Assembly: GCA_027604505.1 (NCBI GenBank)
Contig: JADIIX010000013.1
Location: forward strand, 186,001-250,000
DNA: 64,000 nucleotides
Source of the DNA: Gonapodya sp. JEL0774
Lineage: Eukaryota > Monoblepharomycota > Monoblepharidomycetes > Monoblepharidales > Gonapodyaceae
Reading direction: 5' to 3'
Part shown: positions 1 to 64,000 of the stretch, one piece after another
Layout of the letters: each line of letters begins with the position of its first letter
Numbering within the stretch: position 1 is the stretch's first letter
Translations under genes and position numbers: made by a program
The notes under the pieces: model-generated
The model's input: the letters and a program-made list of their open reading frames with translations, nothing else
What the model was told of the DNA's origin: nothing
Database searches by the model: none

Positions 1-2367
1 GGTGCTGAAGCTCGCCCTGCTGATTGCCAACAGCACCTGGGGGGGCAGGTGGCGGATGTCCATGTAGTGGCGCCACCAGCATTGAGTTTGCTCTCAGTTG
101 CTGCATTTGCTGTTGTTGAACCTCCTGACGATGTTGCTGAAGAGCGGAAAATTGTTGGAAAGCGGGATCCACAGAACTAAACACGCTCGCAAGTGACGGT
201 GATCCAGATTTGCTCGTTTCATCCTCATGGCCCAGACCAGGAGGTAGAGGTATTGCAGATGCGGGAGCAAGACCCGGAGGTGGTGGGGTTGGAACAGGTC
301 CAGGTTTCATTAAGTGCGTCTCCTCTAGTCCGGGCACACCAGAGGAACTGGATACCGATAGCGGAGCTTCTAAAGAAGACAAAAAGGCTCCTGGTGGGGA
401 AACAAAGATTCTGTCATTGTCCTTCCCAACCTTCTCCCGAAGCCTCTCACTTGGCTTCTCCGTTCCAAATTCCCTGACGTTCTCTGTATGTGTTTCACGG
501 TCCGCATCGTCCTTTTTGTCCCTTTCACCACTGTCCCTTTTTCCTTTCCAGTCACTGGAGCCATTTGTATCACCTCGCATCCGTCTTCCGGATACCTGCG
601 ACGTCACTGGCGGAGGCGCTTGAGTAAGGACTGGGGTTCCCTCGCCATGGGGAGTTGCGACACCATTCTCGTCGCGGCCCGCAGCCTGAGACGAAGAGCG
701 CGCAGGTTTTGCCCTTTGTATAGACATAAAATGCGTCCAGAGATACATAGCCGTAAGATCAGCATGTGACTAAACCACATACCAAGTGGCTGTGGCTGGA
801 AGACCACCTCCCGTATCTCTCTTGACTTGTTCAAGTGGCGGAAAGGGAGCCGGCCTCACTTGACCTCTGTGCGGGGTGGCTAGAAGAGTTTCTTCCGTGA
901 CTCCTTCAGCTGGATCCCCATGCTCATGAAGGAAAACGCAGTTGGGGTTCGGACATGTCTGTCCACGAAGGTAGTGTGCACAGTATCGTGTCGTACCATG
1001 TGTTGCTCTAAGAAAAATAGAAACAACGCGCCTTAGTTACTCAAGTACGTGGGCAGGCACATTAGAAACCACCTCCTTTGACTCACCTGACCAATCGGCC
1101 CTCGTAAGTTGTACCCTCCACCTCTTTAATTGCTTTTGCGGCATCCTCTTTCCTCGCAAAAGCAATGTACAGACCCAGAGGCTGACCACCCAATCCACCG
1201 TGCCCACCGCCAGCTGGACTACTGCTGGTGGGGCCACCGGCAGGCCGACGGTTTACGTATGCCCTCGTCACCTTGCCAAACTGGCCGAAATACTCAGGAG
1301 ATCGGAGTATCTTAAATTCAGATATGTTTCAGCTGCACATCCGGGGAAAATTCTCAGCCAGCAAAAATCTCATACCTCTTCGCCCCCTACTTTCGGCGGC
1401 AGTCCCACCACGTAAATGAGGTTACGTTGAACCACTCTTATCGACGCGAGGTGCTTGCGTTGTTGGAGTTCTTGCTCCTTCCTCTCCCGTTCTTTCGCCT
1501 TCTTGGCGGCACGAAGGCGAGCTGCCCTAGGATCGACGGAACAACCTTAGTTGGAATGACGGTCGGGAAGGGCCAGTCAAGGGACCGGCAAAAGCCAGTG
1601 AAGCATCATCTGCCTGCCCAACTGTGTTAATGCACAGTGCTGCGAAGCAAGCATCCACTTTGAGCTTCATGGCATTGCCTTCACGCCCTCCGCAATTGCT
1701 CATCATCTTGAACAAAGCAACTTCCTCAGTCCCCTGCTGTACTCACTCTTCCCCACTCATGGGTGTGAATTCAACCTGCTCGTCCGTGTAGGGGCGGCGA
1801 CAAGCCGGGCAAAGACTGTTCAAATTCTCTCGGATGTGATTCCAGCAGAAGCGACAAATCTTTGCGAAATTAAGTTATCAATGTTCAGTCCAGTACAAAA
1901 ACAGAAGGTGAATGGTACGGTCAATAGTACAATACGACCAGGTGAAACCAATTGATTCCAAAATCCAGAACGCATTTATCGCTCCAACGACACCGTGAAG
2001 GCAATTCACGAAAATCTTATGCAGGGTTGTGAGAACAAGTCTCTAAATTCGTGGGAACTGATGCACAACCCATGACAAACAAGGCAATGAAAGTCCTGAG
2101 TGTGAACGAAACTGCACATGGGGCTCGTAGAAGCAAGTTTCCTCGTCCTTGAGTCTACCCGCATAGCGTAGCATCTCTGAGCTATACTGATGCTTCCATA
2201 TGTTTTTCATTGTCCCCGAGATCTCCACGAAAACGAACCTGATACCCGCATGGACATGGCTTGAACCCTCGATCCGAAATATCGATTTCTTCCATGCACA
2301 GAGGACATTCAGAGTCTTCAATATCAGAATCGTAGGCTGGTAGGTTAGGGTGCGTGGAAAGGGTCAT
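1..2367 (-). CDS. NOT4: CCR4-NOT E3 ubiquitin ligase NOT4 (3'-truncated by window edge)
   Basis: Ubiquitin ligase subunit of the CCR4-NOT complex, acting in mRNA turnover and co-translational quality control. The start at 2367 opens a short leader and then the C4C4 RING: ECPLCMEEIDISDRGFKPC in exon 1, then, after an intron (about 1860-2240), CRFCW...LCPACRRPY at 1760-1855. A basic helical linker ending in RKHLASIRVVQRNLIYVVGL leads into the RRM (about 1090-1440; SPEYFGQFGKV, then LYIAFARKEDAAKAI). A CCCH finger follows at about 910-1000 (YCAHYLRGQTCPNPNCVFLH). This RING-linker-RRM-CCCH order is diagnostic for Not4/CNOT4. The remaining C-terminus is Ser/Pro/Gln-rich, reads open to base 1 and contains DPAFQQFSALQQ, like the NOT1-binding tail. 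Several introns; the last exons lie outside the window. Confidence 0.93.
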
Positions 2368-2837
2368 ATTGTACGACTGTTGGAGTACGAGCAGGGTTTG
2401 GTGACAAAGTTTTGAGATGCAATCAGAGAGAACCAAACGAGACAAAGCACGACCACACGAAGAAGGTGAATCTGGAAGTTCTAGAAGTAGGTATCTGCTT
2501 CACGCTTTCGGGGCAGAACAAAAATGCATCCAGCGTTTTGAAACTACTTTCTCCAGGTGTGTGGCTATTTCTTGCCTTAAGGATGAGAACGCGGTCGAAT
2601 AAGAGGATGAACTTACTGTGATGCGAAGTCGATCTCGAGCAGGAAGGATGTCAGAGGGTCTCGGAACTGTCGCGTAGTGATATAGAGATTTGGAATCCGC
2701 ACTCAACTCCCAGCAGACTGTTCGTGCACAAGGCAATCAAGCACAACAAGTAAGCAATTCTGTGTCTGCACACAACAACAAGACATGTCGACAGTGTTTC
2801 TTCGAAACCTAATGATTTAAATTTGTACATGCAATTC
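2368..2837. other. Intergenic, 470 bp
   Basis: Upstream region of the NOT4 gene and downstream of the START-like gene. Short open frames here have no recognisable family signature. I see no RNA gene or repeat. Confidence 0.5.
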
Positions 2838-3994
2838 TACGTACTTTCTTCCTTGGGAGTATCTGCGGACCCGTTTACCTCCTCACTCTTTTGCTCTGTA
2901 CGGTACGAGAACAATTGACACATTGGATTAGGGACATTTGGCTCACAATTGGTCATCAATTATCAGCAAACACACAACCCACCCAAGAAAGCCTTTAGTG
3001 CGTCCGGTATTAAGCCATAACTTCTCTCTAATTCAGCTGCTAACAGGCTCTCAATGAGCGCGGCGGCACCAGGAATCCACAGCGAGTCTACATCTAGGTG
3101 AACACGAATAGACTGCTTACACTGGTTGGGGTTCTCGGGGTCGGGAAGGACCGAGACAGTGCCATGAATCTTGATGTAAGTTTGCATGATGGGAGGGTCT
3201 TCATCAAAGGTAATAGATCTTGAAGTGTGGTCTTTGACGTAGTTGTCGTAATCTAGACGAGAAATTTGAGGGCAATATGAAAGGTCCATTCAACGGGTAG
3301 AAGGATCGTTTAAGAAGGGGCATAAGTAATGGAGACAAAAGATACGTTGGTTCATTCTGTGTGCCCCCAAAGACTTGAATACGTCCGTTCACTTAGCGGA
3401 ATCACTGGTCTTCATAGTATCCACAAACTCACAATGCATCTCCTCGTTTCCAAGATAGTAGAGAACAATGCTTGGGAGCGGAACGTTAGGCACCACTTTC
3501 ACCCTCCTCTTGACCCTCAATGGATTCTCTGGGTCAGGTTCCGATAATTCGTATGACAGATCTCGCAGACCCAGAAACTTGGCCTGGAACTTGTCGTATT
3601 CCTCTTCGTAGAAATCTGAAGAGATTAGTCACGAATTGATATCAGAGACCAGCAACGGAGCATTCCAGAACAGAAGGAATTGCGGGGATGGATACGATGG
3701 TGTGATCATGTGCATCGCTATGCACGGCAGTCCTCCTTTAGAGTGATGCATTCAATTCCACTGTCCCACTTTCCAAAGAACCAAAAGCACAAAAACGGAT
3801 TTGTGGGGTGTTTACCCGATTCAGAGAATAAGGTTCGACTTGTAGATCATAGAGACCGCTCATCCAGCCGCAACAGCATGTCGTGGTCACGACACAACGC
3901 CCGAGTTCACTGATCGAAAGTCAAACCCACATTTCTCAAAGTACTCGTCCGGAGGCAACGGCACTGTAAACTCAACGTCAATATTGCTAGGCAT
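2838..3994 (-). CDS. START-like (SRPBCC fold) protein, function unknown
   Basis: Starts at 3994 with MPSNIDVEFTVPLPPDEYFE, and each exon continues the same pattern: a bulky residue-rich FYEEEYDKFQAKFLGL segment, paired beta-strand runs (RVKRRVKVVPNVPLP), then a strand-rich part (TYIKIHGTVSVLPDPENP) and a long C-terminal helix (AAALIESLLAAELERSYG). That beta-rich core closed by one long helix is the layout of SRPBCC/START-like lipid- or ligand-binding proteins. The last intron (GTGGGT...ACAG) joins KAFL to EQKSEEVNGS and a TAG at 2838. An in-frame upstream ATG-free extension exists but looks like leader. No catalytic residues, signal peptide or membrane segment are visible. The family assignment comes from fold pattern only, so the ligand is unknown. 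Confidence 0.6.
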
Positions 3995-4703
3995 CTCGTG
4001 TTTTGAAGCAATTCTGGGTGGATTCTTTGGTCGTTTTTGTCGTGATAACTGTGTGAGCTGGGGAAGAGATCGGAGTAGTTGGAGGGAGATGCAGTGGATG
4101 AACTTCAGTGGTAAGCGTGTACGAGAGCAACAGCCAGGAGTTGCAGTTGTGGGAAAGGAACTTGGCTCAAAGGGGTGGAAAGAGCCTGATGGAGAGCCAG
4201 AAGAGGCCGAGAAACTCAAAGCTGATTCTATTTGAGTCCGAGAGAATGGACTTCAAGCGGTTGAAATACGAAAGGTTGTGTCGTTTTCAATGAAATGAGG
4301 TCTGGTGCCACTCGACGGGCGGCACTTCACTCTCATTGTTGTTGTGTCAACAGGAACCGACAAACAAAGAAGGCGGAACTCGAGGGCGAAATATATTGAG
4401 TATCGCCGGACACAGACAGAATTGCAGTTGAGAAAGTGTAAATTTGCATGAGGAGCCCAGCGATGTTGAAAAGGGGGGTTCCAAAGCAGTCCTAGAGCTC
4501 AAGGCACTGTAAAGCTGAACATTGCCAAACGCGCTTCATACGAAGAAAAGGAAGAAGAACTCGAAATGGCTATCCTGAGTTCTCTTGACCATAGATTATT
4601 AGAATACATCTCTCCCTTTGGGACAGACCACATTCTTCAAGTACAAGTACGCAAGAAATCAAACCAAAACCCCTTCTCATGTTCTGCATCACCGTGCACT
4701 ACC
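3995..4703. other. Intergenic, 0.7 kb
   Basis: Upstream region of the START-like gene and downstream of the permease gene. No credible coding segment, RNA gene or repeat was seen. Confidence 0.5.
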
Positions 4704-7446
4704 CTATTTAGCTTCTTCCTTCTCGGCTGGGAGATCTGGGTGCTTGGCGCCATCCAAATACCAGTCAGGGTGCCTTGCCAAGTTGGAGTGCCAGAAACCG
4801 TAACCTGCGAAACCCAATTGTGTAAGTGCACCACGTCGTGTTTGAGAAATACTGACGGTCACACTCTCACCGAAGTAAAGAACAAAGCCGATCGCCAGCC
4901 ATACAGCGACACGAATGGCAGTCTCCTTGTTACCCGACAAGACTAGACACAAATCAGAAAGTGAGCGTCGAGGGTCTATCATAATGTTGATTTTGCCCTT
5001 CAAACTCACCAATGAGGCCCATAGAAGTGAAGCATCCCAAGAACGCAACGATGGGTCCAATGATGGTACCAGCAGCACCCTGACCGCCGATCCTGAACGG
5101 ACGGTATCGGTTGTGGTCGGTGAATCGGAGAATGAAGACACCAGCAGACACGAGGAAGAAGGCGAGCAATGTCCCGATGGAAGTCAAGTTCGCGAGAACG
5201 TCAATTGGGAGGAATCCTGCAGCTATAGTGGCGAGGACACCAGTGATAGTAGTTGTGACCTGTAAATCACATCGTGAGTCCCAAAGAGTCCTTAAATTTA
5301 ACACGCAAAAAATCTCACAATAGGGGTGTGGAACTTGGGGTGCATCTTCGCAAAGAAAGCGGGAAGGAGACCGTCGCGTGCCATGGCGTTAAAGATACGA
5401 GGTTGACCCATCAAGGAAACCAAGGTCACTGAACCCAGACCACAAATCTGAAGAACAATCAAAGAATGATTGGGGGAGGGTACTTTTACAGTAAATTCAA
5501 TCAACTCACGGCACCGATGTCAACGATACTCTTCATCCAGTTCAATCCGGTGACCCCAATGACGGCGGAGATGGGAGCTTCACTTGGAATTTCAGTGTAC
5601 TTCATAAGGCCAACCATTCTGCATACGAAAAGAATCGTGAAAAATGGAACCGAGAAAAATACTGAAATTGATTCAATTCCACATACACAGCGCACACAGC
5701 GATGTAGAGCCCGGTCGAAATAATGAGGGACAGGCAGATACCAATGGGCATGTCACGCTGCGGGTTCGCTGCCTCCTGCGCGACTGTGGAGACTGCATCG
5801 AAACCAATGTATGCGAAGAACACAACCTGTGCTCCTCGGAAGATACCCTGAGATCCATACTGCTGGCCAATCGGGTCGGGGATGAACGGTTTGTAGTTGT
5901 CAGGGTTGATCCACTTGATACTGAGAAACTTATTTCCTTAATAACACTACCGTGCGCACTGCAATTTTTCGCAAGAGCTTACCCGACAAAGATGAACATC
6001 AAGATGATGACGATCTTCAGGACGACAATGAAGTTGTTGAATCGGGCAGATTCCTTGATGCCGAAGATCAAAAGCAATGTGAGTGCAAAAGTAAGGGCTG
6101 TGGTACCGATGTGTCAGTCCAATCAGGATTGCCATGCAAATGCCGAGGTAGACTCACCCATCCCCGGAAGGCAAATGTAACCATACACTTTAGTAGGATT
6201 TGAGTCAAGGCAATCACTTCTTGCCGTGCCGTCAAGGCACTTGAAGTTCCGCTCGATCGATCCAGTTTCTTCGTTCCAGTAAATTGGAGGATTAGCGACC
6301 CTGAACAACATGATGATATTCAATATGCACTTTCGAGTAGCTTAGATAGAAAAGCTCACTCGTATTTGAAACCTTTGTAGAAACAGGTGGTTGTGCCGTT
6401 GGGGAGTGGGTCTCCACCACAGGTGTTTGTGGGTCCCACATTGAACCCGATGCCGAAGGTGTCGATAAAGAAAGCCTCGAAGTATGTCGACCAGCCGACC
6501 GCAACGGCAGCAGCAGAAACGAGGTACTGAGGAGGAAGTTCGGAATTCAAAAAAAATCCCGGTTTTATTTCGCATCCAAGGCAACTCACCTCAAGGACCA
6601 AGTCCCAACCGATAATCCAAGCGAGAAGCTCCCCAAGGGTGGCGTAGGTGAAGGTGTAAGCAGAACCAGAAATGGGAATCAGGGCCGAGAGTTCAGAGTA
6701 CTGGAAAAGGTCCTCCGTCAGTCTTAAGATTCAAGACGGTTCCGGAAAGTGACCACGTACAGTGAAGGCAGCAAATGCCGACACAACTCCAGCAATGACG
6801 AAGGAGAGGAGGATAGCTGGTCCGGCGTAGTTCCGGGCAGCAGATCCTGTGAGGGCAAAGATACCAGCTCCAATGATACCACCCAACCCAAGGAGGGTCC
6901 TGCGAAAGACACATTCTCAAGGTAAGAAGTAGGAAGCTTACTCCATTTCGTAACTCAATGAGCTCACAAGTCAATCCAGGAGAGCGTTTTGCGGTATCTG
7001 GTGATTGCGATAAACAAAGTGGCTTCAACGACGGCGTGAAGATATCCGCATTCAGCAAGCTACGTACCCAAGGGTTTCACCCTCTGCGATACTAAGAAGG
7101 GAAATCGGAAGGCGAGTCAGAAAGACGGATGGGCAGATCGGATCCGATTTGATATCCGGTGAAAAGACAGGGATGAGGCGGGATAGGACAGAATGGATCA
7201 TCGAACAAATACCCACATAACGTCACTGGGCAGGTGAGAATGAAGAGAAGGAAGTGTTAGTAAGATTACTGGCAGGAGGATCCGTTTTGAGCGCCTGGAA
7301 GACTCGGCGACAACAGCTGTCCATAGGTGGGTCCACTCTCGCGGAGACGAGATACGACCGACACCGACGCCAGCACAAATGAGCGTGTCTGAACGTGCTA
7401 CTCACACCCGCTTTGTGCGGAAAAGCTTCTTGAGTACCGCTGCCAT
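4704..7446 (-). CDS. CAT-type amino-acid permease (APC superfamily, SLC7/YfnA-like)
   Basis: Integral membrane amino-acid transporter. The first exon is MAAVLKKLFRTKRV at 7446; a later exon has RKTLSWIDL joined to TLLGLGGIIGAGIFALTG, the unwound TM1 substrate motif of the APC fold. About 12 or more hydrophobic segments follow: AILLSFVIAGVVSAFAA; LAWIIGWDLVLEYLVSAA; the TM6 motif FFAYIGFDAVSTVAQEAANP; TLVSLMGQPRIFNAMARDGL; and a C-terminal pair before the stop at 4704. GFDAVSTVAQE and the cytoplasmic QPRIFNAMARDGL-P loop are typical of the cationic amino-acid transporter branch. An unusual Cys-containing loop lies at 6190-6450. Introns are about 50-70 nt. The tail is soluble and acidic-basic (AEKEEAK). 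Substrate cannot be told from sequence. Confidence 0.92.
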
Positions 7447-9488
7447 CACTGAGAAGTGGTGCACCGATGTGTTGATAAACCAGGCGGTCTAAGTACAGCT
7501 CAGAAAAAAGGAGAGAGCCTCAAATTTATGTAAGGATTGCGGGCGGGGCCGCCTTATCGAAACCCTCAGATTTGGCTTCCTTTTTCTTCTGCACCACATA
7601 ATAAATCTGTTCACAGATTCCCCAGCTCACATCACACATAAGTACAACCATGAAGCAACCGTTGCGCTTAACCAGCGAAAAGTCCACCAGTATTTGTCAA
7701 GTTCAATTCATCAATGCACTCAGGTGGCTTGTCAGAGAATGATAACATTGAGGCCCATCACCTCTGGCCGGGAAGTTTGCCAATTTCCGGACGTAGTGGC
7801 GCCTGACGCGCAGAGCTTGGACAAAGGGACCCCATAGGTGCCAGTGTGATTCTGGAAAGCTTAGGATTAGATATGTAACCAGGTTGGATCGCTCCTGACG
7901 CACTATCAGGGCAAGATTAAAATGGGAGACAAATGACAACAACCCTCTGATATACATAATCAGAAAAGAAGAGCACAGAGACAGTAAGAAGCTAAGAAGC
8001 TCTAGCAAAAATTTAGATATCAAGCTGAGTGCTCTCACAAACCTGGTCTCATTCACACTATGATATGTCATTCAGACATCGCAAAATATCGACGCTGACG
8101 AGAGATTGAAAGCGCACAGAGAAACTTAGGTGTCTCCCTTTGGAATTCCACGCTGGATTTTTCTTCGGGCTCAATTTTTACTCGAAGGTCCAAGCAAATT
8201 GGCTTCCGACCCTTTCCGACCTCCCACTGGTGATCGGGAACTGTTCATTGTTGAATCATCACCCGCCCGCCGACACACCTCCGACCCAACAGTACAATAT
8301 GTACAACACTTTGTAGGACAAAATGGACCTTCCCCAAAAAATTGAGTGGATGTACGCAAACATAGATTTTGTATATAGAATGTGATATGTTACACAGAAG
8401 GTTTTACGATACATAGTATCTAAGCAGCGAGAAAAAACATGTCGAACATAGCCGTAAACAATGGATTGACACTATGCAACCAACAATTAATGTCTTGGGG
8501 AAAGTTCGGGAGTTTTATGTCATGACACGGGGTAGGCTGCTTCGTTATACCTCCCACGACATTCCCTCTCACACATTCGGAGAATGCACTCCCGTCGTCG
8601 CAGAATGCTGGTAGGTGTAAAAGTGCAATGGATTTTAGCCACGAAAGCCGTGTGTGTGTCTAGTTGGTGTTCTCACCCGTCCAAAATCACAACACAATAA
8701 AACGTGAGCGACGGCACCAACAGAAATGGCTCTGCGGTTATGGTGTCAAGCAGTACTCCATTCGAAAGGTACTGAAACGGATTGTTCTATCTGCACTTAG
8801 GTGGAACGGCAGACCCTATTTGATCGAACTCGAATCCAGTGAAGAGTGGATCACAAATCCGATATGCATGCCCTGCTTGTTCGCTTGCGTTCATGAACTC
8901 GAAAGATGCTAGAAACACGCACATTTACTCATTGAGCGTCGCGCTTGCGTCCGCCAATTTTTCAATCACCCAGCAAGTACAAAAGAAAAAGAAAGGAAAC
9001 GCCTACGGTGAACTAACTCCAAGTCGCTCGCAACAGGCGGTTCGACCTAGCACACTAATTAATTCAGTAACGCGCATGGATGAAAGAAAGAGTCCCTTGG
9101 AATGCCATCTCCTGTTTCCACTCGTCGTTTGGAAATCCAGAATACGAGTCAACACAAACTTCTCAACCTGCGTCGCAACTGGCGGCCGCATAGAGTGTGA
9201 ACGAGTGGTAATTGGTCATAAGGAGCATCGTGTGCATTAGCTGTGATACTGCCGCAACAGGCGTGCAAGATCATAGAAACGCGCCAGATACGAAAGAGTG
9301 GAGTGTAGAGGTTTTGGAGCCCAATGGAGTATATCCGAAAAGAACGTCCGAAAAATAGCATGGAATCCCGAAATCTTGTAATCCTTCACAGTTCAATTCC
9401 AATCCGAGTCGACAAAATCATGGTCAATGGTGAGGAACAGGCCATCCTGCGTGGTTATCGCCGCAAAGCTAGTCCTTCCTTCCACCTG
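7447..9488. other. Intergenic, 2.0 kb, no gene found
   Basis: Contains the permease promoter at its left end. The rest has only short open frames on both strands without low-complexity, family motifs or splice-consistent continuation. No tRNA could be folded around the GGTTCGAC string near 9037. Confidence 0.5.
7553..7558 (-). promoter_or_regulatory. GATAAG element upstream of permease
   Basis: Reads GATAAG on the permease strand, about 107 bp before its ATG, next to a GC-rich box. In fungi GATA factors of the AreA/Gln3 type bind this core upstream of nitrogen-catabolite genes including permeases. A single 6-bp match is weak evidence. Confidence 0.3.
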
Positions 9489-10387
9489 TTAAAAGGTGTT
9501 CACTTCGCCAAGCTGACTGAGTTGCTTGATCTTGCGTCCCTGGGTCATCAGCAACTTCATCTCAGCCTCCCTGATCCTCGCAGCAATCTCCTCGTTCCGT
9601 TCCTGCAACAACTCGCACCTTGCCTCGAGCCAACGCGCACGGAGAAGCTTACGCAGGCGGCATCTGCGGGCTGCGCGGAGCGTTCTGTCCCGACGAGTGC
9701 TGTTGTTCGACGTCGGACTGGGGCGACTATACGATGTAAAGGACACAAAAGAGAGTAAACGTCCGGTAAGTGAGAGCGACCCTTATCCTTATCCAACACG
9801 TTGATCACCCACTTCTTGCCCCCTCGGCCGGGCTTGAGCGCATCAACGAAGTCATCCGCGACTCCGAGGTTGGCCTCAACAGCATTCAAGTATTCTTCAA
9901 AGTCGATTGTCGCAATGGGCTTTCCACTGGCGACTTTGGACTCGGCAGCGAGAATGGCAGAAGGCGGAGGGGGTGGCGAAGGGGAGCGGGAACTGTTACC
10001 AGTGCTGCCACCACGTCCCATCCTCGGAGAGCGATCCTGAGAAGTCTCGTGAGGCGACCCCTCCACGCTCCCTGTTTCAGAACACGTGCTTGCGTTAGGG
10101 AGAGCATCGACGGGGAATCCAGGATGCTGGTACATGACATCAATGGAGGTTGGGGGACTCAATGGAGTCGGCAGAGGCGGAGAATGCATAGCCTGCGTCG
10201 GAGAATGTATGGCGAGCGGAGAAAAGTCTTGTCCGAAGGTCCGTTGGTACGAGGCGAGCAGCGAGAGCAATATTTGGTGGTCAGGGAGATCGGAATAACC
10301 ACTAGGTTGGAAGGATTGTCCAACAGGGACTTTGTGGGCAGGACCATGTTCGAACAACGGATATTGGTGGCTGACGTGCACGTCCAT
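9489..10387 (-). CDS. Gcn4-like bZIP transcription factor
   Basis: Proposed start ATG 10387 (MDVHVSHQYPLF). The N-terminal ~200 residues are Pro/Ser-rich with acidic hydrophobic patches (DFEEYLNAVEANL), as in activation regions. The terminal exon (9489-9725) encodes a bZIP: basic region TLRAARRCRLRKLLRARWLE, then a zipper with heptad Leu/Leu/Ile and an Asn at the position where Gcn4 has its zipper Asn. The basic region tracks Gcn4 closely (AARRSRARKLQR), but the otherwise invariant DNA-contact Asn is Thr. The junction between the two parts (about 9725-9790) changes frame, and I could not find a conventional intron that joins them. A further 5' exon with an ATG at 10588 is possible. Role inferred: amino-acid or stress-responsive transcription. 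Confidence 0.7.
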
Positions 10388-10954
10388 TGCAATTACGTAC
10401 AGAGTTTGATGGGGTCGAAGAATAGATCTGGTTACCGGAATCGGGAGACAGAAAACAATTGTTTTGGGAAACAAAAGCTGTTGCGGATGAAAAAGACATA
10501 GGAATAGAGCAAACTTGAAGCAAAGATGGTCAGGATGCAGGTTTGGACTCACATTGTGGGAGATTCTGTATCGGAACAGTTTTTGCACGACGTCGGGAAC
10601 GGTGAGACGACAGCGAAGGGAAGCGGCTAAGACGCCGGAGAAAGAAGAGAGGAAGCGCGAAGGCTTAGACGCCTAAGGCGGAAGCGGAGGGTGAGCGGGG
10701 GGTGGAAGATTGGGGGATAAGCTATATGGTGGGTGAGCTCATGGCAGCCAGGAGACTCAGCCGCTGCCGCAAAACACCATCCACTATTCCATTGATGTAA
10801 TTGATAAATTTAAGTCGAGTGAGTCGAGTAAGTCGAGTACCACAAAACTAAACCTGGCAAATCTAACACGTAACACCTCCCTTTCCCCAGATCGTTGCTG
10901 AACTCTGACTTCGATGACATCCCGCTAACAACCTCAATTCGCTACGAGATCTCG
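10388..10954. other. Intergenic, 0.57 kb
   Basis: Upstream of the Gcn4-like gene and downstream of the F-box gene. It contains a short repeat of GTCGAGTRA units (10813-10838) with TGAGTC strings resembling half of the Gcn4/AP-1 site. Otherwise I see nothing. Confidence 0.4.
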
Positions 10955-12274
10955 TCACCTCCTGATTAGGCCGGAGCCACAGGCCAATCGCACATCGTTC
11001 ACCCACGAAGCAAAAGCTTTCGCAACTTCGTCACCGTCTAACCCACGTCCATCATCATCCGATCGGAGTATTACGCGATGTGCCCCACATGCATGACAGA
11101 AGGCAGACCAAGAATCGATCATTGTGTCTGTCGGTGACTTTGACGTAACGATAGTAGATGAGAAATCGATCACCGCCGGTTGAGTCGGAAACGATAGAAA
11201 CAACCGAAGCTCAATAAGGCCAGGGAACGACGTCCGTATTGCAGATGCAAGCGCTGGGAGAAAGTCTGGTGGTGCTGGCTGCCCTAGGGCAACACTGGTT
11301 GGTGTAGACAGATGAAGTCGGAGTGAAAAGAGTGAGCGAATCACTGGTGGGTCAGAATGGCCGGCATAGCGGAGCACTTGGGACGACTCCAAAGATGAGA
11401 GCAAGCGTACTCCCGAGAGGGACGTATGGATTAAAGAAGCAAGCCACAGCAGAGGGTTCTCCATAACATCAAAGAGGGACGGTGCCTCCAAAAGGCTGAT
11501 ATTGGAAGGGGTTGTAAGGTAAGAAGTAACTTCTTCAAGGTCATTCTCCATAATGAGCGAGAAGTTTATAGGGTTTCGCTGCGAGAAGGAGTCCAGGTAG
11601 ACATAAGTGAAACTTCGGAGGTTGGGAAAGGGTGGGCTGACGTCTGAAGCACGCTGAGGAAAGGGCGCTTCACGGCGCGGATCTCGTATAATTTCGAGAT
11701 GCTCGATATGCGGAAAGTCAATGGATGTCATTGTAGCAACTGCGGCGGTGTTCAATACTGCACGGCTGGTGAGAGAGGCACTGTACGGAGGTTCGAGACC
11801 TGCAAGTCCCCCATTCAGGAAGCTTGCAAGATCTAATGGAGTGATGGCTTGAATTCCGTTAAGAAGGTCGACGTGGCCGATGCCGACGACCATTAGTTTT
11901 GGCCATTTGGAGTGTACCGCTTTGATGACGGAATCGGTGTCCAGAAGCATCAAAGCAGGAGTCTTAACTTCCAAAAAAAGTGAATATGATATCCAGCTAC
12001 GAGAGGCGGATGAACCCCTGTTCGAATGGGATGGTCTGAACTTTGGAAGGAAGGAGGGGTGTGTGCTTGCCAGCGTGGTTGCATGGCCCCGGTCCAAAGA
12101 TCGGAATGAGCATGCCAGATCGAGCAAAACTTGTCTCGTTTCTCTGTCAGGTTGTAGAATGGAGAGGGCGCAATCTCGAAAGCGCCGGCAGGCAACTTGA
12201 AGGGAAAGAGCAACCTCCCGCGGGGAGCAGCGCAGAAAAATATCAAAGATGAGCTCGTCAGGGAGTAAATCCAT
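10955..12274 (-). CDS. F-box protein
   Basis: Intronless 439-residue protein. The N-terminus MDLLPDELIFDIFLRC, followed by SPREVALSLQVACRRFRD, is a canonical F-box (LP.EL...IF, then L..AC+RFR), the segment that binds Skp1 in SCF ubiquitin ligases. The rest is a leucine-rich, alternating alpha/beta pattern (IEHLEIIRD, LIELRLFLSF) without a clear repeat count, resembling the degenerate LRR-like substrate domains of many fungal F-box proteins. Substrate unknown. It is one of two F-box-type genes in the window; the other is at 61.8-63.5 kb. Confidence 0.88.
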   Translation of the reverse strand: MDLLPDELIFDIFLRCSPREVALSLQVACRRFRDCALSILQPDRETRQVLLDLACSFRSLDRGHATTLASTHPSFLPKFRPSHSNRGSSASRSWISYSLFLEVKTPALMLLDTDSVIKAVHSKWPKLMVVGIGHVDLLNGIQAITPLDLASFLNGGLAGLEPPYSASLTSRAVLNTAAVATMTSIDFPHIEHLEIIRDPRREAPFPQRASDVSPPFPNLRSFTYVYLDSFSQRNPINFSLIMENDLEEVTSYLTTPSNISLLEAPSLFDVMENPLLWLASLIHTSLSGVRLLSSLESSQVLRYAGHSDPPVIRSLFSLRLHLSTPTSVALGQPAPPDFLPALASAIRTSFPGLIELRLFLSFPTQPAVIDFSSTIVTSKSPTDTMIDSWSAFCHACGAHRVILRSDDDGRGLDGDEVAKAFASWVNDVRLACGSGLIRR

Positions 12275-12510
12275 CGGACACTGGTTCGCCGCTCGTGGAT
12301 CGAGGTTCGTGACGTGCCGTAGACGGTCTGGTGCCCACAGCGAAGTTCGTCGCAGGATGGTTCAACCGAACCAACGACAGTAAACCGCTGGAGCAGACTT
12401 TTACATATTGAATTACTACATCATTAGTTGTATTACCGTATTGAAATTAGGTACGATATAGCAAAATAAACAAAGTGCTCGTTGCATATTAGTATGACGG
12501 TGCCGTGAAT

Positions 12511-15173
12511 TCACGCTGCACCTGCTCCCCCCCACTGTTCCACACGTCTATCTCTGTCGGTTGTGGTGCCCTGCTGTGCCCTCAACGTTGACGATGCTTC
12601 GCTTTCCTGTGGTGAGACACGTAGTGCAGAGGAATCTGACAGTCGTTCGATGGAAGGGCGCTGAGCGGAAGTGTCTCTGGGTCCTGATGATGTTGATGGG
12701 GGTATGGTGGACTTGAGACTGCTGGATTTCGGCACAGGGAGACTACCAGCGGCGGATAAAGGAGGTGTAGAAAATGCGACGGGTGCTCGAAATGAAGCCG
12801 TTCGCAGTTGGGTGCCCGAGTAGAGGGAGTCGGAGGTGATTGTGGTCAGAATGACAGATTGTGGATCTGCGAGAATGGAAAGGGGACAGAATCTTCAAAG
12901 GTGTGATTTGTTGCAAACCAGGACAAAAATATTAAGAATTGGGTCGTCACCGTGGAATAATGTGTAATAAGAGAGTTATAGACCACGACATTCTCGAAAT
13001 CGAAGTCAGATCACTCACCCTGCTGTGCCCTTACTCTCGTTCTCCCCCGCCAACCACCCGTCCTCAAACATCCACCGAATAAGCAGAATATCTCCAGGAC
13101 TGACAGCCATCTCGTCTTCCTGCATCGGGACTATCAGTATCAACGTTGATCAAAGAATCCACCAACGTCATAGCATCGATGTAAACTCGCGTCTCACCAT
13201 GACCCTGACCCGCCACCGCTCTCCGATTCACTTCCACCTGCCCGTCACTCCCACTCTCTACACTACCCCCCCAGCTCTCCCCGCTCGCCCCCCCAACAGA
13301 TCCCGCCGCCGTAACAGGCCCTCTACTACCCACACCAGCCGACGCAGTATACACCGTCTTACCGCTTCCACTTCCACTTCTCGCACTATCTTCGGGCACG
13401 ACGACAGGGACTATGTGAGGGCCTGAGGTATGGGGCAAAAAGTGTGCGACGCCATCCTTGGATGGTGCGGGATAAGATGTAGCGAGAGGGAGACTCGGAG
13501 CGTAGAGTGATACAGAAGTGAGCGTAGGTACCGATGCGAATGATGGCATGCGTGTGACCGATGGCACAGAGGGCTCCTTCCCTTGGGGTTGTTCAAGCAA
13601 TGGGCCTCGAGCTGCCTTGTTAGCGAGCACAGCGGTTGGGGATGCCGGAACGGAAGAAATCCTGCCAGATCCCGAAGAGTCCGAGAGGGTTTCCACCAAA
13701 GGGAGAGTGGCGTGGGAGAAGGTGGAGTGGGTGGGACCGCTGTATATGGATGTGCCGTTGGCACGGGATGATGGGGCGATGCTTCGAGGTGCTGCTGTCA
13801 TGGGCGCCGTGGCACTGCTGAGAACGTTGAATCCGCCGTGCATGAAGTGAATACGACGGAGAGCAGTGTGCAGTAAACTGCCAACAAATGGACTCACGAT
13901 GGCGTGGAAGATCGTCGGTGCTTGTCTCGTCGGATTCTCATGAACACAAATCCTGTAGAAAATTAATTGACCCAAGAGTACTCTATATTTGGCGACTGAC
14001 TGCGTCACAATGTCAAACTGACCGATAACGAGTCCAGCTACAACACCTCCTGCAACGACTCCACCTGCGATGGCGGCGACGTTGTACCCGGATCCAGATC
14101 CAGATCCCGATGCCGATCCATTCCCAGTCGAAGAATTCGTAGGACAGCTCACACTCTGACGCGCGATCAGATGCCGGAGTCCGGTTGGAGGGGTGCCAGA
14201 CTCGGTGACTCTGGAACCAGTTCTGAGGGCACGACGGGTCGGTTTTTGGAGGCACCGAAGGTTGGTCAGGTCGCACACGCGGCTGTGAAGAGTCCGTAAA
14301 CATGGGTGCAGGGGGTATTAGGGTATGTAGGAGAGACAACAAAACGTATCCGCGCCGCTTCCCAAGCCAAAATTGCAACCCATCCCTGCGTGCGATCATA
14401 CAGCGGCGCCATGCCCTCCAACGCTCACCCTACCCATTGCACGAACTGGCCCTTTGGTTGGTCGGCACCGTCCTACAACAAGAATTCATCTCGGAGCGAC
14501 TGACTGCATTCGGTCACAGCGCTGCGATAATGCCCCAGACTACCCACCCTACTGGACAGGCCAGGCCGCTTCCGTCTCTTGGGTCTGTCCCACAACACTG
14601 AGCGATGGTTGGGTCGATGCATCCTGCACCGCACACAGTGGTCGTTGCAGTGCAGTCGGCGGAGCACAGAGAGCCACCGTTAATGCATTTTTGGCTGAGT
14701 TGAGTAATATGGAATGGTCATAGTGGAGCAAGCAGAGGAGACAACTCCACAACTCTTGTCTTCTCACTCAAAACCGCAGTAGGTGGCGGAATCTCCACAA
14801 CATATTGTGTTAGCGGGCGCACATGCGGCGGCACCTGAAAGAATGAACACCGTGGAGCTGACGTGAGTAATCAAGGTCAGGGTACCCAATACGAACTTGT
14901 CAAGAGAACAGACATAAAGTAGGGAACGCTGGGTCCTTGCACGAGAGACCGGATCCGGATGGCGCGGTCGCTACGGAAGCGTTAGCGCAGTAGGAGCGGA
15001 TGGCGATATGGGAGTAGAAAACGTCTTGCTGGACACCTGTCCATTCAGGGGGGTAGAACCAGTGCGGGAACGGTTTCTCAAAGTGCGACAGCGTCTTTGG
15101 AGATACCAACAGCAAGCAAAGAGAGAATGGGCGCACCTGCGGGTCTTGGAAGTGCCGGGTGGGTTGCCCACAT
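12511..15173 (-). CDS. Single-pass membrane protein: Cys-rich ectodomain, TM helix, cytosolic SH3 domain
   Basis: Order on the protein: an N-terminal extracellular part with FYPPEWTGVQQ and paired Cys; two Cys-rich modules (CAPANTICCGDSATYCGF at 14765-14830 and CINGGSLCSADCTATTT followed by CGAGCIDPTIAQCCG at 14590-14700), reminiscent of small fungal chitin-binding-like knots; a Ser/Gly linker; one TM helix (AAIAGGVVAGGVVAGLVIGF, 14030-14095) followed by the basic stop-transfer MRIRRDKHRR; a Ser/Pro-rich tail; and an SH3 domain. The SH3 assembles across two introns: RRAVAGQGH (exon end 13198), VPMQEDEMAVSPGDILLIRW and FEDGWLAGENESKGTAG (13130-13019), then FCPLSIL (from 12892). A Ser-rich C-terminus ends at 12511. 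The start (ATG 15173) is tentative. Probably a cell-wall or surface sensor that recruits proline-rich partners. Confidence 0.72.
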
Positions 15174-15734
15174 ACGTTTGGCTTGTGGTCGAGCAAAGGG
15201 GTGCCAAGACAACCGCCGACCCAAACAACAAGCCCAGTTCCAAGAGGCCGACTCGCGTGTGGCGTCGCTTATGAGAATTTTTGCGGTTGTTTCGGATGAT
15301 GCACTCGCTTCGTGCAAAAGGTATCCAAGTATTGTGCTCCTGAAATCTGCCGCAGTCCCGCAATATATGTCGGGTAAATTCTGTAACCCAGCATAAATTT
15401 CCTGGAATCAGCAAACTCTTTTTTGTAAACAAGGCTCATTATTTTTGAATAAACACAGTAGTGATGTACATCAGTTTGGCTCCTGGGCCTGAATATGGGT
15501 AACATAAAGGCAGTCTCTCCGTGCTCAAAGAGTAGAACATCAATTCACAGTTCTAGTCCAGTTGCTCCACAACCCCCACCCTCTGTCCTCAAGGTATATG
15601 CATAGTGCCCTTTGAAACTCAACACGCTACTTTCTCCATTCGTTGTCCGTTCCAGCCAGTGTTGTACCCCTGGGTACTCACAACCAACCCACATCCACTA
15701 TCCCATCACACATTCTCAGCGGACCCTCGCCCCA
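15174..15734. other. Intergenic, 0.56 kb
   Basis: Between CDC45 and the SH3 membrane protein; it may contain an unrecognised first exon of the latter. Frames here include a hydrophobic run (LLELGLLFGSAVVLAPL) that could be a signal peptide, but no ATG sits suitably in front of it. Confidence 0.4.
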
Positions 15735-18700
15735 CTAGTCGCTTCGACTCATCCTCTGCAAATACTCCACGAGCCTCGAAAAGTCCGCCTTGTTCACTTC
15801 AATCACGTGGCTTTCAAAGAGGTCCTGTTTGTAGTTGACCCGTGCTTTCGATGCGGCCTCTTGGAAAGCGAGGGCAAAAGGACTACAACGGGGACGGGAA
15901 AGTGGATATGTTTCGTTCAGGGGGTTGTATCTTGTTGGTCACCATTGCCACTAGCGGGCAGACGCATGGGGCAGACTCACTTTTTGCCTTTCCGAGGCAA
16001 CCCGCACACCAAGTACGTATCACTCTCGGCTTTAAATGCCGCGATCACAAAGTTGGAATCTTTTTTTTGCTGGCTCCATTCCTACATCCCGAATCAGGTG
16101 AAAGTGTCAACTTCTCCGGCACACCTCGGCCAAGATCCCATTTTCAAATGGCAGTCTGTTCTGGCCCTCACCTTAATCGCCATGAACACCATATTCCCCA
16201 GATTTTCCAACCAACTCGCATTCCGTCCAAACAGTGCACTATCCGCAGGACCGATCCTCCCTGAGCCCCGCACGGTGGTACCCGAGAGTGCCCCCGATGC
16301 GAGCTGTGATTGTCCAACGACAGCCAAACGGAAAGTATTGAGCGAACGGAAGGCGTTCTTATCGAGGAGCGTTGTTGCAGCGCGAACAGTGGCGGTTTGC
16401 AGGTGCCGTGCAATGAGGATTCCTTGGCGAAGGATGTCGATACTGAAGTGATGAGTTTGTGCGTAAGTTGAGAGTACAGGCGGATGATCGTCGATACGAA
16501 CACCGACTATCATCCATTTGAATCCCCGAATAACTCCACTTACTTAGAGAGGGCATCAAAAGCCGTGAAAAAATGCGTCATCCATTCATTTGCTTGATCG
16601 TGTTCTCCCTCACCACTTTTGCCCGCCCTCATTGCATCCACCCGAACCAACCCAACGGATCCAGTATCTCTTCCAGTCCCCACGCCTACTGTCTGCACCT
16701 CCACATCCCTCCAGCTCTTGGCTTCCCCCCTTGCCGCAGACCGTTCCTCGTCCTCAACAATCCCACTTTGCACTCGCTCCTCAACCACCACCTCACCCCG
16801 TTCATTGTGGCGGACCCATCCGGCACCACCATCAAGCAGTGCATCAAGCGCCATTGCCGCATCAGCGGCGGAGACAGTTGCTTGGTGGCCACGGGTGCCG
16901 TATCGGCGGGCAAAAGAAGGATATTGAAGGTCGTCCATATTGAACTCCCGGGCAGTGACAGGGAGGGTGGTGGTAAGGCGCTTTTTAAGAGAGGAGGGCA
17001 TGGATGAGGAGGGTTCACGAGCCTCGGAGTTCGGGATGCTGTAGTTGTAGTAAGAGTGAGGCAAGAATAGGGAAGAATGGGTTACATGAAATCAACCTGC
17101 CCAATCATCATCTGCGGCAATCAAAATCTCACCCTGTCTTTGCAAACATTTGTTTCATCTTTCTCCGCCCTTTCTCCTTCCATAATCCCAACTTGACCGC
17201 TACGTACTCAGAGTGAGCCATACCATCGTACACATTCCAGTGCCTCCACAGACAGAATCGAAACTCTTCCGAGGGAAACAACCCCGCGCGTGTGTCTGTG
17301 GCCAGGGCGGTGTTAAGCGGGGCGGCCAGACCTGTCCACTTAGTGGTGATGGCGTTTTCGTAAACTCGAGGAGTAACACGGTGGTGGTGGAGGAGGTGTG
17401 TCAGACCAATCAGCGCCAACCTGTAAGAATATGAACGAGCCCAGATATTGGTGGTTTCGATTCAAAGGGTAAGGGTCGTTACTCCAACCCTCATCTAGTA
17501 CGTCCACGTTTTGCCACTTACCATAATTCCTCATTCCCGCCTCTCCCCACTTTCCAAACCATATCGCACCACAGCGCCGCCACACTTCCCGCATGCCACG
17601 TTCCCGCGGCATAATAACTGGCCAATATTTCCCGGAGACGGGCGTTCTCTCGGCGTCGTGCGGTGCGAGAAGCATGAGTAGAGAGCGGAGGTGGAGTGGT
17701 GCGAACTCGCTTTGGAGGAGACTCAGAAGGGGGATGTCGTCGTTTGCGGGAGGGGGACTTTGAGATGGAGTTTGTTTGAACATACATCAGCGTTTGGCAC
17801 TGACTGTGGTAGCACAAAGAAGCAACGGACTGCAAAACTCACCCCACCACCCTCCTCGTCATTCGCCCTATTTTCCTTGTCTTCATCTCCCCAGTCATCA
17901 TCCCCTTCCAGCTGCCGTAAACGTCCGTTGACTCCCTCGCCGTTTGCATCGTCATCTTCGAGAGCTCTTCGGGCTTCGTCGTCTTCGTTTCCTTCATCAT
18001 CATGACCTTCGTCTCCGTCTCGATCAGGGTCCTGGTCGCGGGGTCGATCGTCGTCATCTGATCCAGCATCCGATTCGAGGTCGGGTGCGTACTGTCCTCA
18101 AAGGAATCGCAAGTAATGGTCGGTCCACAATATACATCAGATCAATTTGAGTTCATCGTGGATTGGTGGATGAGTGAGCACATTCGCAAGAGCTGTTCAC
18201 CTCAAGTTGCATGTAAGCGTCACGGACTTCGACCATTTCCGGTGTTTCAAACTCTTCCTCGACAAAAACGATGACCTGATGCAGGAGATAGAGTCACAGC
18301 AAAGATTCAAATGGAAGAGACTGGCGGTGAGATACACGGGAAGAGAAGCAGCGACGTGCGACAATGTGCATACGTTCTCCTGGCCCCACAGGTTCTTGAG
18401 ATTGCAAGGGCGGTGAGTGTCAACAATGTAAATGCGGGCATCCGGGTGTGCGAGATTAAAGAAGTCTGCGGCTTCTACGAGGGCTCCGCAGTTCACGAGA
18501 ATGAGAGAGCGGAGCTTGTGGACGATAGAGTTTCAAAATAGGCGGAACTCAAGGATAGCAAAAAGTTTATATCTAACGGACTGACATCTTCTCTTCCTGT
18601 GATTCTTTCGTCATTTGCTTTTCCAAGGTCAGTGTAGGATCCAATAGGAACGAGTGAATGTCGGATGTTGTCCGCAGACAGAAGAGACTGCAGTGTAGAG

Positions 18701-19222
18701 GTATGAGTGGCACACGAACAATGGGGTAGATACATGTTAGAGATCGGAGATTCGTTGAGATGGCAATGTTCACGGTCCGAATCTACGTGTAGTGTTTCCA
18801 ATGGCAACAGTCTTCCATTTGAATAACACTTGGATGGAACTCGTCACAAGTATGGTCTATGGGCGAGCATTTTCACAGTCTCTTCAACATCTTCATCACA
18901 GACTTTGATGAAAAACGGATGGAGCGTCCGTCTTCCGGCCTGAAGCACCCCACCGCCACTTGTATCCGGAATGAATATCCAATGAATCCGTCCTCACCAC
19001 CATCCCCCGATTCAGCCCCAGTCATGCACCGGTTCCGTCAATCGAATGAATATCTTCGACTAGAGATCCCTAACGGGCACTCACGATGATAATCTTCCCG
19101 GCGCACACGGCGTCGACGTCGTTCGACACGAATACCAACACAGGGTGGGCATCTGGCATGGATCCCTGGCGACGAATCTCTGCGTATACCCGCTCAAAGT
19201 CGGGCGGCGTTACAAGTGGCAT
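15735..19222 (-). CDS. CDC45: Replication initiation factor CDC45
   Basis: Component of the CMG replicative helicase. Start ATG 19222, with exon 1 ending in VLVFVSNDVDAVCAGKIII, the first conserved RecJ-like (DHH-fold) strand of Cdc45. Next come SLLSADNIRHSLVPIGSYTDL (18620-18700) and MNCGALVEAADFF with IYIVDTHRPCNLKNLWG (18400-18496). An acidic stretch lies at 17840-18070. Then IGLTHLLHHHRVTPRVYEN and FRFCLWRHWNVYDGMAHSEYV with LGLWKEKGRRKMKQM (17129-17419), a Cdc45 hallmark. The C-terminal half continues through LPVTAREFNMDDLQYPSF, WMIVGVRIDDHPPV and NFVIAAFKAESDTYLVCGLP. The final exon is FESHVIEVNKADFSRLVEYL, with the stop at 15735. More than ten exons. The protein is enzymatically inactive in known orthologues. 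Confidence 0.95.
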
Positions 19223-19381
19223 CGTGCGGGAACAAAACGGTTGGAATCAACTCGAATCAGCCAAGTGCTTCACCGTGCAAATTATTTGTGCGCAAGGGCA
19301 ACTGCGGTCATCACACTCATTAATGTGAAATGAGCCGACCTGCAATGAACTTATATTTACACTGCAAATATTCCAGTACAC

Positions 19382-22300
19382 TCATCGCACTTCGATGTTC
19401 AAAATCTTGACATCATCCCACGGTTTATCATTCTTGTCGGTCTTGACGTGCTCAATCTTGTGAATGACATCCATCCCCGCCGTGGCACGACCGAAAATCG
19501 TATGTTTGTTGTCGAGCCATGGCTGACGACGGGAAGGAGGATAGTTAGCAGTTGCAAGCTGAGTGTATCCTTTGTAAATTGATCAAACGCACCGTGGGAA
19601 CAACCGTTATAAAGAACTGGTGAGACAGAGATTGAAGCATAAATTGCAGGTTGGCTGACCAATGTTGACGAGGCAAGTTCGATCCTCACCTGCGATCCAT
19701 TTGTGTTTGGTCCGGCGTTGGCCATGCTCACCGTGTAGGGTCTGTCGTGCTTCACTGCTTTGTTGAACTCGTCCTCAAATTCGCCACCCCAAAGACTCTC
19801 GCCGCCTGTGCCGTCTCCGTTTGGGTCTCCTGTTTGAAGCATGAATCCCTTGATCACCCGATGGAATTTCAGATTGTCGTAATACCCTTTCCTGGCAAGA
19901 CCAGAGAAGTTCTCGACGGTCTTTGGTGCGTACTCCGGGAACAGTCGGAGGTGGATATCTCCCATGGATGTGCGCAAAATAGCGGAGGTGCCTAAGGAGG
20001 CTTTCGCCGCCTGCGACGAAAGCTGAGCAACTGTCTGTTCCTCGCGAGACGGCTTTTCGTTGAAAACGTCACGCCCAGTGGATGAGCTGCCCTCCTCGCT
20101 GTGAGAGAATGTAGGAGAGTTTATGTCGGGTACACAGAGCGGCCACGAGAGAGATCATTGTGCACGCACCCTTCAGGTTCTCGCTTGGTGAACAGGTAGA
20201 ATCTATTTCTCTTGAAGGCAGTTGCAAATACTGTAGGGTCCTGGATTTCAGACTCTTTAAATGCAGGGTTCTCCGACGTGGCCATTTCCTGGGAGAGGCA
20301 GCAAGAGAGGATGCTAATAATCTGGGCGGACTTTAACCTGAATCTGCCGGAACTAAGCAACCCACCAGAGTAACAATCCCCTTTTTCTTTGGTGCTCCTT
20401 GATACAGTGCAAGGTGCAAGAATCGTATCGTTTCACCCTTCCCAACAACACGAACCACTTTGTTTGTGCGGATATTGACGATCTTTATGCCTAAAAGTGT
20501 TGCATAAAGTATGAAGTTACCAGATTCGTCAAACACTGGCCGGTCAGGCGTGGGTTTGTAAGAGATTATTTGCGTTCGAGTTTGAATCGGTTCAATGTCG
20601 TGTCTTCGTGTCTTACCTACGTTTCCAGTGCCTCCCTGGCCAGCTCCCTTTTCAGACACTTCCTTTTCGACGGCCGTACGCCTACCAAATTCCATTTCAT
20701 CCAGTTTGTAGAACCCTGTTCCGGCGACTTGCATCTCCGTCACGGCCTCAATACTCTCATCATATTCACGAATCTTCCTAGCTGTGTAGAAATCAAAGAC
20801 ACGGACGTGGCGGTCATGGGGAGAGAGCGTGGCAAAGTGTGAGTAGCTCGGGCTGAATGTGAGGGTGGTAGGAGGGGATTTGGTCTACTCCAATGCAGTT
20901 CATGTGAATACCTGTCTCATCATTTGACAATGTGCGTAAACATACCTTTTTAAATTCGTACAAATCCGTCTCGCTCTTCAGTTCCCAAGCAACCACCCCC
21001 TTCCTGGGTGTCGGAAAATCCTCCCGCTCATCGGGCACCCAGTACTCAACCATCCCCTGTTCGTCGACACTGACAGTAACATTCGCGATTGGATTATACG
21101 ACAATATTGCAACGGGGTTGCGGTGTAAGCTAGTATTGACGAAAAGCGGTGGGTCTGTACCAGGGGGATTGCTTTCCGTGGATGACGATGCAGGAGCACG
21201 CTTGGAGCTAGCTGCTCCACGACCATCATAGAAAAAAATTGATGACGATGACCGGTCGGAACTGAGATGTTTGTGCACGCAGATAGTGAGACAGTCGTTG
21301 ATCATCGCAACTAAGTGAAAGCACCCACATTGCCAGCAGTGCCCTGGCTTCACCCTTTTTAAACATCCAGCATACAGCTCGGGGCAGGAATGAAAGCTTT
21401 AGCATATTTATCATGTCTGGACATGGACGCCGCTATCAGATACCGCATTCCTCGCAAACCCGGGCGACGTCAACTCACCGAAGTTAATGATATCAAAAAC
21501 CTTGCACGCCCCATCGGCACCTATCGTCGCTGCTAATGAGCCGTCATGACTAACGCTGATACCCACGACAGCCCCCAGATGTGCCCGGAAATGCTTCACG
21601 AATTCAACACCCTTGGCTGTTTTCTTCCAAAATTTGACATGGCCATCGATAGAAGTTGTAAGCAGAAAATCATTCCTGGTAGAAGGTGATTCAAACGAAA
21701 AGATTTAGAGGCGATGCTCTCATGAACTTTCTTCGTCTCCCAGCTGGAACAACAATAACCACAGCATTGAACAGAGTTGCATTTGATTGAAGAGAAACGG
21801 CAATTCCCACTGGTCTCCCTCTCTTCCGTTCGCTCGGCAGCTGAAGCCGCAGCCGTCGATTTCACCCCCTGACAGCCAAAATGCGTTCAAACTCACGAGG
21901 TCATAACAACATAGTTGACAACATCACGGTGCATGAGGGAGCGCTCGTACATGTCGGAATTCGGCAGTGATTCCACATACAGCTTCTCGTAACGGAGAAC
22001 TGGTGGACGTTTCATCAAGTCAGGGGTCCGGACAGTCAAGAGGAGAAGGTCAACATGGACAGACATTCGTTCATTCAATCGCAAAGGGGAAACATCAACT
22101 CACCTCCCTTCTTCTTGGTTCGACCACCTCCGCCTTCGGGATCTGGTCCGGTCAATACCGGCCCAATGTCCATATCGTCATCATCGGCTCCAGCCTCTAC
22201 CTTCCCGTTGTCACTCGTGTCCATCTTATTGTCTTTACTATCATCGTCCTGGGCCATGTGAGTTCCTCCCTGTTCGAAAGGTCCATCTGCGGTAGACTCT

Positions 22301-22551
22301 TCCACTTGACTCCCTTTCCCTGCAGCCCCACCATTTCTGCGCCCGTTCGCGTCACTTTTCATTCGCCCCTCCTCTTCTCGTGCTGTTTCTTTCCCCCTTC
22401 CGTTCATCCTCCTCTTCTTCGCCGCTCGGTCTTCACCATCGTCACCTGCAGCTCCGTCACCTGCGGTACTCCTGCCATTTAAATCATCGCCATCGCCATC
22501 GCTCCGATCATTTTCCTCGGAAATTTTGCGCTCCCGGCGTCGAGTCGCCAT
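19382..22551 (-). CDS. PPWD1: WD40-repeat cyclophilin PPWD1 (spliceosomal peptidyl-prolyl isomerase)
   Basis: Nuclear cyclophilin with an N-terminal WD40 propeller. ATG 22551 opens a charged, Asp/Lys-rich leader (22075-22551). [20 protein letters not shown] then starts the propeller, typical of PPWD1, with [23 protein letters not shown] (21620-21680), [31 protein letters not shown] and [18 protein letters not shown] as successive blades. The linker ends with [14 protein letters not shown], followed by the cyclophilin domain: [40 protein letters not shown], and [13 protein letters not shown] joined by splicing to [20 protein letters not shown]. The catalytic Arg (in FHR), the Gln in MLQTGDP and the PPIase motif are present. 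Terminal residues ILNIEVR, stop at 19382. About ten exons. Only 159 bp separate it from CDC45. Confidence 0.95.
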
Positions 22552-22830
22552 CTTGGATCAGTATGAATTATCTGAAATTTGATCGATGTTGTAGAGAGCG
22601 CGTGCAAGCAAATTCTAAAAGTGAAGCACGAAATGATCCCACCGTCCGCTCAAATAAAAATATGTATCTTTGAAAATACAAACAGGTTGCACCGCGCCAG
22701 TTCGCGCAATCATGCGATTTGAGCTTTTGCTACAATTGTCCATGAAATAGGGTGGTATCGTACTCAGGCATGACGATTGCAATTAACTTTTTTCTCCGAG
22801 CGACAGTGTTTGGTACATGTCCACTCTCTG

Positions 22831-24612
22831 TCACCTCCCTGGTCCGAAAATATGCTCCGGTGGAGGCGGTACGTGTCCCGTCCCAAGCTGCATCCTCGGA
22901 CGTGTTTGCCCGTCCGGCATTTGATTCGTCGGTGGGAAGCTTCTCTCGTTCCAAGAGTGGGGACTCGGGTGGTGTGGGAAACTAGGTCCCGTGGGATTTT
23001 GAAAGCTGTCGCGGGTAACGTGTGGAACAGGCGGTTGATAGCTAAAGCGGTGCGGATCCTCTTTGTAGGGTCCCACTTGAGGAGCCGGAATAGGGGGGTA
23101 TGAGTACGGTGACGGTGCGGGGTACGATGCGTTCGGCCCAGATGACGACGGCCGGAAGGTAGATGATGCACCAGGCCCAGAAGCATAGCCATAATACCCA
23201 TTGACAGCTGGAGGTGGACCATGGGGTGCGTAACTAGCTTGCTGTGAGTTCAACGGCGGATACTGATTCCACGGCTCCTGAATGGGGGGATAGTTGAGAG
23301 GACCTCGAGTACTTCCATACGGAGGAACAGATTGCGTGCTACCATTTGGAGGTGGGTGAGGCACGGAGTGCTGTCGAATTAACTCAGACTCGGCGAAGGA
23401 CGGTGGAGCACCTGACGGGTGGTTTTGTCGTAATTGCTGCGTGGAAGGAGAGTCCACAGGAAATTGGAGTGGCTCCCGAGTGTATTCGTCTTTTATTTGT
23501 CCAGACGCAGGGGTAGACGAATGTGGGGACGTGGAGGGCAACGCTGCCGAAGCAGCAATGGGCGGTGGTGTCAAATTGAGGTGGGTGCGGAGAGACTCGT
23601 TCTCGCGGCTGTATAGAAGCAGGAGCGACGCATGCGGTGAGAAGGATGACAAAGAGAACGATAGCTCATGCGACGGCGTTCGGATGTTTTCGGTTTAGGT
23701 GTGGTGACATTAAGTAAGCATTTGTAATTCCGCGGAACTGTGGCCCGATCAACCGGGAGTGGACACACTTTCGCCCTGGCATTCCGACGGTCCGTTTCTT
23801 GAGCCCATAGCAGCCTCAAAGTATCTCACGACGCACCGAAGAACTTCATTCTCAGATCTAAGCCAGTCACACTTTTCCTCCACTTGGCGTAAACTGTCTT
23901 CAAGGTCCTTGACGTATCGGTCCCTGCGGTCTATGTGAGCAAAAGCGGTGTACACATTTTCGCAATCGATATTAGAGTGTGTGGTGCGACAAAGAAGGGG
24001 TGCCGAATTCGCTCGGTGGTGCCGGCGGGTGCGTACCTCGAAATGCCTGGCCGGTGGTAGTATGTGACGTTATATGCTGAGAGAAATGTTTACATTCCGA
24101 GACACAGAGACAACTACGGAATCCACATTTAGGCCACGAACGTGATTCAAGTTCATCGGTGACTGTGAGATGCCTCCAAGAAAAAGTCCAATCGCGGGGT
24201 GGAGCGGTAAATGAGCCGCGGCAAAACCCATTGAGTCTTTGGAATTCCGGCAGTGGGCCACCAGGTCTTTGAAGAGCCAGTAGATAAGATCACAAATGCT
24301 CACCTTTTGTGCTGCTCTGTTCTGGGCCTTGCGCTTAGCCTCACGATCGTCTTCCACTATGTGGTCGCCAGGGTGAGACCTCCCTCTTCGATTTTGCCCG
24401 TTCCGCGCTGCAAGCGACGACCGGGAGGTGGCGTCATATACTTCGAAAGATAAATGAGAGTCGTCTTCTGGAGGACCGGTGGGTCTCATAGAGAAGAACG
24501 GCGGAGGGTTTGGTTCAAGAGTTGTGGGAGCGGATGGTAAATGTGGGGGCAGGTCGTTCCACTGACTCGGGGAGCATTCAGCAGAAGAAGACCCAGCCCG
24601 CGAGGTCATCAT
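22831..24612 (-). CDS. YAP/AP-1-type bZIP transcription factor with 10-nt micro-exon
   Basis: Fungal Yap1/Pap1-class factor. Start ATG 24612 (MTSRAGSSSAECSPSQ after a second Met). The basic region spans three exons: REAKRKAQNRAAQK (exon end 24304), a micro-exon GCATTTCGAG at 24037-24046 encoding AFR plus one base, then DRRDRYVKDLEDSLRQVEE (from 23930). The result QNRAAQKAFRDRRDRYVKDL is the QNRAAQ-FR signature of the YAP subfamily, and the spacing is exact only if the micro-exon is used. The zipper continues WLRSENEVLR, then RENESLRTHL after another intron. The C-terminus (22831-23610) is Pro/Tyr/Ser-rich and disordered. I did not identify the paired cysteine-rich domains that make Yap1 redox-sensing. 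Confidence 0.88.
24037..24046 (-). other. 10-nt micro-exon of the YAP bZIP gene
   Basis: On the minus strand the decamer is preceded by CCGGCCAG and followed by GTACGC, so it has both an acceptor and a donor. It supplies A-F-R plus the first base of the next Asp codon. Flanking introns are 24047-24303 and 23931-24036. Without it the conserved AFR of the YAP basic region is missing. Confidence 0.8.
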
Positions 24613-24942
24613 ACGAGCGCGCACCGGGGCAGAGGTGGAAATGGAAGCAAAGTCAAAGCTCCTTGTTTACAAACGTGTGACTAAGACAACCCTGGTGCAT
24701 GTTTTTCCGAATCACGTATTATGTGAGTTATGAAAATAGCTCCCAAGGTATCCGCCCTGTTGAGTATGCAATAAGAAGGAATTATTTGTAGTACATTTCC
24801 ATTCTTGTCCAAAATGTGTTGGAATTTTGCAACCAGAATGCCGTGTTTACGATCTCTTGACTGTGCGTGTGTGGGAACCGACCGCATCCCCAACCAGGAC
24901 TTCTTATCGCTGCGGGTCCGCTTCCGACTGGACGCAACATCG
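24613..24942. other. Shared upstream region of two divergent genes
   Basis: 330 bp separating the divergently transcribed YAP factor and the DNAJC28-domain gene. Pyrimidine-rich on the right side; no clear binding site identified. Confidence 0.4.
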
Positions 24943-26979
24943 ATGTTCCCATCCCTTGCATTTTCCCACCTCAATCAATCCACCCTTCCCCCTCTTCTTC
25001 TTTTTCGTCCTGTTGCCAATCCTCCTTCCTTTCCTTTTCATCTCAAGTTCAATCGCAGGTTGCGGTTATGGGCTTTGTTCGGGGGATCAAAAAATGAACG
25101 TTTGGCCGCTCAGAACTCCAAAGTACTGCCAGTGGTGGAAGGAGAAGTCGTCGATGATCGTTTCGGATCGGATTCGCATCAGCATGAACCGACGCGAATG
25201 GCAGGATCGGCCGTGACATCGCCAAAATTTGATGCACCACATGTTCGCGCAATTCACAATCACCAACTCTACGTCGCAGAGCAGGTACGTATTTTGTTGA
25301 GAGTATTTTTTTAGCTGCCAGGATCAATGCTCTGAGTCCATCTACCCAAAGAACGCAATCCGAATGATGAAATTGGTACACGAATTCCCACAACTCCGCA
25401 CTATAGCCGCAGATGCAGTAAAGAAATCATCGACCGTCAGGCGAATAGACAACCGAGGTGGAGGGTCTCCATTGCCGATTCCAACTGCGGTCGCCCAGTT
25501 AAAGGAACCGCACACAAATGGAATGATCCCTCAAGATCTCGACAGCGAAGGAAAACCTCTCATTACAGAGGTGCGTTTCCCCTCCATGATCCTTTGTGCG
25601 TACGCGTGTATAAAAATGAAACGCTCGAAACGTCGTAACGTCGTTGTAGGGCCAGCTGCGCTCGTTCCTCTTCCGTGAACACCAACAAACCCGCCCCGAC
25701 GGAAAGCGCAACCCCGCAATGACAACTTCTGTCCCCGTTGTCGCACGTGCACGGCTTTCGGACAATCTCGGGTGGGTGCCCGGGGGCAGAAACGCACGGG
25801 ATAAAGAAGGTATCAAAGTTCGACTCGCCCACGCCAAGGAGGATGCGGTCAGTTGGGCCCACGTGGAATATGATGGATGCCTCTGCAAAATTGATGCTCA
25901 CGCGGCACTTTTCACCACCATCAGGAAGCGTACCGTCAACCCACCGAACAACTATGGCAAGAATACTGGACTGTCCGACCCTCCTCCGCAACGGGCTGGC
26001 AAGGAATCGTCGAGGAGCGGATAGAGCAAGCGAAACGTGCCGGTCTCTTCGACGATATCAAAGGTCGGGGTCGCCCAATCCAAGAATCCTCGGACAGTAA
26101 TAACCCGTTCTTGGATCGCACAGAGTATTTCTTGAACAAGGTGGGTGGGTGAAAAGTTTCCCTGCTTCTCAGAGTTGTCTCTCAACCTTCCAAATTTGAA
26201 TCTCGAAAGGCGATCAAATCCCAAGGGAACAGACCTTACTTTATCGAAATGAGTAAAGATATCGACGAGGAGATTCGTCTGTTCCGGAAAGAGGTGGGTA
26301 GCATTGCCCAACGCCCCACACTGCCCTTCCTGATTCCCTGACCTTTCTTCCCCCTTCCCCCCTCGTCTCTACACCAGATGCGCCTCATTTATGAAAGCGC
26401 GACCACACCTCCAGCGCCACCTAGGCCCGCAACTTCCACGTCGCACTGGCTCAGCTTCTCCTCTTCGGTGACTTCAAACCAATCGCGGAACCGAGCGTCG
26501 TCCACACCTCCTCATTCCCCAACGACCGCAGGCACACTTCCAGCCTCCTACACACGGCGAGCTACGTCGCATGCCGCCGGCAAAGTTAAGGAGATCAATG
26601 AGTGAGAATGTTGTCGTTGTTGGACTTTAAATCAGTATGACGGTGTTCTGATTTTGGCACTGCCCTGTCTGTTGAATAGTCGGATTCGGTAGGTTCTGCG
26701 TTCTCGTCTAACAGCAAGACCTCGTGTTTCAACGCAAAAATGTGGATCTTGGCTCCAGGAATTACAACATGACTGTGCCACGAGGGATTCCAGAGGTATG
26801 AGTTGTTACATGGTCGTGTTCACATCAGCAATATTAGTAACCTTGCGTCGTAGAAAATACCCTTGCTCCTTCAGACTGAAATTGAGCGTGGTGCTGGTAT
26901 AGTAAAGGAGCCCACCCGCTCAACCAAGACGGAGGGAGACACGCTCTTGAGTTTCTTGAACATTCGCTCGATGATATAA
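24943..26979 (+). CDS. DNAJC28-type conserved-domain (DUF1992) protein, probably mitochondrial
   Basis: The chosen ATG 24943 starts a hydrophobic, Arg-containing, acid-poor leader (LAFSHLNQSTLPPLLL, then FNRRLRLWALF), consistent with a mitochondrial presequence; in-frame ATGs further upstream are possible. The central and C-terminal exons carry the DUF1992 signature: GWQGIVEERIEQAKRAGLFD, then DIKGRGRPIQ, LDRTEYFLNK, then NRPYFIEMSKDIDEEIRLFR. The C-terminal consensus VKEINDRIR-NYNMTVP appears once the intron ending GCTCCAG is removed, followed by EKIPLLLQTEIERG and the stop at 26977-26979. No HPD-type J domain is visible, so the name refers only to the domain family. About eight exons. It converges on the PAS-kinase gene with only 81 bp between stops. 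Confidence 0.8.
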
Positions 26980-27060
26980 ATCGCATATCACCATCACATG
27001 ATTTAGATTCCACATCACAGACTGACATTTGTAAACATTATATTGTATTTGATCGCCGCG

Positions 27061-30000
27061 TCACGTTGGCCGCAACTGTCGACCTGTCACCTGGGTAATC
27101 ACCTGCTCTAACCGTTGCACTCTATCTAACAACTTTGCATTGCGCTCTTTGAGTGCCATGATGAGCATGTCTTTCTCCCTGCACTCCATACACTGGTCTA
27201 CATCTCCAAGCTGCTGGACAGTTCCGCCGGCGTACATTCGAGCCACAACAGACTTATCTAGTCGCTCAAGGGACGATTTATGACGCGCGGATGGGCGGGG
27301 GCTATGATGGTGATGATGAAGGTGGTGGGGTGGCTCTTGTGGTTGAGAAGTTCGAGGAGGGGCACCAGCTTCATCGCCAGAGGAAGCAGAGGAAACTGAG
27401 CCAGACTGCCACGACGAACCACTCTCGGAGCTGGTTCCGCTTGACCCACTGCTTTTCACCTCGTCGTGTTCCAGGATCTCCCGGATCTCGGAGGGATTGA
27501 GGATCGCCTTGTGCTCCAACAGTTTGCGGCGACCCATCAACACTTCCCCAACCTCTGACTGCAGTTGTTGAGTGAAAGCGCAGTTGGGATTGTCCCCTTC
27601 GATCTCCAAGGCTTCTCCGTTCCATTTCTTAATGATCATCTCCTTGGCAATGACGGCACCATTGGGAGTGGCTATATGGGGGACAGGATCACTGGGAGGT
27701 TTGGGTCCATACTCCAACGAGAGATTAGGATATCGTGAGGCTGTGAGAGGATCTAGTGTGTTGAGGAGAGGGTGCGCCAGAATCTCCAGGGCGGAGAGTC
27801 TTTGTGCGGGATCTGGAGCAACCATGCGCTTGAGGACCGAGTACTGAATTGGCAAAAAGGAATATTCACGCCTCTTTGAGTTGATGTACAACAGGATTTT
27901 GCGCGAGACATTCGTGTTCTTACCTCCTTGGGCCATCTTCGCTTAAATCCTTCGGGTACAACACCTTTCCTCAGGTCCATGAGTGTCATGACTCGCTCCA
28001 TTGCAGAAGAGAATGGCCAATAGAGTTCAAAAAACAACACACCAAGCGAATAAATATCCGTTTTCGAGTCGTAACGACGTCGCGACAGTTGCTCGGGGGA
28101 TGCATAGAGAAGGGTGCCAACTCCCAAGGTCAGGTTGACTGTTTGAGTGAGGTGACCTAGAAAATTCAAATTAGAACTAACATGAACTCGACCAAACATG
28201 CGTAATGATGAGAAATGACGCACCATCCTCAGCAAGTTTCTTGATCAGGGTTTCGTCAATCTTCCCACCATTCTTCTGGACCTGCTCGACGAGCATATCC
28301 TTCTCCGCTTCATCTATCTCTTTGTTCTGAAGCATCTCATCCCAAAGATCTCTTACGAGCTCGGTTTCGGTTTCCGGCATATGTCGTTGTTTTTGGCTGA
28401 TATCTTTGGCAAGCCCGAAGTCCCCTAACAGGACATGATCATCCTCTTGCAAAAATACTATGTAATCGACAGAATAGGAAAGTTGGGCGACACTAAACTG
28501 CAAAATCAGGTCGAATGAATTCAGAGATGTCTCACCGTTGCCAGGCTTGATATCGCGATGGATGAACCCGGAAGAGTGTACATGCGCCAACTGATACACC
28601 AAAAAGAAAAATCGACACTAATTTAAAGACAAACGAGACGCCCACAACATACCCCTTGCACGATCTGCCTGAAGATGCGTTCATTCCGTCTCTTCTCAAT
28701 TATAACCCTCGGCCGTTGAGCGTTTCTCGCCTGGAGCCACTTGTGCAGGTTTGTCGAGGAGCACAATTGCATCTGGATAAATAACACAGTGGATCCTTCC
28801 CGTTGCTCTGTTTGCGCGGTTTCCCGAGCTCCATGAGGCAAGTCTTCAGGAGCTGTTGGCCGCGCACGTTGCGAAGAAGATGATGGGATTGGTACAGGAG
28901 ACGGCTGCTGAGTTGGTGGAGGGACAAAAACTGGCATCGGCGGAGCTACAAAAGCTTGCTGGCCTGGGGCGAAGAAAGGCTGCTGGATCGCTGCACCCGG
29001 CGGGGGAACGAATTGCGGCAGTGGGATGGGACCAACAGGTGGGAGACCACCCGCTGCAGTGGACGCTGGTGTTGTGACTCGTAGTGGAACTGGAGTTGGT
29101 GGTGTGGAGGGAGGGGGACGAGGCATCCCCGCCAGAGGCGACGAGGCAGCCGGAATCGTCGAGACGAGAGTTGCAGACTTGGTTCTTTGTCTGGATGGTG
29201 GCTCCAGTGCCTTTTTCGCAGCTTTCGTATCTCGAAATGGCTCCCCAGTTGCAAGTCGAGGGGGCACGGAGGTCAGCACGGGCATAGGGTGCACCGGCGG
29301 GGGTCCCACAGGCGCGCGATCCACCGGCACAGGTGCTGGCGCTGGAACTGGCCTGACAACTAGCGGTGGTGCTATCGAACTAACCACTTGAGAGATCGCC
29401 TTGGGACCGCTGGAAGACAATACCCCACTTGGTCCACGTGGTCGTTTCGGCACAGGTGGTGGAGCCTTCTGTCCCACCTTCGCACCGACAACACCTTCAC
29501 CGCGTCCTTTTAGCGGCGGTCCTGAGCTCGGACTGATACTCCCAGCTACTCCTACTGCGGCGCTGCTTGCCGACGAGTCCGACTCTACGCCCGCATCCTC
29601 AGTATCTCCATCAGTTCCTTTCGTGGTCGCCACGGCCACGTTGAGCGAAGGGTGGTGGAATTTGCTGGGTTGATGCGTCTGTGACTGTCCTTGTTCTGTC
29701 AAGGGTGAGTCCTGGTGCCGGAAACCTTCCGCGCTGTCGTCCAACGCCCGCTCGAAGACGGAGTTTGCTGTGAGAACAATCTTCATGCTAGGCGTAGCCT
29801 CAGTTGCGGTCGAGGGGATTGCCAAGGGGAACGACTCGCCACCGGGCCTTGACGGTGCCATTCCCATCGTTGCCTGCACTCCACCCCCAGCACGCACTGT
29901 CCCCGTCGCGCCTGCGATGAGTTCAATGTTATGTATTGCCGGCAACATCCCCGATGTCGAAGACCCCGAGGACCTCACGAACACCGACTCTGACCCCGTA

Positions 30001-33000
30001 CTCCCGGTGGGAGCTTCCACCGAGGACCCCGTGCCCGCCGAGTCCTGCCTCACGTGCGATCCACCCAGCAGCATCCCACTCGTCCCACCACCAGCCTCGC
30101 CAGACGACCCCGACGCATCCGCTCCACCTTGATGAATGTTGGGCCCGCTCCCACTGGACCCCGAGGTCGGCCCGGACGACATGGCACGACCACCACCATC
30201 ACCACGCTTGCCCAGGGCCCCTTCATCAGACTCTTCGGTGTCCGTTGTGTCAGTATCACTGTCATTCCCAGTCCCAAGCGCCTGCAATCCGGCACCGGCA
30301 CCGGCCAGCCCCACCGCCGCATCGTCGGTCGCTGTTCCACGACGGGGCACTCCGCCGCGCGCGCCGGCACGGAGCTTGCCCTTGCTTGCCCTCCCCCGTT
30401 CACCACCAGTGCTCGACTTCACGCCCGTGCCCGTCCCACCCCTCACCGTCACCGTCGTCGCCGTTCCAGTACCCGCAGTACCAGCAGTCCCCTCCCCTTC
30501 CTCTTCCTCCTCCTCTACCACCCTGCTCTCCCTCTTCCCGGCCCCGCTCTTCCCCCTCGCTCCCTCCTTCCCCCCGGCGGGCCCACCCACCCCCTGCGCC
30601 TGTCCTTGCCCTGCACCCCCCTTGGGCTCTATCCCGGTTCCCGCGCCCTCCCCCTCGAACACGGCCTCGACCCAACTGTTGAAATATCTCACCACGTTGG
30701 GGTGGTTCGATATCCTCGCGAACGTCTTCACCTCCCTGATGATCCTCGCGTCGTCAGGACCCAAGTGCGTCCCGGTGTTGGTGTTGGTGCCCCCATGCAG
30801 TGGGTGGCCCCCCGTCCCGGTCCCCATCCCCGTTCCCGTCACGGGCCCGGTATGCCCCGACCCCTGTCCCCCGCCCCCCCTCCCAGCCGACGCTGTCCTC
30901 GTTCTCACCCCCCTCCCAGTCCCAGCCCGCCCGTCCCCGCCAACCACCACCGACCCTGTCCCTGTGGTCCCTGTGGTATCCCCCGCCCCGCCCATGGACA
31001 CGGACCCGTCCGACCGTATGTCGGACGGCGAGGCCTCGGAGGGGCTTTGTGGGTGTCCTCCTCCTCCGGGGGGATGTACGACGTTGTGGGACTGAGAGTG
31101 GTTACGGGAGGTGGGTGGGGTGGTGGGGGCGTGGATGGACTAGGTGGGGGTTGGTGGGGGGGGTGTGGTTTGGTCAGTCACGCACATGCATTTCCCAGCC
31201 TGTACGTCCCGTCCCGTCCCCAACCCCACCCCGCCCAACCCAACCCACACCCCACACCCCACGCAACGTACGCTCATATAATCCTGCGGATGGCACTGCA
31301 ACCTGACCTTCTTCACGGCGTACTCTTGTCCGTCGAGTCGGTTGCGCGCCCTGAACACAGCGCCGAAACCGCCTTTGCCGAGAAAGGCGAGTTCTACGGG
31401 GGGAGGGGGCGCAGGTCGTGATCCGGGTCGCTCTGCCGCTCAGGGGCCCGCCCATCCCATCCCAATTTACCCCCCTCCTCTCCCTCCCCCCCCCCCCCTC
31501 CCCCAACCCACCTTCAAACTCCCCCAAATACCGACTGGCCCCTCCCCACTCCACAGCCCCCCTGCCTCCCGCCTCCTTATCCCTAATCGTGGCCACAAAG
31601 ATCCGTCCCATATCTGGCCCGGTGGTGGTGGACATCGTGGTGTGCGTGCTGGACGTGGTGGTGCTGGAGAGGGTGGGCAGGTGGGGTAATGGTGTGGCCG
31701 TGGTGGCGGGGGTGGCGGGGGGGGTGGACGGGGGCAAGGGGGAAGGGGAGGTGGCGGGGACAGGGTCACGGGGGAACTCGCCGAGGGGGACAAAGATGGC
31801 ACGGTTGGTAGGGCCGTTGCGGGGTTTTGCGGAGTTTGCGTGGTTGCCGAGGTTCACCACCCCAGTCCACACCTCACACCTCGAGTGACACGTCCCACGT
31901 CCTACGTCAACACCGCTGTGCCTGCGTCCCGCGTGCTGCGCAATACGCGCCATCGAGCCAGGTTCACAGTCCCGAGTGCCCGCATCCCGAGCGCCGGGTG
32001 ACGGGTCACGGCCCGCCGTCCGTGAATTCAACTTGTTCCGTCCACACCCTGCTCACCCCGCTCCCCATGTGCCATCAACGCAGCGTGCCACTGTCCCTCG
32101 TCCCACGATTTTTCTTTCTTTTTCCTCGTGCCGCGGGTTTCGCTCGCTCGCAACCACATCTCGACTCTGACTCGACACAACCACCATGGCCCCCGACCGC
32201 GGCCACATTCATGGTTCATGATCCACCACACCGGCCACCGCCCACCGCAGACCGCACATCGACCACCACCACACCCAGACTCGAAAAGCCCGCACCGCCA
32301 TTCCATCGTACCATTGCTACCGACCCGCCCCACCGTCCGCGCGCGCCGTACCGTACCGAGACCACCGCGTCCGCCTGCCGCCCTCCCAACCGCCGCCCTC
32401 CCACTTTTCACTTTTCACTTCCAACCTCCCACTCCCCCCGACCATACCACCCCCTCCCCCACCGCCCCAGTCTTACCCACCCTCGGCCTCCCCCCCTCCT
32501 TGAGATAACTCCTCATGTACCTGTCGTGGTTGCGGGCAAAGACCGAGGGCATGAGGATGCGGACCTGGGAGGGAGGGGGGTGGTGGGTGGTGGGATGAGT
32601 GGGAGTCGGTTGGTTGGCCTCGTACACATAGGAAAGGGCTGACAGTCGTTTCAAGGCAATCGCCTCCCGCGGACTGTGCCCGCCGCTGACGCTTGCGAGT
32701 CGCTCCGCTCGGGATCAATCGCCACCGGCGGGACTGTGCCCCGTCGCTAGCGCTCGGCCCACTCAACGCACATTCTGGAGTCCGACGACCTCGTGTTTTG
32801 CCCAACCAAACATTCTCGATGCGGCGGAGTTGAACTCGATGATCGTGCCGTCGCCGTTTGCGACGATGACAGCGTCTATGATTGAGTCCATGAAGGAGAG
32901 GACAGGGAGGTTTGCGCCTGAGGAGGAGGAGGCAGAGCGGGATACGGCGGAAGGGAGGGGTTGGAGGGGTGGGTGTGGTGGGTGTGGTGATTGGGATGGG

Positions 33001-33323
33001 TGGGGTGGGTGGGGTGGATGGGATGGGTGTGGTGGATGGGATGGGTGGGATGGGTGTGGGGATGGGGGCCATGGCGGGTGTGCGGGAGAGGGAGAGGGAG
33101 AGGGAGAGTGAGAGGGAGAGGGGTTGAGTTGGTGGTGTTGATGGGTGTTGGATGGGAGACTTGGGACTGGAATGAATCCACTCTGCACGTTGCTGCTGCT
33201 GTGTGCTGTCTGTGCTGAGAGTGCTGTGTGTGCTGTCTGCATTCCCCCTGTGTCCCCACCCCCACTCTCTCTCCCCTCCACTCCCATCGCATCCCCCAAT
33301 TTCTCCTTCTCCCAATCCCCCAT
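27061..33323 (-). CDS. PAS-domain eIF2-alpha kinase (HRI-like)
   Basis: Predicted stress kinase phosphorylating eIF2-alpha. ATG 33323 opens a Pro/His/Ser repeat region, then a PAS domain: MDSIIDAVIVANGDGTIIEF, SAASRMFGWAKHEVVGLQN (32772-32890), an intron at 32565-32771, VRILMPSVFARNHDRYMRSY (32477-32564), and later strands (AIFVPLGEF near 31785; GRIFVATIRDKEAG near 31610). The last strand runs in one frame into the kinase start SRYLGEFEELAFLGKGGFGA, very like HRI. Kinase motifs: AVKK (31310), the eIF2AK-type VVRYFNSWVEAV (30680), LFIQMQLC (28790), HRDIKPGN (28550), GDFGLAKD (28420) and GTLLYASPEQL with SLGVLFFELYWPF (28010-28110). A low-complexity insert of about 620 residues lies between beta4 and beta5. 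The C-terminal coiled coil (CREKDMLIMALKERNAKLLD) resembles HRI. No RWD or HisRS-like region was seen, so it is not GCN2. Confidence 0.85.
32477..32900 (-). other. PAS core (two exons) of the eIF2-alpha kinase, FixL-like
   Basis: Exon A (to 32772) holds the A-beta to E-alpha part; exon B (32564-32477) holds the F-helix segment LMPSVFARNHDRYMRSYL. The GT at 32771 and the CAG before 32564 give a clean phase-0 join, LQN-VRILMP. The LMP...HD.Y...YL pattern is that of FixL and related PAS sensors, in which this His is the haem iron ligand. The Arg that follows six residues later in FixL is Ser here. Confidence 0.8.
32657..32757. repeat. Two imperfect copies of a ~40-bp GC-rich unit
   Basis: CAATCGCC...GGACTGTGCCC...CGCTGACGCTTGCG at 32657-32696 recurs with changes at 32716-32757. 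Both copies lie inside the PAS intron. Confidence 0.5.
32975..33125. repeat. Simple repeats (GGATGGGTG-type, then GGGAGA)
   Basis: On the plus strand GGTGGGTG/GGATGGGTG units (about 32975-33060) are followed by GGGAGA units (33085-33125). On the minus strand they encode the Pro/His/Ser-rich leader of the PAS kinase. Confidence 0.75.
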
Positions 33324-34158
33324 TCAACTCTCCTTTTCCTCTCCTTTCCCCTAACGCTGATATTTCCTTGTTCTGTTCTCCTTCTTCCCGCTCTGTTGTG
33401 TCCTTCCCTCACCCCCTCCGTTCCTGCTCCACCTGGCCCTGTCCTGTATTCTGCCAATCGATCACGCTCCCCTGTTTTCCTCTCTATGATTTTTTATCCC
33501 GTCCCGTCCCGAGCCTGTGCTCCCGTGTTCGCACCCGCCGCTCGTGACTCCAATCCCGTTTTGCGTCTCGCCTTCAGTATGACCTCAATGCTCGCACAGG
33601 GCTCAACAACACCAACACACATCCTGGCGTTCCCACCACCTCCCCTGAAACTTTCGCTAGTACATTTTCACCCACCCACAAGTACCTATACCCCTTGCTT
33701 TGTTTGCTCATTTCATTCACTCTCTCCTCATCCCCAAAATGTAAGTTTAATCAAACTTTTTTCACGCACATACCGACGACAACTGCTTCCTTCCCACGCT
33801 TTCAATCCGCGCGAGACGAATCAAGTTACGCGCGCGGTCTTGGGCCTTGGACCCACTGAGATTGTCCCCGTCTGCCGTTCATACCGACCCCTGTTGATCC
33901 CCTTTTGGTCGACCCCCGGATCCGGCCGATGGACGTGTCATATGCATACCGCGTCCTGCTTACCCCTGCTGAGAGATAGACACCCGTTCGTAGTTCGTAT
34001 GGTCCGGGCCCCTTCTCTCAACTTTACTCCCTTCCAGTGTTTCGGAGTACATAATATTGTGCATCATGAGAGAGTCTCGCGGTCACGTGTCACGTTCTTT
34101 CATCCTTCGCAGTTCTCACACGCAACTTTGTTCAACATGACCCCACCAACAACCCCCA

Positions 34159-34250
34159 CCAACCTGGCAACCTGGCAACCTGGCAACCTGGTGACCTGGT
34201 GACCTCGTAACCTGGCAACCTGCCACCCTGCCGCCCTGCCACCCTGGTGA
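34159..34250. repeat. Minisatellite, 9-bp unit (ACCTGGCA-A type)
   Basis: About ten consecutive 9-bp units of the form AACCTGGCA, drifting through ACCTGGTG to CACCCTGCC at the right end. It is noncoding as far as I can tell. Confidence 0.85.
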
Positions 34251-35563
34251 CGGCGTACCACAAACTCGTGCACACACGTCACACCAGACCTGGCCCATTC
34301 GTGGTCCGAGCACAGTGCACACCACGGGTGCGGAGTTCGAACCCCGTGGGCGGTGGCGGGTAGGTCGTGCCAGCCACTTACTCTTATCGACACGAATGTT
34401 CAAACCGTGGCACTCTTTTTCCGGTACCTGATGGTTTCCCTCTGCAGAGATTTGAGTGGCGAGAATATGTCTATATGTGTGTATGTACGAGGGCAGCGCG
34501 CGGGCCCCGGCTGACCTCGGTGTCAGATGTGCCGCCGAATTGGAACCTTGGTGGGGGGGCGGGGGAACAGCAGGTGCGTCGTGCGGTGTACGGGTTCCAT
34601 ATGTTTTGCGTATGATGGAGATGGGGACTAGGGGGTAGGGTGAAAGAGCGAGCGTGTACAGGAGTGGGTGTGTGGGAGGGGACCGGCGTGTGGCAGCGTG
34701 CGACCGTGCGTGCAAGTTGCAACATATTCTCTCGCTCGCCAGACGCTTCACGCCAGGATAAACTCGGGGTGGAAATCACGTATCACGTCTCACGGCTCGT
34801 CTGGCCCACGGTGTGCGGCGGGTGGCGGGTGGGCGAGTGTGGAGATGGGGTGTGGGATGGGTTATGTGGGATGTGGCGTGGAGGGGGCAGATCGGATGGA
34901 GTATGGGACTGTACCAGATGCTGTGCCACAGACAGGCGGGTGCGAGCCGTGGAATGTGGGATTTAGGAATGTCCAGACAGTGGGGATCCAAGGTCAAGGT
35001 CATCAGTTGTACACTGAGAGTGCGGTGGGGGTTGGCACCTGGTGGTCACTGTGTGTACCGGGGTTTTGTTTTGTTTTGTTTTTTGGACAGATCGTGGTCG
35101 TTGGGACTGGGGGGAGTGGACGGATGGTTGGTAAGGGTGGGAACACCACATGAAAAAAATAATACCCGCACATGGCAAAACCTCAGGATATTAGAGTGTC
35201 CAGTATTTGGGGACAGAAAAGGGGAACAATTCCGCAGAGCCACATTACATATGCAGCTTGTGATGTAGAGTGCTCCTTAGAAGTTTACTTTGTATAGCAA
35301 AGGAAAAACATTTCTCTCCCCCTCACACTGACAAAACTTGAACGAAGTAATGAGATATTACATAATTAGATACCGACAAATAAAATGCTATGCATGAATA
35401 TTCATACCTTACATATGCATGTATTATCCTCCACCGCACTCACCTTTGTACCGCCATTCGGGCCATTCGCTCACACCACTCCACCCCCAGTCCCGCAGTT
35501 CCCACCTTGGAAGACTAAAGTCACAACCACTGGCAGTCTTCCTGAAAATACCCACCCAGCGCT

Positions 35564-35632
35564 GTCAACGACAAATAAAGTTAACGACAAATAAGTTGGC
35601 GACAGATAAAGTCAACGACAAATAAAGTTGGT
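35564..35632. repeat. Tandem repeat, ~17-bp unit (CAACGACAAATAAAGTT)
   Basis: Four copies: two near-perfect (35564-35580 and 35613-35629), with one shortened and one diverged copy (TTGGCGACAGATAAAG) between them. Confidence 0.8.
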
Positions 35633-36147
35633 CCGATGGATGCGGAGTTTTGTGGGGATGAAGGCTGTGTGGTGCTGTGTGGTGCTGGTGGAGGCGGTGT
35701 GCACTGCTTCACCCCAAACCGGCTGGTCTTCCTTGGATTCCCCGGTTTGTGTGCACGGTCCGGCGGGTGAACCCAAAAAGAGCCTGCCAAACCAGACAAG
35801 GTGTTGAGGTTGGATATGGGACCTTGCATCCTTGGTCCGGTGGGAAGAGATCCGGATTGTCAAAACATTGAAACTGACGTAATACTGCGATAATTTACTT
35901 GTATGTTTCTGTTGTTTTGGCTGCCAACCCTTTCTTGGTTTGTCATCGTAACGAAAATCGAAATCAACTTAGTGCGATGCACATGTTACACCACAAATGA
36001 AGCGAATACTACATAGATAAATTCAGAGAATACTGCAAAACTAATAAACGTAACACGAGGGAAAACACGGTCACAACGTGCGAAACAACATTGTCCCACT
36101 CCCATCGTGTGGACGATCCCCCCCTCACCCCACCACACACTGGTCCT

Positions 36148-36973
36148 TCACAGCCTCGCCTCACTCCAGAGTTCGGCGGCAGGCCTAAGCACCACCGCGT
36201 GCGCGTCGTGGTCGAGGTCTGTGTGGTGCTCGTTGTGCCGGTGGTGACAGATGCTTCGCGTGGTCGTGGACGGCGGCGCTAACTCCGGGTTGTCGGCCAA
36301 GATACGGGTTTGCATTTCATGAAAATCTGCGGATGACCAGGTGTTACTTTGGGGTGGAAAGAAACGGGGTTGAGTTTTGTTTTCGGGAGTCGAGGAGTGC
36401 CGGAGAAACCACCACCAGATGAGTCACCCACCACACCAGCGCGGTTAAATCCGCCACTGTCATGTCCACGTGAGGTTCTGAGCACCTTGTTTCCTCTTCC
36501 CCGTGTTTCTGCGCGGCCTCATTCTCTCCTCCCGATGCGACCGTGGTATTGGTAAGATTTTCATGCACCACCCAGAGGGCGGTGAGTCCGACCTGCTGGT
36601 AATCCCTCAAAGGAACGAAGCGCCGAGTAGTGTAGCTTCCGTTTTGTGTATGGTAGTAAGGTAGTTGTGTATGTATGTGGGCAAAGGGGAGAAAGAGCAG
36701 GGTACTGTTCAAACAGTGTTCCCAGGCAGCCGCCGGATCCCAGAAAGGGTAGCTACGTTGGACCCACTGGCGGACCAACCTCGGCGGGATGGAAACACTC
36801 TCGCATTCCACGCACCTATCGACGATCCTCGTGGCTTCCCTCATGGTGTCCTTGCTTGTTCTGAGTTCCCGCGCAACTTGGGCGAGCCATCCCAGGAGAA
36901 CCGTGCGGTGTTCCGGCGTTATCTCTGGCACGCGGGATGTGCTCAGCTGTGGTGTGCTTTCTGTGATCGACAT
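36148..36973 (-). CDS. Short cyclin-fold protein
   Basis: Start ATG 36973. Exon 1 reads HRTVLLGWLAQVARELRTSK, then TMREATRIVDRCVE...SIPPR, the first helices of a cyclin box. An intron (GTTGGT...TTTGAG) joins it to DYQQVGLTALWVVHENLTN, matching the cyclin consensus (L)Q.VG.TAL.+A.K. After VDMTVADLTALVWW a second intron leads to FHEMQTRILADNPELAPPST, matching the ME..IL..L.+.L..PT helix. The stop is at 36148-36150. The predicted product is about 200 residues, with one cyclin fold and no C-terminal cyclin domain. Nothing indicates which Cdk it binds. It sits alone in a repeat-rich, gene-poor segment. It could be a truncated or fast-evolving cyclin, or the model may lack exons. Confidence 0.65.
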
Positions 36974-38739
36974 GCGTCGCGGTGTGCGGGGTTGATGTAA
37001 TATATGGAATGCGAAGGGAAAGGTCCAGTCACGTCGGTGAATAATACATACGCTGAGATCGGTCCTGTTTGCACCTTATCAATTAATGTATAAAATATAC
37101 GCAATCCGTATCAAGAAACAAATAGAGCTATTACCGCTGCAGTTTCAATCGGATTATCGGACTCCGCCAATTCTTTTTTTGACCTCGGGTCGTCAGAAGC
37201 CGGCGGACGGACACTGATACAGATGTCCGCGTCTAAGTGAGCACAGTATAACTGAACAACCTGTATAAATGAATACGATGCGCCAATCCCGACAGGGTTA
37301 ATTAGAAATTATTCAAAATTCTACAATAATGAATAATGAATACAGAATCTGAGCTGACGGGTATATGGTATCCCGTGATACGGAGAGCACCGGAACGTCC
37401 TTTTTTACGTTTTACAAGACATACATCGTGATCGCTGAACTAAATAATAGGCAAGGACGGGTTCTTTGTCATCCAATCGAACAAGTGCTGCATGATTGAG
37501 GGTGGATTGGATGGTTGGTAGAAAGGTTCACTGCACTAGTAACCAAGTCAAAATCAATGAAATTATGTATTCTCATACCACTTACTCCAATCCTTGGGTA
37601 CTTTTTGTCGTCTGAGTTGGTCTGAATAAAGGTCGCGACTCCATTACCACAACGCGCAGTTGACAGGTCCGTTCGCTTTACCATGGCCTCGCGGCAACCG
37701 AGAGGACAAGCACACAGCATTAGGTGCAATTACGTGGACTCAAATTGAGCTGCAAGCTCTAAAACAGAAGAAATTAGTTCAAAGTCATACAAGGCTTCAT
37801 GGCCTCGCGAGATGGTTATGGAGAATTACATAACTGCGAGAATGAATATCCTGTAGACTGATAATACAAGATCCCTGTCCCGACGGTATTCACTTAGAGA
37901 GGGACATCTGTAGAGTTATGAAAAATGAACGGGGCCTTGCTGGTAGTCTAGAAGCGGCTTTGAGATGAGACCGGTCATGATTCGGAACAGTTATACAAAA
38001 TACCGACTTCATAGAGGGCATCCCCAAATACACTAACAACTGAAAGCTTCCTCATCGCTCGCTCATAAACGAGACCACAATGAGGAAGGACTCTCTGGAG
38101 TGTAGGAGGGGAAATTATACGATGACTGCGCATTAGTGTCATCCCCTGCCGGTGCTACTAGGGCATATAGGCTAACGCTAGCCACCGCTGCTCAGGCATT
38201 TCTTCTAAAGATTATTGCATCAGATGATTTCGGCGGGAGCGTTTATTGTCTGTCTCGACGTGGTTTGTTTGCTTCGGACAGAAGTGCAACCCGAAAAACT
38301 CAAAACGAAAAAAATACTGAAGGATCGAGAACGCGAAAGTGGGGAATCTTCCAAGCCGCCAAAACTTGGTCACGGAACCGGGAGTTGAAACGAACGGAGA
38401 AGAGCGCACAAATCTGGTAAGTGGACCCTCTCTTGCGGAAACGGGGACGACATACTGGCGTTCCGAAGCGGCGGGGACGCCAGGAGAACCAAGAACGTTG
38501 GAGTCATGGACAGTACCCGTTCTCGTATGTCTTACCCGGTCTGTAGCCTTTCTCAGATCAAATCTCGGAATCTGCGGAGCTTTGGCGTTGAACGAATCGA
38601 ACAAAACCACCCCAGTCTGAGTCAAACGCTTGTTCCCTGACACCACCACGTTGCGTTCCTGCGTTCCTGCGCTCCCACATTTTGTGATTTGTGTGCGTAC
38701 AAGAGATTTTCCGAATAAGGTCACTTGTGCCTCGCAAGG
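36974..38739. other. 1.8 kb AT-rich intergenic region, no gene found
   Basis: Short frames only, without motif support. It includes the upstream regions of two divergent genes, the cyclin-fold gene (minus) and the PAM2-array gene (plus). Confidence 0.5.
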
Positions 38740-41700
38740 ATGTCCAGAGTTGTACGATCCTCCCAGCTCCCGCTACTTGCACTGGCGGCAGCGGGAGCAA
38801 CGGCAGTCGCGGTTACAGTCTGGTTGATGTCGTCTCGCTCCTCAGCTCACTTAAAGAAGGTGTCACCGACCGGGGCCGGTGAACTTGCAAAGGACCGGCC
38901 TACAGTCTCGGAGTCATCTTCACCACCGGTTGCGACACCAGCTCAAGAGGGGAAGCCAAATCTCACCCCCAATCCTACAGCCGCAATGGCAGCAGAAAAT
39001 GACCGTCGTGGAGCTGCAGATTCGGGCTCGCACGTTATTCAGTTGGTACCCGTTGACCTTCCGTCGGAATCATCAAGTACTTCTGCAGACAACGATGTGT
39101 CTGCCGAGTTGGAACCGACAAAGGAGGCTCATACACAATTACCTCTCGACGACTCTCATCCGGACCCACTATCAGTCCATGCGCCGCAACCACGTCTTGA
39201 CCCTGTCACTGAAGAAGCACTCCCCGACGACTTATCACTGGTGATCAATCGTGGTCTCTCTGGAAACGAGCACGGCCCTCGTGACTCTGGTAGTTTAGTA
39301 GACACTCGTCGTGAATCTGCCTCACATGAGCCGGCTGCTGTCAGTTCGGAAGTACTTGTTGACTCTTTCTCCGATACTCTATTTTGGCGCCCGTCTGTGG
39401 CTTCATTTGACGACATTCTACCTCTCGAGGAGACATCATCCAAAACCATTGTGGCTGAGCCGCCCACTCCGCAAAGTACCATCGATTCACTCTCAGTATC
39501 ACCAGCGACTGCGGATCTGACACCCGCTGCCACAACCTCCATGTTTTCGTCGTCTTTCTCGGGTCGCTGGCGCGACACATCGGCACTCTCTCAGTCTGCC
39601 CGTGACGCTATCAAATCTTCCATGCCCTCTTCGGACGACCGTGTCGAACCCGCAGCGCTCTCCCAAGATACAATCTCCTCCCAAGATACCATCTCCACTT
39701 CTTCTTTCCCTTTTGCACTTACTCAAACCTCTCCTGTCCATGATCTTTCCCTCTCATTTAAGGTTGTTCCTGCACAAACATCCGTGGACTCCAGTGGAGC
39801 TGTTGGGGCCGATAACGGAGATTTGACAGCATATTGGCGAACTGCTGTTGCATCCGTCGAGTTTGTTGACGGCGATCAGGAGGACAAGGACTCATTCACT
39901 GACTCCCAGTATTGGAAATCTAACTTTCCTGAAATGTCAGTGGTGGATGATGCAGATGGTGGTCCTGTGGTGAAGGTCCTTCCTGTGGAGAGTGTTCCCG
40001 CTGCTGTTCCTGTCTCCACGGCATTTATTGTGGAGACCACACATCCCACCGATGATCCATCATCCCTTTCAGAGTCGACTAAGTGGCGCGACACATCCCG
40101 ACTCCAGAATGCCGCAAGAGCCTCTGTGATCGAATCCCGTGTAGCAGTCTCAAAGGATATCGACACGATGCCACCGGTAAACTCCGTCGGGTTAAATGAT
40201 GAACTTGCCTCACCGAAAACGCTCGCCAACGATGAGCTTGATAAATCTTTTCGACTTTCATCCCCGGACGCTGTCCCAAAACTAGCTGGGGCAGTGTGCG
40301 CACCCGGAGATGAACGTGAAATGTGTGACACGAGGTACTGGAGACAAGACTTGCTTATGGTTGAGGTGTTGGATGCTGTCGAAAATCTAGAGGAAAGACA
40401 GAGCGAAGTGGCAGTCGCGGAGATTGAATTGGACGGCGAGGTAAGTGTGAAACGACTGTGTTTGATTGTGAATGAAGATTAAAGTCTACTCGATTGCATC
40501 CATGTGTGTGACTCCCATTCCGTCTCATCATGCACTAAATTTGATGGATTGTTGTCCAATTGTACCGAATTCACTAATGTTTACTAACTCCGTCCTCCCT
40601 ATAAGCCTTCCGCTCCGCCTCTTTCTTCAGTCCTCTCCTCCACCGCTCCACCATCTGGCAGCGAAGTTATCGCTCCGTCCGATCCATTCGACTCTTTGGC
40701 TCCGAGCGAACCCACCACTATTGTCGCCGTTGAGCCCTCCGTGCTGGATGATGTTGTTCCACAGGCGTTAGTCGTGGACGAGCCTTCTGTACCGCCTGAG
40801 GAAGCGGACCTGAAGAGTGCATCAGAGTGGGGTCCGGTTGGTACTGTGTGGGACGTCAAGGGTCCCCCTCACACTCCAGAGGACTACATAAATGTGGTTG
40901 AAGTCAGCTCAGCAACCACGGATGAGATTGGAAGCGCTACTGCGCTGGTGGCGGATGTTCGCAGACAGAGAGCTCCCATGGCGCTGGCTGCAGCAGAAGG
41001 TCGAGGCCCGCAGGAGATTGAAGAAGCAATCACATTGTCAGGAGCCCAACGAAATGCGGAAGACAAGCCACAGAATGACGTTCAGGTCAACGGAGGCGGG
41101 GCATTTAGTAAAGAAGAGACACTGGTCAACCAGAAACATTCAATGGTTTTGGTCGATGGAGATGGTTTGGACGAGCAATTGATTGCGAAGCAGGCTGTTT
41201 CTTTGACAGATTCTGACATCTCTGCAAAACGTGAGTACAGGGGTTCTATTACTATTTCATACATCTAAAAGCCTTCCACATGACAAACACGTCCGGCAAA
41301 CTTTTAGCGACTACATCCGACTTGAAATCTGGTGACACAAGCAGTGCCCTGACGTCCGCAGCAGTTACTCTTAAATCTAAAAAGCCCATCTCATTCGAAG
41401 ATCTTCTGACCGTACCAGAGTTTAACCCGGACGCAGCCGAATTTGTTCCTAGTGCCCCCTCTAATACTGCTCAGGCTACCTCTCCGCTCTCCCCGACAGC
41501 GCCGTCGTTTTCACTCGCTGCGGCAGCTTTCACACCGACCGCGCGTTCCGCAGCGTCGTCCGCACTGTCACCCGTTGCACAGAGTATTTCGGCTGCGACA
41601 CCCACTATTACAACGTCTCTTCCGTTGCTCTCCCCTGTTGCTGCACCCTTCTCCCCCTCTGCTCCAGCCTTTTCTCCTGCCGCTCAGACCTTTTCGCCTA

Positions 41701-43036
41701 ATGCTCCAGCCTTCTCACCCACTGCGCCTTCGTTCACTCCATCAGCACCGTCATTCTCCCCCGCTGCGCCTTCTTTCCAGCCCACCGCCGGCGCGTCGAT
41801 TCCTTATGCTGTTGCTGCTGGAGTTGCGTACACCGGCATGGACGGATACGGTTACGACTCAAGTTCAGCATTAGGGGTTGGAGCGGTACAGATGATGGAT
41901 GAAACAGACGAAGTGTTTGGAGACGAGGCATACGGAGGTCCAGGCGTCTTCGCAACTGCTGATGGTGAGATTCATGACTCAGAATGGTCTGAAGCTTCGA
42001 GGTCAGAATTCTCACCATTTCCGTGGTTTCCTGAATGCAGACGGTTTGGGTGTTCCTCCTTTCAACCCGTCTACCACTATACCTGCCCAATGGTCAACGT
42101 ATGGTAGCTATCGAGGTTTGGACACTTCACCACAGTTCGACACGGAACCGAGTTACGGCATATCGCACTACGGGCAGTCTCAGGCCGCACCTTACATGAC
42201 GCACAACAGATCGTCTTCGTACACAACCAGGCAACCAAGGCACGCGCATACCCATTCCGGCAGCAACGGGTTCGGCCTCGCGCAGGGAGGTTTGGTCTCT
42301 GCGGATCAACTTACTCAGCAGCAGGGATATGGAACCGATTCTTACCCACGACGCGGCGGACGCGGGCGAGGTGGTTTCAACGGTGCACCCCTGATGCACA
42401 ACGGGTCTGCTAATGGAAACGGGTTTCATGCAGGCGCAGGGCATCCCGGTGCGAGTGACTCGTCCAACGGAAGTTCTTATTCTGTACGAAGGGCCAAGAC
42501 TCTCCCACACGGGGAACACCAGCAATGGGAAAGAATCGACCGCTCCGCCGAAGCTGGTCCACAAGGTACACTCAGAAGAGTAGATCGACGAAGGACCGAC
42601 GATATCGGGGACGAACTTGCTCAGGTGAATGGCGGAGAGTCGGAACTCAGTCTTTCAGGGCAGTTTGGACCACGGCGTGGTGGACGAGGTGGGGGTCGCG
42701 GAAGGGGCAGGGAAGAGCCGCACCTTGTCACTATCAGTGACTTCATCGACGCTCAATTATCAGGTAAAAGCAAAAAGTCAAAGGGAGTCAAGTCCGAGAA
42801 CAAGGTTGATACAGTCGTGGAGTCATCCGCAGTGGAGGTGGTTCTTGATGGGGACAAGCCAGGTCTACCTGGGACTTCGAAGGCCGTATCTGGTACGACA
42901 AAACCAATGTGTGTTTTTGGGAAAAGTAAGTTTGCTGAAACGTGTTTGCTATGTTCGATTCTTCTCATTCGTGTTGTGTCGACTGTCAGACTGTCTCAAT
43001 AAGAAAACTTGCAGCATGATGCACCCTCCTGAATAG
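38740..43036 (+). CDS. Membrane-anchored protein with PAM2-like array, RGG boxes and CCCH finger
   Basis: ATG 38740; residues about 9-30 form one hydrophobic helix (LPLLALAAAGATAVAVTVWL), probably a signal anchor. Exon 1 (to 40440) is Ser/Asp/Val-rich and contains two kinds of spaced repeats, YWR/FWR and WRDTS. Exon 3 holds PEFNPDAAEFVPS, a good match to the PAM2 motif that binds the MLLE domain of poly(A)-binding protein, followed by about nine (L/F)SPxAxxFSP copies (41418-41790). RGG boxes lie at 42350-42380 (RRGGRGRGGF) and 42675-42715 (RRGGRGGGRGRG). The last intron joins CVFGK to NCLNKKTCSMMHPPE, making C-x5-C-x5-C-x3-H, a CCCH finger of the Nab2/ZC3H14 style, then TAG at 43034-43036. 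Probably tethers mRNPs to a membrane. No homologue is recognised by name. Confidence 0.78.
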
Positions 43037-43614
43037 AATTTTTCGAATGGATACCTCAAAATCTTTGGATTAGTGAATTACTCATCAGAGTTCTTCTTTG
43101 CGTGACCGTGCCGTCGCGTGGCCGTGATTTCTGCAAGTAAACTTGGTCAAAGTATAACTTTACAATAATAATAATAGGACGATTTTCACAAAAAGTGCGT
43201 CTTTGCAAGATATATATACATCGTACACTTTGTTGCGATACTTCTGTATGCATGAATGACAGCCTGGGATTTATCGTCGGTCTCCATCAACCCGAATGGG
43301 AAAACTTTCAAAGCAGGCGGGATGCGCATCTCCTGCTCCTCTCTCCTACTTTGAACTTCATTATGAATTGCTCTCGCCACTCGCTGATTATGTACATACA
43401 TTGGTCCCATACTACATCTCTGCCACATTCGATTGTTTCCGGAGAAGTTGGTCGTTCCTCCCACAAAACATCGCAACACATCGGCCACATCAAAAATGAG
43501 ATTTGTTTCATGAGAGTATGTAATTACATTTTTAAAACGAGAGGGAGGAGCAAAAGGGAGCATGATCACATGTACACTTATTCGACTCGGCATCAATCAA
43601 AGGACCCAATACGA
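43037..43614. other. Convergent 3' intergenic region
   Basis: Between the stops of two convergent genes. AT-rich, with TATATATACA near 43210 and several AATAAT runs that could serve as polyadenylation signals. No gene seen. Confidence 0.4.
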
Positions 43615-45362
43615 TTACGGAGCCCAATTCCCAGGCGGATACTGCTGGTCCTGCATTCCAGCCGTCTGATAATACCGCGGGGACGACGAGAATGGTCGTC
43701 CTTGCATAATAGGTGGCTCCACGGCCGAATAGACACCGTTACCATTAATGTTCATCATAAGTTCTAGGGATTGCCGGTTGCTGGGAAGAGGAGGATAACA
43801 TCCCACATCCGGCATTGAGGTGGTACGCGAGGGCTGAAGGGGCATCGCGGGAGAGGGCGGGCCCCCGTGCGAATGAGGTGGCGAAGCGTGAGGGGAGGTT
43901 TGAGGACCAGGGGGTCCAACCGGAAGGAAAGGACCGCTCCTGGAATAGCTAGTCGGGTACGGCCCTATATCTCCGTTCCGACTATACACAGCAACATCTG
44001 GGTGTGACAACGGCGGGGCAGTGGATCGACTCTGTCCACCTGCCGTGAACCCGGATGGATAATGAGGAATAGCCAGCTTGGTTTCTCCTAAAGGGAAAAG
44101 CATTTGAGTTGAGTGGTTCTTGACCATAGTGGGGAACGCCTAGTCAAATCAGAACTGAAATTCGATCCAGCTTACCGTTGTAGCCATAATTTGCGGACAC
44201 CAGAGTAGGAGATGGATGAACAGGAGAGTAAGTATCCGTTGAACCATTAGCCTGCATTGAAGGGTGGCTATTGACAGGAACATTCGATGGAACATTCGGG
44301 AAAGTCACAGGCCATGAGGCTCGGTTCTCAGTCGGTTCGAAAAACCAGTATGAAGATGCGATTTGTGGGCTCCCAACATTGGGGGCATGACTTTGGACCG
44401 GGAGAGACACTGTCGGGGTTTCATACAAGCGACAACATTGTTCGAATTTAGTGGACCCGACTTTGAAAGTCTGATACTCACTATGTCTCTGATAGAGACC
44501 GTCGCTCCTTCCAGCGAAATCCATTTGTGCTCCGAAATTTTGCTCGTGATGGGGAGTGTGGGGAGCAAGCAGTCCTCGCGGTACAGCATTGGGGTTGCCA
44601 CCCGATGTTTGATGGAGTCCATCTTCTGAGGGTGATGATAAGCTTGATGACTCCGGGTCTGGAGACGTACGAGTTTCTTCGATATTCGTGACCGATTGGG
44701 GACTAATAGGTGATTGAGCGTTGGTGGCGCTGTTCCCTAACCGAACCGGAGGCGATGAACGGGTTCGCGGTCGTCGCTCCCGTGGAGGGAGGTCAGTGCT
44801 GGGGTGGTAAGACCTGCCGAAGAGCTCACAAAACTATATTTCATTTGCATAAATTTTTTTTAAACTCACTGAACATGTCGAGCCAAATTATCTTGATTTG
44901 GACGAGAGGAGAAGGATACAGGAACGATGTTCAGGTTTCGCTGCCACAGGTTCCACTGTGAGGAGCACCGTGGTGGCACTCACCATGCCTCATGAATGGA
45001 CGTGCACATACGGGGCAGACATATTCTTTAACACCAAGGTGCAGCCGCTCGTGTCTTGGTTGGTCAGAATCAGATCCGAGAAAGTGGAGATGAGGTAAGA
45101 GGGAGACACTCCGATAAGAAATGCTTTTCCACCAAGACCAGCTGCCATCTGAAATACTCCAGAACAAGCGGTCTAGGAGTAATTTCCGCGGACTTGATAG
45201 CGCTTGCACCGCCGAATGTGTGGGTGCTTGAACATTGGCAAATCATCCCCTTGATTGCGGTTCTTCGCCGGTGGAAAGGCAGCATCCTGTACAAACTTAC
45301 CTGCGAAGATTCCCTGTTCTTTGAAACACAGCTCCACAAGTATTGCAAACATAGTTGTTCAT
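43615..45362 (-). CDS. C2H2 zinc-finger transcription factor (two fingers)
   Basis: ATG 45362 begins directly with finger 1, assembled over introns: YVCNTCGAVFQRTGNLRR (exon end about 45303), then HERLHLGVKEYVCPVCARPF with MRH (45075-44985), then DNLARHVQ (about 44890). Both fingers have C-x2-C-x12-H spacing and a TGEKP-like linker (LGVKEYV). A basic PPRERRPRTRS segment follows, a possible nuclear localisation signal. The C-terminus is long, Ser/Pro/Tyr-rich and disordered (43615-44620). Upstream exons may exist, because an open frame with a CKCLTC cluster lies at 45380-45540. Likely a DNA-binding regulator; target unknown. Confidence 0.78.
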
Positions 45363-45960
45363 TCTTACCGGATGGTCAAATAGCAGGTGAGGCACTTGCA
45401 AGGGTCGTCCACAAGGACAGCCTGCGGGTTTGTTTCCGCTTTCTCCCTCTCCCTTTTAGTTTTGCTATATTTCCCTCGCCCTTCCCTTATTCTAGACTTC
45501 TTCCGGTTTTCTGACTTCTTCCACGCCACTCTCGCTTTAGTGGAGATGGACGCCTTATTTGAGTGTAAATTAAGTAATTCTGTGTCGCCAGTCGCGAAGG
45601 TTCAAACCCCACACAGGACGAGCTCGTAGTCTGATGTTATTGCATGTACACATTGAAGAGCATAAAGGGTGGAAATGTGCAGTCCTGGTTCAGAGTCATT
45701 GGATAATCTGTTCAATGTCGATTACACACATAAACGTTATTGTGATATTCCAGCACCTCCTCAATGCGTTGCCAGTCACTCACCAGCCTCGCTCATATTT
45801 GCAAATGTATGTATTTGTTGCCTGCGCATTGAGGGAGGGATCAGGACAGAGGAACGCCACCCCTGCATGACGTCAACACTTGGTCTCCACGGGTGACTCC
45901 GATGAAATTATCTCGGTCTCTCTTTCTCACAGGCAGCAGACAAACTAATGACACGGGGCT
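45363..45960. other. Intergenic, 0.6 kb
   Basis: Upstream of the C2H2 gene and downstream of the alcohol dehydrogenase. It may hold a missed 5' exon of the C2H2 gene (CKCLTC frame at 45380-45540). The GGTTCAAACCCC string at 45599 looks like a B box but does not fold as a tRNA. Confidence 0.4.
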
Positions 45961-48186
45961 TCACAATTTAATCTGTGCCGCACTGACGGACGTTTTCAAA
46001 TTAATCAACTGAGGATCGACGACCATTACCATGCGCCCCGTAAATTTGCCACTCCGCATCCTGTCCCACGCAGAGTTGATATCCTCCATAGAAAAAGTTT
46101 CAACAATGGGTTTCACCAACCCGCTCGCCACCAACTTGTAGGCTTCCTCAAGGTCAGCTCGCTTTTGAATGTTTGTTGTTAATTTGAAATCTGATAAAAC
46201 TTATCGCCACAACACACTCACATTTCCAAGCATCGAGCCAGTTATCTGCAATGCCTTGAACACCACAATTTTAGGGAGAATTTGAATCGGGCTATGTGAA
46301 GTTCCCAACGAATGCGAGCATCGGTTAATAATAATCCGGCAAACGAACATTTTCATTTATCTAACACACTTTGAGGGTAGACTTATCCAAACGCAGGTAG
46401 CATTCATTTTGGAAATCTTGATGGATGTTGCGAAAGCCGACTCGTGCACTTCGCATGAAAGAGAAACTGGTGAGTGCCACACCGCGACTTTAATTGAGCA
46501 ATCAGGTTTAACAAACCCGCTGTTACGATAACACCCATGCAACCGCCACCTGTAAATCTCATCACTTCTGATGCCAATTTCGGGTCAGCTGCATTGAAAA
46601 CTTTACGAGCACCGAGTTTCAGGGCTAGGTCGAGTTTGTCTTGAGCAACGTCAATGCCAATCACGAGATATCCGAGAGCTCGCGCATATTGCTAAATGTA
46701 AAGGCATGATGTCGCAACAGATATCAACCGAAGAAGGGTGGCGTGAATTGGTCAAGAAATGAGGAAAGTCGTTTGAAACCAACAGCTGAGAGAGCACTCA
46801 CAATGGCCAGGTGACCCAAGCCACCGATACCTTCAAGGGACTTTGTAAGCATACTCCCTGGTTATGCGCGTAAAACTATGTCAGCTTACCCTTATCACGA
46901 AGGAAAGTACGGGCCATCAAGATATGAGATCTCGGAGATTTTGCGAAAATTGGGGAACACAAATACCAACGATCACTGCGACGTAGCTTCCTGGCTTTTG
47001 CTTGATAGATCGAACTGCTGAGTACACTGTGTGTCCTGCACATGCTACCGGCGCGGCCTCCGTAAAGGGTATTCCGTCAGGGATCTTGGTGCACTGTGAG
47101 AGAAAACAACGGTGAAACAGGCACTCAAAAGCAATGAAAAGGACCGGCACATACGTAAAATGCGGAAATCTTCTGGTACTGACAATAGCAACCATCGGAC
47201 ATGCCACCAGTTTGAACGTACTAGACAGGAGGGTTACGCCCTTTACTTAAGAATGCTGGGCGCATACCCCAACCAAACGTGTATACCTTTTTGCAATGGT
47301 GGTCTCGTCCTTCTTGACATTCGGTACAAGCGTTGCAAGCCGAGTTCCTGCATGGTGTGGCAATGAGTCTTAAAACTCTGTCTGTCACATGAGCAAAGGT
47401 GCCACTCACACATTGCCAATCGCGACTCGTTCTCCGATTTTCAGATTTTTGACATTCCCACCAATTTTGCATACTACTCCAACTCCTTCGTGGCCCAGAA
47501 TGATCTGCAGATGGCGGTAATTTTGGTGGGTGTCGCAATACATACTTCCATCACGTCAAAATCCACGTCAAGAGCTCACGGGTGTTCGGTTCATCGCCGC
47601 CATTTCACCGTCTGCAATGCTGCATGAAAGAATTTAAATCGACGGGGCGCCATTATGTGGAGTAAGATCGCCGGAATTGTAAGAGTTAACATAGACTCGC
47701 TATCCAAAGGCTTTCAAGAAGTTCGCATCATTGGGAAAGTGCTCACTGAAGGTCGGAGTGGCTAAATCATAAACCATTACAATCAACTTCGATAGAGTGC
47801 CACATAATGCGCTGCAGCACTCACCAAACTCCACTTGCTACAATCTTGACCAGTACTTCATCCGCATTAATCTCAGGAACGGTAACTTCCTTGAGAACCA
47901 GCGGCGACTTGTGCTGAACAACCACTGCTGCCTTCACTATAGTTCGGAAACGACGAAAGATGGTTTATGCGGGGGGATGGATACAAGAAACGATAACACA
48001 CAGAGAGGGTAAAACAGAAGTCGAAATTCACGAACGGGCTCCTGATTCCGCCAGATTCGCGATTCACGGTGGTGATATACCCATTTCACATCGAACAGAA
48101 GGAACTATCCTCGGATCACCAAAACCCTGTGTACCACTCCAATCGCTTTCAACCAACGTACTTGTTTTGGGAACTACCAGAGCCAT
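45961..48186 (-). CDS. Zinc-containing alcohol dehydrogenase (MDR family)
   Basis: NAD(P)-dependent medium-chain dehydrogenase. Exon 1 is MALVVPKT (ATG 48186), spliced to KAAVVVQHKSPLVLKEVTVP. The catalytic-zinc Cys is split by an intron in VASGVC-HSDLQ (about 47735). The structural-zinc lobe SACNACTECQEGRDHHC (47285-47345) has all four Cys. Then CTKIPDGIPFTEAAPVACAG, TVYSAVRSIKQKPGSYVAVI, a Rossmann segment with YLVIGIDVAQDKLDLALKLG (the Asp after the second strand suggests NAD over NADP) and ADPKLASEVMRFTGGG. The C-terminus is ITGSMLGN, ADLEEAYKLVASG, then the catalytic-domain tail with the stop at 45961. Resembles fungal and bacterial AdhP/ADH1-type enzymes. About eight short introns. Substrate probably primary alcohols, by family. 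Confidence 0.9.
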
Positions 48187-48327
48187 TGCAACGCTGATGC
48201 TGGGGTTGGTATGGATCAGGATTGTATTTGCGGGAATGCGGCACTACATGGAGCCGCCACCACATACTTTTAATACTTTGTAGAAAACTTTGTTTCCACG
48301 CACGATAGAAATAAATGAGAAGATCCG

Positions 48328-50006
48328 TCAACCTTTCTCTCCTGACTCGGTTCCCGCGGCCATGATCGCTAATATTTCTGATTCCATTTGCCGCGATGCA
48401 GCAGCCTGAGGTCTCGCTTTGAGCTTCTTCTTACGGTCTGCCGTTCGCGCGTCAATCAGTAGTCTCCACAATTCTATATAGAACGCCTTGGCACGTTTCT
48501 CCGTTATTCCTTTACAGCGAAGACACCGCTCTAGGAATTCACCCTCCGGAATTCGGAGAATTTGCCGCCCGGATTCGGTTGGACATAGAATTTCCGGATC
48601 CACAGGACTTATTGCTACCCATTTACGGAGATACGCGTTGTCCCAAGTGGCTGGGTTTTTTGCATTGAACTCCATGTGGAACCTTGCTTTTGGGATCGGG
48701 ACACGGAGAGGTTCGATATACCGGAGCGTGTTAAGTGTTGCGGAAGTATCGAACACGCTAGGGGGTGGAACACATTAGCGAAATTCACTGCGGAAAGTAC
48801 GATTTAATCAACTCTCACCTTGGTGAAACACACGCAAACACAACCGTTCCACAGCGCCTCCGTGATTCCAGTTCAAATACGTCCTTCAGAAGGAGAGTGA
48901 GACGATTCAGGCGATAGGGTATATGAACGTGCTTGTCTGGAGAGAGGGCAGCCATTGCACGGTTCCGGATACAGTCCTTGAGCGCCGACAGGCTCTTGTT
49001 AATCTCCTTCGTTTCTGCAAGGCGCTCCTTAGTGTGCTCGGCTACATCTGCAGAGTACTCAGATCCCGCCAGGTCTACCAGATACAGCAATCCGTCCTCC
49101 GATTCGGGAACACGCTGATTAACAATCCTCAGACGGTGAACCGCGTGCGATCTGGATGACGTGTCATTCTTGAGAGTGCTTTCAGTCCTGCGAAGGAGTG
49201 ACGCTTGCTCCACGAACTGCTGAAGCTCACTCGCATTGGTGACTTCCGTTTCTTTCGTTCCGACAACTTGAACCGATCCGAACTTGTCCTCTGCAATTTG
49301 AACTGATTGGCGCTCGGCCAATAAATCATACGTGTTGGGTCCAAAAATTTCAAAAGCGCTGTAATGAATAGAAAAATCGGCATTATCTGGGATTGGCGTC
49401 GACGGATCTTGACGGCGACGGTAGCTACGAGCGACCTCGAAAACGTCCCGGGCAACGTTTTGGGACATGGCTAAGAAGCCCAAATGGTTGCATGGAAGAA
49501 ATCAATCGTAAGAACGTACAACTGCCCTCACCAGCCATGGTGTAAGTCTTGCCGCTACCTGTCTGCCCATATGCAAGAACCGTTCCAACACCCCCACCCA
49601 GAGCGAGCTCAACGATACCGCTTAGCGCGTTTTGATAGACTTCCTCATTGGTTCTCTCGGGCTCAAACGCCAGATCAACTTCAAAGCTGCTTGTCCGGAT
49701 TGCCCCAGGCCCACGATGGCTGCTCGCCACTGGTACGTGGACGTGCACCTGTGGATGTCGTACGTCCACAACCTGGAAGCAGCCACGGGCAAGCTCGTTG
49801 GGTAGAAGGGGTCTGACACGTACACAAACGACTGTGTCAGTTTCCGTGGTACTGTCCTGACCCACGAGACCTGTGCCCTCATTCAAAGCTGATGGCAGAG
49901 GTTTGGCAGGCGAAAGAGAAAAGGAAGAGCGAGAAATGGAGTTGAGGATGAACTCGCGGTTTTCCAGGACGGATATTTGGATTGGGGAATTCTGGACAGT
50001 CTGCAT
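48328..50006 (-). CDS. Divergent kinesin motor protein (kinesin-13/KIF24-like)
   Basis: Short N-terminal leader, then the motor: VVCVRVRPLLPNE, FEPERTNEEVYQNALSGIVE, the P-loop AYGQTGSGKTYTMAGE (about 49540-49570), ARDVFEVARSYRRRQ, AFEIFGPNTYDLLAERQSVQ, VVGTKETEVTNASELQQF, switch I DTSSRSHAV, switch II LVDLAGSE, EINKSLSALKDCIRN, and TLNTLRYIEPLRVP at the motor end. The ARDVF, VVG..E.EV and SLSALKDCIR details fit the kinesin-13 group, but the segment normally reading SKLTQVLRDS is NRLTLLLKDVF. After the motor about 110 residues form a compact helical region (WDNAYLRKWV, FLERCLRCKGITEKRAKAFY) resembling a SAM-like fold. The stop is at 48328. Total about 550 residues, short for a kinesin; no long coiled coil. 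ATG 50006 chosen. Confidence 0.85.
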
Positions 50007-50897
50007 TCAGAAAGCTGCGAGACCAAACGGCCCACTTCATTCGTTAGTGCTTTGTATCGTGGGGTTGCTGAGAGCCGACCTATTCCATAGCAAGACAACA
50101 CCAAGAAAGCAACCAAAAGGACCCAATATCGTAATCCTTTCCGAATTTGGTCGCAGCAACCGTTGCGATCAGGCTGCATTTTTTCAAGATTCAACTGTCC
50201 AGTCCCAAGCTGTTACTCCGACGCCGTCGAAACCCTGGCAGTTCGAAGAGGAAAGACGACGGGAGATCGCTTACATAGTCAGTTACCTGAGCCCCAGGAA
50301 ATAAAATTGTTGTCCGATTCGCGGGTGCAAGTTGCAGATGCTGGGGGAGCAACGGCACGAACATGAAAGCATGATTACGTAGTTGTTGGAACAAATTAAC
50401 CCTCAATTATTTCTCAGAGCTTCCCCAAAGAACAACGACTGAAGTTCAGAAACTGAAGGAAGATGTATGGAAAATTGCGACAGTGAGTGATACTTGTACG
50501 GCTGATTGCCTCAAAGTGATGTGCCGTCTGCTGAAAAATGGATTGTATGTTCAATAATACACCAATCGGTGCTTTATCTCATGTTGGTGCGATTTCATTT
50601 CCCTCCCTGGGCGTATTTATCGCACTGGGGTTGAGGATGCTGACGTTGTGACCTCAAGTCAAGTGAGGAGTGCTGATCGCAAATTACTTCTCCAACCTCT
50701 CTTCCCAATCGTTGGATTCCGCGTTCAGATCGAAACGCATCATCATCAACGCAGCTTCCCGTTTCCTGAGACTCGATAGCTCGCGTTTGGGTGTGACTCT
50801 CCCATCCACCAACACTTCTGTCCCCGCAATCCCCTCAATCCCCGCTGCTTGTCCTTCGCCACTCATACCTCCCCCGTCAGATACCGTCCGTAACACC
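50007..50897. other. Divergent promoter region, 0.9 kb
   Basis: Separates the kinesin (minus) and ABC transporter (plus) starts. The minus frame near 50040-50190 has a hydrophobic run but does not join the kinesin by splicing. No RNA gene seen. Confidence 0.4.
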
Positions 50898-53800
50898 ATG
50901 GGTGGAGACAACCAAGCAGAGACAGAGCGAACACACGCCCTTGAAGAATCCATTCCCATGACGGGAACGGGGAAAGGGGATACGCCTTCCAACACCATTC
51001 ATCCCGAAGGAAACGGTGATTCAAGTGGCAAAGATGGCGGGGAATCTTCTGAAAAGGCGATATCAAAAAAGACGAAATTCACGGGAGAAGTGGAGGAAAA
51101 GCCCAAACGCGTCACAATCATACAATTGTTAGTTCGCTCCGCGGTTTGCCTCACCCTTTTCGCGACTTACCAAATTTCGTTATTTGCTCAAGATTTCGAT
51201 TCTCTACAACTGTCGAACGCCTCCTCATGGGTATTGCCTGCATTGCTGCCATGGTGTCAGGTGTTGCTCTTCCACTCCTGAACGTCTTTCTCGGAGGTGG
51301 GTTATTTACTCCTCAGACCATTGTTTCGACAATGATAAATCTGTTCTCTGAATAGATATTATCACGACCATAACCACCTACAATCCCCTCTGCGACTCAA
51401 GTGATCCAAAGATTCGCGCTGACACTCGTGCTGCATTCGGTGGAATTGAATGCGGTATTGACAAGTTCAATCAAGATATCCGCAGTGGATGCATCATTTT
51501 TGCCATATTAGGATGTGTTCAATTCGCCTGTGTTTATCTACACGTGAGCATAAGTGTCAGACCGCCGTACTGGATCCGCGCTGATTTCTCTTTCGTCCAA
51601 ATGGAAATGGAATTTTGATTTCCTCAGAATGTTATCTTTTCCTACACTGCTGAAACTCAAGCTAGAAGAATCCGGGAAGCTTTCTTCCACTCTCTCCTAT
51701 CTCAAGACCAGGGCTGGTTTGATGTGGGTGTTCGTTACTCGATCTTTTGCCAGCTGCGCTACCACACATGACACCTTTCTATTCATTGAGTAGAGCCAAC
51801 TCACGGGAGGCCTTGTAACACGAATTACTGCTGATATTGCGCAGGTCCAAGAAGGGCTCGGTCCAAAGGTGGGGGCGCCTTGTTTATGGATCCTCACTTT
51901 CATACAAACTGAGGTCTCCTTTTGCAGATGTCACAAATTGTGCAGTTCACGACTTCTTTCTTCACCGGTATCATTCTTGGTTTCACCAAAGGATGGCAGA
52001 TGTGAGCACCACACCATCTCGCCCTTTTGCTCACATCTTTAATCTCAATTTCCGAATTGCAAGGACTCTTGTGATTTTTGCGGGAGTTCCCGTCATCGCC
52101 ATTGCTGGCGGGACACTGGGAATTCTTTTGCAATCTGTTGCCACTCAAAACGCCTCGGCCTATGCCGGTGCTGGAGCAGTTGCATCCCAAGCCTTTACCG
52201 CGATTCGTACCGTCGTGGCTTTCGGAGGGGAAGCGAAAGAGGAACGAAAATATGAGAAGCGTTTGGATGAGGCTTATGCGATAGGACGTCGAGCAGCTAT
52301 TATTCAGGGAACCGGCATTGGTGTTGGTGAGTGCGCCTGCTGTTTCATTGTACGAGGCATTCGAAGCTTATATCGAGCAACTTCACCTACTTAAAAACCT
52401 TGATCTGTCATTGAAATCCAGTGAACATGTTGATATACTTCGGTATGTTCTGGTTTGCCCGTTCTGGATCTCGTTCTGGACTCGAATATTTACCCCATTT
52501 CTTCAGTGTTTGCTTTCGGCTTTTGGTACGGCTCCACACTCGTTGCAAGTGGGCAATATAATGGAGGTCAGGTTCTGAGTAAGTACGATCTTCAATCACT
52601 TGCGTCCCTGGCGTGGCTTTTAACTGTGATTGTACAACCTCCGCAGCTGTGTTTTTATCGGTTCTTGTGGGCGCTTTCTCTCTCGCGACAGTTGGTCCCA
52701 ACATTCCTTTCATCTTCACAGCGCAGGGTGCTGCGTTTCAGTTGTACGCCATAATTGACCGCAAATCGCCAATTGACCCTCTGTCGCAGGCCGGCGAGCG
52801 TCCACCAACTGTTCAAGGCCGCATCGAACTACGTAATGTTACTTTCCGCTATCCATCACGCACCGATGTCACGGTCCTTGACGACTTCTCCCTTGTTGTG
52901 GAGCCCGGTCAAACAGTTGCCCTGGTTGGTGGCTCCGGAAGTGGCAAGTCCACGATCGTGAAATTGGTCGAGCGTTTCTATGATGCCGAGAAAGGGCAAG
53001 TGTTGCTTGATGGACGAGACGTGAAAGCCTTGAACGTCGACTTTTTGCGCACAACCGTGGGGATTGTATCTCAGGAACCTGTTTTGTTCGACACGTCAGT
53101 GCGGGAAAACATCTTATACGGATTGAGCCTTGAAGCTCGCAGGAACTTGTCGAAAGAAAAGTTGGACGAGATGGTTATCTCAGCGGCAAAGATGGCGAAT
53201 GCGCACGAATTTGTTTCAAATTTACCCAAGGCCTACGACACTGTCGTTGGTGCACAAGGAGGGCAAATTTCCGGTGAGTAAATGTGACTCAAATCTTACA
53301 TCTGCTGGTTGAGTATCCCTTCGTTCTTTGCTTATCGATACTTTTCTCGTGGGCATAACCGTGATTCTTCTGGATCAGGTGGTCAGAAGCAGAGAGTAGC
53401 AATCGGTGAGTCTCCTGTTCAATTATTTTCTATATTCGTATAACAATTGTCGTCGTGTCGTTCCAGCGCGTGCTATTATTGGAAATCCCGTGAGAATATG
53501 TTTTTATACGTCTTCTGTTTGTGTGCAGTGATGAACTCAACGGTCACGTCAGCGAATACTCCTCCTGGATGAAGCGACCAGTGCCCTTGACACTACAAGG
53601 TAATTGCTGCTGGTCGGTACCTTGAAGCAAAGGGTTAATGCAGCTATTGCAGTGAACGACTTGTACAAGCTGCATTGGATAAAGCAGCAATGGGAAGAAC
53701 GACAATTGTTGTTGCCCAGTACGTGAAATGGTTTGAGCTGGACACTTTAGTCTCCACTTCTCACGAAATGCGCCCTCAGTCGTCTATCCACCATCAAAAA

Positions 53801-56800
53801 TGCATCAAAAATTGTAGTCATGAAGCTGGGGAAAATTGTAGAAGCAGGAACCCATGAGGAGCTGATCGGCAACAATGGACTATACTCTGAATTGGTTCGT
53901 GTTCAAGAGCTTCGGATGAGCAGACGGAAATCATCTGGAGCGATCAGAAGCAGCCGCAAATCCTCACTAGCTCTGTCAGAAGAGGGACGGATATCCACGG
54001 GGACCAAACACCTTTCACACCCTCTAACAGTCGTGCCAGGGACGGGCGTAGAGGCTACCGCTGAGTTGGAAGACGGTTTGCCTGTTCCCATCGTTCCCGT
54101 GAAGCAATTGGAGGAGCTTGAGAATCCGGAAACCGAAGAGTCCGAGGATGATTCCGTAGACAAGACGGGGCAAGACGTGGTTCTTTCACTGAAGCGGGGA
54201 CAGTCGACGGAGCTCATGGCGCTCTCTGCAGAAGAACGCAAGAAAAGAATCCGAGAGGCTGAGTTCGAGCGACTCTCGAAGCAGCCCACGCCTTGGTTTC
54301 GGTTGTACCGAGCTGCACTTCCCCAGTTGTAAGTATATATGTATATGGAAACGCAACGCTATTGCGTGATTCGCTCTAACATTGTTTGACAGACCACTCT
54401 ATATCGTCGGTATATTGGGTGCAAGTGTGAATGGGGCAATTTTCCCTATTTTCTCGGTGCTGTTGTGTGTATTGGAAAGATTTCACCTAGGATTCTTCTG
54501 CAGATCTCGAATAACGTGATTTGATGTTTCTGCTCAGCTCTCGAATCTTGAATGTTTACAGACCTGACAATACCAACGTGCAAGGGGATGCCAAGTTCGT
54601 GTGGCCTGTTCTCCCCGAGATTGTTAACCATTCACCTTTTATTGCTTTTCTATGAAGCTTCTGGTCTCTCATGTTTATTGTAATCGGAGTTGTGGGACTA
54701 TTTTCAAATTTTGCGGCCTTGTCATCTTTCAATATCGGTGGAGGTAACATGAGAACACGCATTCGCCAAAATGAGTCATTTTTGATGCACCTACCCAATA
54801 TCTTCACCTTTAGAGGCGCTTACGCGAAAACTTCGTGCTCAGTCGTTTAGTGCGCTATTGCGTCAGGAGATTGGATTCTATGATGATGAGAAGAACAGTG
54901 TGGGAGCTCTGACAACCAAGTTAGGTGGGTCCAAGGGGTGGTATGATTTGATCTGAGGCGAAGCCTCAATGTTGCTTTCCCAATTTTGAATAAAAAAATA
55001 GCCGAAGAAGCGAGCGAAGTTAAGGGTCTCGTTGGGGGGGTTATTTCCTCCTTGTTTTCAACTGTGGCAACAATCGTCGTTGGTCTGGTTCTGATGTTTA
55101 CAAACGGATGGTATGCAGATTTGCTCCCTTCAACTGCTTGTTTTCATGTTCGAGTTTTACAATCTTCTGCTCTCATCAACCGACAGGCAATTGACCTTGT
55201 GAGTCGATTTCTCTCTATATTGCCAATATAGAGTTCTTACAAGGTTCTGTTGGGCTTTCAGGTGTATCATCGTTTTCTTCCCATTGCTTGCATTGGAAGG
55301 TTACTTCCAAATCTCGGCAATGAAAGGTGCAAAGGAGCAAATCGCGACACTATATGCTCAGAGCAACCGCGTTGCCACGGAAGCGATTTCTAACATCAAA
55401 ACGGTGGCTACACTCGTGAGTGACCACCAATAATCCCAACTCGTGGGCGATATGCACCAATTGTGTTATTGTAGAGGAAAGAGGAGATGTTCTTTGAACA
55501 ATTTCAGTCCAAACTTGAAGAACCATATCGGAGCGGTGTCAGCACCGCACTGCGCACTAGTTTAGGCCTGGGTATTGCGCAAGCTATGCAATTTTACATG
55601 AATGCATTCAGTGAGTGTAGTTAGTATCATTGTCGGTTTATTTAGTGGCCATAACTTTTGCTCGCCAGCTTTCTTTATTGGTGGAAAATTCGTGGCAAGC
55701 GGTCTGTACACCGGTCTCCAGCTCCTTTCTACTTTCTTTGCAGTCCTATTTACAGCGCAACAAGCTGGCCAAGGTGGGTGAATTGTTGTCACCAGTAGAT
55801 TGACGAGCGGCCACTTGATATTCGACATCACGCTAGCATCATCTTTCGCACCAAATATTGCAAAGGCACGCGTTGCAGCTGCTACAATATTCGAATTCCT
55901 TGATCGGATACCGAGAATCGATTCTTCTTCCGCTGAGGGCAAAAAGCCAAAAGCACAGGGCAATTTTGAAGGGAGCGGAATGGAGTTCTCCTACCCAACT
56001 CGATCCGATACTAAAGTACTCAAAGGTCTGGACGTTCGCGGATTGAGAGGCCAAACTATCGCCTTGGTTGGACCATCAGGTAATATTCATTGATCGCTTT
56101 CTGAGTGATATCTCACACACAAAATCAATCTTTCTTTCAGGATGCGGGAAAAGCACTGTAATTGCTCTCCTCGAAAGATTTTATGACGTTTCTGGCGGGT
56201 CGATGAATGTTGAAGGAGTGGACACACGCGAGTGGCATCTCCAGACTCTGAGAAAGGAGATGGCGCTTGTCGGTCAAGGTGAGGTTAGACGTATCAGCCT
56301 TTGTGCCTCGGATACCCCATTTCACACGTCAAGATCCTTCATGTCTCAGAGCCTATTTTGTTCAGTGGCTCGATTCGTGAAAACATTGCCTACGGGGTGC
56401 CGGATAGCGAGCTGGAACCATCTCAAGAGCAAATTGAGACTGTTGCTCGAATGGCAAATATCCATGATTTTATTATGACCCAGCCTCAGGGTTATCATAC
56501 AGAAGTGGGCGAGAAAGGTGGCCAATTATCCGGCGGACAAAAGCAGCGGTAAGTCGATTCGCAAGTTTTCTTTGCGAAACTGTGTTAGTAATCGATTTGT
56601 CGGGAAAGGGTTGCGATTGCGCGAGCGTTGATTCGCAATCCCGAAATCCTATTGCTTGATGAGGCAACCAGCGCGTTAGATTCAGAGAGGTGAGATCTTC
56701 CTGCCAAATTCTCAGGGTTTATTGGTATGAGCAAAGTTCCCCTGTCACATAGTGAGAAAGTTGTAGAGCTTGCATTGAAGGTTGCGAGCAAAGGACGTAC

Positions 56801-56966
56801 CACTGTCTCTATTGCTCACCGTCTTTCGACTATTCAAGACGCAGACGTCATCTTCGTCATCAATCGTGGTGCCGTCGTTGAGTGGGGAAAGCACATGGAT
56901 CTGATTGAACAGAAAGGTCAATACTTCGAGCTGGTGAATCAGCAAAGATTGGGGGCCGCACCGTAA
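50898..56966 (+). CDS. Full-length ABC transporter, ABCB/P-glycoprotein type
   Basis: ATP-driven exporter with TMD-NBD-TMD-NBD order. ATG 50898; an acidic leader is followed by the first TMD ([52 protein letters not shown]). NBD1 (52810-53860): Walker [13 protein letters not shown]-loop [17 protein letters not shown], signature GGQISGGQKQR, Walker [15 protein letters not shown] and H-loop RLST (the His codon is restored by splicing). A Ser/acidic linker of about 170 residues follows (53900-54290). TMD2 starts about 54390 ([20 protein letters not shown]). NBD2 (55980-56960): [61 protein letters not shown]. Ends [11 protein letters not shown]. Both NBDs have intact catalytic motifs. More than 20 introns, several splitting core motifs. 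Lipid or drug substrate unknown. Confidence 0.95.
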
Positions 56967-57458
56967 GACACAGATCTACCGCATCTCGGTTCCACTTGCC
57001 GTGGTGCTTGAAGATGCTGTCTGAAACGTCCCCACTAACATTCTTGGTGCTTCGAAGTGTAGATAACATAGAATGACATATAGATTAGTAGATCAGATAG
57101 ATGACTGTAGATGACATGTAGGTTGAACACGAAACCACATTCTTAGTAGTACACAGACTTGATTAGAAACGGAGGATTCACTGACAATCTCGCCAATTTC
57201 AAACCAAGACAACTCCAACTCCAATTGCACCGAAAAAACCGTCAGGGACTAATTCACCCCACCAGTAACCCTAAGGCTGGGACTGTTTGTGGGTGGTGTG
57301 GATCGCACAATTCAAGCGCCGGGATAGAGTTTCTAATTATGCAAGTAATGTGCTATTCAGGAGAATTGATTGTAAAACTACCATGGTATTCTAAGAAAGA
57401 ACGAAAGATACTGTGAAACCCATCCTTATGCGGATTGATGCTGATATCTCGCGCTCAA
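56967..57458. other. Convergent 3' intergenic region
   Basis: Between the ABC transporter and Clr2-like stops. Contains short TAGAT(A/G)A-type reiterations at 57060-57120. No gene seen. Confidence 0.45.
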
Positions 57459-60400
57459 TCACCGGCAATCATATCCAGAGCTCCGGTCTCCTCCACACTC
57501 ACGGTACAACCTCATGGTCTCTCCCAAATTTGAACACGCTCCAAAACGCTTTTCGTCCACACCCCACGGACTGATTGACGTGATCGACCACCGAGGCTTC
57601 CGTGAAGAATTCTTGTCTGGCCACTCAGAGTGAGCGCGTCCCGCGACCTCACTCCAGACACTAATCTCTCGATTCTCCCCTGTTCTGATCCACCGAACGT
57701 CACCTGGATTCTTCTGGGGCTGCCGTGATGCGCTTGGAACCAACAAAGACCGAAATCTAGGATCTCGGGACTCCTGCACCTTGGTTCTGTCAACGAACTG
57801 ACGGCCTGCGCCGGGCTCAGTCTGCCAAAAAACGTCTCCTTTGAGAACAATGTCTTCGACATACCGTCTGTCTTCGACAAACTGTCTGTCTACGACAAAC
57901 GGTCTCTCTCTTTGCAAGCCGATCACAGGTGAAATTTCATCCACATCGTCCCATCTTTTCTTTGGTAACACGAATTGTCCGGGCTTTCGAATGATTTGAC
58001 CAACACAGAGAAACTCCGCCGATCTACTCACTCGACGAAAGCCGTTAATAGACGAAGCCCGCAAGTTGCCTGCGGACTCAAGACGTTCAGCTCCAACCTC
58101 ATTGGAAACTATTTTCACAAGGTCGCCAACACATATTATGTCCACTCCGAATCTCAGTGCAAGAATGGAGCTTTTGTTACTGGAGTCAACCTTTAGAGAT
58201 AATGTTCCAGACACACCCATCAACTGTGCTGCTCCACGGTTCCAGAGGGTACATCGTCCAACATTTCCACTTCGCCACAGTTCAATAGGCACAATATGTT
58301 CGGCTGAGACTATTTCAGTTTGACCTGGAGCATCAACGTCGAGGGATGAGACTGGTAGCCGCCGCACCTCGTATGCGAGAGGCCGGTCTCGATTTGCGCC
58401 TTCATGGACTCCCCACCTCTCCAGAATGTAACGAGCAGATCGCGCCGACGGCACAGCAGCGGTCGGCCTGCGAAATGTTCCCATCGTCTCCAGGTCCGGT
58501 CGACCGACTTCGTTGAGAGATGACACAAGCACCAGAGCGTGTTCTTCAGAGTCCGTATTACTAACGGCGTCCGCTGAACGACCAGGTAAGCATGAATCAC
58601 CTGATTCCCTTGAGTTGAGCGCTACGTCACTGATGCCTTCACTAAGCGTAGGAGTAAATAGATCTCGGTATCGAGGAGCGTCCAGAGGATTAAGTGTGGG
58701 AGACGCAGCCATCGTTGAGTCGCGAGGGCGGGTATCAGGGGATAGATATGAGACACCATCGGCCTCTGAGTGACCACGAGCAGGTTTAAGCGCTGGAGAT
58801 AGAACCTGCCGGTTCCCGATATCATCCACAGGTGAGTATTGGGGCCTTGAGATGAAGTTCCTCGCCTCGCTTGCAGATGTCACCAGTGGCAAATAGCTCG
58901 TTACAACTCCAAGATCCATAGCAAAATCTTCTTTGAGATCGAGTTCAGGTTGTTGCGGAAAAAAATTTGAAGCTGCGTGCTGCAGAGGAAACAGGTCATC
59001 CCTCGAGGAAGGTAGAATCACCTCGACTTTTAGTTGCGACTTCAGCAATTGTGAAGAGGGCGAGCAGCCCCTCTCATCGTCTATACTACTGAGATCTTCG
59101 CCAACGTCGTACAGTCGGTCCTCAGACATTGTGTTACCCGCAAAAGCAAAAGAGGAGTTCTGACGATTGGAGAGAGGGGGGCACGGTGCAACAGCGACCG
59201 GGTTGGGTGGAGGAGACGTGGATATGTTTAAATGCGGTTCCAAATCATGTTCCATTATCCAGTGTTGGGAACCATCCTTAATGGTGTGCGGCTTTCGTGT
59301 GTTTTGTTTCACGTTATCATCGGGTAGTGGCCGAACGACCAAGACAGGCCTGGGAGTCGGAAGAAAACGGGCGTTTCCATTCATCACCAAATGTTTGGGA
59401 TCATTTCGGAGACCTCAGACGGAAACCCACCACATCACCTCTCTCACATCCTGATCATTCTCTTTTTCTTCCTTGTTCTCCAACACCACAGCCCAAGCAA
59501 TATCCCCTGATCTATATCCTAAGTGCCATTCCCACTTGATCGGTTCTCCCGCGTTTGGAGCAACGACTTCGACTAAGGTGGCACCGCGCTTGTGGGAACG
59601 CTTATGGGACAGACTTGAAGGGGGAAGAACAGACGAGGAAGCAGGCCAAGAGGAGACTCTAATGCCGGAATAGGAAGACCCGGGAGGGTTTAGTCGGCGA
59701 CGCTTTGAAAAGTTCCCGTTGTCTGCAGAGTCCGATTCGTCTTCCCCAGAAAAGGATGAACGATTAAGCCTACTAGTTCGACGATCAGAAGATTGCGCTG
59801 GAGAAGGAGATGAGTTTGGAGGTTTGGAAAGTGAGCTGTGAACTTTCATGCTCCTCCTTGGAGGCAGGGCGCCTGGGGCTCTATTTGACGGATTGCGAGC
59901 ACCCCGCGGAACCCCACCACAGTACTGACACAAGCACGCTGGCACAACTACATTAGGTGGCAAAACTGCCAGAGCTGGCTGACCCGTGCGCAGAGAGGGA
60001 GAACCAAAAGTAAGGTTATCGAGAACCACGTCCAATGGTCGCGTCAGGCTGGGAGTGGCCCCATTCTCCTTCGTGCTCTTCCGAATGGCTTCATCAACAC
60101 TCTTTAACCACTTGAGGTGTGGCGCGAACTCGTTCGGACTACGAAACCTTCGCCTCCCCGCCATCCCAAACAAGTAGAAATCCGTCCTCCTCCTCTCATT
60201 CCGCGCTCGAGAATGTCCAAACAGCGCATATCCACGTGGCCAAGCTGTGAGTCCACAAAGAGGAAGCCAGTGCGACTCAGAACGGGAGCCTTGGGCGAGG
60301 AAAAAGCCGGAGGATTGTTCGGTGGACGGATGGTTAATGGGGTCACCGTCTGAGAAGAGAGGAGGGGAGACCGCTGAAGAATTCGTGAGCGGAGGTGGGA

Positions 60401-60653
60401 CGAAAGTGGGGGACGGAGCGGCAGTTTGAGAAGTTGACCGGTTACGCATGCTGTACGTGTTGCTGATTGGGGAAGATGACTGTGATCGAGAGGGGGAACG
60501 ACTCACTGCACTGAGAGCGTCAGGCGGGCTGTGCAAAAAGATAAACCAATTCACGTAATATTGTAATGGTGTGGTTCACCGCAGCACTTCTCACCATGCA
60601 GCTTCGACGTCTCTGGATCCCCCTTCATCCTCCTCGCTCACTCGTTTGTGCAT
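57459..60653 (-). CDS. Clr2-like transcriptional silencing protein
   Basis: Chromatin silencing factor related to Clr2, the S. pombe SHREC subunit. Exon 1 MHKRVSEEDEGGSRDVEAA (ATG 60653) splices into a Ser-rich segment, then the N-terminal domain: WPRGYALFGHSRARNERRRT, DFYLFGMAGRRRFRSPNEF, PHLKWLKS and the zinc-type CLCQYCGG (59930-60260). A basic linker with KRRRLNPPG (possible NLS) precedes GYRSGDIAWAVVLENKEEKE. An intron (GTGGGT...CTCCCAG, about 59360-59440) then gives REVMW-PVLVVRPL, matching the RxGE/D-hydrophobic-W...WP..V pattern of the Clr2 transil domain. The long C-terminal exon (57459-59340) has conserved-looking HIVPIELWRSGNVGRCTLWN and FGVDIICVGDLVKIV. Length near 1,000 residues, longer than S. 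pombe Clr2. Confidence 0.75.
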
Positions 60654-61765
60654 CCTCTTACACACACTGGACAAGAACCCAAAGGATATAAGGATCATCA
60701 GGTCATGCATGTATTGACGAATGACCAATTCGCGGGGAGTGGACTTCGAATCATATCATCATTCGCGATGTAGCAAAGAATTTGCACTTGCCACCTGGAT
60801 ACAAGCTCTCCCTGCTCGACGCAAAGCAGTTTCATTCTTTTCTAAGTTTCCCCCGGGCGCCCGTTTTCAATTGCACTACGTCCAGCTGGAAACATAATCT
60901 CACCTCCGCGCCCTTTGTCCTCCTTATCTACGAACCCCGCGCGACACTCTGTGCGACCAGCGCTACCGGTGCCACAAATGGTGATAGTTAAGTCGTGTTG
61001 TCGTTCTGTCGTGGAAAGGTGTGGTAGCACCTCAGGTTGGCGGAGGACTGGCCCCTTCGACGACTCGGAGCCACAGTGGCATCCCGACATCCCAACATAG
61101 TAACTCGCCAGCCTGCAAAAGACGGTGCATTTGGATTCAAACATCGCAACCCTCTGTTCTCTGATCAAAATATTCTCGAGGCCATGACCTCGATTTGCCA
61201 AATGATGGTCATCCCAGAGAGATTTGGCGGAAGTGATGAAAGCTATTTGACCCCCAACAACCAAAAGTCAGGTATATTCGACGTCGCGCATGCTGTTACC
61301 CCATTTTCACCCCATTTTTTTTTTGGATTGTCGTTTTGATGTATTATTTTGCCTGATTTATGTAAATTGTACAGACATGGAAATACTTTGTTTGTGTTTG
61401 CTTCGCAAGATGTGACAGACAGAATGAAAAGAAGAGAAAAAATACCCGAGCACTCTCGAAATGATTGAAAAAATGGTGAAATGTGAACGGCAATTCGACC
61501 CACAACAATTGCAGCAATCGTCACTCTGCATAGTGCCAGCTACACAAGACAAGAGTTTTGAGTTCCCCAGTCGGTCCAGAGGCGTGAAACACGATGGCGC
61601 CGTGTCCATCGTATCCAGTTCTATCTCTCGCCAAGTTGATCAGACGTGTCCTCAAACGTAGTGTCTTGTCCCGTCTGCCAAAGCAGGACAGAAGCGTCTT
61701 GAAATAACGTTCTTCGGATGCACCATATCACCACTCCAAACACACGTTCTCACCTTTCCTCAATT
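60654..61765. other. 1.1 kb intergenic region, no gene found
   Basis: Downstream of the F-box-like gene and upstream of the Clr2-like gene. Open frames have no motif and no matching splice partners. Poly(T) at 61315-61323. Confidence 0.5.
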
Positions 61766-63535
61766 TCACCAAGGGCACTGCCTAACCCACCCCTCTCTCC
61801 TCTTCCCTCCTCCCACCAATTCTCCATGCTCCTCCTCTCGCTTCCTCCTCGTCCCTCCCACATAAGCCAGTTTCGCCAAGAGTGCCTCCCATCCGGTGTT
61901 CTTCCCGTTCTGGACCCATTCCTCCTCCATTTTTCGGAGACCCTCATTTACATCCAATCCCAGAGTCTTCCTCATATGAAGCACTTGGCTCAAGCGCTTG
62001 GCTCGCAACTCTTGGGCGGCAGAGACAAAGGATTCGTAAGGCAGCGATGCGTTTGCACCCGTGAGACACGATTCAAAGAGAGCCATATCTGCCCGCGCAA
62101 ACAGCGGAGGTGTTGCGTTCTTGGCGGCAATGAGAAGCCCACGTTCTCTGTGAGCTCTTTCGCGCTGGCGTTCTTGCTTGAGTTGCTTTTGTCTCTTCAC
62201 CTCCGAACCCTTCTTTTCGATGATATCGATAAGAGGCTCCCAGCTTTTCTTCACAAATGGGTTGTTCCTTCTCCAATTCTCCAATGCCGCGAGTCGGGCT
62301 TCCTCCCAAGTTCGACCCTTCACGCCATAATTATGCCATTGAGTTTGGAACCCGCGCGCTCCAATTCTAGTGGCGAACTTGTCCACACTGACTCGGCGGA
62401 TATGCTCGTGCAACCGAGTTATTCCCGTTATGTCATTGTTGCGCACAAAGTCGGGCTCGGGGCCGTAGAGGCTTGGGAGCGGGAGTTTTGGGACAGCGAC
62501 TTTTGGGACATCAGGATCGCGGAGGGAGAGAAGAGATTCCTCGTCAGGGAAGAGGTCGGCAGCAGTGAAGGAATCCTGGTGTGGAGAAACCGGGTTCCAA
62601 GGACGGAGAACACGGTAAGCAATCAGTTCAATTCATTGCATAACTGCACACAGTGGGGGCGTTCCATGAAGCCCGCTGTCCCCAACAGTGCAACTCACGT
62701 GAGGAATTTTACGCGATACCATTGTTCGTCCGAATTCCACGCGCATCTCCATGATCTTGACAAGCCTCGTCGCAGCCCTCCTCCTGCACGCTACGACAAA
62801 GCCCCACTCTGTGGCCTCCTTATTTTCTATAAAGGCTCTCAACAAGTCCTCATCGGCTTGTCCATCGAGCCTGGACTTACGAGCTGCTGCGACCAGTTTC
62901 CTCATGCGGGTTTCGTCTGCACGGATTTCATGGAGTACTTCGATGGAACCGTTGTGCAAGATGCATGCGCGGTAGCCCGATGCAGCATAATACAATCTAG
63001 TTGGAGCATCGGTGGAATGCATTTGGAAGCAGTGTTGACCGACAGATTGAGGAATTTTGAAGCGGGCGCAGAGTTGTTGAAGAGGCATGGCACCGATGGC
63101 GCGATTAGAGCGGCAGTTGGAGCACAGTTGTGGTGGGTACATGCGAAGTGGCACCGGATCGCGAGCACCAATGGCGTAGCCAGGGCAGACCGGTGGTTTA
63201 AGAAGGTCGGCAGGTATTATTGATCCGCAAGCGACACAGAGGTCTTCCGAACAAGCACGGTCGAGAACGGTAGTGGGAGAACGAGAGTGAGAAATTGTGT
63301 TAAGGAGGTATGCGGCGAGCGAAATCGGTATTTTGGCATTGAACGCTATCGCAGCAGAGGGCAGCACCCAAGGGAACACGGTGTCAACGAACGACTTTGT
63401 GGCTTGGCACGCGGAAGCGAGTTTAAATAGGGCAACTGTGTCGGCCTTCAGATGCTTTTTGAGAATTTGATAGAGGATGTCGTAGTTGAGTGTCAGGAAA
63501 TTGGCAACCTCTCCTTGCTCAACCGGGAGCGCCAT
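61766..63535 (-). CDS. F-box-like protein with a zinc-binding Cys cluster
   Basis: ATG 63535. The N-terminus FLTLNYDILYQILKKHL followed by VALFKLASACQATKSFV resembles an F-box. Next is a Cys4-type cluster (CVACGSIIPADLL with LCSNCRSN, 63110-63240), a likely zinc ribbon. One intron runs from CCTCAC-gtgagt (62697) to CCACACCAG (about 62570) and joins SRKIPH to DSFTAADLFPDEESLLSLRD in phase; the nearer AG leads to stops in all frames. The C-terminal half is helical and highly charged (FQTQWHNYGVKGRTWEEARL; EVKRQKQLKQERQRERAH), ending at 61766. Members of this fungal F-box/Cys4 type have no assigned substrate. The Skp1-binding role is inferred. Confidence 0.7.
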
Positions 63536-64000
63536 GATGGAGTTTCAAGGGAGCAAAGCTAGGAATCAATCAAAGCGCAACACCAAGTTGCTTTTGAAGA
63601 GGTTGAAGAAGTTGGAGATTCTGTGGATGGGAGTGCACAAGAGCAGAACAGTTTGAGCAGGGGGAGACACTTGACCCGCGAGTAGAGCAGACAGGACATT
63701 CCAATGGCAAAACGATCAATAACAAGTGTAGCATGACTGCCAATGCTGCTGGGATCCGCTCTCGTCTGACTCGGTGTCAGCCCACCTGTCTTGCTCGTGT
63801 TTGGGATGACTGTCCGACACAATTAGTACCCAGGTTTTGTGACAAATACGTTGTGTAAATCAAGTGAGTTCCCTCACAAGAACGCAAACTATTCAAGCGG
63901 TGTACTTCTATCTCTGAAAGTAAACAGATTATTGAAAGCTAAATGTACATCGGCAGGGAAAACGGAGTCTGTCGCCGACTCCCAGTAGTTGACTTGCACA
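63536..64000. other. Upstream region at window edge
   Basis: Contains a minus-strand frame of 87 codons (63559-63822) without a recognised family, and no splice link to the F-box-like gene. Otherwise I see nothing. Confidence 0.4.

What the first reader, a model, noticed from the sequence alone, without database searches (positions are those of the whole stretch)
27061..33323. PAS sensor domain fused to an HRI-like eIF2-alpha kinase
Seen: a PAS core (32477-32900) is followed on the same strand, with its final strand GRIFVATIRDKEAG in the same open frame as SRYLGEFE, by a kinase whose start, VVRYFNSWVE segment, LFIQMQLC and YASPEQL motifs are those of the eIF2AK family, closest in recall to HRI. 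Known: HRI senses haem through its own N-terminal domain, GCN2 has RWD and HisRS-like regions, and PERK has a lumenal domain. I know of no well-described PAS-linked member, but cannot exclude one. Inference: a light, redox, oxygen or haem signal controls translation directly.
Basis: partly seen in the sequence, partly recalled or inferred. Interest (0 to 1): 0.87.

Follow-up and report, generated by a model that had tools for sequence, protein, structure and literature searches.

The report
Oxygen-sensor-like PAS on eIF2 kinase
A chytrid-related fungus carries a stress kinase of the kind that shuts down protein synthesis, joined to a sensor domain whose nearest solved relatives are bacterial haem oxygen sensors, so oxygen or haem might control translation directly; this has not been tested at the bench.

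Summary
On the minus strand (33323-27061) two exons encode the first two thirds of a PAS core, a third carries its poorly recognisable remainder, and six more encode an eIF2-alpha-type kinase. The window is Gonapodya sp. JEL0774: deposited protein P0122 is reproduced exactly, but starts inside the PAS. PAS-linked eIF2 kinases are already in print for anaerobic gut fungi (PMC10512342). New here: the PAS is of the FixL/DosP haem-sensor type (FixL E 5e-16); the haem-ligating His stands in 8 of 8 FixL-type fusions and in 0 of 7 gut-fungus-type rows, whose PAS still matches FixL best (one tested); the kinases form one clade (98/91), though union with HRI is not rejected (p 0.11); the PAS domains look like one capture. 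Most likely: haem/O2-gated eIF2-alpha phosphorylation.

The parts
32772..33323 (-). exon 1: P/S/H-rich N-terminus, then first third of the PAS core (SFMDSIIDAVIVANGDGTIIEFNSAASRMFGWAKHEVVGLQN, from about 32891). Start codon at 33323 is a proposal; the M at the PAS edge is possible too
   Evidence: profile hit E 1.4e-13; PF00989 hit in own-genome search 2.1e-7; GT donor at 32771
32477..32564 (-). exon 2: F-alpha part of the PAS (VRILMPSVFARNHDRYMRSYLKEGGRPRV); end 32481 or 32477
   Evidence: profile hit E 8.8e-7; spliced alignment to 4 relatives
32526..32528 (-). codon of the histidine that aligns with the proximal haem ligand of FixL (His200 of B. japonicum FixL)
   Evidence: alignments; codon place counted from the sequence
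31512..31901 (-). exon 3 (acceptor 31901 or 31872, uncertain): poorly recognisable second half of the PAS, linker, last PAS strand GRIFVATIRDKEAG, SRYLGEFE
   Evidence: open frame and splice options; contained in deposited P0122, whose exon starts at 31953
31272..31393 (-). exon 4: kinase glycine loop and catalytic Lys (ELAFLGKGGFGAVF...YAVKKVRLQCHPQDYMS)
   Evidence: the deposited model ends this exon at 31308 and so omits VRLQCHPQDYMS, which P0003 has as IRLQCHPQDYI
28653..31139 (-). exon 5: insert, REVKTFARISNHPNVVRYFNSWVEA, very long G/P-rich insert (about 625 aa, 30668-28794), STVLFIQMQLC...IFRQIVQG
   Evidence: same exon in P0122
28536..28590 (-). exon 6: catalytic loop HRDIKPGN
28224..28457 (-). 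exon 7: VFLQEDDHVLLGDFGLAKD and following
27924..28156 (-). exon 8: activation segment GVGTLLYASPEQL ... DIYSLGVLFFELYWPF
27061..27843 (-). exon 9: end of kinase and C-terminal tail, stop at 27063-27061
27064..27192 (-). C-terminal CxxCxxKD motif followed by a coil-like stretch (CMECREKDMLIMALKERNAKLLDRVQRLEQVITQ; coil judged by eye), shared by PAS-type kinases
   Evidence: 18 of 25 PAS-clade proteins, 0 of 7 HRI/PERK/GCN2 proteins

Best explanation
The gene is a multi-exon eIF2-alpha kinase in which the sensor is an N-terminal PAS domain of the FixL/DosP (haem, O2-sensing) type. It belongs to a distinct eIF2-kinase lineage of chytrid-related fungi and some deposits without a named host, which arose by one capture of a FixL-type PAS. 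Proposed mechanism: the PAS, as a dimer, binds haem through the F-alpha histidine; O2 (or haem/redox state) changes the PAS beta-sheet and the short linker to SRYLGEFE, which sets the dimerisation and autophosphorylation of the kinase, which phosphorylates eIF2-alpha and lowers translation. In gut fungi, and in a second group with worn PAS domains, the haem ligand was lost; in gut fungi a C-terminal membrane helix is reported. Shown here: fusion, FixL-type sequence and predicted fold, ligand conservation pattern, kinase clade. Inferred: haem, O2, direction of control, eIF2-alpha as substrate.
Confidence: 0.6

Rival explanations
1. The PAS is fused and expressed but binds no haem: it serves as a dimerisation module or binds another ligand, as in human PASK, whose PAS is nearest to the FixL cluster but lacks the histidine.
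For: PMC10468136 passages: PASK PAS clusters are nearest to the haem cluster, human PASK-A lacks the ligand; gut-fungus-type rows (0 of 7 covered) and worn-PAS rows (0 of 5 covered) lack the His yet keep the kinase.
Against: His kept in all 8 FixL-type members, including the two deepest on the kinase tree (P0017, P0239), and the distal Arg in 7 of 8.
Confidence: 0.25
2. In JEL0774 the PAS is a relic: the first half is no longer spliced in or the domain no longer folds, and the working protein is close to the deposited P0122.
For: Second half of the PAS unrecognisable; intron 2 is long (575-608 bases by the two splice options); intron 1 carries a dispersed repeat; deposited model starts at 31953.
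Against: Exons 1 and 2 show no stop or frameshift in the spliced alignments, share the 12 PAS columns that are invariant in the six-row alignment (two of them in the uncertain exon), and have acceptable splice sites; the last PAS strand is retained.
Confidence: 0.25
3. It is an HRI whose N-terminal domain was replaced by a PAS.
For: AU test does not reject PAS clade + all HRI as one clade (p 0.11; without P0048 p 0.106); HRI and PERK are near-tied best PDB matches. HRI itself is not one clade in the first tree and weak (69/86) in the second.
Against: Both trees put the 19 PAS-type rows on their own branch (98/91, 96/94) outside HRI; HRI N-terminal family PF22949 is listed for most hits named EIF2AK1 but for none of the PAS-type hits in the 120 listed.
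Confidence: 0.3
4. It is a PERK-like ER-stress kinase, as its gut-fungus relatives were called.
For: PMC10512342 section 5; PERK is the top PDB match by a hair.
Against: PERK is a separate clade (100/99; three insect rows); the same paper finds no lumenal similarity and no signal peptide and leaves the role open.
Confidence: 0.05

Closest known systems
PAS-linked 'PERK-like' eIF2-alpha kinases of Neocallimastigomycetes (PMC10512342, 2021)
   Same: N-terminal PAS, same kinase clade, same C-terminal CxxCxxKD motif
   Different: There the haem-ligand position is lost (0 of 7 covered rows; only P0005 of these is named, P. finnis) and a C-terminal membrane helix is reported; the window gene and seven relatives keep the His
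FixL / DosP haem-PAS oxygen sensors of bacteria
   Same: PAS sequence, predicted fold of a relative, proximal His, in relatives the distal Arg
   Different: Output there is a histidine kinase or phosphodiesterase, here a eukaryotic eIF2-alpha-type Ser/Thr kinase
HRI (EIF2AK1)
   Same: Kinase motifs, haem as putative signal
   Different: Different N-terminal domain (PF22949), different clade in the trees here
PAS kinase (PASK)
   Same: Eukaryotic Ser/Thr kinase with PAS nearest to the FixL cluster (PMC10468136 passages)
   Different: PASK kinase is not of the eIF2AK family (recalled); human PASK-A lacks the ligand

Membership tests
eIF2-alpha kinase (EIF2AK) family | Kinase domain nearest to GCN2/PERK/HRI/PKR | tested here: met
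   top 20 PDB sequences, 18 of them so named; groups with 39 eIF2AK rows against 4 bacterial kinases, 100/100; no other eukaryotic kinases were in the tree
eIF2-alpha kinase (EIF2AK) family | Large insert in the N-lobe, HRD, DFG, GTxxYASPEQ | tested here: met
   about 625-aa insert and all motifs
eIF2-alpha kinase (EIF2AK) family | Phosphorylates eIF2-alpha Ser51 | not testable with these tools
   needs a kinase assay
HRI (EIF2AK1) | HRI N-terminal domain (PF22949) | tested here: inconclusive
   own-genome search found none but its control rang nowhere; the PAS-type hits listed lack it
HRI (EIF2AK1) | Kinase inside the HRI clade | tested here: inconclusive
   outside in both trees, union not rejected p 0.11
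PERK (EIF2AK3) | Kinase inside the PERK clade | tested here: not met
   PERK separate at 100/99 and 99/98
PERK (EIF2AK3) | Lumenal domain and membrane helix | not tested
   no search for them was run; the N-terminus found is a PAS
GCN2 (EIF2AK4) | Kinase inside the GCN2 clade; RWD and HisRS-like parts in the protein | tested here: not met
   GCN2 separate at 100/100; own-genome RWD and HisRS-like hits lie on other contigs
FixL/DosP-type haem PAS | F-alpha proximal histidine | tested here: met
   codon 32528-32526; 8 of 8 FixL-type fusions
FixL/DosP-type haem PAS | Distal arginine (FixL Arg220; by PMC10468136 passages only the His is invariable) | tested here: inconclusive
   window aligns Ala there, in an uncertain exon; 7 of 7 other FixL-type fusions have Arg
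FixL/DosP-type haem PAS | Complete PAS core | tested here: inconclusive
   profile 3-73 found, 74-113 not found in the window; complete in relatives such as P0121
FixL/DosP-type haem PAS | Binds haem | not testable with these tools
   needs protein

The most novel reading that the evidence does not exclude
An old eukaryotic lineage of eIF2-alpha kinases took over a bacterial FixL haem-PAS and so reads O2 (or haem) directly to set translation, a separate invention from HRI; anaerobic gut fungi (and, independently, a second chytrid-aphelid group) dismantled the haem site and kept the kinase for other signals.
Probability: 0.4. Interest if true: 0.88.

Novelty: new variant of a known kind. Interest (0 to 1): 0.72.

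Why it matters
Oxygen sensing in eukaryotes is usually slow (hydroxylases, transcription). A haem-PAS wired straight to an eIF2-alpha kinase would be a one-protein route from O2 to translation, would add a sensor type to the integrated stress response, and would give the unexplained PAS-kinases of anaerobic gut fungi an origin: relics of an oxygen sensor. The prediction is cheap to test, as the relatives' PAS domains are short and complete.

Tried and rejected
LOV/light sensing: no LOV cysteine in the GLQNVRILMP stretch (motif recalled), and FixL, not a LOV protein, is the best match. PASK: the kinase matches eIF2 kinases best. Chance PAS hit: rejected. Repeat insertion as the cause of the lost PAS middle: the 597-bp stretch 31880-32476 found only itself in the own genome (that search skips simple repeats). 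Other PAS genes of the own genome: L022 and L023 were looked at by eye only. GCN2 in the own genome was not settled: RWD hits on C54, C231, C47, HisRS-like on C56, a kinase exon on C30; PF12745 and PF22949 searches had dead controls. Calling the N-termini of P0018, P0019, P0020, P0079, P0094 and P0242 'worn PAS' rests on my eye; of these only P0019 reached the PAS profile (17.5 bits), and my script clipped P0242, which I then read by eye (no His in the stretch). Paper searches for a PAS/eIF2-kinase or FixL/eIF2 link. PMC10512342 is the only listed paper in which I saw the architecture; I read most others as listings only. The single 'eIF2' in PMC10468136 is in a reference title. Subscription journals are mostly not held.

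Full report
What is there. The gene lies on the minus strand from 33323 to 27061. I rebuilt nine exons: 33323-32772, 32564-32477 (or -32481), 31901 (or 31872)-31512, 31393-31272, 31139-28653, 28590-28536, 28457-28224, 28156-27924, 27843-27061. The introns are GT-AG in this model. The deposited protein P0122, 'Eukaryotic translation initiation factor 2-alpha kinase [Gonapodya sp. JEL0774]' (name), is reproduced letter for letter from window exons 31953-31512, 31393-31308 and then my exons 5-9. That identifies the window: Gonapodya sp. JEL0774, Monoblepharomycota, chytridiomyceta. The deposited model starts inside the PAS, lacks exons 1 and 2, and drops VRLQCHPQDYMS, which relatives keep (P0003: IRLQCHPQDYI).

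The PAS. Pfam PAS PF00989 matches the first part (5.5e-9, profile 6-44 of 113; composite with linker cut). Against all PDB sequences, a 130-aa composite (linker cut) matches 16 sequences at E 0.1 or better: the seven best are FixL (E 5.1e-16 for 1d06), the next six DosP/EcDOS. A profile made without the window finds exon 1 (1.4e-13, positions 3-42) and exon 2 (8.8e-7, 41-73) and nothing else below E 1 among 1931 pieces; 1000 shuffles of the peptide reach at most 8.5 bits against 87.9. The rest of the PAS, positions 74-113, is not found. Spliced alignments with frameshifts allowed gave four different, poor solutions for that part with four relatives. What fits best by eye is exon 3, where 'RNGPTNRAIFVPLGEFP' stands in place of 'RKDGSTFPVDVSLGQFP' of P0033, followed by a long insert and GRIFVATIRD. 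So in this genome the second half is very diverged, interrupted, or wrongly assembled. The stretch 31880-32476 found only itself in the genome.

Relatives. A protein search with the composite gave 1254 hits, 120 listed; 10 of the 120 carry both PF00989 and a kinase domain in the database's own Pfam column. Two more searches, 120 listed each, added P0121, P0122 and P0239, P0242. Members fall in three groups. (i) FixL-type: window, P0001, P0002, P0003, P0033, P0121, P0017, P0239; apart from the window none has a named organism. (ii) Gut-fungus type: P0004-P0008, P0011, P0013, P0014, P0016; P0005 is named Piromyces finnis, P0016 Neocallimastix californiae, the others are placed here by similarity. 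(iii) N-termini that look like worn PAS domains by eye: P0018, P0019 (Rhizophlyctis rosea), P0020, P0079 (Amoeboaphelidium), P0094 (Boothiomyces), P0242 (Borealophlyctis). Several carry PAS and kinase in one continuous protein: P0017 is 579 aa on a 1850-base contig, P0239 bears a Trinity transcript name.

The haem site. In a PAS alignment of 32 rows the column of FixL His200 holds His in 8 of 8 members of group i; in group ii it holds Gly in 7 of 7 rows that cover it (P0013 and P0016 do not), and the whole local stretch holds no His; in group iii 0 of 5 (P0242 was clipped by my script; read by eye it has none). The column of FixL Arg220 holds Arg in 7 of 8 members of group i, the exception being the window (Ala, uncertain exon). 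Columns 215, 236, 238 are hydrophobic in 8 of 8. Roles of these residues: PMC10765370, passages. PMC10468136, passages, calls the F-alpha His the primary determinant of haem binding in the FixL/DosP cluster and finds it in over 9700 (60%) of the members. The P. finnis PAS still matches only FixL in the PDB, 7 of 7 hits, E 9e-7: it looks like a former haem PAS. On the kinase tree the His state needs two changes over 16 scored rows, P0242 scored by eye: most simply an ancestral His and two losses, since FixL itself has it. The hosts named in group iii are not anaerobes (recalled), so the loss does not track anaerobic life alone; the contrast 'oxygen user keeps it, gut fungus loses it' rests on few named hosts.

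The kinase. The top 20 PDB sequences are eIF2 kinases, 18 by name. In a tree of 44 kinase domains, 19 PAS-type rows form one clade (98/91) apart from PERK (100/99, 3 rows), GCN2 (100/100, 5 rows), animal HRI (100/99, 5 rows) and fungal HRI (97/93, 5 rows); two further HRI-type rows, P0048 and P0054, are not placed with these; the window pairs with P0121 (100/99). Without four long-branch rows the PAS clade has 96/94 and HRI 69/86. The AU test does not reject a clade of PAS-type plus all HRI (p 0.11), so an HRI origin remains open. A C-terminal CxxCxxKD motif occurs in 18 of 25 PAS-clade proteins and 0 of 7 HRI/PERK/GCN2 proteins examined. PAS domains of 15 fusion proteins lie on one side of a branch (SH-aLRT 99, quick tree) from 165 other PAS sequences, mostly bacterial where named, with only 110 columns and long branches flagged, the window's among them: one capture is favoured, not proved.

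Mechanism. Shown: fusion, PAS type, ligand pattern, kinase type. For FixL, passages of PMC10765370 describe a signal from the haem domain through the beta-sheet and a coiled-coil linker to the kinase. Inferred: the same movement, through the short linker before SRYLGEFE, favours or blocks kinase dimers; eIF2-alpha as substrate; translation as output. The own genome has ferrochelatase, so haem is likely made; eIF2-alpha was not found with PF07541, which I take as a limit of the search because the protein is essential (established knowledge).

Known or new. PMC10512342 (section 5 read) reports N-terminal PAS domains on two gut-fungus 'PERK-like' kinases and suggests redox or oxidative-stress sensing. 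In my paper searches I saw no report of a FixL-type PAS or haem ligand on an eIF2 kinase. So the architecture is known; the FixL identity, the conserved ligand outside the gut fungi, its loss in two groups, and the separate kinase clade are what this work adds. For the window copy itself the poorly recognisable second half must temper the claim.

Noticed in passing
window 32566-32771: Intron 1 carries a short unit with 18 further matches elsewhere in the genome (74-95% identity), partly in tandem (e.g. C1:122075-122312, C78, C223).
   Followed up: partly
window 30001-34000: Local GC rises to 0.68 (30-32 kb) and 0.60 (32-34 kb) against roughly 0.46-0.55 elsewhere in the window, over the PAS and the long G/P-rich kinase insert.
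   Followed up: no
window 30668-28794: About 625-aa low-complexity insert inside the kinase N-lobe, longer than in the relatives read by eye.
   Followed up: no
P0122 (deposited protein): The deposited gene model appears to miss the first PAS exons and a conserved kinase segment.
   Followed up: yes
P0009, P0012: Cladochytrium and Polychytrium deposited models start within what looks like the last PAS strand (MATIRE..., MFVATLRDI...), possibly also truncated.
   Followed up: no
window 27192-27064 and relatives: CxxCxxKD motif next to the coil-like tail, a possible metal or redox site, kept also in the gut-fungus type.
   Followed up: partly
window neighbours: Ordinary genes: cyclophilin exon 19402-20154(-), cyclin 36347-37075(-), kinesin motor 48818-49501(-), ABC transporter 52583-53278(+), Clr2-like 59418-60575(-), F-box below cut-off 10958-12361(-).
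   Followed up: no
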